Source: a virus. Taken from it: a DNA stretch of 42,738 nt. The position numbers were made by a program, and so were the translations under genes. Below are positions 1-42,738 of this stretch, piece after piece. Location: IMG/VR virus record IMGVR_UViG_3300010371_000055, positions 1 through 42,738 of that record. One strand, written 5' to 3'. Within the stretch, counting starts at the first letter, position 1. Every line of letters begins with the position of its first letter. Below the pieces are notes generated by a model. That model did no database searches and had not been told where the DNA came from. It was given only the letters and a program-made list of their open reading frames with translations.

Positions 1-123
1 AGCAGCACGTCACCCAATTTTGGGCGAACGAGCAGAAGATTTTCGACGCGGCGATTCGGACGGAGAACATCCCTGCCGAACGGGCAAACGCCCTCGTTGA
101 AAAAGGGGCAGTTGCTCTCGGTC
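1..123. repeat. Terminal direct repeat, left copy (circular assembly overlap)
   Basis: Bases 1-123 are identical to bases 42616-42738. The repeat lies inside the scaffolding protein gene, whose reading frame runs across the junction unbroken. This is best explained by a circular contig or circularly permuted genome with an assembly overlap. True terminal repeats of podoviruses usually sit between genes. Confidence 0.95.
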
Positions 124-428
124 TCGACCTGAAGAACGAATCGACGAAGACCTTTCTTCAAGGCGCGACCGCCCGCCTGATGGCGATGCATCACGCCATG
201 GCGATTGGGGAGGACTCAGCCGCCGTTGCCGGGGCCGAGCCCACCGGAATGGGAACGGACTACGCCGCCCAAGCGAAGGACATCCGGCAGAACCCGGCCA
301 ACCCTCTGAACGGAGCCTACTGGAACAAGGGAAACAAGTTCTCGCGCTCCGACCACGACGCCGCCGTTCAACGGGTGAACGAACTGATCCGCCTTGCGAC
401 CGAGCAGGAAGGGAAGAAGAAGCGGTGA
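1..428 (+). CDS. Scaffolding (capsid assembly) protein, C-terminal part
   Basis: This is the C-terminal part of the gene that starts at 42066. Joining 42066-42738 to 124-428 gives a 325-residue protein. The N-terminus is rich in Ala, Gln, Thr and Gly and looks disordered. The middle is helical and charged, and the C-terminus carries NPANPLNGAYWNKGN followed by a basic tail ending in GKKKR, typical of T7-type scaffolding or head assembly proteins. Such proteins direct procapsid formation with the coat protein and then leave. The position between portal and capsid genes fits. The TGA stop overlaps the GTG start of the GroES-like gene (GTGA), so the two are probably translationally coupled. The assignment rests on position, composition and this C-terminal pattern; there is no catalytic motif to check. 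Confidence 0.8.
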   Translation, partial: QHVTQFWANEQKIFDAAIRTENIPAERANALVEKGAVALGLDLKNESTKTFLQGATARLMAMHHAMAIGEDSAAVAGAEPTGMGTDYAAQAKDIRQNPANPLNGAYWNKGNKFSRSDHDAAVQRVNELIRLATEQEGKKKR

Positions 429-727
429 TTAAGCCCCTCCGCGACCTGATCGTCGCAACCCCATTGGAAGAGACGGACAAGGTTGGCCTGCTTACCATGC
501 CCGAGAATTACAAGCAGGCGCTTCGGGTGCATTACCGAGCCGTGGTTCTCTTCTCCGGGCCGAAGGCGACGAAGGACGTGCCTCCCGGCTCCATTGTCCA
601 CGTCTCGGAGTCCTGGGGAGAGAAGTTCACCTACCGAAACAAGCCGGTCTGGATCGGTCGCATCCGAGACATCAACGGAGTGTGTGAGGGCGATCGGATA
701 GCTGACTACAACTCCTACCTCGATTGA
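425..727 (+). CDS. GroES-like co-chaperonin
   Basis: This is a 100-residue protein, close to the usual 95-100 of GroES. It starts IKPLRDLIVATPLEE, matching the GroES opening 'I+PL.DR+.V'. A loop-like stretch follows (GLLTMPENYKQ), then AVVLFSGP, DVPPGSIVHVSE and IRDINGVCEG, which parallel the GroES strands 'V..VG.G', 'VK.GD.V.F' and the C-terminal 'E.DILA'. Phage GroES analogues such as T4 gp31 cap the host GroEL so that the major capsid protein can fold. Placement directly after the scaffold gene agrees. The start is GTG, overlapping the scaffold stop; the stop overlaps the TTG start of the next gene. The fold assignment is by pattern; a GroES-fold protein with another job remains possible. 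Confidence 0.72.
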   Translation: MIKPLRDLIVATPLEETDKVGLLTMPENYKQALRVHYRAVVLFSGPKATKDVPPGSIVHVSESWGEKFTYRNKPVWIGRIRDINGVCEGDRIADYNSYLD

Positions 728-2085
728 AAGTCCTCTTTCTCAACGCTCCCTGGTGGAACAAGGAAAAGGGTCAGCCTCTTCGGCGTGGCGTTCGGGCCGG
801 GTCACGCTGGCCGATGACGATGGGCAGCCACTTCGTCCCCGACTGCTTTATGCCGATGGGGTACATGCCGTTTCCCATGTTCATGTCATCGGCTGCCGGA
901 TGGCTGGAGTCGGTTGGAAAGGAACAGGGGATTGAGGTCTTCATGCGTGACTCGGTTACTCGAGGAGAGTCCTACTTTCGCTGCTACCAGTTCGTCAGGG
1001 AATTGGCCCCCGATTGGATCGTCTTCGAGTCAGCCCCGAGTTCGTGGGAGTCCGATCAGTCGGTCTTGGCCCAACTCGCCAAGGAAAGCCCGAAGTCGAA
1101 AGTCATCCTGACCGGCACAATCACGGCTGATACGGCAATAGTCTCGGCTCTCGATTGGGCGAACATAGTCGCCATAGTTAAGGGCGAGTACGAGAAGGGT
1201 GTTGAACAGGCCATCACCTTCGACGGCAAGAGACTCGTCATCGAACGCCAATTCCTATCCGCCGAAGAGATGAACGGCCCCCACGGAAAATGGAAGTGGG
1301 ATGAGGGGTGCGCCCGAAACTACTTCGACGAAAACCCTCTTGGACAGAAGGCTCCGCAACTCCAAATGTGGGCGAGCCGGGGATGCGTGTACAAGTGCAA
1401 CTTCTGCGCCTGGCCGGCCACGATGACCAATGATGATCCTTTGGGAACGGGAAAGCGGCAGATGCGCTACTACACCGGGGACTACATCGAAAACTACATC
1501 CGTGAACGTCTAGCCGTCACGCCCGACTTGGCCTGCGTCTATTTCGACGGTGACACCGAAAACATCTCCGACAAGCACACCCTGGAAATCTGCGAGGCGA
1601 TGCGGAAGATCGGGCTTCCCTGGTCGATGATGTGCCGGGGGGATACCTCTTCCCGCGAGGTATGGAAGGAGATGAAGGACTCAGGATGCTTTGGGGTGAA
1701 GATCGGCTTCGAGTCCGGTTCTCAGCGCGTCGTCAACGAAATCATCGGCAAGGGTCTCGACATTCAGGAGGCCCGAGAGACAGCGATCTTCCTCAAGGAA
1801 ATCGGGATGACCGTCCACGGTACTTTCATGGTGGGGCACCCAGGCGAGACGCCAGAGGAGGCCAACCAAACGATCGAGTTTATCAAGAAGCTCTATGCCG
1901 ACAAGGGGCTCGATACCCATCAGTTGAGCGGCACGGCCACAATCAGCGGCACACCCTTGGCGAACCTTAAGGCAGGGGAGACGAACAAGCGTTACCCAGG
2001 GGCGAAGAAGGACGAGAACTGGCATGAGGATCTAGACGGCCAGAAGAAAGCCGAGCGACTGGTCCAGGCCACCCACGGCTATTGA
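724..2085 (+). CDS. Radical SAM protein with B12-binding-like N-terminal domain
   Basis: A 453-residue protein. Residues 1-165 look like the Rossmann-type 'B12-binding' domain that precedes many radical SAM enzymes (KVLFLNAPWW at the start, IVFESAPSS, then KVILTGTIT and IVAIVKGEYEKGVEQAI). The DxHxxG cobalamin motif is not visible, so B12 binding is doubtful. The [4Fe-4S] motif is ASRGCVYKCNFCAW with Cys221, Cys225 and Cys228. Downstream come KIGFESGSQRVVNEI and HGTFMVGHPGETPEE, typical of the SAM barrel of this class. Known members methylate, thiolate or rearrange unactivated carbons; the substrate here is unknown. The TTG start overlaps the preceding stop (TTGA). It leads a coupled cassette with a methyltransferase and two glycosyltransferase-like genes, between scaffold and capsid. 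Confidence 0.88.
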   Translation: MKVLFLNAPWWNKEKGQPLRRGVRAGSRWPMTMGSHFVPDCFMPMGYMPFPMFMSSAAGWLESVGKEQGIEVFMRDSVTRGESYFRCYQFVRELAPDWIVFESAPSSWESDQSVLAQLAKESPKSKVILTGTITADTAIVSALDWANIVAIVKGEYEKGVEQAITFDGKRLVIERQFLSAEEMNGPHGKWKWDEGCARNYFDENPLGQKAPQLQMWASRGCVYKCNFCAWPATMTNDDPLGTGKRQMRYYTGDYIENYIRERLAVTPDLACVYFDGDTENISDKHTLEICEAMRKIGLPWSMMCRGDTSSREVWKEMKDSGCFGVKIGFESGSQRVVNEIIGKGLDIQEARETAIFLKEIGMTVHGTFMVGHPGETPEEANQTIEFIKKLYADKGLDTHQLSGTATISGTPLANLKAGETNKRYPGAKKDENWHEDLDGQKKAERLVQATHGY

Positions 2086-2087
2086 CC

Positions 2088-2714
2088 ATGCTCGAAGAAC
2101 TGGCGATCACCCCAAGCAAGGCTGGTTCGGGAGTGGATGGGTGGCACTCCGATTCCCCGATCTTCAAGCATGTCGTCGAGACCGTTAGCCCGAATCTGAT
2201 CGTCGAAGTCGGGACGTGGAAGGGAAAGAGTGCAATCGAGATGATGCGTTGGGCGAAACCCACAACCACGATCATCTGCGTCGATACCTGGCTTGGGAGC
2301 TTAGAGCATTGGATGAATGAGGACATGGAACTCCTATACGGCAGGCCAACGCTCTACATCGACTTCCTGAAGAACATCCGTGAGGCGCAGATCGAGGAAC
2401 AGGTGAGGCCCCTTCCCATGCCCTCAAAGCAGGCCGCTCGGTTCCTGAAATGGAAATGGGATTGGGTTCCGAAGGCGGACCTAATCTACATCGACGGCTC
2501 GCATGATGAGCAGGATGTCCTCTCCGATCTTGTCGAGTACTGGCCATTAGTCCAAAAAGGAGGGATCATGTTTGGAGATGACTACGGCGAATGGCAGACC
2601 GTTGAGGACGCCGTTGAGAAATTCGTGCAGGGCAGAACCGACATGGACTTTCGACTAAAGGACTACACCGACCGGGAAGAGTGTTTTTGGATCATGGAGA
2701 AAATCGCCACATGA
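2088..2714 (+). CDS. Class I SAM-dependent methyltransferase
   Basis: About 208 residues with the class I (Rossmann) methyltransferase pattern of the Methyltransf_24 type: LIVEVGTWKGKSAIEM is the glycine-rich SAM-binding motif I, TTTIICVDTW is motif II with the acidic ribose-binding residue, ADLIYIDGSHDEQDVLSDL is the motif IV region, and GGIMFGDDYGEW follows. This family includes sugar and small-molecule O-methyltransferases and is common beside glycosyltransferases. The acceptor is unknown. I chose ATG at 2088; a TTG at 2082 overlaps the upstream stop and is equally possible. The stop overlaps the ATG of the next gene (ATGA). It is the second gene of the enzyme cassette between scaffold and coat protein. 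Confidence 0.87.
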   Translation: MLEELAITPSKAGSGVDGWHSDSPIFKHVVETVSPNLIVEVGTWKGKSAIEMMRWAKPTTTIICVDTWLGSLEHWMNEDMELLYGRPTLYIDFLKNIREAQIEEQVRPLPMPSKQAARFLKWKWDWVPKADLIYIDGSHDEQDVLSDLVEYWPLVQKGGIMFGDDYGEWQTVEDAVEKFVQGRTDMDFRLKDYTDREECFWIMEKIAT

Positions 2715-3475
2715 AGACCGCCGTGATGTTCTGCGGGCAGGCCCGCACCTTCGCCAACTGCTACCAACTGATGTACTGGAAGGTTCTGCGGTTATTCGAG
2801 AACCCGACCTTTTTCGTACGTGTTGCTGACGATGAGCAGGCCGGGACGATGAACGCCCTCTCAGTCCACTTCGAGGATGTTCGGGTCGAGTACGTCAAGC
2901 AGCCCGACTTCCCCCACGCAAAGCAGATGATGGAACGGAGTAACTTCGCCGGCTACGGCTTGGCGAACCACGTCCAGGCGCATCCCGAGAATCTCCTGAA
3001 GGCCTTCTGGTCGTACAAAAACGTCTGGGAAATGATCCCAAACCCGGAGGATTACGATGTCTTCGTTCGCATCCGTCCGGACCTTTGGTTCATGGAATTT
3101 GAAATGCCGGAGAGACCGCAGGCGAACGAGGCGATTACGCCAGTATGGGGACGTTTCGGCGGGGTCAACGACCGTCTTGCGATCATGGGATTTGAAGCTG
3201 CCCGCGCATACATGACGACTTTAGACCGAGTGGATAAGCTCCTCATGCTCGGCTGTCCCTACCACCCCGAGACTCTGACCCGGTACTCCCTCGAAGACCA
3301 GGGCATCACGATTCGGCATGAGCTGGAGGCGTTTTTCTATTTTCGGCGTCTTCGCACCGCGATCCACCCGACCCAGAACTCCCTAGGGAACAACGAATGG
3401 CTCTGCGGAGAGCCGGAGGCGGCGTGGCATCATCGGCTATACGAAGCCAAGAAACCCGCCAGTGTATTTGCGTGA
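2711..3475 (+). CDS. Putative glycosyltransferase-like protein (RIRPDL motif)
   Basis: 254 residues starting MKTAVMFCGQARTFANCYQL, an opening seen in glycosyltransferase-like proteins of bacterial polysaccharide loci ('alllsGq.R.f'). The middle has YKNVWEMIPNPEDYDVFVRIRPDLWF; the 'YD.viR.RpDl.f' block is the family's hallmark and probably marks a nucleotide-sugar site. EITIRHELEAFFYF-like text near the end is less conserved. The ATG overlaps the methyltransferase stop, and the gene overlaps the next glycosyltransferase (GTGA). The natural reading is transfer of a sugar onto a glycan or protein in the same pathway as its neighbours, but neither donor nor acceptor can be read from sequence. Family assignment is moderate; the fold could be shared by a non-catalytic relative. 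Confidence 0.6.
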   Translation: MKTAVMFCGQARTFANCYQLMYWKVLRLFENPTFFVRVADDEQAGTMNALSVHFEDVRVEYVKQPDFPHAKQMMERSNFAGYGLANHVQAHPENLLKAFWSYKNVWEMIPNPEDYDVFVRIRPDLWFMEFEMPERPQANEAITPVWGRFGGVNDRLAIMGFEAARAYMTTLDRVDKLLMLGCPYHPETLTRYSLEDQGITIRHELEAFFYFRRLRTAIHPTQNSLGNNEWLCGEPEAAWHHRLYEAKKPASVFA

Positions 3476-4227
3476 GCGACGAACGCCCCTACATCTACAT
3501 CGGGACGCCGATTCGAAACGTCCCCCAGCACCCCGACTTGAAGGAGGATCTGTCGAACGTCTTCCAGTTTCTCGAAAAGGAGTACACCCAGCCGATCTTG
3601 GAATTGATGCACGACGCGACCTTGCCCTATCGGATCAAGGTGCTGCTCTGTCCCTACGCTGGGATCGCTAGGGCTCGAAACAAGATCGCCGCAGACTTCC
3701 TGAAGGACCCGAAAGGGTGGATGCTTTTCTTTGCGGACTACGACCTCTGCCCCACCGCCGACGACTACAAACGGATCATCTCGAAAAATATGCTGGTCCT
3801 CGGCGGTCTCTACGCCACCCGAGAGAAAAACTGCCATTGGGTCTTGAACTCCTACATCGGGCCGGAACCGGACAAGGATGGAATTTGGCAGGTTTGCGAA
3901 CTCGGGACGGGCTTCAAATGCTTTCACCGCCAAGCCTTCGAGAAAATCCTCGCCGCCTACCCATGGCTTGAGCACGAAGCCGACGACCACCCCGGAGTCA
4001 ACGAGTGGGGATTCTTCTCCATGGGAGTCGTCCAATTCGAGAACAAGAGGCGTTGGCTCACCGAAGATTACTGGTTCGACAGCCTTTTCCGTGAAATCAA
4101 GATACCGATTTTCGCCGATACGACAGTCAGGCTAAAGCACCGGCACACCAACCAAAACGGGGAAAAGCTGCTCTTTCCTTTGGAGGCCCCTCCGATCCCG
4201 ATTCAGAAATTCGCATTGACAGCGTAA
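3472..4227 (+). CDS. Glycosyltransferase (GT-A fold, phage type)
   Basis: 251 residues. The N-terminal strand (YIYIGTPIRNV), the basic helix motif ARARN (residues 66-70), the acidic motif LFFADYDLCP (Asp89, Asp91; DxD-like, metal and nucleotide-sugar binding) and LTEDYWFDS near the C-terminus are characteristic of GT-A glycosyltransferases found in many uncultured tailed phages. It ends with a DTTVRLKHRH block. The same order of motifs (ARN, acidic motif, LTEDxxW, DTxxRLxH) occurs in the gene at 40081, so the two are probably distant paralogues. The GTG start overlaps the upstream stop. It is the last gene of the cassette; a 37-bp gap separates it from the small head protein gene. Confidence 0.8.
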   Translation: MSDERPYIYIGTPIRNVPQHPDLKEDLSNVFQFLEKEYTQPILELMHDATLPYRIKVLLCPYAGIARARNKIAADFLKDPKGWMLFFADYDLCPTADDYKRIISKNMLVLGGLYATREKNCHWVLNSYIGPEPDKDGIWQVCELGTGFKCFHRQAFEKILAAYPWLEHEADDHPGVNEWGFFSMGVVQFENKRRWLTEDYWFDSLFREIKIPIFADTTVRLKHRHTNQNGEKLLFPLEAPPIPIQKFALTA

Positions 4228-4264
4228 GAAAGACCTCGCAACCCTACTTACGCCACAAACAAGC

Positions 4265-4678
4265 ATGGGATCAAACCTCACCCGCTCTGGCGTCAACAAC
4301 ACCGCTTTCAGCCCCAACGCCGACAAAACGGCGCAGCTCACAGGATCAGGGCAACTCGTCCCCGGCAGCATCAGCCCGACCTACGCGGCGACCATCGCCC
4401 TCGACTCCATCCTCCAGTACTCCTGCTTCGTCTCGCTGACCACGATTGGCTCGACCGCAGCGACGGTGACGACCGGGACCGTCTTCAACGCCGGCGGACT
4501 CCTCAATGTCCTCGTCAACCAGGTCTCGGGCGGCTCGGCCACCGTGACGTTCTCGACCGGATTCAAGGTCAACGGTACGGTGTCCCCGAACTCGGCCAAG
4601 GCGGTCGGCCTCTCCTTCGTCTCGGACGGGACGAACTTCATCGAGTTCAGCCGCACGAGCATCGCGGGTGGCATCTAA
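4265..4678 (+). CDS. Small beta-rich head-associated protein
   Basis: 137 residues, dominated by Thr, Ser, Val, Gly and Asn with almost no charge, and a predicted all-beta pattern. The tail has VGLSFVSDGTNFIEFSRT, a 'f.sDGTnwye..r' ending common to small phage virion proteins next to coat genes, where they act as decoration or head-fibre subunits. The ATG follows a short leader with no clear Shine-Dalgarno sequence. A strong terminator follows its stop by about 30 bp, so it ends the scaffold-cassette transcript. The function is inferred from position and composition only. Confidence 0.6.
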   Translation: MGSNLTRSGVNNTAFSPNADKTAQLTGSGQLVPGSISPTYAATIALDSILQYSCFVSLTTIGSTAATVTTGTVFNAGGLLNVLVNQVSGGSATVTFSTGFKVNGTVSPNSAKAVGLSFVSDGTNFIEFSRTSIAGGI

Positions 4679-4710
4679 TTTCGAATACGGGGGTATTCGT
4701 TCATGGCAAG

Positions 4711-4744
4711 AACGCGCTCTCTCATCGGGGGGCGCGTTTTTGTT
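4711..4744 (+). terminator. Rho-independent terminator before the capsid gene
   Basis: AACGCGC at 4711-4717 pairs with GCGCGTT at 4732-4738, and the stem can extend inward with TCTC/GGGG pairs including G-U. A run of five T (4737-4741) follows. It separates the scaffold/enzyme transcript from the capsid gene. Confidence 0.8.
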
Positions 4745-4925
4745 GTTGCAATAGGTTTTCAACCTGATTGAAGTGCCGGTGAGCCCTCGGTAGGAACTCC
4801 CAGCCAACGCCACAAAGGCGGCCCCGAAGGAAGGCTCGGAATTAACTATCCGAGTACGTCCCGCTGAAAACGCGGATCTCCGGGTCTCGGATGCGACAGG
4901 AAAACCTCTCTCATCCTTTACTCTC
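4745..4925 (+). promoter_or_regulatory. Structured 5' leader of the major capsid gene
   Basis: These 181 non-coding bases between the terminator and the capsid ATG contain several consecutive hairpins: AGGTT/AACCT (4753-4765), CGCC/GGCG (4808-4820), CCGA/TCGG (4824-4839), and a longer stem ATCCGAG/CTCGGAT (4848-4854 with 4886-4892) enclosing CCGC/GCGG (4861-4864 with 4872-4875). There is no Shine-Dalgarno sequence just before the ATG. I see no confident -35/-10 pair. It may stabilise the capsid mRNA, control translation, or hold a promoter for a phage-specific factor; no known RNA family was recognised. Confidence 0.5.
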
Positions 4926-5861
4926 ATGGCTGGTGCAATCATCAATCTGCCGCCCTTCTGGCAGGTCGCGTTCGATGGCGTGTGGCGCGAAAACCCCGCT
5001 CAACAGACGGAGCACCGTCTGGCGGGCAGCTACATGACCAAGATGGTCAACGGAAGTCAGGAGCGGATCGACTACATGGGGTCGCAGCAATATGCGATGC
5101 GGCAGGTGACTGCCCGAGCCCAGAAGACCGAGCCCTCCGACGTTCCCATGTATTCCCGTTGGGTCCGTCCACGGCCCTACGACAAGACGACTTGGATCGA
5201 CCAGTTCGACCCGATCCTCTTGGGAACTCTCCCCAATCCCGACTCGGCGGTGGCCCGCAATCACGCGATTGCTGCGGCTCGCCAGAAGGACATCATCCTT
5301 CTGAACGCCCTCTTGGGGACGAACTACACCGGAGCCCAGGGCTCGACGGCGGTGACGCTCCCGACAACGGGCGGCCCGCTCAACACGGGTCAGACAATCG
5401 GCGTCACCTACGGTTCTGGATCGGCCAACTCCGGCCTCCAGTTGGCCAAGCTGACCGCTGCCTCCTACCTTCTCGACAACAACGACATTGCCGAGACCGG
5501 CCGGCACTTCGCCTACTCCGCTAAGGAGTTGAACAACCTGATTACGAATGTGGATCAGGTGAACTCGGTTCTCTACAACGACGTTCGCGCCCTTCGGGAC
5601 GGTCGGATTCGGGACTTCATGGGCTTCATGTTCATCAGGTCGCAGCTCGTCCCGTTCTCGTCCGGCTCGACTACGATCCGAACCTGCGTCGCCTGGCAGC
5701 AGGATTGCCTCTTCCTCGGAATCGGGGAGGACGTGATGACGAAGATCGACATCCTGCCGATGCAGTCGCAGGCGATTCAAGTCTATACCTGTCTCCTCTT
5801 GGACGGCACCCGCGCCACCGAGCAGGGAGTCGTTCAGATCAACTGCGATGAGTCGGTCTAA
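4926..5861 (+). CDS. Major capsid protein (Phage_capsid_2/Bbp17-like)
   Basis: 311 residues of the coat family seen in BPP-1-like and related podoviruses. Landmarks are an N-terminal arm with YMTKMVNGSQERIDYMG, then SRWVRPRPYDKTTWIDQFDP, NPDSAVARNHAIAAARQKD and LLGTNYTGAQGSTAVTLP, matching the family's 'D.iD..d......dp.s.......A..R..D..I..a..GTa.tG..g'. The C-terminal half has a beta-rich stretch ending with VVQINCDES. It forms the HK97-fold shell, helped by the scaffold protein. The gene begins after a structured leader without an obvious Shine-Dalgarno sequence and is followed 25 bp later by the next virion gene. Both lie between two strong terminators, which suits a highly and separately expressed unit. 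Confidence 0.85.
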   Translation: MAGAIINLPPFWQVAFDGVWRENPAQQTEHRLAGSYMTKMVNGSQERIDYMGSQQYAMRQVTARAQKTEPSDVPMYSRWVRPRPYDKTTWIDQFDPILLGTLPNPDSAVARNHAIAAARQKDIILLNALLGTNYTGAQGSTAVTLPTTGGPLNTGQTIGVTYGSGSANSGLQLAKLTAASYLLDNNDIAETGRHFAYSAKELNNLITNVDQVNSVLYNDVRALRDGRIRDFMGFMFIRSQLVPFSSGSTTIRTCVAWQQDCLFLGIGEDVMTKIDILPMQSQAIQVYTCLLLDGTRATEQGVVQINCDESV

Positions 5862-5886
5862 CCCCTAACCACAAGGACAAACACAC

Positions 5887-6687
5887 ATGGCTATTTGGTA
5901 CACCGACGTTGCCCAGGCTCAAGAGCAGGGCAACAACTTCCCGGCCCAGCCGGGATCGCAGCAGATCACCAACCTCCCGAGCAGCATCGGGCAGAACGAT
6001 TCGGTTGTGGAGGGTCCGCCCTGGATTTGGGCCTCCTACACCTGGACCGGAAACGAGGCGGTCAACGACATCATCAACATCGCAAAGTTGGAGGCGGGCT
6101 ATCTGGTCTCCCCGGACGGGCACGTTTGCTCGGGGACCACGGCCCCGGCGACGACCCTGACGGTTGCGATTGGCGACAACGACCTCAACCTCCCTACGGC
6201 TCTGCCGATCCCGAACGCCCAGGCCCTGACGAACATCATCGGGTCTCCGGTGCCTCTCCAGGCCCCGGCGTTCGTGGCGAACACGGCCTACGTTGTCGGG
6301 AATGTCGTGTTGGATTCGGCGTCCTCGCCGGCCAACCAGGCGTTCACCTGCATCGTGGCCTACTCGGGCAGCGCGACCGCTCCGCACTCGAATACGACGA
6401 ACTGGATCAACAACCAGGTCCGGTACTCGTCTTCGATCGACATCCACGCCGCGAGCGGAAACGTCGCCTTTGCGACGGGGACGCAGCTCTACGGAGGCCC
6501 GATGTCGAAGGTTCCGGCGAGCATCACGGTCGGGCAGGTGCAGGTGGGGGCGACCGCCAATCAGATCGCCAACTACCCGTACATCATCCAGCAGGATTGC
6601 TGGCTCCAAGCCGTCATCCTCACCGCAAACACGATTGCGGCCAACACGGTCAGCCTCTTCCGAGTCGCCGTCGCCGCTGCGAACTAA
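5887..6687 (+). CDS. Capsid-linked virion protein with carbohydrate-binding-like module
   Basis: 266 residues, Ala/Asn/Thr-rich and beta-rich, encoded directly after the coat gene and before a terminator; probably an abundant head decoration or structural protein. Residues about 127-177 form a module with the pattern F..NTAY..GNVV, F.CIVAYSGS, P and a closing W. This module looks like a CBM5/12-type carbohydrate-binding domain and recurs in tail tube A, tail tube B and the tailspike. The segments before and after it (SSIDIHAASGNVAF; DCWLQAVILTANT) resemble the receptor or decoration folds of other podovirus head proteins. ACAAGGAC about 13 bases before the ATG is a weak ribosome site. The decoration role is inferred; its place in the high-expression unit is visible. 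Confidence 0.6.
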   Translation: MAIWYTDVAQAQEQGNNFPAQPGSQQITNLPSSIGQNDSVVEGPPWIWASYTWTGNEAVNDIINIAKLEAGYLVSPDGHVCSGTTAPATTLTVAIGDNDLNLPTALPIPNAQALTNIIGSPVPLQAPAFVANTAYVVGNVVLDSASSPANQAFTCIVAYSGSATAPHSNTTNWINNQVRYSSSIDIHAASGNVAFATGTQLYGGPMSKVPASITVGQVQVGATANQIANYPYIIQQDCWLQAVILTANTIAANTVSLFRVAVAAAN

Positions 6688-6725
6688 ACCCTTGGGAGCC
6701 TAAACAGCGCCCAAAACTCAAACAT

Positions 6726-6779
6726 GACCTCCGGCGGGGTATCCATTGTGGCGATGGACCCTGCCGGAGGTCTTCTTTT
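6726..6779 (+). terminator. Strong Rho-independent terminator after the capsid unit
   Basis: GACCTCCGGC at 6726-6735 pairs perfectly with GCCGGAGGTC at 6763-6772, followed by TTCTTTT. It closes the two-gene capsid unit, just upstream of the tail tube A start at 6788. Confidence 0.9.
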
Positions 6780-6787
6780 GTAACGAT

Positions 6788-7717
6788 ATGCCCACCACTC
6801 TCGGACCTGTCCAGATCGCAAACCTAGCCCTATCAAGGATCGGTTCGCAAGCGATCAACTCCCTTGCGGACACGAACAACCCGGCCTCGGTTGCCTGCAA
6901 CAACAACTACCAGTTGGCGTATCTCGCGGTCTCCAGGGCGGCGAAGTGGAATTGCTTGGCGACTACGGCGGTCCTAGCGCAGATCCCGCAGACCCCGTTG
7001 CCGAATCTACCTTCGGGCGGTCTTCCTCCGATCCCTCCCACAGTTCCGACTTGGGAGCCGAACACGACCTTTGCCGCGAACTCGTATTTCACCTTCGGAG
7101 GCTACTTCTACTTCGTCCTCATCAACTACACCTCATCGAACAATTTCACGGTGGACCTGACGAACGGGAGTTTCGTCCAGACGAACCTACCTACCTCCTA
7201 CCCCTTCGCTCCCTTCAACGGTTCAGCCTTCCCTTCGGGGTGGGCTTACCAGTACGAGTTGCCGGCCGATTTTCAGCTTCTCATGGTCCTGAACGGAAAC
7301 ACGTATTGGGGATTCCAGGGTTTTGGTTCGTCCTCGTCCGACTTTCAGATCATGGGGAAATTTCTCTTCTGCAACACCCCTCAAGCGGTCATTCAGTACA
7401 TCAAGAACGAACCGGATTCGACGCAGTTCGATGCGTTGTTCACAGAAGCCCTATCCCTCAAATTGGGTTCGATGATCGCAACGGCCTTGAGGCAGGATGG
7501 GGGACGGATGGAATTGGAGTTGGAGGGGGGGTACAAGTCCGTCATCAAGCAGGCCCGGACGATGAATGGGAATGAGCAGCAGGTTCGGCGCTTCAACCCA
7601 ATCGGTTCCTCCATGTTCAATCGGTCCCGTTACGGCGGGATCAACGGAAGAGTTTACTTGCCCAATGTACCGAACTTTATTGCCAAGATCGTACGGTGGT
7701 TAAAGATGGTTGGGTGA
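6788..7717 (+). CDS. Tail tubular protein A (T7 gp11-like)
   Basis: 309 residues. The N-terminal helices QIANLALSRIGSQAINSL and the later YQLAYLAVSRAAKWNC are the 'alN.aL..iG...i.sl.' and 'y......al....W.fA' signatures of gp11-like tail tube or head-tail gatekeeper proteins. WAYQYELPADFQLLMVLNG and the C-terminal FDALFTEALSLKLGSMIA also match. It is longer than T7 gp11 (about 196 aa) because an insertion at residues 86-135 (WEPNTTFAANSYF onward) resembles a degenerate copy of the carbohydrate-binding-like module of this genome. ATG at 6788 lies just after the terminator T-tract, with no Shine-Dalgarno sequence. Its 3' end overlaps the HNH endonuclease gene by 22 bp. Confidence 0.85.
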   Translation: MPTTLGPVQIANLALSRIGSQAINSLADTNNPASVACNNNYQLAYLAVSRAAKWNCLATTAVLAQIPQTPLPNLPSGGLPPIPPTVPTWEPNTTFAANSYFTFGGYFYFVLINYTSSNNFTVDLTNGSFVQTNLPTSYPFAPFNGSAFPSGWAYQYELPADFQLLMVLNGNTYWGFQGFGSSSSDFQIMGKFLFCNTPQAVIQYIKNEPDSTQFDALFTEALSLKLGSMIATALRQDGGRMELELEGGYKSVIKQARTMNGNEQQVRRFNPIGSSMFNRSRYGGINGRVYLPNVPNFIAKIVRWLKMVG

Positions 7718-8235
7718 AATCAATACCCGGATATGAAGGCCGTTATTCCATCACAGATGACGGGCAGATTTATTGTCACCGGAGGAAAGATTCAATGAAT
7801 CGGGTCAAGTGGGGGATGTTCATGTGCCAGAAAACGACCCGGACTGGTTACAGGATAATCGGGTTAAGAGACGCGACTGGGAAAAAGAGATTTCATCCTA
7901 TTCACCGTCTAGTGGCACAAGCGTATGTGGGAGACGTTAAAAACCGAGTTGTGGATCACATTGATGGCAACTTGGAGAATAACCATGCATCGAATCTACG
8001 TTTGTGCGACTCATCCCAGAATCAAGGGAATCGTAAATTGAGCAGGAATAACACTTCCGGATTTAAAGGTGTGTGTTGGCAGAACCAGATGAAGAAATGG
8101 CAGATGTCCTGCCGAATCAACGGCTCTCGGCGTTATAGTTGGCACGATACGAAAGAAGAGGCGGCCCGAGCCTATGACACTGTGGCTATTGAGGCTCATG
8201 GTGAATTTGCCCGCGTGAACTTTCCCAGGTCCTAA
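7696..8235 (+). CDS. HNH homing endonuclease (NUMOD4-HNH-AP2)
   Basis: 179 residues with three recognisable parts. WVKSIPGYEGRYSITDDG is a NUMOD4 DNA-binding motif (residues 6-23). HRLVAQAYVGD, then VVDHIDGNLENNHASNLR is the HNH_3 nuclease core. SGFKGVCWQNQMKKW to ARVNFP is an AP2-type DNA-binding domain. Free-standing homing nucleases of this architecture cut related phage genomes that lack the gene and so spread themselves. It begins with GTG inside the last codons of tail tube A and ends one base into the tail tube B start (TAATG). Its base composition looks more AT-rich than its neighbours, consistent with recent arrival. No intron boundaries were seen. Confidence 0.92.
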   Translation: MVKDGWVKSIPGYEGRYSITDDGQIYCHRRKDSMNRVKWGMFMCQKTTRTGYRIIGLRDATGKKRFHPIHRLVAQAYVGDVKNRVVDHIDGNLENNHASNLRLCDSSQNQGNRKLSRNNTSGFKGVCWQNQMKKWQMSCRINGSRRYSWHDTKEEAARAYDTVAIEAHGEFARVNFPRS

Positions 8236-11200
8236 TGTCGAAGTTCGTTCACCAGACAACCTCGTTCTCCGGGGGGGAGACTTCTCCCAAGGTTGACGCT
8301 CGGGTAGATCAGGCGAAGTACAATTCGTGGCTTCGTCAGTGTCAGAACATGGTCCCGTACAAGACTGGGGGGCTAACGCGGGCCATAGGGACAAAGTACG
8401 TCGCCTCGGCCAAGCTCAAGAATACGGTCGGACACAACTACTGCGCTAACCTTCTCAAGTTCATCTTCGACCCGAATGTCACCTTCGCCTTGGAGTTCGG
8501 GCATGAGTACATCCGGTTCTACTCGAATGAGCAGCAGGTCACGATCAACTCAGCCCCCCTCTGGATCACAGGAACAACGTATGCACAGGGGGCTTTCGTC
8601 GAAGACCCTGGGGACGGAAACAATATCTATTACGCCATCTTGCCCGGTACGAGCACGACGCAGCCGCACGCGGCCCCGAGCCAATGGGTGAAGCAGAACA
8701 TCTACGAAGTTCCGAGCCCTTACTCGGCTGATGCTGGTCCTTCCGGTTCGATCTTCGACACCGATGTTTTCCAAATCCAGCCCTGCCAGATCAACGACAT
8801 CATCTACATCGTCCACCCTGAATATCCGCCGTACAAGCTCTCACGGTTCGGGGATACGGATTGGACAATGCAGGAGGTCGAATTTCTCACTCCAGCCCTC
8901 CTCGATCAGAACTCAAGTGACATCACCCTCACGCCGAACGCTCTGATCGGAAACGGGATTTTGGTTCAGGCCAACGCACCTGCCTGGGTGGCATCGCAGT
9001 TCTACACCTTGGCAAACTCGGTTGAGGTGAGCGGCATCATCTACAATTGCATCGTTACGAATGTCTCCGGGTCCACCTTCGCCGCCGACTACGCCTTGGG
9101 ATATTGGCAGAAGGTCGGCATTTTCAACCCGCAGCACGACGGTTCGACCTGGCAGTATTCGGTCCTTCGCCAGTCGGCCTCGGTTCAAATCGTTGGAGAT
9201 GTGAACTTGGGATTTCCCTTGGCTGATCCGAACGCGATTCAGGAGTCCGATCCGCTTCAGATTCTTGGTAACTACGAGGTTCACACCTACGGAGTGTGGT
9301 CGGCGACAATCCAGATTTTGAGGTCGTTGGATGGGGGGATAACCTACGATACGGTTTACAACTTCACCGGATTGAGTGACCGGAACGCGGATATTCAGGG
9401 CAACGCTCCTCAACTCGGTATCTACAAGATCGCCATTTCCAACAATAGCGCACCCACCAATCCTGGGGCCACAGCGCCCCGAGTCGTCTTGGAGGCTGAC
9501 AACGGATTTCTATCCGGTCTCTTCGAGATCACGAACGTAGGCATCGCGGACGCCTCGGCCATGATTAACGGGGATGTGTACCAAATCCTGACCTTGGGAA
9601 CTACGAATTGGTCAGCCTTGGGGGCTGGAAACAACGCATTTGTCGGAGAGATTTTCGTTTACAACGGTTCGGCGGTGACGGGCTCAGGAGGGCAGGTGAC
9701 CAACCCGTATTTGGCTCAAGCGAACGTCGTCACCCAATTGAGCGACAGCAACCCCTTATCTCCTGCATGGGTCAATGGGACGAGCTACACCGCGAGCCAA
9801 AACGTCAGTTACAACTTCATCAACTACGAGGCAATCAACAACGTGCCGAGTGATGGCGTGCCTCCACCTCAAGACCCGACGAATTGGGGAACGGTGCAGC
9901 CGGGCGGATCGGAGTATTGGGCAGAGGGAGCATGGTCGGAGTATCGGGGCTATCCCCAGGCCATCACCTCGTTTCAGCAGAGAATGTGGTACGCCGCTTC
10001 CGGTTTCCAACCGCAGAGGATTTGGGGGACGGTCACGAATGACATCGAAAACTTCGCCTTGGGGGATCAGACCTTGGCGACGGATGGATTGGCCTTCGAC
10101 CTGAACGCTCCGACAAGGGGCTCGATTCTCTGGCTCACCGCTCAGTCGGATTTGTTCGCCGGGCTCATGGGCGCAGAGTGGGTTATCAATTCCGGTTCCG
10201 TCAACTCGTCGGGTGGGGGTACTGGTTCAGCAATTACGCCTTCAGCCCTGAACGCGGTGGAGCAGGGGACGTATGGCTCGGCCCCCTTCGTCATTCCTGC
10301 CATCGTCGGAAATGCGGTGTTCTTCGTCCAGCGGCAGGCTGACGCCATCCGGCAAATGTTCTTCTCGGTTTACACGGCGAAGTACATGAGTTCGGACCTT
10401 ACGACGCAGGCCGATCACTTGTTCTCTTCGGGCATCGTCAAGATCGACTACCAGACGCGGTGGAGGCATCAGGGTATGCTTTGGGCCCTGACGCAGCAGG
10501 GGTCGTTGTGCGGCCTCACCTACGACTTGGATCAAGAGGTTTTCGGATGGTGCCGAAGGCTGACAGGGACCGGACAATTCGCGGCCCCCGGCGTCCCGCT
10601 ACTGAATGACAACGGATTCGAGTCGTTGGCTATTATCCCCGGAACAAACAATTCCGACGATCAGGTTTGGGTGGTTGCGAACCGCCTCATCAATGGGGTG
10701 CAGACCCGCTACATCGAACTCGTCAACCCAAACAATTGGGAGGAGACGTTTTCAGGTGCGCCAAATCCTCCGGCTCCTTCTTTGGCCGATGCGTACTACT
10801 TGGACTCTGGGACCACGATTGCGAGCCCCGGAAGTCTGACGCTGACGGCAGCCCTACCTTGGCTCCCTGGTCGGTACGTGTACGGGTTGGCGGACGGAAA
10901 CGGATTCGGCCCACTTCTCGTTGGGAATGACGGGACAATCATCCTGCCGAACAATATCCCCACAACCGTCACGAAAGTTCAGGTTGGTCTCCCGATCCTA
11001 TACTACGGCCAGCCGATGCGCTTCGATTCGAGTATGACGGCGGGGAACTTGCAGGCCCGAACGAAGCAGGTGGCGGATTGGTACGTCAGACTTTGGAACT
11101 CATCTGGCGGGCTCTTGAGCAACGGAACCACAACCTATCCCTATTGGGTGGCGAGCACAGCCTACGTTCCGGGCAACTGCGTCATCAGCGATCAGACGCA

Positions 11201-11501
11201 GGGAGCCTTCATGTGCGTCATCGCGTACAGCGGGATTGTGGACCCGAGTTTGGAGCCTACGTCTTGGATTTCGATTCCCGTCCCTTCCTATCAGGCCCCA
11301 CAGGCGATTCCGTACACGAAAAACGCGAATTACCCCTTTGCCATCCCGACCTTCGTTGCGAGCCCGACCGACTTCCGTTTGCCCACAGCCTTGCAGCCTT
11401 CTCCAGATCACGACCCCAAAGTCATCCTCACGGGCAATGACGCGCTGCCGTTGACCGTGCTCGGTCTCTTCGTCAAGATGGACCTCATATCCCAGCCGTG
11501 A
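8235..11501 (+). CDS. Tail tubular protein B (T7 gp12-like) with inserted binding modules
   Basis: 1,088 residues, well above the roughly 800 of T7 gp12. The opening (TTSFSGGETSPKVDARVDQAKYNSWLRQCQNM, cited in parts: FSGGETSPKVDARVD and CQNMVPYKTGGLTRAIGTKY) is the gp12-like 'f..GE.sp...gR.D...Y..g...l.N......Gg...RpGt.yv' signature. Later blocks RMWYAASGFQPQRIWGT, DGLAFDLNAP, GAEWVIN and WALTQQGSLCGLTYD match the beta-propeller part. The excess length comes partly from four modules at about residues 108-155, 247-296, 508-556 and 968-1015, each with the W....Y..G..V...Y.C...SG...P......W pattern. It forms the tail nozzle below tail tube A. The stop overlaps the next gene (GTGA). Confidence 0.88.
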   Translation: MSKFVHQTTSFSGGETSPKVDARVDQAKYNSWLRQCQNMVPYKTGGLTRAIGTKYVASAKLKNTVGHNYCANLLKFIFDPNVTFALEFGHEYIRFYSNEQQVTINSAPLWITGTTYAQGAFVEDPGDGNNIYYAILPGTSTTQPHAAPSQWVKQNIYEVPSPYSADAGPSGSIFDTDVFQIQPCQINDIIYIVHPEYPPYKLSRFGDTDWTMQEVEFLTPALLDQNSSDITLTPNALIGNGILVQANAPAWVASQFYTLANSVEVSGIIYNCIVTNVSGSTFAADYALGYWQKVGIFNPQHDGSTWQYSVLRQSASVQIVGDVNLGFPLADPNAIQESDPLQILGNYEVHTYGVWSATIQILRSLDGGITYDTVYNFTGLSDRNADIQGNAPQLGIYKIAISNNSAPTNPGATAPRVVLEADNGFLSGLFEITNVGIADASAMINGDVYQILTLGTTNWSALGAGNNAFVGEIFVYNGSAVTGSGGQVTNPYLAQANVVTQLSDSNPLSPAWVNGTSYTASQNVSYNFINYEAINNVPSDGVPPPQDPTNWGTVQPGGSEYWAEGAWSEYRGYPQAITSFQQRMWYAASGFQPQRIWGTVTNDIENFALGDQTLATDGLAFDLNAPTRGSILWLTAQSDLFAGLMGAEWVINSGSVNSSGGGTGSAITPSALNAVEQGTYGSAPFVIPAIVGNAVFFVQRQADAIRQMFFSVYTAKYMSSDLTTQADHLFSSGIVKIDYQTRWRHQGMLWALTQQGSLCGLTYDLDQEVFGWCRRLTGTGQFAAPGVPLLNDNGFESLAIIPGTNNSDDQVWVVANRLINGVQTRYIELVNPNNWEETFSGAPNPPAPSLADAYYLDSGTTIASPGSLTLTAALPWLPGRYVYGLADGNGFGPLLVGNDGTIILPNNIPTTVTKVQVGLPILYYGQPMRFDSSMTAGNLQARTKQVADWYVRLWNSSGGLLSNGTTTYPYWVASTAYVPGNCVISDQTQGAFMCVIAYSGIVDPSLEPTSWISIPVPSYQAPQAIPYTKNANYPFAIPTFVASPTDFRLPTALQPSPDHDPKVILTGNDALPLTVLGLFVKMDLISQP

Positions 11502-11923
11502 CCGTCCGCCGACTCAACTTGGAAAGCGAATATCCCATGATTGAAAAGTGGTGGACGGACCGAGGCTCGACCGCTCCCCAGCAATGCCTTTTGCCTCCGG
11601 TGGGGGTTGTCAGCGAATTGGAGCACATCCCGATTGCGTGCGCCTTCCTCTATCAGGTCCAGTTCGTTCCCATTGGAATTGTGGAGTGGGAGTGCACGAA
11701 CCCGGATATTTCTTCGGCCCTGCTACGTCTTCGAGGACTGAACAAGGTGTTCGACTTCTTCGAGACCTTTTGCGCCGATCAGGGCATCAAGACCATCTTC
11801 TCCTGGGTTGCTAAGGGTAGGGGGGATGGACGGTTATTGGCCGGCCGTCATTGGGTGAAGTGCGAAGGCGAGCGGCACGAACTGATGGCGTTTTCAGTGA
11901 AGGAGGAAGCGTGCCTGCCATAA
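11498..11923 (+). CDS. GNAT-like acetyltransferase homologue
   Basis: 141 residues. The pattern 'R.L......l..WW..RG....P...LP..G.v.e....p.a.aFLY.......ie' with IGIVEWECTNPDISSALLRLRGL matches the GNAT-fold proteins that many podovirus-like phages encode beside tail tube B. FDFFETFCADQGIKTIFSWV would be the later helix-strand pair, and GRHWVKCEGERHELMAFSV the last strands. Acetyl-CoA-dependent transfer is the family reaction, but the pyrophosphate-binding loop is not clear, so activity is uncertain. The GTG start overlaps the tail tube B stop; the end overlaps the next gene by 13 bp, including that gene's AAGGAGG ribosome site. Confidence 0.6.
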   Translation: MTVRRLNLESEYPMIEKWWTDRGSTAPQQCLLPPVGVVSELEHIPIACAFLYQVQFVPIGIVEWECTNPDISSALLRLRGLNKVFDFFETFCADQGIKTIFSWVAKGRGDGRLLAGRHWVKCEGERHELMAFSVKEEACLP

Positions 11924-12411
11924 TCCCAGTCCTCGCCGTCGCTTCCCTGGCGACAACTGCCTACGGGGCCTACGAACAAAAGAAGGCGGGGGATGCAGCC
12001 GCCCAGGTCGATACGGCCACAGCGGCCTACAACGCGAAGTACGACCAAGCCCTTTCCGAGCAGTTGGACGCGGACACGATTGCGAACATCGAAACCGAAC
12101 GGAGGAACGATGCGGTGTACCTTTCCAAGCAGGAAGCGGGCTATGCTTCGGCGGGAGTCCTGGCTACAACCGGAAGCCCGTTGGATGCCCAGATCACGAA
12201 CGTAGGGAGGATGGAGCAGAACTTGCAGCAGCAATGGGTGAACGCCCAGCAGCAGGAGCAGGCGTATGCCTCCCAAACCAAGGCCGGGCTTGCCTACGGT
12301 GCCGCCCAAGCCCAATCCGACCGCATCTCAGGCTCAATCGCTTTGCTCAACGGGGGTGCGAAACTGATTGGAATGGGTGTGCAGGACGTTCAAAGCGGAG
12401 TCTTTAAATAA
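11911..12411 (+). CDS. Internal virion protein (T7 gp14-like)
   Basis: 166 residues from GTG at 11911, chosen because a perfect AAGGAGG lies at the right distance upstream. The N-terminus PAIIPVLAVASLATTAYGAYEQKKA is hydrophobic and then helical. The rest is Ala/Gln-rich coiled coil (ETERRNDAVYLSKQEAGYASAGVLATTGSPLDAQ). 'A..RA..A.sGV...GSPL' followed by Gln-rich helices is the usual pattern of gp14-like internal core proteins, which leave the head with the DNA and help form the channel across the cell envelope. It is followed at once by two more ejection-type proteins. Confidence 0.7.
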   Translation: MPAIIPVLAVASLATTAYGAYEQKKAGDAAAQVDTATAAYNAKYDQALSEQLDADTIANIETERRNDAVYLSKQEAGYASAGVLATTGSPLDAQITNVGRMEQNLQQQWVNAQQQEQAYASQTKAGLAYGAAQAQSDRISGSIALLNGGAKLIGMGVQDVQSGVFK

Positions 12412-12412
12412 C

Positions 12413-13861
12413 ATGGCCCTCCCCATTGTCCAAGGTTCGATGGTCGAAACTCCGGTTGGCGGGACCAAGCTCGATGTCGGCCCACTCCGTGAGGCAGCAC
12501 TTGCCCCTGGCCGTTTCGCTGCCGCTCTCGGTCAGGACGTTGGTGGGCTTTTCCAAGACCTCTCCCAGCAGATTCAGGAGACCCGGAACCAAAAGAAGGT
12601 GTTCGATGCGGATATTGCGATGCGGACGGCGAAGAACAACTTCGTCGATGAGCTCACTAAGAACCCGCAGTTGGCCCGAGATCCCGGCACTTGGGTTCCC
12701 GAATGGCAGAAACGGAGCCAGGAGGTCTCCGACAAGATTCTTTCCCAGGATGGTCTGGGGCCTGTCCTGAAGAATCACCTTCAGCAGATGTCGGGAGTGT
12801 GGACGTTGGATTCGACTTCAGAAATCAGGACGCAGGCTCTACGGCGCGAGGTGGCGGATACGAGGAAGTCAGGGATAGCAGCCGCTAACATGGCGATACA
12901 GCAGGGGCAACCCGATCAGGCCATTGCGGCCTACAAGGCAATGGGGGAGAAAGGCGTGTTAGGCCCGAAGACTGTCGATGCGCTGATTCGCCAAGTCCCG
13001 ATGCAGATCGCAGAGGGGAAGGCCAACATGCTTATTGCCATCCATCCCATCGGTGCGCCGGATGAGATTCGGAAACTGGAGGGGCAGATGCCGCCGAACA
13101 AGTTTCGTTCCGCCTTGCGGCTGGCCGAGCAGGAGCAGGCCCGCGCCCAGGTCGATAACGCGGAAAAACTCTCAGGGATGGTGGATGACAGCCCTCTTCA
13201 TTCGATTGACCCGAAGATGCTGACCGCTTGGCGGGACAATAAAAACATCAACGCCTTCCAGTACGAGCGCATCCAGTCGCGGATCAAATCCTACGAGAAA
13301 GCCCAGGCGAAGGAGCACAACATACAGGAGAGGTCCGATTACAATGAGGCGATGATGCGGGCCGACCATCCTCCGACCGATGGAACGGATTTGAAGGAAT
13401 GGGCGGCGGACGTGAAATCCCAGGGGCTTGGGTGGACGAACCCGGCCTACCGAAGGCAACTGAATCAGTACGTGGACCGCAAAGTCGATCACGTCATCAA
13501 GACCGGTCACTCCTTTGAGAGCCAAGTCGAGCGGGACATTTTCGGACGGATGGGGAGGGAGCCTTTGGACCCTGAGGGCTACCGGATCAAGGCTGTCACA
13601 CGGAAACTAGGGACGGGCGATTACCAGATTTCCGATGAGGACTTCGCCAAGCAGTTTCCAGGCAAGACCCGTTCGGATGTGGTTCGATCGGCTCAGTCGG
13701 TTCAGGCCGAGAGATACGACAAGATGCGCCAGTGGTTCGCGGACCATAAGGAAAAGGGGGTAACGGAGAAGGAGGCCGAGGAGTACCGGCAAAGCCTCTA
13801 CCGCCCCGCCATCGAAAAGACAGTGAGCGACGCGATTGACGCCGCCATAGGCACCCCATGA
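12413..13861 (+). CDS. Internal virion (ejection) protein
   Basis: 482 residues, nearly all helical and charged. The ATG at 12413 begins ALPIVQGSMVETPVGGTKLD, a proline-containing start like other gp15-type proteins. The region QQGQPDQAIAAYKAMGEKGVLG looks like a TPR-like helical pair. No catalytic motif was seen. Position between the gp14-like protein and the 1,093-residue protein, as in the T7 core genes 14-15-16, is the main reason for the call. Its stop overlaps the start of the next gene (ATGA). Confidence 0.65.
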   Translation: MALPIVQGSMVETPVGGTKLDVGPLREAALAPGRFAAALGQDVGGLFQDLSQQIQETRNQKKVFDADIAMRTAKNNFVDELTKNPQLARDPGTWVPEWQKRSQEVSDKILSQDGLGPVLKNHLQQMSGVWTLDSTSEIRTQALRREVADTRKSGIAAANMAIQQGQPDQAIAAYKAMGEKGVLGPKTVDALIRQVPMQIAEGKANMLIAIHPIGAPDEIRKLEGQMPPNKFRSALRLAEQEQARAQVDNAEKLSGMVDDSPLHSIDPKMLTAWRDNKNINAFQYERIQSRIKSYEKAQAKEHNIQERSDYNEAMMRADHPPTDGTDLKEWAADVKSQGLGWTNPAYRRQLNQYVDRKVDHVIKTGHSFESQVERDIFGRMGREPLDPEGYRIKAVTRKLGTGDYQISDEDFAKQFPGKTRSDVVRSAQSVQAERYDKMRQWFADHKEKGVTEKEAEEYRQSLYRPAIEKTVSDAIDAAIGTP

Positions 13862-16800
13862 GCCAAGCCGCCCCGGTTGCGGAACCCCCTGCAAAGGCCC
13901 AGGAAGGCCCCCAGGATGCCCCAGGATCGGTTATTTCCCCCCAAGGCATCTCCGATGCCTCCCCGAACTGGAAAACCCTTTATGGGGGCTTACAGGGGCT
14001 CGACGACAGGGTTTCATCCCAATTACGCCAATCATTTGCATTACTAGACCATAACTCGGAAGACCCGAAGGAGGCTCGGGCGAGGGCGATCAACCAAAAC
14101 TTCATCACCCGTCAGTTACAGGGACACCTCGATCCTGACTTGATCCGGGGGAACTGGGAAGCGGTTAAGTCAGCGTGGGCCAAGAAGAAGCTGGGGCTCG
14201 ACCAAAAGCAGATTTCAGATACCGAGCTTTACGGTCAGATTGCCAAGTCCTTTGCGCCCGAGACTGAGGAGCCTGCCGCTCAGAAAGACCCCTGGGGACT
14301 CCTGAAAACCGCCCTCATCCTCACCGGACGGATGGCCGCTCACTGGCACCAGACGATAGGGAGCGTTCCCTTGGTCAACTTGCCGGATGCGCCGGTCAAC
14401 GAGTTGCCGAATATTCCGTTGCCTGACCCTTTCCCGGCAGGACTGACTGCGAAGGAAATGGGGTACGCCTGGAATATCCTCAAGCCCCAGATCGAAGGTC
14501 TGGAGACCCCGGAGAGCTTGGGGACGATGGGGGCTTTTGGTGTTCTCGGCAAGGGTGCTGAGATGGGGTCGAAGGTCGCAGCCGTTGCCTTAAAGGGGAT
14601 GTCGGGAGTTTTCACGGCGGTCATGGCGAAGGCGGCGAAGGATGGGGCTGAGAATATCGCAAAGGTCCGCGCCGATCCGAACCATACCACGATGGATGTT
14701 GCGAGGGCTTATGCGAGCGAGGCCGGAAACGTCTTTGGCGCGTTGGCGGGGGCGGTCGGGATACTGCATGGCGTGTCACCAAAATCGGTTTCAGCGATTA
14801 AGGATGCCCCAATCGAAGAGGTTCCAAACATCCTCCATGAAGAGGCGGCGAAAACCAAAGACCCGGTTGAGAAAGCGGCCATCGTCAACGCGGCCCAGGA
14901 GGTTCAGAAGGTGGCAGCGGAGAACGAAACCCCACCTCCCGAAGAACCGAAGACACAGCCTACCGTACCATCCGAAGAAGGGAAGGTCGAGCAGCCAAAG
15001 GCTGAACCGCCGGCGGAAAGACCGGGTTTGTTGGTGGGGATCAAGAACGCCGTCGTCGATGAGGAAATGTCCAAGATGGGGCTGGAGCCAGCCGAACACG
15101 GCGAGAGTCTTTCGTGGGAACAAGCCAAGGCTGACGCCGATGCGAAGTTGGCTGCCGATCCCTTCGCCGGCCAAAAACTCGTTCAATCATTGGCTGATAA
15201 ACCGAGACCGATCACAGGCCAGGAAGACGCATTGCTCTTGTCCGAAGTGAACCGCCTGAAGCTGGAGAGGCAAGACGCCGAGGATGCCCTGATCCAGGCC
15301 AAGAAGGCCGGGGACGAGGATGCCCAGGCCGAAGCCAATATCCGCATCGCCAAGGCGCGAGATGACTTTGCCAAGGCCGAGGAAACCGCAACGAAAGTCG
15401 GCACTCCCCAGGCGCAAGGCTTGGCACTTCGCCGGATGATGATGAGGGAGGACTATTCGATTGCCTCGATGGAGAAGCAGTTGGCGGCCGAAACCCCAGA
15501 TGGGAAGTTGACGCCTGAGCAGATGGATCAGGTGCGAGATCTATCGAAGCAGATTCGGGATACAGGAGACGCAGCAGCGAAGCATGAGGCAAGACGTTTG
15601 GCAGCCTACAAGTCACGGCTAAAGAAACTAACGGAGGACTACGAGGAGAGGGTGAAGGAGGGGAAGCTCGGGCCGAAACCGAAGGCTCCACCGATCAAAC
15701 TCGACCTCGAAGGCGAACTCCTGAAGGCCGCACACGAACGGGCTAAGAACGAGTTTAAAAACGCCGTCTTCGCAGAGAGGATGAAGAACCGATCTTTCTA
15801 CGAAAAGGGGTTCAACAAGTTGGTGAAGTGGAGGAGGGGGTTTCTCCTGTCCTCTCCCGTAACTCTGGGAAAGCTGACCGCCGCCGCGATCTGGCGCATG
15901 GGTTCCACCGCAGCCGAGGAAGGTGTTGGGACCGCCTTATCCAAGGTGCCGGGCATTTCTAAGGTGTCCGAGCAGGCCCCTCGTTACGGCGCTGTCAACG
16001 TGGATGCCGAGGCCGCCGCCATTACCCAGCAGTTCACCCAAGGGATGAAGGATGCATGGGATCTCCTGAAGACCGGAGCCAGCAACCTCGATATGCTCTA
16101 CGGTCGGGGAAAAGACCCGGCTGTGGCCGAAGGGGATCGAATCGACCGATCCGTCCTCGACTTCTTCGGGCAGATTCACGGCGCATTAAAGGCTCCGATC
16201 AAGCGGGCCGAGTTCGCCCGTTCCTTCCAAAAGCGCGTTGCCTTCGCCATACGTCATGGGGTCGATGCCTCGAATCCCCTGGTTCAGACCCGGATCGCTG
16301 TCGAAGCCTATAAGGATGCGAACCGGGCGATCTTCCTTCAGGACAATACGATTTCGGAGTTCTTCAAAAGAGGATCTTCGGCGCTCGGTCCAACCGGCAC
16401 GGCAGCGATGAAACTTCTTCTCCCCATCGTCAAAGTCCCGACGAACATCGTTGCCGAGAGTTTCGAGTACGCGACCGGACTTGGCACCGGATCATGGCGG
16501 TTGGCGAAAGCGTTGAAGGCCGGAACCGCAACCTTGGCCCCTGAGCAGGCCGATCTCATCATGCGGAATCTCCAGAAGGGATCACTCGGAGCCGCCGCTC
16601 TGCTCCTCGGCTACTTCAACGCGGACAAGGTGGGAGGGTACTACCAAGCCGGCCAGAAGCGGAAACAGGGAGACGTGGGGATCGGAAACGTCAAAGTCTT
16701 CGGCCATGAGATTCCGTCGTGGGCCATGCACATTCCTTTGATGGAAGTGGTGCAGCTCGGCGCGACCGTTCGGCGGGTGGCTGAATCCAAATTCAGGAAG

Positions 16801-17139
16801 AAGGACAAGGACGTTCTCGGCCTAGGGGAGGGGGTGTGGGCGGGAATCATGGGATTGGTCGATGACGTTCCCTACGTTCGGGAAGGATCCGAGGTCGGAA
16901 AGATTGCTGGAGGCGGACCCGAAGGGCGGTACGCTCGCGGTGAGTTCGCCAAGGATGTCACCGTTCCACAGATGCTTCAGTTTCTCGCAAGGCACTTCGA
17001 CAAGGACAGCAAGGGAGAGACGATCAAGCGCAAGCCGGACACTACCCTTGAGCACATCGAAACCGGAATCCCTGGCCTGCGGGAAACCGTTCCCGCCAAG
17101 AAGTCCCGCAACGTGAAGTATCGTGAGCCGCAACCATGA
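13858..17139 (+). CDS. Large internal virion (DNA ejection) protein
   Basis: 1,093 residues. The first 150 are polar and Pro/Ala-rich. Residues about 150-320 contain a helical, Gly/Ala-rich stretch (AGLTAKEMGYAWNIL; MGAFGVLGKGAEMGSKVA). A Pro/Glu linker follows (ENETPPPEEPKTQP), then a long charged coiled coil. The C-terminal third has a semi-hydrophobic block, WRRGFLLSSPVTLGKLTAA, and further amphipathic segments (GSLGAAALLLGYFNADKVG), resembling the large polyvalent or ejection proteins of podoviruses. No lytic transglycosylase catalytic motif was found. It presumably takes the gp16 role in crossing the envelope. ATGA overlaps link it to the genes on both sides. Confidence 0.65.
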   Translation: MSQAAPVAEPPAKAQEGPQDAPGSVISPQGISDASPNWKTLYGGLQGLDDRVSSQLRQSFALLDHNSEDPKEARARAINQNFITRQLQGHLDPDLIRGNWEAVKSAWAKKKLGLDQKQISDTELYGQIAKSFAPETEEPAAQKDPWGLLKTALILTGRMAAHWHQTIGSVPLVNLPDAPVNELPNIPLPDPFPAGLTAKEMGYAWNILKPQIEGLETPESLGTMGAFGVLGKGAEMGSKVAAVALKGMSGVFTAVMAKAAKDGAENIAKVRADPNHTTMDVARAYASEAGNVFGALAGAVGILHGVSPKSVSAIKDAPIEEVPNILHEEAAKTKDPVEKAAIVNAAQEVQKVAAENETPPPEEPKTQPTVPSEEGKVEQPKAEPPAERPGLLVGIKNAVVDEEMSKMGLEPAEHGESLSWEQAKADADAKLAADPFAGQKLVQSLADKPRPITGQEDALLLSEVNRLKLERQDAEDALIQAKKAGDEDAQAEANIRIAKARDDFAKAEETATKVGTPQAQGLALRRMMMREDYSIASMEKQLAAETPDGKLTPEQMDQVRDLSKQIRDTGDAAAKHEARRLAAYKSRLKKLTEDYEERVKEGKLGPKPKAPPIKLDLEGELLKAAHERAKNEFKNAVFAERMKNRSFYEKGFNKLVKWRRGFLLSSPVTLGKLTAAAIWRMGSTAAEEGVGTALSKVPGISKVSEQAPRYGAVNVDAEAAAITQQFTQGMKDAWDLLKTGASNLDMLYGRGKDPAVAEGDRIDRSVLDFFGQIHGALKAPIKRAEFARSFQKRVAFAIRHGVDASNPLVQTRIAVEAYKDANRAIFLQDNTISEFFKRGSSALGPTGTAAMKLLLPIVKVPTNIVAESFEYATGLGTGSWRLAKALKAGTATLAPEQADLIMRNLQKGSLGAAALLLGYFNADKVGGYYQAGQKRKQGDVGIGNVKVFGHEIPSWAMHIPLMEVVQLGATVRRVAESKFRKKDKDVLGLGEGVWAGIMGLVDDVPYVREGSEVGKIAGGGPEGRYARGEFAKDVTVPQMLQFLARHFDKDSKGETIKRKPDTTLEHIETGIPGLRETVPAKKSRNVKYREPQP

Positions 17140-17258
17140 TGCCCGAGGAAATCATTGAGGAGATGGAAGGGTTTCAGGAGACCGGCAATGTCGGGTGTCT
17201 CCTCCCGAACCACGCTGACCAATGCGAAGAGTCCGAACTTCCTGAAGACGATGACTGA
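17136..17258 (+). CDS. Small acidic ORF between ejection protein and ATP-grasp genes
   Basis: A 40-codon frame starting ATGATG, overlapping the ejection protein stop (ATGA) and ending within the first codons of the ATP-grasp gene (ATGACTGA). The product is very acidic, starting MMPEEIIEEMEGFQ and ending SELPEDDD. The two-sided overlap is the same arrangement as in confirmed neighbours, and it fills the only gap that would otherwise break the coupling. No homologue was recognised, and it could be just a bridging reading frame. Confidence 0.4.
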   Translation: MMPEEIIEEMEGFQETGNVGCLLPNHADQCEESELPEDDD

Positions 17259-18540
17259 CTTTTCAGAGGCAACCGTACTCGTTTCCTGCAATCCCTTGTT
17301 CGTCTCCTTGGCCGAACGGTTGGCCCGCGACTTCAAGAAGGTGTACCTCCGTTGCCCGAGGGGAGGGAATTTCCCTGAGCTGACAAAGGGTATGGTGGGG
17401 CAAGGCTTGGAGAACGTCGAACTCGTTTGCTCGATCCCCGGCCCTCACTTCGAAGAAATTGACTTGTTTGTCTTCCCGGACTTGGGACAAGCCTGCGAAC
17501 AGATCGACTTAGAGGAAAGGGGGAAACGAGTCTGGGGGGCGCGTCATGGCGAGGATTTGGAGAACTACCGGGAACTGTGCAAAAATGAGATGGAGAAGCG
17601 CGGCCTCCCGGTCCAACCCTGGCGGAAGATCAAGGGCATTACAGCCCTCCGGTCCTGGCTCAAAGCCCACAAGGACCAGCATGTCAAAATCAACAAGTGG
17701 CGCGGCCTGACCGAATCGTTTTTCTCCCCACGATTCGAGGTGGTTGAAACGAAGTTGGACGACATCGAAAAGAAGCTCGGGGCTTTCAAGGAAACCCTGG
17801 ATTTCATCGTCGAGGACGATTTGCCCGACCGCATCGAAGTCGGCATCGACTCGTTCACGATAGACGGGGAATGGCCGAATAACACGTTGGTCGGAATCGA
17901 GGCGAAGGACATCGGATACGTCGGCCAGGTCAGGCCGTGCGACAAAATTCCCGAACCGATCTGCCGTTGGAATCAGAAGATGTCCGACTTCTTCGAGCGG
18001 CAGGGGTCGCGCTGCAACGTCTCCAACGAAATCCGAATCGGAGAAGACCAGGAACCTTACATGATCGACGCCACGATCCGGATGCCATCCCCCCCCGGAG
18101 AACTCTGGCAGGAGATGTGTTCCAACCTCTGCGAAATCTATTGGGAAGGAGCAAACGGCACTTTGGTCGAACCGAAGTTCCGGGGTAAATGGGGGGTGGA
18201 AGTCATCCTCAAATCCCCCTTCGCCCGCGAGAATCACTTGCCCGTCTTCGTCCCTGAGCAGTTCGACCCCTTCGTCAAGCTCTACAACTCGGTCACAATC
18301 GACGGTTGCCGGTATGTCCTTTCCCAAGGGGAGGACATGGAGGAAATAGGCTCGGTCATCGGTTGGGGGGGGTCCTTGGACGAAGCTGTTGCCCGAGTTC
18401 AGAAGGTCGGTGAGTCGGTTGAGGCTTACGGGGTGAAGTTCTCATTGGGATCGGTCGATCAGGTCAGGGCGCAGATCGAGGAAATGGATGACATAGGGCT
18501 CTCTGTTTTCGATATGGACAAGGAGAAGGAACCCGCCTAG
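17251..18540 (+). CDS. ATP-grasp domain protein
   Basis: 429 residues from ATG at 17251; an in-frame upstream extension to 17155 is possible but would overlap the small ORF more. After an N-terminal Rossmann-like region (TVLVSCNPLFVSLAERLARDFKKVY, quoted in part) comes QHVKINKWRG, the first lysine strand, then DFIVEDDLPD with the acidic nucleotide-binding stretch, RIEVGIDSFTIDGEW, and PYMIDATIRMPSPPGELW, which holds the late metal-binding acidic residues. This order fits ATP-grasp carboxylate-amine or peptide-type ligases. The substrate is unknown. It is coupled to the ejection-protein genes and sits before the tail fibre, an odd place for a biosynthetic ligase. A glycine-rich IGWGGSLDEAVARVQKVG near the end is like the GARS C-terminal domain. 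Confidence 0.75.
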   Translation: MTDFSEATVLVSCNPLFVSLAERLARDFKKVYLRCPRGGNFPELTKGMVGQGLENVELVCSIPGPHFEEIDLFVFPDLGQACEQIDLEERGKRVWGARHGEDLENYRELCKNEMEKRGLPVQPWRKIKGITALRSWLKAHKDQHVKINKWRGLTESFFSPRFEVVETKLDDIEKKLGAFKETLDFIVEDDLPDRIEVGIDSFTIDGEWPNNTLVGIEAKDIGYVGQVRPCDKIPEPICRWNQKMSDFFERQGSRCNVSNEIRIGEDQEPYMIDATIRMPSPPGELWQEMCSNLCEIYWEGANGTLVEPKFRGKWGVEVILKSPFARENHLPVFVPEQFDPFVKLYNSVTIDGCRYVLSQGEDMEEIGSVIGWGGSLDEAVARVQKVGESVEAYGVKFSLGSVDQVRAQIEEMDDIGLSVFDMDKEKEPA

Positions 18541-18582
18541 ACCCAACCCTATCAGGCGTCGCCGCCACCGACGCCGCCTGAA

Positions 18583-20199
18583 ATGATTACCAGCCAATCA
18601 GCCCGCACCGGCCCCTTCACTGTGACGGGGTTGCCGATTGTGATTCCGGTGTCTTTCCCTTTCCAGTTGGCGACTGATTTGCTCGTATTGGATATTGGGC
18701 CGTCCGGTTCGTTGTACGATCCCTACGTCACCCTTACGCTCAATTCGGACTACGTTGTGGCTGGAGGCGGGTACGACTCACAAAACAACATGGTCAACGG
18801 TTCGATCACGGTTCAGTCAGGCGGGTCGGGAAATGTCCAGTTGAACGATCAGATCGTCATCATTCGTAACGCACCGATCAACCAACTGACGAGCCTTTTG
18901 GCGACGGGACCGCTTACCCCGATGCTGATTGAGCAAGCCATCGACAAGCAGGCCACTCTTTCCCAGGACCTCAACATTGCAATCGGTCGTTCTATCCAGA
19001 TCCCGGCGTCCGAGAATCTGTCGATGCTTCTACCGCAAGCAAATGATCGGTCCTCGAAGTTGGTCGGGTTCGACTCGTCGGGGAATCTCCTTCTCTATTC
19101 GGCCAATTCCCTCGGTGGCAATGCGGTGGGGGTGACGAGCGTTGCCCTGAACGCGCCGGCCGCTTTCACAGTCACAGGAAGCCCGATCACGACAGCAGGG
19201 ACGTTGACCTTGTCGTATTCGGGGACGGCAATCCCGGTTACTGCGGGTGGAACAGGACGGACCTCTTGGGCGGTCAACGACATCCCCTACGCGAACACGA
19301 CTACCACTTGGTCGAATATAGGCTATGGGACGAACTCGGTTCTCATGTCGGGAGTTGGTTCTCCGTTCTGGGGGCAGACATTGCCGGGTGCGGTTCAGCA
19401 GAACATCACAGCCCTAAGCACCTCGGGAAACTTTCAGGTCCGTTCGCTCGGGGTCGGCGCAGCGCCCCCGAACACGAACGTCGGGACACTTTCATCCCAA
19501 GTCATCCTCCCCTACAACGACAACACGGTCGGGTACATCTGCGGAGCCCCGACCTACCGTTGGAGCAAGATGTACGTGGGTTCAGGCGGAATCTTCATCG
19601 GTGGGGACGGGACGAATCCTGACGGGGCGGTCATGTACACGACAGGGACGGCCCCCAACGAAGTCCTTCATCTCGGGCCGAACGCGAGCGGATCAGGTAC
19701 GGTCTCCATCGAGGCGGCGACTACCGTCAATGGTCTTCTCGCTGCGACGGGGGGCATCCGAGCGATGGCGAACACGACGCCTGCGGCGGTCGGAAATATC
19801 GGGCAGTACCTTTCAAACGAAGCCCCTGCTTCAGCCACAGCCCTCAGCAATAACACCTTCGTCAACGTCTTTGGAAATGCGGTCTCGGCAATCACGTTGA
19901 GCCCTGGGGATTGGGATGTCGGCGGCACGGCCTACATCCTCCCGAACGCGGCCACGTACACGAATGTAGCGGCCTGCCTTGTTCAGACGAACGGGGGATC
20001 GCTGCCGAACTACGCCGTGACCGGATTGACCTTGGCTGCAACGACAAGTAACCAGCAAATTGCCATGCCTCTGCCCGTATATCGGGTTTCGGTCAACGCG
20101 AACACCGCCCTTTACTTCAACATCTCCTTCCGCTTCAGCGCGGGCACAGCAACCGGGGGCGGTTACGCCTGGGCTCGCCGCAGCGCAAACGCAGGATAA
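18583..20199 (+). CDS. Tail fibre protein with head-binding N-terminus
   Basis: 538 residues. The N-terminus (FTVTGLPIVIPVSFPFQ, DLLVLDIG, LTLNSDYVVAGGGYDS, NDQIVIIRNAPINQ, IEQAIDKQATLSQDL, IGRSIQIP) is the adaptor domain shared by many podovirus tail fibres, analogous to the T7 gp17 N-terminal region that docks on the tail. A central repeat-type segment, GVTSVALNAPAAFTVTGSPI, and PVTAGGTGRTSW are standard fibre-shaft sequences. The C-terminal roughly 130 residues are beta-rich (LSPGDWDVGGTAYILPN) and probably bind the receptor. Start ATG at 18583. Confidence 0.85.
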   Translation: MITSQSARTGPFTVTGLPIVIPVSFPFQLATDLLVLDIGPSGSLYDPYVTLTLNSDYVVAGGGYDSQNNMVNGSITVQSGGSGNVQLNDQIVIIRNAPINQLTSLLATGPLTPMLIEQAIDKQATLSQDLNIAIGRSIQIPASENLSMLLPQANDRSSKLVGFDSSGNLLLYSANSLGGNAVGVTSVALNAPAAFTVTGSPITTAGTLTLSYSGTAIPVTAGGTGRTSWAVNDIPYANTTTTWSNIGYGTNSVLMSGVGSPFWGQTLPGAVQQNITALSTSGNFQVRSLGVGAAPPNTNVGTLSSQVILPYNDNTVGYICGAPTYRWSKMYVGSGGIFIGGDGTNPDGAVMYTTGTAPNEVLHLGPNASGSGTVSIEAATTVNGLLAATGGIRAMANTTPAAVGNIGQYLSNEAPASATALSNNTFVNVFGNAVSAITLSPGDWDVGGTAYILPNAATYTNVAACLVQTNGGSLPNYAVTGLTLAATTSNQQIAMPLPVYRVSVNANTALYFNISFRFSAGTATGGGYAWARRSANAG

Positions 20200-20204
20200 C
20201 AACT

Positions 20205-20570
20205 ATGGCAATCGGACAAACCACAGGCTTGAGCAACTCAGCCAAAACTCTCGTCATCCCCGGTCCGAACATGAGGCTCCTCTGCATCCAGAACAACGGG
20301 TCGGGATCGGTGCGCCTCAGTTTCGATGGAGGGACAGGATACACTCCTACGTCTCCGGGTGGAGGACCTCCTGGCGCAGGTACAAAAGGGACGAACCCAA
20401 CGGCAACCACGGGCTACCTCTTGGCTGGAAGCACGGAAGTCAACCTGACCTCTATGCCGCAGAACGCGGGTCTTCGCGCCCCTATCATCGGAATCCTGGC
20501 GAACGCCAACGCCTCGACCACGCTCGACTTCGTTTCCGACGATGTTGAGACAACTTTCCCCACTTCGTGA
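20205..20570 (+). CDS. Small virion-associated protein
   Basis: 121 residues, beta-rich and Gly/Asn/Thr-rich (LLCIQNNGSGSVRLSFDGG; TGYLLAGSTEVNLTSMPQ). 'R..l.iqN.g.....v.f.......G..L.ag......' is a pattern found in small phage fibre or head-decoration proteins. It lies between two fibre genes; the stop overlaps the GTG of the next gene (GTGA). It may be a fibre chaperone or tip protein; there is no firm family match. Confidence 0.5.
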   Translation: MAIGQTTGLSNSAKTLVIPGPNMRLLCIQNNGSGSVRLSFDGGTGYTPTSPGGGPPGAGTKGTNPTATTGYLLAGSTEVNLTSMPQNAGLRAPIIGILANANASTTLDFVSDDVETTFPTS

Positions 20571-21256
20571 ACTCCGCTCAGGGAGGCAACATCTTCTTCA
20601 AACCCGGTGGTTCTGGCGCTGCGGCAGGCACGGTCACAGGAACAGGGGTGGCGGCTCAGGTTGCTGTGTTCACGGCTGCGAACACAATCGCTGGGTACAC
20701 GAATTTCACTTCCGATTCGTCGGCCAATGTCAAAGTCAACAGTCTTGGGGTTGGGACGGCGGCAAGCGGAACGGCTGGACGAGCGGACTTTGGAACAACT
20801 TTTATCCTAACTAACGGGGTGTTTGGGGCCGGAGGCTCACAAGCTTTCGATTTCGGTGGAGGCACGACGAACTTTCACACCTCGATCAATCCGAGTGGCA
20901 ACAATTCATCCGATTGCGGCATCAACGGTTTCGCATGGCGTGATGGATACTTTGCCCGATCCATCGGCGTTGGGGTGGCGGCACCGGGAGTAACGGGTCA
21001 AATCAGCGCCGATTTCTACGCGGTTAAATCGGGTGCCAACCTGCTGGCCGGAACCGTGACCCTCGCAAATGGAGCGGCCACAATCACGAGCAATGCCATC
21101 ACCGCCAACACCGTGATCGCCTTCTCACTCAAGTCCTCTTCCGGGACGCCGAGCACCTATCAGCCCTTGGCGACAGTCTCAGCCAACAGCGCAGCCGTGA
21201 CCGGAGCCGCCACCGACAACTCGACGTACAATTGGGTCGGGTTTATCGTCAGCTAA
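20567..21256 (+). CDS. Second tail fibre-like protein
   Basis: 229 residues from GTG, overlapping the preceding stop. GTVTGTGVAAQVAVFTAANT and SLGVGTAASGTAGRADFG are fibre-shaft repeats; the phrase SLGVG.AAP recurs in the larger fibre at 18583. The C-terminus, GTVTLANGAATITSNAITAN to STYNWVGFIVS, is the 'G...v.....t.vt......' ending of many phage receptor-binding proteins. It lacks the tail-docking N-terminus, so it probably attaches to another fibre protein. Confidence 0.65.
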   Translation: MNSAQGGNIFFKPGGSGAAAGTVTGTGVAAQVAVFTAANTIAGYTNFTSDSSANVKVNSLGVGTAASGTAGRADFGTTFILTNGVFGAGGSQAFDFGGGTTNFHTSINPSGNNSSDCGINGFAWRDGYFARSIGVGVAAPGVTGQISADFYAVKSGANLLAGTVTLANGAATITSNAITANTVIAFSLKSSSGTPSTYQPLATVSANSAAVTGAATDNSTYNWVGFIVS

Positions 21257-21267
21257 GACGATTTCTT

Positions 21268-21468
21268 ATGAACACCGCATTGAATCCCAAGTTGGTCCAC
21301 TTCGCCTCCGACGCCGTCCAGATCCTAGGCATCCTCGGAACGGTCCTGTCCTTCCCCGGTATCTCGATCTTCGCCCCTTGGGCTGGGATCGCGGCCGGGG
21401 TCGCTACCGGAGTCGCCACCGTCATCAAGTCCCAGGTCGTCGGGAACGTCCCCGCCAAAACGCCATGA
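21268..21468 (+). CDS. Small membrane protein, possible holin
   Basis: 66 residues from ATG at 21268. AVQILGILGTVLSFPG and FAPWAGIAAGVATGVATVI form two closely spaced hydrophobic segments, followed by a short polar tail. Size, segments and position after the fibre genes fit a holin. The stop overlaps the start of the lipoprotein gene (ATGA). No named holin family was recognised. Confidence 0.5.
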   Translation: MNTALNPKLVHFASDAVQILGILGTVLSFPGISIFAPWAGIAAGVATGVATVIKSQVVGNVPAKTP

Positions 21469-21914
21469 ACAATCGAAATGTTTTTTCCGTCGTCGGCTGC
21501 CTTCTCGCTCTCTGCATCGGCTTCGGCGGGTGCGCCGGAATCACGATCAGCACGAATGACGGCATCGCCATCGCACAGCCTTTGGTGTCCGGGGGTCTGG
21601 CCCTGATTCTCCGCAACAACCCTTCGTACATCCCGATCGCCTCGAAGGTCGGGGCTGACTTGGCGGCCCTCAATTATTCAGACCTCACGCTTACCGGACT
21701 CAACGCCGCCGTGAATGCCGCCGTGACGAAAGAGGGGGGAGACGCCGCCTTGGGTGCCATCCTCGCTTCCTCGTTCGATGCGGGCCTCGCCGGCTACTTG
21801 GCCGCTGTGGCTGAATCGTCCCTTTCTAAAGATCCGAACGCCCAGGCCGTTCTACAGGCACTCGGCACCGCGATCACGAACGGGGCCTCAATCGCCCAGG
21901 CGAATCCAAAATGA
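21465..21914 (+). CDS. Putative lipoprotein in the lysis-like cluster
   Basis: 149 residues. The first 24 form a signal peptide with a lipobox: hydrophobic VVGCLLALCIGFGGCAG with Cys24 as the likely lipidated residue. The mature part is Ala-rich and helical (YSDLTLTGLNAAVNAAVTKE; QAVLQALGTAITNG). An outer-membrane lipoprotein next to holin-like genes suggests an outer-membrane spanin or similar lysis partner, and would point to a Gram-negative host. It is longer than most o-spanins and not proline-rich, so the role is only inferred. Confidence 0.55.
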   Translation: MNNRNVFSVVGCLLALCIGFGGCAGITISTNDGIAIAQPLVSGGLALILRNNPSYIPIASKVGADLAALNYSDLTLTGLNAAVNAAVTKEGGDAALGAILASSFDAGLAGYLAAVAESSLSKDPNAQAVLQALGTAITNGASIAQANPK

Positions 21915-22012
21915 ACTACCTGATTGACGCACTCGCCACAATCGGAGCCCTTTCGCTGCTTGGCTGCCTCTTCCTGATCTACGTGATGATCCGGTTCGGG
22001 AGGGAGGATTAA
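21911..22012 (+). CDS. Single-span membrane peptide
   Basis: 33 residues starting MNYLIDALATIGALSLLG, with one transmembrane helix and a short charged tail ending GREDD-like (FGRED). The ATG overlaps the lipoprotein stop (ATGA). Its coupling to the membrane-gene cluster suggests a lysis or envelope role. Too short for family assignment. Confidence 0.5.
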   Translation: MNYLIDALATIGALSLLGCLFLIYVMIRFGRED

Positions 22013-22122
22013 CGGTCTAAGGGGGGATGATCCCGCTCAACCGCCTCTTTCGTGAACTCGACCGCAACCTAAATCTAGGTCCTTATGCCTATTGTCCGAA
22101 GGTGAGCACCCTATCTAAAACC

Positions 22123-22368
22123 ATGAGCGAACAATCCGCCCAAGACGCCGTGGACAACGCCCGCCTAGAGCAATTGATTCGGGAGAACACGGAACTCACC
22201 AAATCCATGCACCGAGTGCTCATGGGGGAGCCCGAGTACAAAAGGCCCGGTATCGTCGAAATCGTTGACCGCCACGACAAACTTTTGACGAAAGGCGGGG
22301 GGGCCTTCTTCGCCTTTTACACCTTGTGGGAGATCATCAAGTACTTCCACCCCCGCTTCATGCCCTGA
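22123..22368 (+). CDS. Small coiled-coil and membrane protein
   Basis: 81 residues from ATG at 22123. The frame is open back to 22027, where ATG follows directly after AAGGGGGG, too close to serve well as a ribosome site. The N-terminal half is a charged helix (NARLEQLIRENTELTKSMHR); the C-terminus has one hydrophobic helix (AFFAFYTLWEIIKYFHP). This arrangement, cytoplasmic helix plus C-terminal membrane anchor, resembles XhlA-type lysis accessory proteins. It is the last late gene before the convergent junction. Confidence 0.5.
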   Translation: MSEQSAQDAVDNARLEQLIRENTELTKSMHRVLMGEPEYKRPGIVEIVDRHDKLLTKGGGAFFAFYTLWEIIKYFHPRFMP

Positions 22369-22503
22369 AATGACGAAGGCCGGGAGCGGACAAGGCTCGC
22401 CGGCCCTCTCAGGAAGAAGATTTATCACCGATACGCGGACGCCTCCGCTTCCCTGCGGCTGACCCTACTGGTTGGGTAGGAATTGGTCAAGTAGGGATTA
22501 ACC
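22369..22503. terminator. Convergent intergenic region with strong hairpin
   Basis: This is the junction where the late (plus) and early (minus) blocks meet. GGCCGG-GAGC (22378-22387) pairs with GCTC-(G)-CCGGCC (22395-22405). Smaller inverted repeats follow (CCTAC/GTAGG; TAGGG/CCCTA, the last touching the stop of the minus gene). There is no T-tract on either strand, so it is a likely but not classical two-way terminator. Confidence 0.45.
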
Positions 22504-22962
22504 CTATGCCAGGACCCGCGTTTCTCGCCACCCGCCAAGCCCGTCCCTAGAGGCCAAGTAGAACTTGATCCAGGGGTACATGCGAGCAGCCACTTTGAGT
22601 TTCACTTTCGCATCATCCCACACATAAGGGCCTTTCACCTCAAACGCCATCATCGACCACAGATCCGACCCATCCATTCCCTGAACCACGATGAAGTCAG
22701 GGCGGAAGGTGCAGCCGTTGGCGATTTGGAGGGTGATGGATTGGGAGAGGACGCGCTCGGGGCCGTAAACCGCGTTTAAACGCACCAGGAACGATTTCTC
22801 GGTCTTGTTGAGGCTAGGCCCTGTTTTCTGCCGGATAATCGACGGGAGGGCCTTTGCAGGCTCAGGAATGGGCAGTCCTGAGATTCCTGGGATCGGCTTG
22901 CCGTCGTTGGCCCGGATGCGGTGCCGAACAGCCGGCGAGATGTCCTCAAGTTTCCAGGCCAT
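22504..22962 (-). CDS. DUF1064-like PD-(D/E)XK endonuclease
   Basis: 152 residues. LNKTEKSFLVRLNA, then ITLQIANGCTFRPDFIVVQG (Asp89) and MMAFEVKGPYVWDDAKVK (Glu108, Lys110) give the D...ExK core, followed by KVAARMYPWIKFYLAS. This is the pattern of phage DUF1064-type nucleases, small endonucleases thought to act in recombination or as Holliday-junction-type resolvases. It is the last gene of the early operon. Its ATG overlaps the preceding gene's stop. With the exonuclease and annealing protein upstream it completes a recombination set. Confidence 0.75.
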   Translation of the reverse strand: MAWKLEDISPAVRHRIRANDGKPIPGISGLPIPEPAKALPSIIRQKTGPSLNKTEKSFLVRLNAVYGPERVLSQSITLQIANGCTFRPDFIVVQGMDGSDLWSMMAFEVKGPYVWDDAKVKLKVAARMYPWIKFYLASRDGLGGWRETRVLA

Positions 22963-23273
22963 CAGGAGTCCTTGAGCCGAAGCATGAACACCACCCGACC
23001 GTTCGACTCCGGCCTCTGGCTGCGCTTGTAGGCCCCGGTTCGGGCGATCTTGCCTTCCTTCAACAAGCTCCTAACTGCCGTTCCGATCACGTTGCGGCAG
23101 TTGGCCGGGATCAGGCTCAGGTCCATCTCGTCTATGTAGCAGGACCCTACTTGCTCCAAGTGGCCCAGGATCAGTTCTCTGGCTACGATGAACTCGGAAG
23201 GATGTTTGGAGCGGGCTTTGGCGGTCAAGCCGTCCAGCCTAAGATCAATTTGCTGTTCCGTGAGGGTTGTCAT
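22962..23273 (-). CDS. Winged-helix-like small protein
   Basis: 103 residues. Helices ARELILGHLEQVG and CRNVIGTAVRSLLKEGKI, then TGAYKRSQRPESNGRVVFML, give a helix-turn-helix followed by a two-stranded wing, as in winged-helix DNA-binding domains ('ig.avr.Llkeg.I.rtg..r....p...gr...v...'). It may be a small regulator or replication accessory. It overlaps the start of the next upstream gene by 29 bp. Confidence 0.5.
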   Translation of the reverse strand: MTTLTEQQIDLRLDGLTAKARSKHPSEFIVARELILGHLEQVGSCYIDEMDLSLIPANCRNVIGTAVRSLLKEGKIARTGAYKRSQRPESNGRVVFMLRLKDS

Positions 23274-23517
23274 TTTGTAATTCTAATTTCCTTCGGATTT
23301 CCTCGCACTCGGCGTTGCAGGTGGAGAGTTCGAGGCGGACGGCCCGCAGTTCTCGCTCCCGCTTTTCCGCCGCCTTGGTGAGTTTCGTAACCTCCTCGTT
23401 CAACCGCTTGAACTCCTCGTTTACGATCCGGACGCAGTTGACCGGCTTTCCGGAGTCCTTGTCGTCCACGGCGACGTAGCCTCGGGACAGCCAGGAGAGG
23501 GCTTGGGATGGGGTCAT
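23245..23517 (-). CDS. Coiled-coil small protein
   Basis: 90 residues starting MTPSQALSWLSRGYVAVDD, then a long coiled coil (NEEFKRLNEEVTKLTKAAEK and onwards) ending in a polar tail. No family was recognised. It overlaps the coiled-coil gene before it (ATGA). Confidence 0.6.
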   Translation of the reverse strand: MTPSQALSWLSRGYVAVDDKDSGKPVNCVRIVNEEFKRLNEEVTKLTKAAEKRERELRAVRLELSTCNAECEEIRRKLELQNDNPHGTAN

Positions 23518-24392
23518 TTCCTCGCCTCGTCCCCCTGCTTGGTCAGGTCGGCCACCTTTCGAGCCGCAACATTGTCCATGGCAAACAGTCGGCGTCGGAG
23601 ACCTGTGATTTGCGCTCCCGTGCTGGGCGCGAATTTGTCGCCCCATGCCAAATTCAGGGCCTCCAACAGTATCATAGCTTCAACAGCAATGGTAACAGCA
23701 ATGGTCCGAGCCTCCCCCAGCCGATCCCGTTCCTCGCGGGCCTCGTCGCGTTCCTGCTCCGCTGTCCCCGTCCTTGACTGCCAGTAGCTCACGCTCGCGA
23801 GGGCCTCCTTGCGTCCTTCTTGGACGCGCCGAACAAGGTCATGGATGCCGCAGGGTTCGCCAGAGGCCAGGGGGTAGATTTCGGAGATTTTGGAGAGGGT
23901 CTGCTGGATGGATTCGAGGTCGGCCACCTGGGGGCGCAGCGAGGCGAGTTCGATATGGGCGAGACGAGCATCCTCCCTTGTTCTCGATAATTCGCTGATG
24001 GCTTTATCGTGGGCGTCGACCCAGCCTTTTCGGTTTGCCGTCAAATGCGCCACCTCCTCCCGCAACCGGATGTGCTCTTCCGTCATCGCCGTCGCCTGCT
24101 CTGCCATCTTGGCGAGGTCGGAGCGGACCTGGGAGAGTTGGGGTTGGTGTGCCTTATCGCGGGGGGCGAGAGCTGAGTAGATGGCGCGTTGAAAATGCTC
24201 GGCAGTAAAGGCGAGAAGTGTGCCATCAAACTCATCGTTTTGCTGTTCGATTAGAAAACGGTGAGCCGCGTCCTTCGCCTCCTGCGACACCCCGGAGGTA
24301 GCCGGGGCGGAGGGGTGGGCGCGTTCGTGTTCTTCTCGGGTCTCGGCGTAGTTAGCCAGGACGATCTTCGGCTTGTCGGTCGGTTCGCTCAT
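23514..24392 (-). CDS. Coiled-coil protein
   Basis: 292 residues from ATG at 24392, which overlaps the preceding stop (ATGA). Residues about 90-230 are predicted coiled coil (EEHIRLREEVAHL; DKAISELSRTREDARLAH; AEQERDEAREERDRL). The C-terminus TGAQITGLRRRLFAM resembles the short helical ends of phage 'Ead/Ea22-like' early proteins, but the match is weak. No enzymatic motif. Confidence 0.6.
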   Translation of the reverse strand: MSEPTDKPKIVLANYAETREEHERAHPSAPATSGVSQEAKDAAHRFLIEQQNDEFDGTLLAFTAEHFQRAIYSALAPRDKAHQPQLSQVRSDLAKMAEQATAMTEEHIRLREEVAHLTANRKGWVDAHDKAISELSRTREDARLAHIELASLRPQVADLESIQQTLSKISEIYPLASGEPCGIHDLVRRVQEGRKEALASVSYWQSRTGTAEQERDEAREERDRLGEARTIAVTIAVEAMILLEALNLAWGDKFAPSTGAQITGLRRRLFAMDNVAARKVADLTKQGDEARK

Positions 24393-24673
24393 ATTTCCTT
24401 TCTCAATTCGGGAGTGTGGCGGGTCAGTCGGGCTTCGGCGCGTTGCAGCGATGCGGCCCACAGTCCGCGTTTGAAATCCTTGAAGTCTTCCGGGAAGTTG
24501 TTTGGCTGCCTGATGCGGTTCCACTCGGCGGAAATCAGGTCGAGCACATCAATGCCAGGGTTGGAAAGGGCGGTGCGGTAGCCACGCTGGAACCCATCGC
24601 TCCGATTCTCCGCTGCGTTTACCTTGTCGCTCTTCCCGTAGGACCATTTTGCGAGTTTTTCCGAAATGCTCAC
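24389..24673 (-). CDS. Hypothetical early protein
   Basis: 94 residues, mixed helical, with GFQRGYRTALSNPGIDVLD in the middle. It is coupled to both neighbours by ATGA overlaps. No function recognised. Confidence 0.6.
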   Translation of the reverse strand: MSISEKLAKWSYGKSDKVNAAENRSDGFQRGYRTALSNPGIDVLDLISAEWNRIRQPNNFPEDFKDFKRGLWAASLQRAEARLTRHTPELRKEI

Positions 24674-25128
24674 GTCTTTGTCTCCTCCTTCGGAAGCAGG
24701 GCGAGGGCGGCGCGGGCTACTTCGTGGGCCGACTTATAGGCATGGTCTTTAAGCAATTCGTCGATCAGTTTCAGCGCCTCCATGATCTTCGCCACGTCGG
24801 AGGCTTGGAGGGTGATGGTGGAAGAAGAGGCAGCGCCGGACCCTCCTAAGTTACCTTTCGGAGAAGCCCCCGTTGCCGTTTCCGGTGGGGATGCCTTTGT
24901 ACTCTCCGGCGCTGCCAAGTCGGGCGAGGGGAGCGGTTGCCAGTGGGAAGCATCGACGGCGTTTCCATCCCACCATTTTACCCCATTCCAATAGCCGACT
25001 ACCGGAGTCCAAAACTGCGTACCGTCTCGATGCATCCCTTCGCGGGAACGAAGGATGATTTTCTCTCCGTCCTTCGGAGCCGTCTCAATCGGCCTCCACC
25101 TGGCGCGTGATGATTCGGATGGGGTCAT
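24670..25128 (-). CDS. DUF551-like protein
   Basis: 152 residues from ATG at 25128. ARWRPIETAPKDGEKIILR, then YWNGVKWWDG and ASHWQPLPSP, is the DUF551 signature ('W.pi.tapkdg..il......W......p.hW.plP'), a small domain common in phage early regions and of unknown function. A Ser/Thr/Gly linker leads to a helical C-terminus (VAKIMEALKLIDELLKDHAY). The fusion of DUF551 with a helical tail is common in phages. Confidence 0.7.
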   Translation of the reverse strand: MTPSESSRARWRPIETAPKDGEKIILRSREGMHRDGTQFWTPVVGYWNGVKWWDGNAVDASHWQPLPSPDLAAPESTKASPPETATGASPKGNLGGSGAASSSTITLQASDVAKIMEALKLIDELLKDHAYKSAHEVARAALALLPKEETKT

Positions 25129-25328
25129 GGCGACTTCGGAGCGCAGCCTTCCGGCAGCATCGTTTCGTTCGGCACGTTCACCGATCCGTAAGAGGCGTCG
25201 CGGCAAATGTCGGTTGCTTCGGCCAGCGTGTAGCGTCCGGCCTTCCGGTGATCGTTCACGTAACCGCTTCGGTCTTCGCCCCAAAAGGCGCGATGTTCGT
25301 TGCTCCAGACTAGGTACATTTCTTCCAT
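25125..25328 (-). CDS. Small early protein
   Basis: 67 residues starting MEEMYLVWSNEHRAFWGED, with Arg-Tyr-Thr-Leu-Ala-Glu-Ala later ('gRYTLaEA..ic'). This pattern occurs in short phage proteins that accompany DUF551 genes. Function unknown. Confidence 0.6.
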   Translation of the reverse strand: MEEMYLVWSNEHRAFWGEDRSGYVNDHRKAGRYTLAEATDICRDASYGSVNVPNETMLPEGCAPKSP

Positions 25329-25344
25329 AAATTATCCCCGCTCC

Positions 25345-25635
25345 CTATCGGTTGGGCGCACCCATGGCGGCGTCGATGCCATCTCGAATGTTCGCTTCGT
25401 CGTGGCCGAAGTTAACGGTCCACTTCTTCTCTCCACGGTCAATAATGCCGCTAACGCTTTCGCCATCCAGCCAGTCGAGCCGTTTCTTGTCGGCCTCCAA
25501 CCCGGAGATGTAGGCGAGGAGGTCACGGACCATCCCCGGCGTTTTGTGGGTCAGCGTACCCTCCTGCTGAAAATGCCTACGGATCTCCGCCATCCTCTCC
25601 GGCGTAACCTTGGCTGCGTCTGTTTTTGGGTTCAT
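25345..25635 (-). CDS. Hypothetical early protein
   Basis: 96 residues. The C-terminus contains EADKKRLDWLDGESVSG and NIRDGIDAAMGA ('l....kRLdWLe......r.aIDaAm'), a recurrent feature of short phage proteins without known function. The ATG overlap with the preceding gene (ATGA) supports the start. Confidence 0.6.
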   Translation of the reverse strand: MNPKTDAAKVTPERMAEIRRHFQQEGTLTHKTPGMVRDLLAYISGLEADKKRLDWLDGESVSGIIDRGEKKWTVNFGHDEANIRDGIDAAMGAPNR

Positions 25636-25913
25636 GGGGAAGGGGGCGGGCGAGGGGTCTTGGCGACGAAAGCTATTGCGTCAGCACGAGAGAATGACGG
25701 ATCGCTCATGTCCTCGTAGTCCTCCTCTGTTAGAACTTCGTCCTCGTAGGCGTGACATTCCGGGTGCATGTGCATCGTCCAAGCACCATCGTCGCACATT
25801 CCGGCCCGCTTGTCGTACTTGTCACCGGGTAGGATCGGCTCAAAACAAAATGCGCAACTGTGAGGCTTTCGGGCTACAACCCCGTCTTTGGACGACAGGC
25901 AAACGGTGCTCAC
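25632..25913 (-). CDS. Zinc-binding small protein
   Basis: 93 residues from GTG at 25913, overlapping the preceding stop. HSCAFCFEPILPGDKYDKR and HMHPEC supply a C-x2-C and H-x3-C-type set likely to bind one zinc ion; the layout is frequent in phage early proteins ('k.H.C..C...I..Ge.y........d......mHpeC'). The tail is acidic. Role unknown, perhaps nucleic-acid or protein binding. Confidence 0.6.
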   Translation of the reverse strand: MSTVCLSSKDGVVARKPHSCAFCFEPILPGDKYDKRAGMCDDGAWTMHMHPECHAYEDEVLTEEDYEDMSDPSFSRADAIAFVAKTPRPPPSP

Positions 25914-26221
25914 GCCTTTCCCTTCCTCTCTCCCGCCGTTCGCCCCTTGGATCGGCGGCGGATGCGGCGGATGACGGCGTGATGGTGGCTCGTTACTTTG
26001 CATCGCCCGATGTCCCATTGAGCCCATACGCCAAGTCCCATCGCGTTGAAGAGATCGCCATTTCTCGCCCACTCCCCGATTCGCAATCTGCGGAATCCAG
26101 CGGGCACCTTCGCAAGCAACTCCACCATCTCCTTCTCCGCCTCTTGGGTGAGCGGCAAGACGAGGACGGGGATGGCGTTCCAATGGCCGTTTGATAGATT
26201 GGCTCTGCGTTTAGTTTTCAT
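25910..26221 (-). CDS. Hypothetical early protein
   Basis: 103 residues from ATG at 26221, with a GTG two codons upstream. Basic at both ends (KTKRRANLS; RRSKGRTAGERKGKA), with WNAIPVLVLPLTQEAEKEMV between. No family recognised; the basic tail suggests nucleic acid or anionic partner binding. Confidence 0.5.
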   Translation of the reverse strand: MKTKRRANLSNGHWNAIPVLVLPLTQEAEKEMVELLAKVPAGFRRLRIGEWARNGDLFNAMGLGVWAQWDIGRCKVTSHHHAVIRRIRRRSKGRTAGERKGKA

Positions 26222-26432
26222 AAACACCCCGGCTTACTCGCCGGATTCGGCTTTGTTTTGCCCAGTGGGACAGCTTCAGTCCCAACCAATCACGCTGAAG
26301 AAAACTGTCATTAGCCTCGTCGAACCGTTGAGATAGTTGCCTGATCGAAAATGGCGCGGTTTGCGCCGCGACCAATGCCCAAAGTCGATCTTGGTCGGCC
26401 TGAGTACGTCCGTAACCGTCGGGGGCTTTCAT
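26211..26432 (-). CDS. Winged-helix-like small protein
   Basis: 73 residues from ATG at 26432. RLWALVAAQTAPFSIRQLSQ and WAKQSRIRRVSRGVYEN give a helix-turn-helix with a short basic wing ending, as in small winged-helix regulators. A 52-bp gap separates it from the preceding gene. Alternative non-ATG starts upstream cannot be ruled out. Confidence 0.45.
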   Translation of the reverse strand: MKAPDGYGRTQADQDRLWALVAAQTAPFSIRQLSQRFDEANDSFLQRDWLGLKLSHWAKQSRIRRVSRGVYEN

Positions 26433-26484
26433 AGGTCCATCACCTTCCGCTGCCTCTGAGGGTTGTAGTGGGTCTGAGGGGGCA

Positions 26485-27093
26485 TCAGGCGGTGAAGGCC
26501 ACGTCCTTGCTGAGAACCTCAATGTCGTTGGTGTCGGCCAACGCTTCCATCGCGGCTTTGGCTTCGGAGAGTGCCTTGGCGATAGCCGCTTGGCGCTTCG
26601 TCTTGAGCATCTTCACGGCCATCGCTTCCAGTTGCTCGAAGGGCATCAGTGTGCGCCCCCAACGAGCCAGGATATAGAACGTCTCGCGGGTCAGGGCTCG
26701 GTAATTCTCGTTCGTATCGTTGGCCCAAGGATGGACGATCCGAACACCGATCAGGACGGGATCGTCGATTTTCGCTTCCGCCGGATACCAAACCTCCAAC
26801 CGTCCGAACATTCCAGTTTCTCTGGCGTGGGCCGCCACCTGGAGGACTCGGACCGGAATCGGGTCCACCGAATAGTCCTCCAACTTGCAGGATCTGTTGC
26901 AAAGCGCCTTGTAGACGAGGTTCTCGGTCGCCTCCAAAGCCCGATAGGGAACGCGGGTAACGGTATCCTTGTTCAGCAAGGTCTTTTGACCAGCGAGGCC
27001 GAGCGACTCGATCAGTTCGATAGCGACGGCATCATTCGCCATCGCGGAAGCCTCGGAGGAGGCGTCTTCAATTTCGTAGGTTTCGATTTCCAT
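26485..27093 (-). CDS. Hypothetical early protein
   Basis: 202 residues from ATG at 27093. It opens with an acidic segment (MEIETYEIEDASSEASAMAN), then a mixed domain with ATENLVYKALCNRSCKLEDY and VWYPAEAKIDDPVLIGVR, and a helical C-terminus (KTKRQAAIAKALSEAKAA). A domain of this type is seen in phage recombination gene clusters but I cannot name it. It is upstream of nothing recognisably replicative other than the next gene set. Confidence 0.6.
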   Translation of the reverse strand: MEIETYEIEDASSEASAMANDAVAIELIESLGLAGQKTLLNKDTVTRVPYRALEATENLVYKALCNRSCKLEDYSVDPIPVRVLQVAAHARETGMFGRLEVWYPAEAKIDDPVLIGVRIVHPWANDTNENYRALTRETFYILARWGRTLMPFEQLEAMAVKMLKTKRQAAIAKALSEAKAAMEALADTNDIEVLSKDVAFTA

Positions 27094-27117
27094 AATTTGA
27101 AAGTGGTTACACGTCGG

Positions 27118-27648
27118 TCATTTCAGCATCTCCTGCCTGATGCTCAGGGGGACTTGCAGCCAAGTGTCGGCCTCTTCCCAGGCTTCTCGGTCGGGGTAGG
27201 TCTCCCTTGGGTATTTCGTCGCTATGGCCCTTCTCCAGTCAAAAGAGGGCTCGGTGTAGGGGTCTGCGCCGTTTCGCCTTAAAAAGCCATTTCCGCTCGA
27301 TTGTGGGACCATAGGACGTTCGGCCTTGTTCAGCCAGTTCAGGAAGCGACGTTTTGTGGGCATCTGGCGCTTGTTTGTCTGCGTCCAGACCCGGCACTTC
27401 TCGTACTCGCGCCGAACGTCGAGGCCCTGATAGGCCGGATTTGCCTCCAGGCTCGCCAGCCACTCCTCATCCGAGCAGTCCTTCGCCGGGTGCAACTTCG
27501 CGTACTCCCGGTCAATGATGTCCTTGACCATGGGGCCGTCATGCCGCGCCCAAGGCAACCCCGTCTTATGAATGTTCTCCCGTATGGCGTCCACGCACTT
27601 GTCTCCGAAGGTCTTGGGGGCTCGGGGCATGAAAGCGAAGGCGATCAC
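27118..27648 (-). CDS. Hypothetical protein of the recombination cluster
   Basis: 176 residues from GTG at 27648, overlapping the exonuclease stop (GTGA); ATG at 27630 is an alternative. The middle has EYEKCRVWTQTNKRQMPTKRRFLNWLNKAERP; 'W......p.tkrRFlnWLnka' (in parts) is a typical C-terminal helix of phage replication-initiation or organiser proteins. The N-terminus has KCVDAIRENIHKTG. No helicase or primase motif. It may be a small replication accessory; uncertain. Confidence 0.55.
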   Translation of the reverse strand: MIAFAFMPRAPKTFGDKCVDAIRENIHKTGLPWARHDGPMVKDIIDREYAKLHPAKDCSDEEWLASLEANPAYQGLDVRREYEKCRVWTQTNKRQMPTKRRFLNWLNKAERPMVPQSSGNGFLRRNGADPYTEPSFDWRRAIATKYPRETYPDREAWEEADTWLQVPLSIRQEMLK

Positions 27649-28292
27649 GCGGCAGCAGCTCGCGCAGGCTTTTCGTCCTGCAACCGCTTGATCTTGTCCA
27701 AGGCGATTTTGAAGTCCTCCAAGAAGTAGTCCAGCGCTTCCTTGATCGCGGCCTGGATCTTGTCGTCGCGGAGCACGGTGACGATGTGCGGCGGGAACCC
27801 TCGGCAGTAGGATAAGAACACCCAGGATGGCCGCTCGGTGACGTACATGCTGCCGTGGACCTGGCAAGCGTATTCCTTTGGGAGGCCGCCGTCCAAGAGG
27901 TATTTTACGTGGGTATGTGGCCTCGGGCATTTCACCTCGATTCCGCAGTCCTCACCGATCAGGCCGTCCGGCGAGCAGCCATATTGCATGTGGTCGTCGG
28001 TGACAAACCCCATGCGCTGAACTTTGGTGTCCGTCAGGAACTCGTAGAACGGGATCGCCTCGCTTTCGAGCAGGGTGCCCTGCTCCATCGCCCAGGAACC
28101 GGCATCCTCGTCTTCGCTCTTGCCGGTGATGACTTCGGCGATCTTGGAAAACAGGTAGGTGCGCGGCATCTCGCCGGTCCTCCGTTTCCATTCCGGCGTG
28201 AGGAGGTTCGACAGACCGCTTGCGGTCGGGCGCCCCAGACGCAGCTTGTGCCAGGCTTCGCTGCCTTGGGTGACGGGATGCAACATGCTCAT
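27645..28292 (-). CDS. YqaJ-like (lambda Exo-type) recombination exonuclease
   Basis: 215 residues. QGSEAWHKLRLGRPTASGLS is the opening motif of YqaJ nucleases; MEQGTLLESEAIPFYE is the helical acidic motif; YGCSPDGLIGEDCGIEVKCP contains Asp109, Glu119 and Lys121 of the PD-(D/E)XK core. LPKEYACQVHGSMYVT supplies the Gln of the family. The enzyme degrades the 5' strand at double-strand ends to make 3' single strands for annealing. The annealing partner (ERF type) is the gene immediately upstream, with an ATGA overlap. Confidence 0.92.
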   Translation of the reverse strand: MSMLHPVTQGSEAWHKLRLGRPTASGLSNLLTPEWKRRTGEMPRTYLFSKIAEVITGKSEDEDAGSWAMEQGTLLESEAIPFYEFLTDTKVQRMGFVTDDHMQYGCSPDGLIGEDCGIEVKCPRPHTHVKYLLDGGLPKEYACQVHGSMYVTERPSWVFLSYCRGFPPHIVTVLRDDKIQAAIKEALDYFLEDFKIALDKIKRLQDEKPARAAAA

Positions 28293-29068
28293 CGCCGTGC
28301 CCTCTTCATCGTGATCGCGTTGAGGAGAACCTGATACTTTCCCTGTGTGATCTGCTCCATCGTGGCGACTCCGGCCAAGGTGAGCAGCGTTTCCTCTTTG
28401 AAATTCGCCTCGTTCATCTGCTCTCGGATGTATTGGAGTTGGTCCGATGAAATCACGGTCCCCTCTTCCTTTGCGTCCTCGGGGCGGTTTCCGTCCGTGT
28501 CGCGCTCAACCACGATGTTGAGGCAGTTGCAGAGGGCGTAACGCTTGGCGTAGGTCATCGCGGCCCCGTCCGCCTGGGTCTCGGTGGCGCCGTAGGGTCC
28601 AGCGCCGGCCCGGACGAAAGCCTTGTAATCCCGGTGATGCCCAGCGATGTGCTGCAAGGTGCAGGTCTGGACGATCCGCGAGTCCTGAAAGTCGGTTGAG
28701 AACGAAAGGGAGAATCCGTGCCGCTCTAGGAGCGGTTGGACCTCGCGCATGATCGCCTCGTAGGGGAGGTAGGTGTAGCGCGGGTTTCCGTGCTTGTCTG
28801 GCACTACCTTCGTTGCTTGGAAGGTCTTTAGCTCGGTCTGCAACCCCGCGAAGGCTTGGGCGAAATCCCGTTCGGCCCTCCGGTCCTCCATGTGCTCGAT
28901 AAGGTGAACCAGCTCCTTCGCCACGCTCACGCTCTCGGTCGTTAGGTTGCCTTGCTGCACCAAGCGGGACAGCAATTCAACCGGCGTCGTCTCCGCCGTC
29001 ATCCGGGTCGCGAGCCGGGTTTCCTCCGGCGTTCTTTCTATTAATTCACTCTGAATCTCGGTCGTCAT
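28289..29068 (-). CDS. ERF-family single-strand annealing protein
   Basis: 259 residues from ATG at 29068. RYTYLPYEAIMREVQPLLERHG, cited in part (TYLPYEAIMREVQPLL), is the ERF motif, followed by FSLSFSTDF, TCTLQHIAGHHRDY and TQADGAAMTYAKRYAL with CNCLNIVVERDTDGN, which match the 'q..GsaiTYa+RYaL..llgi..d.D' block. ERF proteins anneal single strands and pair with YqaJ-type exonucleases in phage recombination. The helical C-terminus is usual. The start lies 23 bp inside the zinc-finger gene. Confidence 0.9.
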   Translation of the reverse strand: MTTEIQSELIERTPEETRLATRMTAETTPVELLSRLVQQGNLTTESVSVAKELVHLIEHMEDRRAERDFAQAFAGLQTELKTFQATKVVPDKHGNPRYTYLPYEAIMREVQPLLERHGFSLSFSTDFQDSRIVQTCTLQHIAGHHRDYKAFVRAGAGPYGATETQADGAAMTYAKRYALCNCLNIVVERDTDGNRPEDAKEEGTVISSDQLQYIREQMNEANFKEETLLTLAGVATMEQITQGKYQVLLNAITMKRARR

Positions 29069-29246
29069 CTTCTTCCTTTTGTTGAACTTTCCCCGACCCG
29101 TCGCAATCGGTGCAAGTGTAGCGAAGCCGTCCCCCATCCACCGACATCGTTCCCGATCCTCGGCACCAGAGACAGACTGAATCATGGGAATTCCATTCGT
29201 CGTTGAATCGGTCCCGGTCCATCATGTCTGTTTCGCGGTCGGTCAT
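29046..29246 (-). CDS. DnaJ-type zinc-finger small protein
   Basis: 66 residues. CLWCRGSGTMSVDGG and CTDCDGSG make two CxxCxGxG-type halves, a four-cysteine zinc finger like that of DnaJ. The C-terminal tail is strongly acidic (KEEDDDRDSE). Small proteins of this type are frequent in phage genomes; the role is unknown. Confidence 0.65.
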   Translation of the reverse strand: MTDRETDMMDRDRFNDEWNSHDSVCLWCRGSGTMSVDGGRLRYTCTDCDGSGKVQQKEEDDDRDSE

Positions 29247-29248
29247 GG

Positions 29249-29653
29249 CTACTTCAACCAGCCATTCTCCCGAGCCCACTTTGGATTATTATGGATTCGG
29301 ATGTGGTTCTCGCGGCTGACCGCAACCCAAGTGCACTCGTCCAAGTATTTCTTTCCTCGGCGCTCGCGGTGGTGGACCTCGACGGACTTGGGCGCGTTGT
29401 CTAGCTCTGTCGGCGGCGTTTGGGATGATGTTGCGAATACGGTGAACCCATCTGTGCTGTTACCTTTGATCCAATTATCGCAATGTTCACCGATTAGATG
29501 TCTCCACCCGTTCTCCTTCAACCACACCTGACAGATAGGATGGGCGGCGAGGAACGCCTTGCGCCTCTCGGAGTAGATCTTCATCTCCTTCACCCTCTTC
29601 TTCGATACGCGACGGAGGGGCTTCTTGCGGGTGAGCGGCTGGTGGCGGATCAT
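29249..29653 (-). CDS. HNH-type nuclease-like protein
   Basis: 134 residues from ATG at 29653. The N-terminus is basic (TRKKPLRRVSKKRVKEM). EVHHRERRGKKYLDECTW and RENHIRIHNNPKWARENGWL contain the His residues of an HNH-like fold ('vHH......N.....w.alsr.cH..ih..p.wa...GwL'). HNH-like proteins next to recombination genes are common in phages; a metal-binding structural role is possible. Confidence 0.65.
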   Translation of the reverse strand: MIRHQPLTRKKPLRRVSKKRVKEMKIYSERRKAFLAAHPICQVWLKENGWRHLIGEHCDNWIKGNSTDGFTVFATSSQTPPTELDNAPKSVEVHHRERRGKKYLDECTWVAVSRENHIRIHNNPKWARENGWLK

Positions 29654-29814
29654 TGGTGAAGTTCCTTTTTCAGCTTCTCGATTTCGAGTCGCCGCAACTC
29701 GCACTTCTCCTCCGCGACCTTGCACAAGCAGTCGAGCCCATCGAGGATCGCCCACACGAATACGAACGTCGCCGCCCCAATCATGAGTCCAAGCGGAATC
29801 CACCAAAGGTTCAC
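29650..29814 (-). CDS. Single-span membrane protein with coiled coil
   Basis: 54 residues from GTG at 29814. NLWWIPLGLMIGAATFVFVW is a transmembrane helix, followed by a charged coiled coil (EKCELRRLEIEKLKKELHQ). The topology resembles inner-membrane spanins, but it lies in the early block away from the lysis-like cluster. Overlaps on both sides (GTGA, ATGA) support the frame. Confidence 0.5.
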   Translation of the reverse strand: MNLWWIPLGLMIGAATFVFVWAILDGLDCLCKVAEEKCELRRLEIEKLKKELHQ

Positions 29815-30014
29815 GGCAGCACCCTCACCTTCTCCACAAACAAAGCCTGCCGCTTCACCTTGGCCAGATTGGCCAGAGCGGTATCCAGCGAGGCCGTCCC
29901 GGTGGTCCCCAGCTGTCCGCACAAGTCTCCGATGATGAAGGCGTAGTCGAGTTGGGGGAATTCGACCGAGGACAAGGCCGGGTCGGCCGTGATCTTGAGG
30001 GAGCCGTGGTTCAT
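29811..30014 (-). CDS. Hypothetical early protein
   Basis: 67 residues with alternating hydrophobic and polar segments (SVEFPQLDYAFIIGDL; ANLAKVKRQALFVEKV). Overlaps with both neighbours. No function recognised. Confidence 0.5.
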   Translation of the reverse strand: MNHGSLKITADPALSSVEFPQLDYAFIIGDLCGQLGTTGTASLDTALANLAKVKRQALFVEKVRVLP

Positions 30015-30826
30015 GTCGGGTCCTTCATCGCTGCCAGTTCCTTGAACAACTCGATTGCCATCGAGCGGTATTTCAGCTTTTGGGCGTCAGCGTAAGCGGA
30101 AGCGTAAACGGAAGCGTAAGCGTAAGCGTAAGCGTAAGCGGAAGCGTCAGCGTAAACGGAAGCGGAAGTGTCAGCGGAAGCGTAAGCGGAAGCGTAAGTG
30201 TAAGCGTAAGCGTAAGCGTAAGCGTAAGCGTAAGCGTCAGCGGAAGCGTAAGCGTCAGCGTAAGCGTAAGCGGAAGCGTAAGCGGAAGCGTCAGCGTAAG
30301 CGTAAGCGTCAGCGTAAGCGTAAGATTTCAAACCCGACAAAGCTTCCCGCGCTTTCAGCGCCGTCGCTTTGTCGGTTACCTCCGCGATCTGGCCAATGAC
30401 CTCGATTCCATTGCGGCACGCTTCGGCGTACACCTTGTCTTCCGTGTTCGCAGCGATCCGATCCAGCCTCGCAGGCGTGAGTTCGTGGATGACGGCGTTG
30501 GTGTACCGAGCCGCACGTTGCTTCGTGACCTCCAACGATGCGCGGCTGTCGAGAAGAAGCGGTATCAGGGGCCGAAGATGCTCGGTCCTCTCCTCATCCG
30601 ACTTCCACCAATTCGCATCGTTGAGCGAGATGGCGAAGCGACGGAGAAGCGGGCAAGCGCATGCCATTTCATCGGTCGGCTTCTCCAGAGTCTCGCCACG
30701 CCTCAAAGCGTCAATCGTGGCAGCCTGAGCCATGACGCAGGCGGTTGTCTTCCCGTCTCCCACCCCTTTGCTCATGATGAGCGGGGCGATGACGGGGTAG
30801 TGGAGTTTGAAGGGTTCGTCGTTCAC
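30011..30826 (-). CDS. Early protein with Ala-(Tyr/Ser/Asp) dipeptide array
   Basis: 271 residues from GTG at 30826. The first 165 are mixed helical (IMSKGVGDGKTTACVMAQAA; DEMACACPLLRRFAIS; AVIHELTPARLDRIAANTED) and I do not recognise the family. Residues about 168-248 are a pure array of Ala-X dipeptides, where X is Tyr, Ser or Asp and Ala is occasionally Val or Thr. A short helical tail, YRSMAIELFKELAAMKDPT, follows. The array is encoded by 40 tandem hexanucleotides. Such a chain could form an extended or beta-rich, Tyr-rich surface, or a disordered linker. The GDGKTT stretch resembles, but is not, a P-loop. The reading frame is shown by overlap with both neighbours; two plus-strand frames are also open here only because of the repeat. 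Confidence 0.75.
   Translation of the reverse strand: MNDEPFKLHYPVIAPLIMSKGVGDGKTTACVMAQAATIDALRRGETLEKPTDEMACACPLLRRFAISLNDANWWKSDEERTEHLRPLIPLLLDSRASLEVTKQRAARYTNAVIHELTPARLDRIAANTEDKVYAEACRNGIEVIGQIAEVTDKATALKAREALSGLKSYAYADAYAYADASAYASAYAYADAYASADAYAYAYAYAYAYTYASAYASADTSASVYADASAYAYAYAYASVYASAYADAQKLKYRSMAIELFKELAAMKDPT
30084..30323. repeat. 40 tandem hexanucleotides (GCGTAA/GCGGAA/GCGTCA)
   Basis: Exactly 40 units of six bases, in plus-strand form mostly GCGTAA with GCGGAA and GCGTCA variants, and rare ACG- or -GTG-type changes. On the coding (minus) strand each unit is Ala (GCT) plus TAC, TCC or GAC. All phases are kept in frame. See the host gene at 30011-30826. Confidence 0.95.
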
Positions 30827-31017
30827 GCCCGTCCCTCCGCTTTGGCGATGGCGAGATTGAGGTCCGTTTCCCCATCAGAATTGCAAAGCGCGTCGGATTG
30901 GATGTTGGTCAACGCCCACTCCAGCCTGATGCGGACTCGGCTGTATTCAGCGAGGTCAGCGCAGGCCCGCGCAACCTGCCCGACCAAATAACAAAGGCGA
31001 ACATCGGCAGCACTCAT
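30823..31017 (-). CDS. Hypothetical early protein
   Basis: 64 residues from ATG at 31017, mostly one or two helices (VRLCYLVGQVARACADLAEY; IRLEWALTNIQSDAL). It overlaps the stop of the gene before and the start of the gene after. No function recognised. Confidence 0.55.
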   Translation of the reverse strand: MSAADVRLCYLVGQVARACADLAEYSRVRIRLEWALTNIQSDALCNSDGETDLNLAIAKAEGRA

Positions 31018-31160
31018 TGCGCCCCGCCTTTCGTGAGCCGCCGCAGCGCAGCGAAAGCCCAACGGTGATTATTCCGTTTGGTCCAGTCCCTTAAAAGGCG
31101 AATCGCCTCGGTGTGCGCCGCTTTCGCCTGCGGCTCGGCTTTGTTAATTTGTGTGTTCAT
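31014..31160 (-). CDS. Small basic early protein
   Basis: 48 residues: MNTQINKAEPQAKAAHTEA then a basic helix (IRLLRDWTKRNNHRWAFAAL). The ATG at 31160 overlaps the preceding stop and its own stop overlaps the next ATG (ATGA both sides), which is the main support. Function unknown. Confidence 0.5.
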   Translation of the reverse strand: MNTQINKAEPQAKAAHTEAIRLLRDWTKRNNHRWAFAALRRLTKGGAQ

Positions 31161-31273
31161 CGGGATAAATTCAGCCTGTCCTTCAGGATCGAAATGAAGG
31201 CGTCCCGCAGGTGGAGGAAGCCGGCTTGTTCGGCTTCGACGATAGCGAGCATGAGGCGTAGTTCGGGGCTCAT
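31157..31273 (-). CDS. Very small early protein
   Basis: 38 residues starting MSPELRLMLAIVEAEQAGFL, mostly one amphipathic helix. The ATG at 31273 overlaps the stop of the signal-peptidase-like gene and its stop overlaps the next start. Function unknown. Confidence 0.5.
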   Translation of the reverse strand: MSPELRLMLAIVEAEQAGFLHLRDAFISILKDRLNLSR

Positions 31274-31638
31274 CGGGCCTCCGGGGTGTGCCAAGTCACG
31301 ACGCAAATGTAGTCCTCGGGCGTCATGAGGTAAGTGTCGTTGCCTGGATTGTTGCAGCCCCGAGTGACCCACCCCTTGCCGAGAAAACCCTTGTGGACGA
31401 GGAAGTGGGCGGTGTGCTTGTGGACCGTCGAAAGCGGATCAACGCGAACCACGATCATCCCCGGCTTCAGATTCTCGTAAGCGATCCGACGCCCGCAGTA
31501 GAACTCATGGGTCGAGAACACGGGCAGCATCGAGCGCCCGGTGATGTGGCCGAAGTAGCTATGAGCCGATTCAGCGGCCTTGACCCCAGGAAGGGCGATC
31601 AGGGCTAGGAGCAGAATCGCTCGGGTTTTCGTTTCCAT
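31270..31638 (-). CDS. S24/S26 signal-peptidase-like protein with own signal peptide
   Basis: 122 residues. The N-terminus METKTRAILLLALIALPGVK is a cleavable-type signal peptide (positive start, hydrophobic core, AAESA after). HITGRSMLPVFSTHEFYCGR carries the serine of the S24/S26 'GxSMxP' motif (Ser36). NLKPGMIVVRVD and GWVTRGCNNPGNDTYLMTPEDYI (in parts) match the remaining boxes ('G.gDiVv...' and 'KGdnN...D...v....i.G.v'). The catalytic lysine is not certain: candidates are Lys83 or Lys88. Exported, it would sit in the periplasm or membrane rather than acting on a cytoplasmic repressor. Role unknown; envelope protein processing is possible. Confidence 0.65.
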   Translation of the reverse strand: METKTRAILLLALIALPGVKAAESAHSYFGHITGRSMLPVFSTHEFYCGRRIAYENLKPGMIVVRVDPLSTVHKHTAHFLVHKGFLGKGWVTRGCNNPGNDTYLMTPEDYICVVTWHTPEAR

Positions 31639-31655
31639 GCGAGTACCCTACAATA

Positions 31656-31669
31656 GCGAAGGGCTTCGC
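31656..31669. promoter_or_regulatory. Perfect 14-bp palindrome, operator candidate
   Basis: GCGAAGGGCTTCGC lies between the small basic gene and the signal-peptidase-like gene, 18 bp before the start of the latter. A 13/14 match occurs at 31866-31879, before the first early gene. Possible binding site for an early regulator. Confidence 0.45.
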
Positions 31670-31682
31670 ATCAAACTATTTC

Positions 31683-31844
31683 TTACGATCCAGCCGCAAA
31701 ACCAAGCGCAGCAGCACGTTGACGCTTATTTCTCTTTTCAGACTCCCACCGCTTCTTTGCCAACTGCCGGAAGTGCTCGCTCTTGTCCGCAATCATGGCC
31801 ATGCGCTTTTTCCCTCCAAGACTTCCTGCTTTGCGCGTATCCAT
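31683..31844 (-). CDS. Small basic protein, first gene of the early block
   Basis: 53 residues from ATG at 31844: MDTRKAGSLGGKKRMAMIAD, then KSEHFRQLAKKRWESEKRNK. 'RKAGslGGK.......s..fr.lAkkrWe' is the pattern of tiny basic phage and plasmid proteins thought to bind DNA. The frame is open up to a TTG at 31919, but the ATG fits the family length. Flanked by two copies of a 14-bp palindrome-like motif, so it may be a self-regulating DNA-binding protein. Confidence 0.6.
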   Translation of the reverse strand: MDTRKAGSLGGKKRMAMIADKSEHFRQLAKKRWESEKRNKRQRAAALGFAAGS

Positions 31845-31865
31845 GGAATCGGACTGTTCCACGTA

Positions 31866-31896
31866 GCAAAGCCCTTCGCAAGCAAAAAAGGGCTTG
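31866..31896. promoter_or_regulatory. Inverted repeat upstream of early block
   Basis: GCAAAGCCCTTCGC (31866-31879) followed by AAGGGCTTGC (31887-31896) form an inverted repeat around an AAGCCCTT/AAGGGCTT core. The first half matches the palindrome at 31656 in 13 of 14 bases on the other strand. No confident -35/-10 boxes were found beside it. Confidence 0.4.
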
Positions 31897-31964
31897 CACT
31901 CGCATCGTTCTGCTCTCAACTTGCTGCCCGCTGAATCGTGGTCAGCCGAACCAATTTAGGGCGA

Positions 31965-32010
31965 GAAGCCCGGCCCGGATGTGCCACGATCACACCGGGC
32001 TTCTTCTTTT
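31965..32010 (+). terminator. Plus-strand Rho-independent terminator upstream of the late block
   Basis: GAAGCCCGG (31965-31973) pairs with CCGGGCTTC (31995-32003), followed by TTCTTTT. It acts on plus-strand transcription, which here would be either antisense run-through from the early block or a short leader transcript of the late block. Confidence 0.8.
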
Positions 32011-32011
32011 A

Positions 32012-32339
32012 CGCCGCGAATCTCGAACGAGCGCGAAGAACTAACCCGAAGTTCTTTGACGGGCGAGTTGCCAGCTTCCGGTGCAATCCCGGCCTGGCGG
32101 AATGGAGCGACGGCGATTCAACGCCGGCCGCTATCAGGCGAAACCGATAAAGACGCGTGAAACGTGGGGACCATACTCGGCGCGAGGCCAGCCTGCAAAA
32201 GCTCGGGGTCGATAGGATAGGGCAGATAAAGAAAACGACCTGGCAATTCTCCTCTAGCCTTCGGCTTGCGCCTTGGGGTTAGGGGGAATTTGCCCAGGGT
32301 ACTCCAGAACAGGGCAGAGAAATAAACAAAGAATCTTAG
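32012..32339 (+). other. Structured non-coding region before the late block
   Basis: 328 bases with no supported gene. Hairpins include AAGAACT/AGTTCTT (about 32036-32056), GCCAG/CTGGC enclosing CCGG/CCGG (about 32080-32098), CGGCG/CGCCG (about 32110-32125), and further GC-rich pairs up to about 32210. The second half is more AT-rich and contains likely promoter or leader sequence. It does not form a tRNA cloverleaf or a tmRNA, and no intron core was recognised. Probably an untranslated leader or small RNA ahead of the late genes. Confidence 0.4.
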
Positions 32340-32840
32340 ATGGGAAGCTACGGACAGACCTTATGTCGGCAATTCTTCGAGTGTATGCTCGAAGCGAAAG
32401 CGGTTGAGGATTTTCGCCCCGAATGGTTGGACGGTCTGGAGATAGACATCGCGTTTCTAGATCTCGACATCGCCATCGAATTTCAAGGCGATCAGCATTA
32501 TGTCCCCGTTTACGGATACTCCCAATTGCAATCCCAGCGCCGCAACGACGTGTTTAAAAAACGAGTGTGCGAGGATCGTGGAATCGCCTTCATCAGAATT
32601 GATGCCATTGACCTAGAATGGACACGTATTCGGCATAAGCTGAAAGCCGCTGCCAAAAGAGCGCGAAGACGCTGGTTTATGTCATCGCGTGACCGCGCCA
32701 CCCTCCGACGATTGAACGCAGAAGCGACCCGCTATCGAGCCACACTGAGGGACACTTACCAATCCCCGACCGCCAGACGCCGTGGGAAGACGAGAAAACA
32801 ACAGAAGCGGGAATGGCGAATGTCTAACGGCTGTGCCTGA
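32340..32840 (+). CDS. Vsr/EDxHD-type PD-(D/E)XK nuclease-like protein
   Basis: 166 residues. RPEWLDGLEIDIAFLDLDIAIEFQGDQHY, cited as LEIDIAFLDL and IAIEFQGDQHY, has the 'LElDiylp.l.iaiEyqG.qHy' core of restriction-like nucleases related to Vsr and homing nucleases such as I-Bth0305I. NDVFKKRVCEDRGIAFIRID completes the fold. The C-terminus is very basic (TARRRGKTRKQQKREWR) and probably binds DNA. It is the first late gene, behind a structured leader, and may be a free-standing homing nuclease or take part in DNA packaging or host DNA attack. ATG at 32340. Confidence 0.7.
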   Translation: MGSYGQTLCRQFFECMLEAKAVEDFRPEWLDGLEIDIAFLDLDIAIEFQGDQHYVPVYGYSQLQSQRRNDVFKKRVCEDRGIAFIRIDAIDLEWTRIRHKLKAAAKRARRRWFMSSRDRATLRRLNAEATRYRATLRDTYQSPTARRRGKTRKQQKREWRMSNGCA

Positions 32841-32908
32841 TGGGCCGACTTGCACCCTGAAAAGATGAAGCGCATCAACTTGGGTCAGCGAACAATCCCT
32901 AATACCCC

Positions 32909-33007
32909 ATGATTACCCTACTCTTCCTCCTATCGGTCATATTCTGCGTTCGGTCAGATCCGTTCTTCTCAACGGCTACCTGGTCCCACTTGGTCCTTTG
33001 GCCTTGA
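32909..33007 (+). CDS. Single-span membrane peptide
   Basis: 32 residues starting MITLLFLLSVIFCVRSD, one hydrophobic segment like a signal anchor. Its TGA stop overlaps the TTG start of the next gene (TTGA), as elsewhere in this genome. No family; could be a leader peptide for that gene. Confidence 0.35.
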   Translation: MITLLFLLSVIFCVRSDPFFSTATWSHLVLWP

Positions 33008-33243
33008 CGGGAGAACCGGAATTTGGTGAGTTGGCCGAAATGATGACGAGGTTGTCGCCCGAAGCGCTTCGTCGATACCAAAGTGAAATTGAAAAAGCAT
33101 TTGGCGCCAACACCGATTACCGAGGTATCGTGAAGACTTTCAGCGAAACCGACTTGAACAACCTCAAAGCTCAGAACACAAATCCCATGCCCGACACCGG
33201 AGATTCCATCCTGAACCCCATCGTCAACCCGGTTAAGCGGTGA
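33004..33243 (+). CDS. Hypothetical protein upstream of terminase
   Basis: 79 residues from TTG at 33004, the start that overlaps the upstream stop. Mostly helical (EPEFGELAEMMTRLSPEALR; YQSEIEKAFGAN) with a polar end. It precedes the small terminase by 24 bp. No function recognised. Confidence 0.55.
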   Translation: MTGEPEFGELAEMMTRLSPEALRRYQSEIEKAFGANTDYRGIVKTFSETDLNNLKAQNTNPMPDTGDSILNPIVNPVKR

Positions 33244-33267
33244 GGTTTTGGTAACAAAGCCTGAGCA

Positions 33268-33720
33268 ATGCCGTTCAAGCCTGGAGTCTCAGGCAACCCA
33301 AGGGGTCGGCCAAAGTCGGATTTCGAGATACGCGACCTTTGCAAAAAGCACGGAAAGGACGCAGTTGAGCTATGGGTCAAATTCCTCGATCACAAAAACC
33401 CATTCGTCGCCCTTCGCGCCTCCGAACTCCTGGCCGAACGGGGATACGGCAAGGCAGCGCAAGAATCGCTTTTAACGGTCACGCATGAGGCAGGGGATAC
33501 CCTGACAGCCCTCATTGACAAAATTCGTGCCAGAAGCAGCCCAGAACCCCTTGGAAGACCCATTGTGGAGGCTGTCGAACCTCTACAGTTGCCGGTTGGA
33601 GGGGGTGGGGACGGCGATACCCTTCAAGCCGAGGCCGGAGCAGACGGTCCTCTTGACTCACCTGATCTCGAAGCCACACGTACCCGTTTACGTGATAAAG
33701 TCTCGGCGGCTGGGGGTTAG
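33268..33720 (+). CDS. Terminase small subunit-like (DUF5681) protein
   Basis: Up to 150 residues. The opening FKPGVSGNPRGRPK is the DUF5681 signature, found at the N-terminus of putative small terminase or DNA-packaging proteins. Helices follow (IRDLCKKHGKDAVELWVKFL; ASELLAERGYGKAAQE). Such proteins recognise the packaging site for the large subunit. The last 60 residues are low-complexity (LQLPVGGGGDGDTLQAEAGA) and lie in a frame that overlaps the large subunit gene for about 200 bp, so the true protein may be shorter in function than in sequence. Confidence 0.7.
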   Translation: MPFKPGVSGNPRGRPKSDFEIRDLCKKHGKDAVELWVKFLDHKNPFVALRASELLAERGYGKAAQESLLTVTHEAGDTLTALIDKIRARSSPEPLGRPIVEAVEPLQLPVGGGGDGDTLQAEAGADGPLDSPDLEATRTRLRDKVSAAGG

Positions 33721-35143
33721 CACGGCGATTGACACGTTTCAGGCCGATCAGGCGGTTTTCAGGGAGGGATGGCGCGGTTTCATCATCGACCAGACCCAGG
33801 ACGATGCGACGAAGAAGATGGTCGAGATTGTTCGCTTCGCTGTCGATAGCCTGCCATCCGAAATCCTCTCCCGCTTCACCTTCGACAAGCGGAACGATTC
33901 AGAGCTGAGGCTAAGGCGGACGGGCCGGGAGGAATCTAAAGATTCGGTCATCTTCGCAACAGTTGGGGGCCGCGGTGGAGATTGCTCGATGCTCCATGTC
34001 TCGGAGTGGGGGCCGATCAGCGCCACCGATCCCGTAAGGTCGAACGAAATTAGGACCGGAGCTTTCCCGGCAGCCAGGCGTGGACGGCGCGTCGTCGAAA
34101 CCACTTGGTACGGTGGCAAATCGGGCGATCTATGGGAGTTGGTCAAACCGATCATGGACCAAGATCCGAACGCCGAAGGGATCATCTACTTCTTCCCCTG
34201 GCACAGCGATCCCCAGGCCATACGCTTCGAAGGGCAGATCGGCCCGGAGCTGGAGGACTACTTCAAGACCTTGGCTGGGCGAGTCGGTAAGACCTTCAGC
34301 CGCGAGCAAAAGCTCTGGTACGCCTCAAAGCGGTTGGAGCAGGGTATGTTCGTCAAACGCGAGTACCCGAGCACGTTGGATGAAGCCTTGTCTGTCCCGA
34401 TGGCCGGCACGATCTACGGAGACCTCATCGACCAGTTGAGGGAGAAGCGCCACATCAGCGATTTCCCAGCCGAGCCCGACTTCCCAGCCTTCACATTTTG
34501 GGATATTGGCATGAGCGATTGCGGTTGCGTGTGGCTCGTTCAGTTCGTGGGCCGGGACATCCTGCTTTTGGATTACGTCAGCCGAACAGGAAAGAACGTC
34601 GCCTTTTATGTGGGGTGGATCAGGGCCAAGGAGCGGGAGCACAAGATCAGCGTGCAGCAAAACTTCATGCCCCACGACGCCGACCATCGGAGCAAGGGAA
34701 CAGGGCGTACCTACGTTCAGGATGCGACGGACGCCGGCCTTACCCATATTCGGGTTGTCCACGTCACCCCCGACATTTGGCTTGGGATCAACGAGCTTCG
34801 AGGGCTATTGCCGCGATGCTTCATCCACTCGATCAACTGCACCCAGGTCCACAGCGACCACGATGATACGATTCCAAGCGGGCTCGATTGCCTGGAGAAC
34901 TACCACAAGAAGGAGGAGACAAGTGGAGGCATCATCCGAGAGGAGCCGGTCCATGATATGTATTGCCACGGTGCCGACGCTCTGAGAACGATGTCGGAGG
35001 CCCACCGACTCGGTATGATCCCAGGGACCAGCCTAACAGCGAAGGAGAACCGCAGTATCCCGAACAAGGTGCTTCGCGGCCCCGGTCCTCAGTCCTACTC
35101 GATCAAACAGGGAAAGCCTTTTAAGGCCAATGTGCTGAGGTAG
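33515..35143 (+). CDS. Terminase large subunit
   Basis: 542 residues from TTG at 33515; GTG at 33527 is an alternative. NPLEDPLWRLSNLYSC is the usual TerL opening, FKPRPEQTVLL the adenine motif, VIKSRRLGVST (residues 60-70) the Walker A motif, and HVSEWG the Walker B/coupling region. FTFWDIGMSDCG (near residue 328) starts the RNase H-like nuclease domain, and HDMYCHGADALRT (near residue 485) holds late acidic residues. It pumps and cuts DNA during packaging. The start lies about 200 bp inside the small-subunit frame, which is unusual. Downstream, the tailspike starts 4 bp later. Confidence 0.93.
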   Translation: MTKFVPEAAQNPLEDPLWRLSNLYSCRLEGVGTAIPFKPRPEQTVLLTHLISKPHVPVYVIKSRRLGVSTAIDTFQADQAVFREGWRGFIIDQTQDDATKKMVEIVRFAVDSLPSEILSRFTFDKRNDSELRLRRTGREESKDSVIFATVGGRGGDCSMLHVSEWGPISATDPVRSNEIRTGAFPAARRGRRVVETTWYGGKSGDLWELVKPIMDQDPNAEGIIYFFPWHSDPQAIRFEGQIGPELEDYFKTLAGRVGKTFSREQKLWYASKRLEQGMFVKREYPSTLDEALSVPMAGTIYGDLIDQLREKRHISDFPAEPDFPAFTFWDIGMSDCGCVWLVQFVGRDILLLDYVSRTGKNVAFYVGWIRAKEREHKISVQQNFMPHDADHRSKGTGRTYVQDATDAGLTHIRVVHVTPDIWLGINELRGLLPRCFIHSINCTQVHSDHDDTIPSGLDCLENYHKKEETSGGIIREEPVHDMYCHGADALRTMSEAHRLGMIPGTSLTAKENRSIPNKVLRGPGPQSYSIKQGKPFKANVLR

Positions 35144-35146
35144 GCC

Positions 35147-37696
35147 ATGGCGACCCTCCCCATCAGCAACACGGACAAGATCAAGTCGCAGGACCGCCAG
35201 GCCCCGACTGGACCCCAGCCGGATAACACCCCGGTTGGGCCCCAGGGGAATACGGCGAATACGGGGACTGTTACTTCGGTTTCGCTCACGATGCCGACCG
35301 AGTTCTCGGTTGCGGGCAGTCCGGTGACGACGGCCGGTGGGTTCACAGTCACAAAGGCGAATGAGTCGGCAAACAAGGTCTGGGCAGGGCCGACATCTGG
35401 AGGGGTGTCGGTTCCGTCATTCCGATCCTTGGTTACAGCCGACCTGCCGAACACAGTTGGGACTGTGACCAACGTGACGGCGGGAAACTTGGCCCCGATC
35501 TACACGACGACGGTTGCCAATTCGAGCACAGCGCCAGCCATCACCTTTGCGGCGAACACCCAAAGCGCCAATCTCGTCTTTGCTGGACCTACGACCGGAG
35601 CAGCGGCAGCCCCGACTTTCAGAGCCTTGGTGACGGCGGACCTTCCCAATTCAGTAGGTACGGGGACCGTGACGAGCGTGGGCATCAGCGGCCCGTCAGG
35701 CGTGACGTGGGCCAACTCTCCAGTTACGACGGCGGGGACGTTCACAGGGACGTGGGCGAACGAGGCAGCCAATACGCTCCTATCGAACCCAACGGCAGGA
35801 AACGCCGCTCCCTCGTTCAACACCGTCACAACGGTCCTCGACTCAGCCATCGGAAACACGCTTGGGGATATGGCCGTTCGGGGGTCTTCGGTGTGGGCTC
35901 GGCTGGCCGGGCAAACGGCAGCACACAGGCAACGACTCATGCAGACAGGTACAGGTGCGGTCTCTGCCCTGCCAGTCTGGACCGATTCAAACGAGGTGTA
36001 CGTTTCTGATTGGGCATCGTTCTCTGCAGCCGCCACCCAAGCCAACAGCCTCGGGGCTCGGCTCGTCCTCGATACCTCGGTCACGATTGCAGCCAATACG
36101 ACAGTGGCGGCCTGCATCCGGGTTGCTGCCGGGTCATTCACGATCAACACCGGAATCACCCTTACGTTGAATGGAGGTATTGAAGCGCCGTTGTCTCAGA
36201 TTTTCAGTGGCGCAGGAGTCGTGGTTCTAAACGCCGCAACGAAGACCGCATGGCCGGAATGGTGGGGGGCGTTGGGTGGAACGAGTTCCAATGACGATGG
36301 GGCCGGGATCAACCTTGCCCTGACGGCGTGCGGTACGACGACGACGCTCTCATTCGCCAACAAAACGTATTACCTCAAGAACACGATCACGATCAACCAA
36401 GCGACTCCCATAATCGCCATGCCTGGGAGCCAGATCGAACCAGCGTCATCCGGTGCTGCGACAAACGGGATCACGGTCGGCACATTCAACTACGGAGGGG
36501 AAATCTGGCTGCCCAACCTGATCTTCTTCACCGGCTACGCGATCAGGCTCCAAGGGACGAACCTCGCCACGATCAATATCCCTTCGATTGTGGGAGGAGG
36601 CACGATCACGAGCAATAACCTCTCAGGATCGGCAGTCGGATTGGAGTGCTACTTCACCTCTGGAAACCCGGTCCTCGACAACAACATCTTCATTTGGAAC
36701 TCGATCAATCTCTGTGGCTCGGCGGCGATCAAGATGAACATCGCCGGGGATTTGGGGCTGTGCCAGGGGAACTATATCTACTGCAATTTCCTCGACTCGA
36801 ATAACAACGGGATTCTGTTCTCGGGCTCAGGACTGACGGGCAACAATTGCACATCGAATACGTTTGTCATCGCCGGAGGGCTGGAGTCGGGAGGACTCAA
36901 CAGTTGCACCGGGATAAACAACCAGAGCGGGACCGAGATCCAACTGAACAAGTTTTACATGATGGGGTTCTTTGGTAATGGGGCTGGGGGGAGTCCAACC
37001 GGCACCGCAGCGATTACCGGGAATGTAGCGAGCAACCGGAACTTTGACGGCTGCGATTTCCATAGCGAGGGGAGCTGGTCGCTCAATGGCACGTATTCGG
37101 ACATCGTTATCTCCGAACAGGGAACCACATTTGGGAATCGGTTTTATAGCACTTACTCGGTAAAGGCCCCGAACATCGGTGGACAAGGAATCACCTGCCC
37201 GACCTCGCCCAATAGCCGATCCTCTTTCTTCGCTCCCAACGTATCAGCCTGGGTTACTCTCACCTCGTATTCAGCCGGACAGACCGTGCAGGACTCTGGG
37301 ATTGGCTACACCTGCATCCTTTCAGTGAGCGGCAGTTCGACGCATCCGGCAAGCGACCCGACCCATTGGACACCGGGGATTGCCTACTTCTGGAGCCGAT
37401 TGCCTTTGTCTATGACGATCCCGGTTGGTGGTCTCGGCCCTGGAGCGTTTCAGGCGTTCTACGGTTACTCGCCTTATGTCTTGGGAAATGCTCGGCTTTC
37501 GATCATGGGATACGGAGGAATTTCCCAAGGGGGATTTCTCATCGAGGATAGCGGGGGCAATGTAGCGTTGCCCACCCAACTCTTCGACCACACCGGCTCA
37601 AACCCTAACGAGTTCAAAATCGGGTTACGAAACATTTCCTCATCGACGATAGCAGCAAACACGATCTTCAACCTGACGATCACAGTCGGGATATGA
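35147..37696 (+). CDS. Tailspike: fibre repeats plus pectate-lyase-like beta-helix
   Basis: 849 residues. Residues about 40-230 contain three shaft repeats of the type GTVTSVSLTMP, SPVTTAGGFTVT, FRSLVTADLPN. AWPEWWGALGGTSSNDDGA (near residue 368) is the start of a pectate-lyase-3-type right-handed beta-helix, continuing with LTACGTTTTLSFANKTYY and Gly/Asn-rich coils to about residue 690. VSAWVTLTSYSAGQTVQDSG to a W near residue 742 is another copy of the carbohydrate-binding-like module. Tailspikes of this form bind and often cleave surface polysaccharide. Catalytic residues cannot be told from sequence alone. It sits between terminase and portal, unlike T7-type order. Confidence 0.85.
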   Translation: MATLPISNTDKIKSQDRQAPTGPQPDNTPVGPQGNTANTGTVTSVSLTMPTEFSVAGSPVTTAGGFTVTKANESANKVWAGPTSGGVSVPSFRSLVTADLPNTVGTVTNVTAGNLAPIYTTTVANSSTAPAITFAANTQSANLVFAGPTTGAAAAPTFRALVTADLPNSVGTGTVTSVGISGPSGVTWANSPVTTAGTFTGTWANEAANTLLSNPTAGNAAPSFNTVTTVLDSAIGNTLGDMAVRGSSVWARLAGQTAAHRQRLMQTGTGAVSALPVWTDSNEVYVSDWASFSAAATQANSLGARLVLDTSVTIAANTTVAACIRVAAGSFTINTGITLTLNGGIEAPLSQIFSGAGVVVLNAATKTAWPEWWGALGGTSSNDDGAGINLALTACGTTTTLSFANKTYYLKNTITINQATPIIAMPGSQIEPASSGAATNGITVGTFNYGGEIWLPNLIFFTGYAIRLQGTNLATINIPSIVGGGTITSNNLSGSAVGLECYFTSGNPVLDNNIFIWNSINLCGSAAIKMNIAGDLGLCQGNYIYCNFLDSNNNGILFSGSGLTGNNCTSNTFVIAGGLESGGLNSCTGINNQSGTEIQLNKFYMMGFFGNGAGGSPTGTAAITGNVASNRNFDGCDFHSEGSWSLNGTYSDIVISEQGTTFGNRFYSTYSVKAPNIGGQGITCPTSPNSRSSFFAPNVSAWVTLTSYSAGQTVQDSGIGYTCILSVSGSSTHPASDPTHWTPGIAYFWSRLPLSMTIPVGGLGPGAFQAFYGYSPYVLGNARLSIMGYGGISQGGFLIEDSGGNVALPTQLFDHTGSNPNEFKIGLRNISSSTIAANTIFNLTITVGI

Positions 37697-38085
37697 CACC
37701 TTACGACCAGATCAAAGCGAAGTACGACCAGAACCCACAGGATCAGTTCTTCGAGTACTACCTTACCTGGCACCATAGGAACGGCTTTGTATTCTCGACT
37801 CCTGATTTCTTTATCATGGGACGAGCGGTGGACAAAAACTCATTCGACCCGACCGTCTTGGCGTCAGCCGACCGCGAGAACCAAAACGCTTGGTACATTC
37901 ACGCCATGGCTGGCAACATGGCACGCGCCTGGGACATTTTACCTTATCCCTTGGGCTACGTCGGGTGGGAGCGCATCCAAGGAGGAAAACGGGACTTGCG
38001 TTGGTATCGAACGGAGGACATACGAAGGCTTTCAAGAAATGAGCCCCTGGCAACTCACGCGGAACTGGCCGAGCTGTGCGTTTAG
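37693..38085 (+). CDS. Hypothetical protein after tailspike
   Basis: 130 residues, rich in aromatic and charged residues (DQFFEYYLTWHHRNGFVF; TPDFFIMGRAVDKNSF; GWERIQGGKRDLRWYR). ATG overlaps the tailspike stop. It could be a tailspike-associated or structural protein; no known family. Confidence 0.6.
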   Translation: MTPYDQIKAKYDQNPQDQFFEYYLTWHHRNGFVFSTPDFFIMGRAVDKNSFDPTVLASADRENQNAWYIHAMAGNMARAWDILPYPLGYVGWERIQGGKRDLRWYRTEDIRRLSRNEPLATHAELAELCV

Positions 38086-38335
38086 GGAGCTTGGCGGGGG
38101 TTCGGCCCCGGCGCAGCAGATCGAATCCGCTCCCGTCCCCACCCCGGCCCCTCCTGTCACTCCGGACAGTCAAGCGGTCGTTGCGGCGGAACTTCAGGCG
38201 CAGCAGGCAAACGCCATGAAGAAGTCGGTTCAGAAGACGATTCTGGCGGGGGATTCGGGGATGTATTCCCAAAAAGGGATGAACATGGCCGGCCAGCCGT
38301 CTCAGCCCACCTCGTTCAAAACGAAGCTCGGATGA
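38039..38335 (+). CDS. Small protein upstream of portal
   Basis: 98 residues from ATG at 38039, overlapping the preceding gene by 47 bp. After a short N-terminus it is Pro/Ala/Gln-rich (SAPVPTPAPPVTPDSQAV; AELQAQQANAMKKSVQKT) and ends with TKLG. 'kktiltg..g......' followed by '.ktqLG' is the usual form of small proteins encoded before podovirus portals. Function unknown. Confidence 0.6.
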   Translation: MSPWQLTRNWPSCAFRELGGGSAPAQQIESAPVPTPAPPVTPDSQAVVAAELQAQQANAMKKSVQKTILAGDSGMYSQKGMNMAGQPSQPTSFKTKLG

Positions 38336-38338
38336 CCG

Positions 38339-40084
38339 ATGGCCGATAACGACAAGTTGGCCACAGAGCTTTTGAGAAAGTACGGCTCCTTGGAGGCGTG
38401 GAGGAAGGCGTACCGGGACGATGACTGGCAATACCTCGCCCAGTACATGCTTCCCCAGGACAGCAATATCACGACGAAGAAGACGGAGGGAGTTTCGGGG
38501 TGGACTGACCGCATCTTCGATACGACGGTGATCCACGCGGCGGAAGTCTTGGCAGCTGGCCTTTTCAATTGGTGGACCCCGCAGAACCAGGCGTGGGCAG
38601 AGTACGATGTACCGGACGAACTTTCTACCCAGGGATCGGAGAATGACGATGCGATCCAATGGCTAGGGGAGGCGGCGGACAAGGCGATGGCTGAACTCGC
38701 TCGTTCCAACTTCTACCCAGTCAAAGCGACGGGGGACTTGGGTCTGTCGGTCTTCGCGACCGACTGCATCATCGTCGATGAGTCTGACACCGGGAACGAG
38801 CTATTCAACTTCATCCACTGCAAGATCGGCACCTACGTCATCGAGGAAAACTACAAGGGCTACGTCGATGTCCTGATGCGGGAGATCGAGATGACCTACC
38901 GACAGGTCTGCCAGAAGTTCAGCAAGCCCGATGACAAGATACCCGAGAAGATGGAGGGTCAGACGAAGGGGGCGGCGGGGAAGTCGAAACGCTTCAAGAT
39001 CCTCCATTGCATCTTCCCGCGTGAGGACTCGGACAGGCTGCCCAAGCGGAAGGATGGGGCGAACAAACCCTTTGCTTCGGTCTTCGTCTCGGTCGATTTC
39101 AAATCGGTCATTCGGGTCTCGGGGTACGATGAAAACCCGATCCTATGCCGAAGGTTTAAGAAGTGGGATACGCAGTACGGATACGGGCCGGGGTATCTTT
39201 CGTTACCCGATGCGAGACAGGTCAACTACGTGCAGCAGTACATGGACTCGTTGGCCGAGTTGCACGCCTACCCGCGTGTCCTGATCCCTGACAATTTGGA
39301 GGGAGATGTTGATTTACGGGCCGGAGGATCGACGACCTACGATTCCTCCATGCCGACAGCCAAGCCCGAGGAGTGGGCGAGCGTAGGGGATTACAAATTG
39401 GGCCTGGAGATGCAGGAAGGGCGAAGGCAGGCGATCCGTGACGCTTTCTATGTCGATGCGTTCAAGCTCCTCAATAGCCCTCCCTTGCTCGACAAGGAGA
39501 TGACAGCCTTCGAGATTTCCCAGAGGCAGGCCGAGCAGTTGCAGAACATCACGGCGGTAGATGCCCGTCAAATTGTCGAGTTCATCAATCCCCTGATGAA
39601 CCGGGTGTTTTCAATCATGTTCAGGGCGGGGAAGCTTGGGAAGCCTCCTCAACGCCTGATGCAACCGACCGGGCCAACGAGTTCCGCTTTGATCCTGCCG
39701 AAAGTCGTCGTCACTTCCCGCTTCAATGATGCCCTTCGGGCTTTGGGCAATCGAGGCATTGATGAGTGGTCCGCGTGGGCGCTGAAGATTCAGGAGGCGA
39801 ACCCGCAAGCCGGAATCTTGGATTTGGTGGACATGGACGACACCGGACGCACGTATGCTCGGAACGCCGGTGTTGCTCCGGACCTGATCCGCAAGACGAA
39901 GGGACCGAACTCGGTTGAGTCGATTCGTGCGGCTCGTGCTCAAGTCTTGGCTCAACAGAGGCAGGCGCAGTTGGCCGAGCAGTTGGGCAAGGCGGGACGC
40001 GGGCTTGGCGGATCGCCCCAATTCATGCAGGAAGCGGTGAAGGATCAGATGGATCAGGGTAAGAACGGCAATAGGGCTGCGTGA
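38339..40084 (+). CDS. Portal (head-to-tail connecting) protein
   Basis: 581 residues of the head-tail connector family (PF12236-like). Landmarks: DDDWQYLAQYMLPQDSN, DTTVIHAAEVLAAGLFNWWT, NFYPVKATGDLGLSVFATDC, YGYGPGYLSLPDARQVNYVQ, PPLLDKEMTAFEISQRQAEQ and a Gln/Ala-rich C-terminus (QAQLAEQLGKAGRGL). The dodecameric ring forms the DNA entry channel and joins the head to tail tube A. The stop overlaps the start of the glycosyltransferase gene at 40081 (GTGA), so the two are translated together. Confidence 0.93.
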   Translation: MADNDKLATELLRKYGSLEAWRKAYRDDDWQYLAQYMLPQDSNITTKKTEGVSGWTDRIFDTTVIHAAEVLAAGLFNWWTPQNQAWAEYDVPDELSTQGSENDDAIQWLGEAADKAMAELARSNFYPVKATGDLGLSVFATDCIIVDESDTGNELFNFIHCKIGTYVIEENYKGYVDVLMREIEMTYRQVCQKFSKPDDKIPEKMEGQTKGAAGKSKRFKILHCIFPREDSDRLPKRKDGANKPFASVFVSVDFKSVIRVSGYDENPILCRRFKKWDTQYGYGPGYLSLPDARQVNYVQQYMDSLAELHAYPRVLIPDNLEGDVDLRAGGSTTYDSSMPTAKPEEWASVGDYKLGLEMQEGRRQAIRDAFYVDAFKLLNSPPLLDKEMTAFEISQRQAEQLQNITAVDARQIVEFINPLMNRVFSIMFRAGKLGKPPQRLMQPTGPTSSALILPKVVVTSRFNDALRALGNRGIDEWSAWALKIQEANPQAGILDLVDMDDTGRTYARNAGVAPDLIRKTKGPNSVESIRAARAQVLAQQRQAQLAEQLGKAGRGLGGSPQFMQEAVKDQMDQGKNGNRAA

Positions 40085-40824
40085 ATCGAAAGCTCTACAT
40101 AGGGTGCCCGCTGCACAACGGCACCTGCGATGCGTTTCGGATGGGGTATGGCAACCTGATTCAAACCGGGATTCCTGGGTGGGATTCTAGATGGGTGGAA
40201 TTGAATGGCGGCGGAATCACGGTCGCCCGAAACCTCATGGCTGCCCAAGCCATCCGAACCCAAGCTGACGTTCTTCTTTTCGTCTCCGGCGACATCGGTT
40301 TCCAGAATGACCAGATGGCGGCGACGGTGAAACGAGTTCTCAGCCATTTCGAGCGTGATCCGGAAATCGACATCGTTGGAGGCATATACCTTTTCAAACG
40401 CTACCCTTTGCAGATGGTATTGGCCCAGGATGAGCCAAGGAGCCCGAACGAGCATGGGTTGATCGAGGTCAACCGATTGGGAACGGACTTCGTTGCGGTT
40501 TCGATCCGGTCTCTTGAGCAGATCATCGAGAAGTGGAAGACGATTTCGGACACGTTGTACGGCTCCGTTATCCCTCTCAAATTTGAGTCGGAGTACGGTC
40601 CGCAATGGAATATCTTCGGCCAGTCTGTGATCTTGGGAGGGAAGTTTCTGACCGAAGATTTCTATTGGTGCAGGCTCGCCAGGGAGGCGGGGCAGAAGAT
40701 TTACGTCGATACCCAAATCCGTCTTCAGCATTGGGGGCAGCACAACTACGACGCGAACCAGGCCGATGGGATTGACCGGGCTTTGACGGTTCCGAATCCA
40801 GAGAAAGAGCCCGATGGAAAATGA
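40081..40824 (+). CDS. Glycosyltransferase coupled to portal gene
   Basis: 247 residues from GTG at 40081. Motifs: LYIGCPLHNG (N-terminal strand), ITVARNLMAA (residues 46-55), VLLFVSGDIGFQND (acidic motif, Asp71), LTEDFYWCRLA and DTQIRLQHWGQH. The order is the same as in the gene at 3472, suggesting an ancient pair. GT-A fold; donor and acceptor unknown. Being coupled to the portal gene and three genes before the scaffold, it is expressed with virion proteins. It overlaps the next gene by 11 bp. Confidence 0.78.
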   Translation: MNRKLYIGCPLHNGTCDAFRMGYGNLIQTGIPGWDSRWVELNGGGITVARNLMAAQAIRTQADVLLFVSGDIGFQNDQMAATVKRVLSHFERDPEIDIVGGIYLFKRYPLQMVLAQDEPRSPNEHGLIEVNRLGTDFVAVSIRSLEQIIEKWKTISDTLYGSVIPLKFESEYGPQWNIFGQSVILGGKFLTEDFYWCRLAREAGQKIYVDTQIRLQHWGQHNYDANQADGIDRALTVPNPEKEPDGK

Positions 40825-41137
40825 AGCCAAGGGAAACGAATCCCTCGCAGCCGCCCGAGTCGAACAGCAAAGGATCGCAGCCGCCTACGCCGAAGTTTTC
40901 GGTCAGGGCGCTGGACGCTCGGCGGCACAAAGGCTCGTCCTCGATCACCTCTTTCGAGACGCGAACGATGACCGGAACGCCTTTCAATTCGAGTCCGGTC
41001 GAGATGGCGTGGGTGTCGCCCTTGCCGCCGCCCACCGTGACGGAGCGGCCTCTAGAAAACGCATTGTTGACAGGCAACTGCAAATCGCAGCAGAGTCGAA
41101 ACAGCCGATCAAGTCGGCCCCCAAAGTAAGGAGATAA
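40814..41137 (+). CDS. Bbp19-like small phage protein
   Basis: 107 residues. AYAEVFGQGAGRSAAQRLVL (residues 24-43), then RDGVGVALAAAHRDGAASRK and RQLQIAAESK, matches the short Bbp19-like pattern 'ya.vF....G..vL.dL........a....Gr..v...I'. These lie between portal and capsid genes in podoviruses. Role unknown, probably structural or assembly. Confidence 0.55.
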   Translation: MENEAKGNESLAAARVEQQRIAAAYAEVFGQGAGRSAAQRLVLDHLFRDANDDRNAFQFESGRDGVGVALAAAHRDGAASRKRIVDRQLQIAAESKQPIKSAPKVRR

Positions 41138-41143
41138 CGCCAC

Positions 41144-41830
41144 ATGACCCAACTGTCCGAAGAAGTCGAGGCCCAGAAGGTGCGGCTTCGCAAAAACGGT
41201 GACTTGTACCTCCGAGCCGATGGCAAGGATAACATAGTCGCCCACTACGACGAGAAGACCGGAGAACTGGAGTTCGTGACGAAGGAGGCGTCCGTGAAAT
41301 ACTACCAGCGTTGCACCGACAGGCTCGGGACAACGGGAGATGGCAAGGAGGTCTCCAACCGGGTAATCCGAATCGTCACGGTCAAGGGAGAGCCAAAGAC
41401 CGATCTGAAGACGGTTCCGAAACGGCCAAAGCTAGGTGAGCAGGGGGACGCCGCCTACGAATTTGTGAAGTGGTGCTTGGACTACGCGCCGGCCGAGTTC
41501 GTCGCCCGCTACGGTCCCTACCGGGATGAGAACGGCGACTACGTGAAGAGGAGCGCCAGTCGAACGGTCGAGTACCCGGTCGATCTTCGCGCCACCCATG
41601 ACACGGCGGAACTGGAATGGGTGAAGGATGGTATCGGGGCGAAGAGCCAGACCAAATCCCTTGTAACCCGTGAACGGGAAATCATCAGCAACCCCCATGC
41701 GATCATGGCCCGAAGGGGAACGCACCAAGGACCGAACGGTGAACCACCCATCACGTTCACACCCCAGGAGGCCCGGTGGACACCGGATGATGACTTCGAG
41801 CCCGTCGCCCAGGAGGAGGCGTCCGAATGA
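41144..41830 (+). CDS. Hypothetical protein between portal and scaffold
   Basis: 228 residues, soluble and charged. KVRLRKNGDLYLRADGKDN and EKTGELEFVTKEASVKYYQR suggest a beta-rich N-terminal part; the middle (AYEFVKWCLDYAPAEFVARY) is helical; the end is acidic. A good ribosome site (AAGGAGAT) lies before the ATG. No function recognised; likely virion or assembly related by position. Confidence 0.6.
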   Translation: MTQLSEEVEAQKVRLRKNGDLYLRADGKDNIVAHYDEKTGELEFVTKEASVKYYQRCTDRLGTTGDGKEVSNRVIRIVTVKGEPKTDLKTVPKRPKLGEQGDAAYEFVKWCLDYAPAEFVARYGPYRDENGDYVKRSASRTVEYPVDLRATHDTAELEWVKDGIGAKSQTKSLVTREREIISNPHAIMARRGTHQGPNGEPPITFTPQEARWTPDDDFEPVAQEEASE

Positions 41831-42069
41831 ACAAATCCGAACGAGAAGACCTGATTTTCAAGGTGGCGGTTTCGATGGCCCCAGCCTTTCGGGACAAGTT
41901 CGATTTCAGCAACCAGGGCAGTTCCGCCTTCACCTCCCTAAATAACTATGAGGAACTGGCGACGATGGCCTATTTGGCTGCTGAAGCGTTGGTGGTGAAG
42001 CATGAGGCGCGGTTGATCGCTGCCCAGGCCCAGGACGAGAAGACGGCGAAGGCCGCAGCCACGGCATGA
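41827..42069 (+). CDS. Hypothetical small helical protein
   Basis: 80 residues, helical (YEELATMAYLAAEALVVKHE), ending Ala-rich. ATGA overlaps on both sides link it to the preceding gene and the scaffold gene. Function unknown. Confidence 0.6.
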   Translation: MNKSEREDLIFKVAVSMAPAFRDKFDFSNQGSSAFTSLNNYEELATMAYLAAEALVVKHEARLIAAQAQDEKTAKAAATA

Positions 42070-42738
42070 GCACGGCCACGGCAGAGCCCGCCAATGGGGC
42101 GCAAACAGCCCTAGGTGCCTCGCAAACCCAAAATGGGGGTCAGGCTACCACCCAGACCAACGGATCGTCAGGGAGCGGCATTTCCGAGCCATGGGCGAAG
42201 GAATGGATCAAAGGCGACTTCACCCTGAACCACGAGGCCCTTTCCCGTCTCCCCGACCACCTGAAGGCGCTGGAGCCTACCCTTAAGCGCCAGCAGAACC
42301 TTGAGGGCATCCTGATCGACTACGCCCACAAGACCAATCTGGCCGGCCAGAAAGGTCTTACTCCGCTCATGCCCGGCAGTCCTCCCGAGGTCATCGCCAA
42401 ACGGAAGGAGTTCTTGGACACGGCGAACGGCGTCCCGAAAACCTGGCAGGAATACGGCGTACAGAAACCCCAGGATCTGAAGGATGAGGTGTGGGATGGG
42501 AAGTTGGCCGAAGGGGTTGCCCAATGGGCTCATAAATACTCGGTTCCCCCGACCGCCGTTAAAGAACTGGTTGATTTGTCTGTTTCCCAAGCCAAGGGTC
42601 GGTTGACGGAGAACGAGCAGCACGTCACCCAATTTTGGGCGAACGAGCAGAAGATTTTCGACGCGGCGATTCGGACGGAGAACATCCCTGCCGAACGGGC
42701 AAACGCCCTCGTTGAAAAAGGGGCAGTTGCTCTCGGTC
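42066..42738 (+). CDS. Scaffolding protein, N-terminal part (continues at 124-428)
   Basis: The first 224 codons of the 325-residue scaffold gene. The first 40 residues are Ala/Thr/Gln/Gly-rich and probably flexible. WAKEWIKGDFTLNHEALSRL and EFLDTANGVPKTWQEYGVQK follow, then a helical middle. Because the contig end repeats its beginning, the frame continues without change into base 124 of the window. See the entry at 1-428 for function. Confidence 0.8.
   Translation, partial: MSTATAEPANGAQTALGASQTQNGGQATTQTNGSSGSGISEPWAKEWIKGDFTLNHEALSRLPDHLKALEPTLKRQQNLEGILIDYAHKTNLAGQKGLTPLMPGSPPEVIAKRKEFLDTANGVPKTWQEYGVQKPQDLKDEVWDGKLAEGVAQWAHKYSVPPTAVKELVDLSVSQAKGRLTENEQHVTQFWANEQKIFDAAIRTENIPAERANALVEKGAVALG
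42616..42738. repeat. Terminal direct repeat, right copy
   Basis: Identical to bases 1-123; shows that the contig closes into a circle. Confidence 0.95.

Follow-up and report, generated by a model that had tools for sequence, protein, structure and literature searches.

The phage genome described here carries, between conserved head-assembly genes, a compact cassette for a radical SAM enzyme (rSAM), a methyltransferase (MT) and two putative glycosyltransferases (GT2711 and GT3472), and this cassette probably (at roughly 60%) serves the glycosylation of a virion protein with a radical-edited, methylated sugar. By sequence comparison, the four genes belong to recognizable enzyme families, form one unit, recur in unrelated phages and lie mainly among head genes. 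Glycosylation of phage virions is known; the new elements are a radical SAM step and the mobility of a cassette that favours head modules and is almost absent from deposited phage genomes.

Organization of the locus

The window, that is, the whole 42,738-nt stretch that was analysed, begins and ends with an exact 123-bp terminal repeat (1-123 and 42616-42738), so the record appears to be a complete genome, circular or terminally redundant, and the scaffold gene crosses the window ends (42066 to 428), being split by the junction. The tail genes are of the short-tailed-phage type, and an HNH endonuclease gene (7696-8235) lies between two tail-tube-type genes (6746-7717 and 8235-11501).

The initial annotation described five genes between the scaffold and major capsid protein (MCP) genes, joined to the scaffold and to each other by start/stop overlaps and closed by a terminator near 4711. 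All five open reading frames are found there, nearly end to end, and the terminator is a real and strong hairpin (Table 1). Four-base overlaps occur at 425 (GTGA), 724 (TTGA), 2711 (ATGA) and 3472 (GTGA), but the one proposed at 2082-2088 probably does not hold: the most likely start of the MT is ATG 2088, which follows the rSAM stop by two bases, and not TTG 2082, which would overlap it. For the rSAM gene, the TTG start is backed by homologues that start at the equivalent residue. A sixth gene ahead of the terminator (called 4265 below), the glycosyltransferase gene next to the portal gene and the terminal repeat were absent from that annotation.

Table 1. Features of the cassette region and of the neighbouring head genes.
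Feature	Position	Strand	Remarks
Portal / head-tail adaptor	38339..40084	+	phrog_332, 8.5e-84
Third glycosyltransferase, GT3472 family	40081..40824	+	Overlaps portal stop; phrog_1574, 4.1e-12
Scaffold gene, 5' part	42066..42738	+	Frame open across the junction; homologue at the equivalent place in ~49 loci
Scaffold gene, 3' part	3..428	+	
GroES/Cpn10-type co-chaperonin (GroES)	425..727	+	Core morphogenesis gene
Radical SAM enzyme (rSAM), HpnJ/AprD4-like	724..2085	+	Cassette gene 1
Class I SAM methyltransferase (MT)	2088..2714	+	Cassette gene 2
Predicted GT-A-fold glycosyltransferase, DUF7796-like (GT2711)	2711..3475	+	Cassette gene 3
Putative GT-A glycosyltransferase, phrog_1574 / STIV A197 type (GT3472)	3472..4227	+	Cassette gene 4
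Small beta-strand protein (4265)	4265..4678	+	Core gene; conserved upstream of MCP in ~50 loci
Intrinsic terminator	about 4703..4746	+	Hairpin of -28.5 kcal/mol, z -5.3; after 4265, before the capsid gene
Major capsid protein (MCP), PF19821, HTVC010P-like	4926..5861	+	

The core head genes and the slot between them

The MCP matches PF19821 (3.4e-46) and shares about 33% identity with Pelagibacter phages. The GroES protein taken singly reaches Cpn10/GroES only at E 0.07, while a profile built from three homologues finds Thermus Cpn10 at E 5e-9 over profile positions 1-87 of 100, and this near full-length match argues for a real co-chaperonin. About 50 capsid-related loci, of which many are near-identical, share the order scaffold-GroES-4265-MCP, and in ~50 loci GroES adjoins the scaffold gene whether the enzymes are present or absent. 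Scaffold and GroES had been counted with the enzymes as members of one cassette; because both persist in dozens of relatives that carry no enzymes, they are better seen as core genes and bystanders, a part for them in the enzyme pathway is rejected, and the accessory cassette reduces to rSAM-MT-GT2711-GT3472.

Searched by sequence against solved structures, the 4265 protein has no convincing relative. Its predicted structure (AlphaFold, pLDDT 73.5) weakly matches, by Foldseek, one tailspike and one capsid spike, and this makes it a possible candidate for a capsid-spike or decoration-like protein and for the acceptor of the sugar. It cannot be the general acceptor: it is undetected in three loci (L169/L170/L173; L-numbers denote loci of relatives), where a glycosyltransferase gene stands in its place, and a universal acceptor role was rejected on this ground.

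In most of the ~50 MCP-related loci, nothing is inserted between the GroES and 4265/MCP genes. Several lineages have GT3472-family genes in this slot, and a sugar or FkbM methyltransferase is often their fusion partner or companion; examples are an FkbM-glycosyltransferase fusion (L011), a sugar-O-methyltransferase-glycosyltransferase fusion (L127/L128/L131), a glycosyltransferase-FkbM-glycosyltransferase series (L167) and reverse-strand genes of which one is a glycosyltransferase (L006). On the capsid tree this distribution requires at least four gains or losses, so the slot takes up glycan genes repeatedly. The third glycosyltransferase of the window is 49% identical to a gene of L011 that also lies downstream of the portal gene.

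The enzymes of the cassette

The enzyme families named in the initial annotation (GroES-like, radical SAM, methyltransferase and two glycosyltransferase-like proteins) agree with the profile searches and, for GT2711, with structure prediction. The first enzyme is a member of the radical SAM superfamily by core domain (PF04055, 5.9e-19) and by its CX3CX2C motif, present as CVYKCNFC and found in all homologues examined, except four in which an intein-like insert splits it. One such insert, with HNH-like residues, lies inside the catalytic Cys motif of the L005 protein (4650-6485; RGCPYK/CLAGDVLV...NNVLVAN/CCFCAW), and the rSAM genes of L045, L046 and L049 have an insert at the same site with similar N-terminal sequence. 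The best curated model for the window rSAM is HpnJ (7.9e-38) and the best solved structure is AprD4 (6fd2, 2e-18). Membership of either family was rejected, as the scores are far below both cut-offs (130.5 bits against the 577.6-bit equivalog cut-off of HpnJ, and 62.7 bits against the curated cut-off of 500 of the AprD4 diol-dehydratase model). The DxHxxG cobalamin signature of the N-terminal domain is absent from the window rSAM and from all homologues but two, and some cobalamin radical SAM enzymes lack this signature. The substrate of HpnJ is a hopanoid-bound glucosamine, from which it forms the cyclitol ether (PMC12583986), and AprD4 deoxygenates a pseudodisaccharide by taking off a hydroxyl group (PMC5461906); with these as the nearest named relatives, the best guess for the chemistry of the rSAM, made by analogy, is sugar remodelling.

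The only sequence-level match of GT2711 is DUF7796 (4.8e-5), and no solved structure was a convincing relative in the sequence search. Its AlphaFold model (pLDDT 83) has BoGT6a and glycogenin as best Foldseek matches (E 2.5e-6); the fold match is moderate (TM about 0.45) and no DxD motif is seen, so that its GT-A assignment is one of predicted fold. GT3472 is assigned to the GT-A group by profile and motifs: it matches phrog_1574 (1.3e-9), its ADYD and LTED motifs (DxD-like and ED) are conserved, and its family profile finds the structure of STIV A197 (2c0n, E 7e-7).

The MT matches Methyltransf_24 (8e-18), with weak similarity to sugar O-methyltransferases of the CmcI/TylF/rhamnosyl type, while its best PHROG match is labelled DNA methyltransferase. 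This label, together with the well-known phage glycosyltransferases that add sugar to DNA (work cited in PMC12619734), raises the alternative that the glycosyltransferases and the rSAM hypermodify bases of the phage DNA. Such a role is very unlikely: neither a base hydroxymethylase nor a dioxygenase is found in a scan that covered ten other proteins of the window, of which only YqaJ and ERF recombination proteins are recognized; the MT itself is Methyltransf_24/CmcI-like; and most phages have the cassette by head genes, not by replication genes.

The cassette in other phages

An rSAM profile search gave 42 viral and 72 bacterial loci, dereplicated to 17 phage and 45 bacterial lineages. The rSAM is paired with GT2711 (within 6 kb) in 13/17 phage but 2/45 bacterial lineages (Fisher p 2.6e-8), and in three of the four phage lineages that lack the pair the contig ends just after the rSAM gene. 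A head gene (terminase, portal or capsid) lies within about 7 kb of the cassette in 13 of the 17 lineages, the capsid genes belonging to different PHROG families; among the rest, the contigs of L014 and L020 are cut off and the L045/L049 group has no hallmark head gene in the stretch covered. The cassette is found between the terminase large subunit (TerL) and portal genes (L012, L039 group), beside TerL (L002, L003, L021), after the MCP gene (L004, L005, L013, L019, L024 group) or, in L047, with a head structural gene on one side and tail genes on the other. In L004 all four genes, rSAM-MT-GT2711-glycosyltransferase, are contiguous in the same order, after a capsid-protease gene. The first three are contiguous in L003, L012, L013, L019 and the L039 group, and L012, L013, L019 and L039 encode a GT3472-family protein at another point of their head region. 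In L024 (5512-12246), the glycan cluster is larger: between capsid and tail-connector genes, an epimerase gene and additional glycosyltransferase-like genes surround the rSAM and GT2711 genes.

The phage rSAMs form one clade (100/96) that includes the window enzyme, itself on a long branch, with the long-branched L047 as the exception. Distances between rSAMs and between GT2711 proteins correlate modestly (rho 0.35, permutation p 0.003, n=15), and glycosyltransferase-methyltransferase fusions occur in L011, L004 and L127. The slot being variable and empty in most relatives, the genes could be unrelated accessory genes gathered in an insertion-tolerant gap, with no common product; this is improbable given these fusions, the correlated divergence of rSAM and GT2711, and the co-occurrence and order conserved across unrelated phages. 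The shared pathway proposed in the initial annotation is thus borne out to the extent that a pathway-like cassette recurs in unrelated phages, with its order kept in some, and the placement outside host-takeover loci agrees with its strong tie to head genes across lineages.

Scattered genes in relatives had been named as evidence against that proposal, and the relatives mostly do not provide it, though there are counterexamples. In the L031/L044/L045/L046/L049 group, MT, GT2711 and rSAM genes share a region with genes for a clamp, a primosome or helicase, and a DNA methyltransferase, a virion structural gene following only about 6 kb downstream, and in MW202753 a GT3472-like gene and a methyltransferase gene lie near a RusA nuclease gene.

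No close relative of the cassette was found among 50,697 deposited phage records. The window rSAM and the L003 GT2711 match none of the deposited phages, the window GT3472 gives four weak partial matches only, and the L003 rSAM gives a single one, in Streptomyces phage SF3, where thymidylate kinase and NUDIX genes adjoin it. A viral scan using GT3472 alone returned no matches, and no description of an rSAM-MT-glycosyltransferase-glycosyltransferase cassette was found in the literature consulted (titles, abstracts and passages).

Bacterial relatives

Most bacterial rSAM homologues adjoin nucleotide-sugar epimerase genes, in many bacteria as pairs, and glycosyltransferase genes, neighbourhoods that point to glycan synthesis and fit cell-surface glycans equally. 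Across many SAR11 genomes (Pelagibacteraceae, L088-L109), an rSAM gene recurs with a GT2 gene and two epimerase genes, apparently as a surface-glycan locus. Both bacterial loci with the rSAM-GT2711 pair, from Opitutaceae (L063:5915-10048 and L064:6824-10051), directly follow flagellin genes and are candidates for bacterial flagellin glycosylation. Flagellin is a known glycosylation target and, like capsid protein, is abundant and self-assembling, so this placement is compatible with protein acceptors, although it is not proof of them.

Proposed function

In the mechanism we infer, rSAM, MT, GT2711 and GT3472 would be one mobile glycan-modification cassette, inserted between conserved head-assembly genes and probably expressed late, together with them. 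The two soluble glycosyltransferases, perhaps with the third one downstream of the portal gene, would transfer sugar from host nucleotide-sugars onto a protein of the new particle, which may be the MCP, the spike-like 4265 or another virion protein. The rSAM would remodel or deoxygenate the linked sugar, in the manner of HpnJ and AprD4, which act on already linked sugars, and the MT would cap one of its hydroxyls. Virions would thereby carry an unusual methylated sugar, which might protect them or modify surface binding.

A virion acceptor is favoured by the match of the GT3472 family to the STIV protein A197, the capsid protein of that virus being glycosylated (PMC10551542). It is also favoured by the bacterial rSAM-GT2711 pairs beside flagellin genes and by the window cassette proteins, in which hydropathy detects no membrane segments. 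It is weakened by the replication-gene group, by the RusA neighbourhood of MW202753 and by the host-recognition cassettes of pelagimyophages (PMC7029224).

The main rival holds that the cassette modifies a host surface glycan or flagellin, for superinfection exclusion or receptor masking, and merely lies within a late operon. Although bacterial rSAM homologues occur with epimerase pairs and glycosyltransferases, two of them beside flagellin genes, and although pelagimyophage glycosyltransferases have been interpreted in this way and share their region with radical SAM cassettes (PMC7029224), this reading is rather unlikely, because the cassette lies repeatedly among terminase, portal and capsid genes of unrelated phages, its slot in the window is within the head-gene operon and its enzymes are all soluble, with neither the membrane flippase nor the membrane glycosyltransferases of gtr loci. 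Serotype-converting gtr loci encode a membrane flippase and membrane-anchored glycosyltransferases; serotype conversion of this type was rejected for the window cassette by the same hydropathy result.

Beyond virion glycosylation as such, it is suggested more tentatively that a phage-specific rSAM lineage travels with an MT and GT-A enzymes between unrelated head modules and may place a rare, remodelled sugar on assembling capsids, as a radical pathway dedicated to the virion. Few phages have been proven to glycosylate their virions with enzymes of their own. If the proposed function is true, a head-gene cassette recurring in many uncultured lineages would suggest that such glycosylation is more widespread, and the radical SAM step would mean that the phage does more than take over a host sugar unchanged. 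The cassette offers a defined four-gene set for expression and testing, and it cautions against taking every phage glycosyltransferase for a DNA or O-antigen modifier.

Comparison with known systems

HpnJ, of hopanoid synthesis, and AprD4, of apramycin synthesis, resemble the window rSAM as its best curated and structural matches, and both act on an already linked sugar, but the window enzyme falls well outside either family by score. In pelagimyophages, radical SAM and glycosyltransferase genes also form variable cassettes, a likeness of gene type only; those cassettes lie in a host-recognition region and their glycosyltransferases are read as LPS/O-antigen modifiers (PMC7029224). The archaeal virus STIV has a glycosylated capsid protein, B345, and the glycosyltransferase A197, with which GT3472 shares the family profile match and the putative GT-A fold. 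The account of STIV consulted here describes a single glycosyltransferase and no rSAM-MT-glycosyltransferase cassette, and the acceptor of A197 is itself putative (PMC10551542). A further functional parallel may be the mycobacteriophage Che8-type systems, for which glycans on capsid and tail-tube subunits and a glycan shield are reported (Freeman et al. 2023, via PMC11256854 and PMC12619734). Phage-encoded glycosyltransferases are common to these systems and, putatively, the window phage. In the related phage Maravista, however, the reported place of the glycosyltransferase genes is close to the 3' end of the genome, whereas those of the window cassette lie among head genes, and the passages on the Che8-type systems in these sources mention no radical SAM step, while the window cassette combines an rSAM with an MT.
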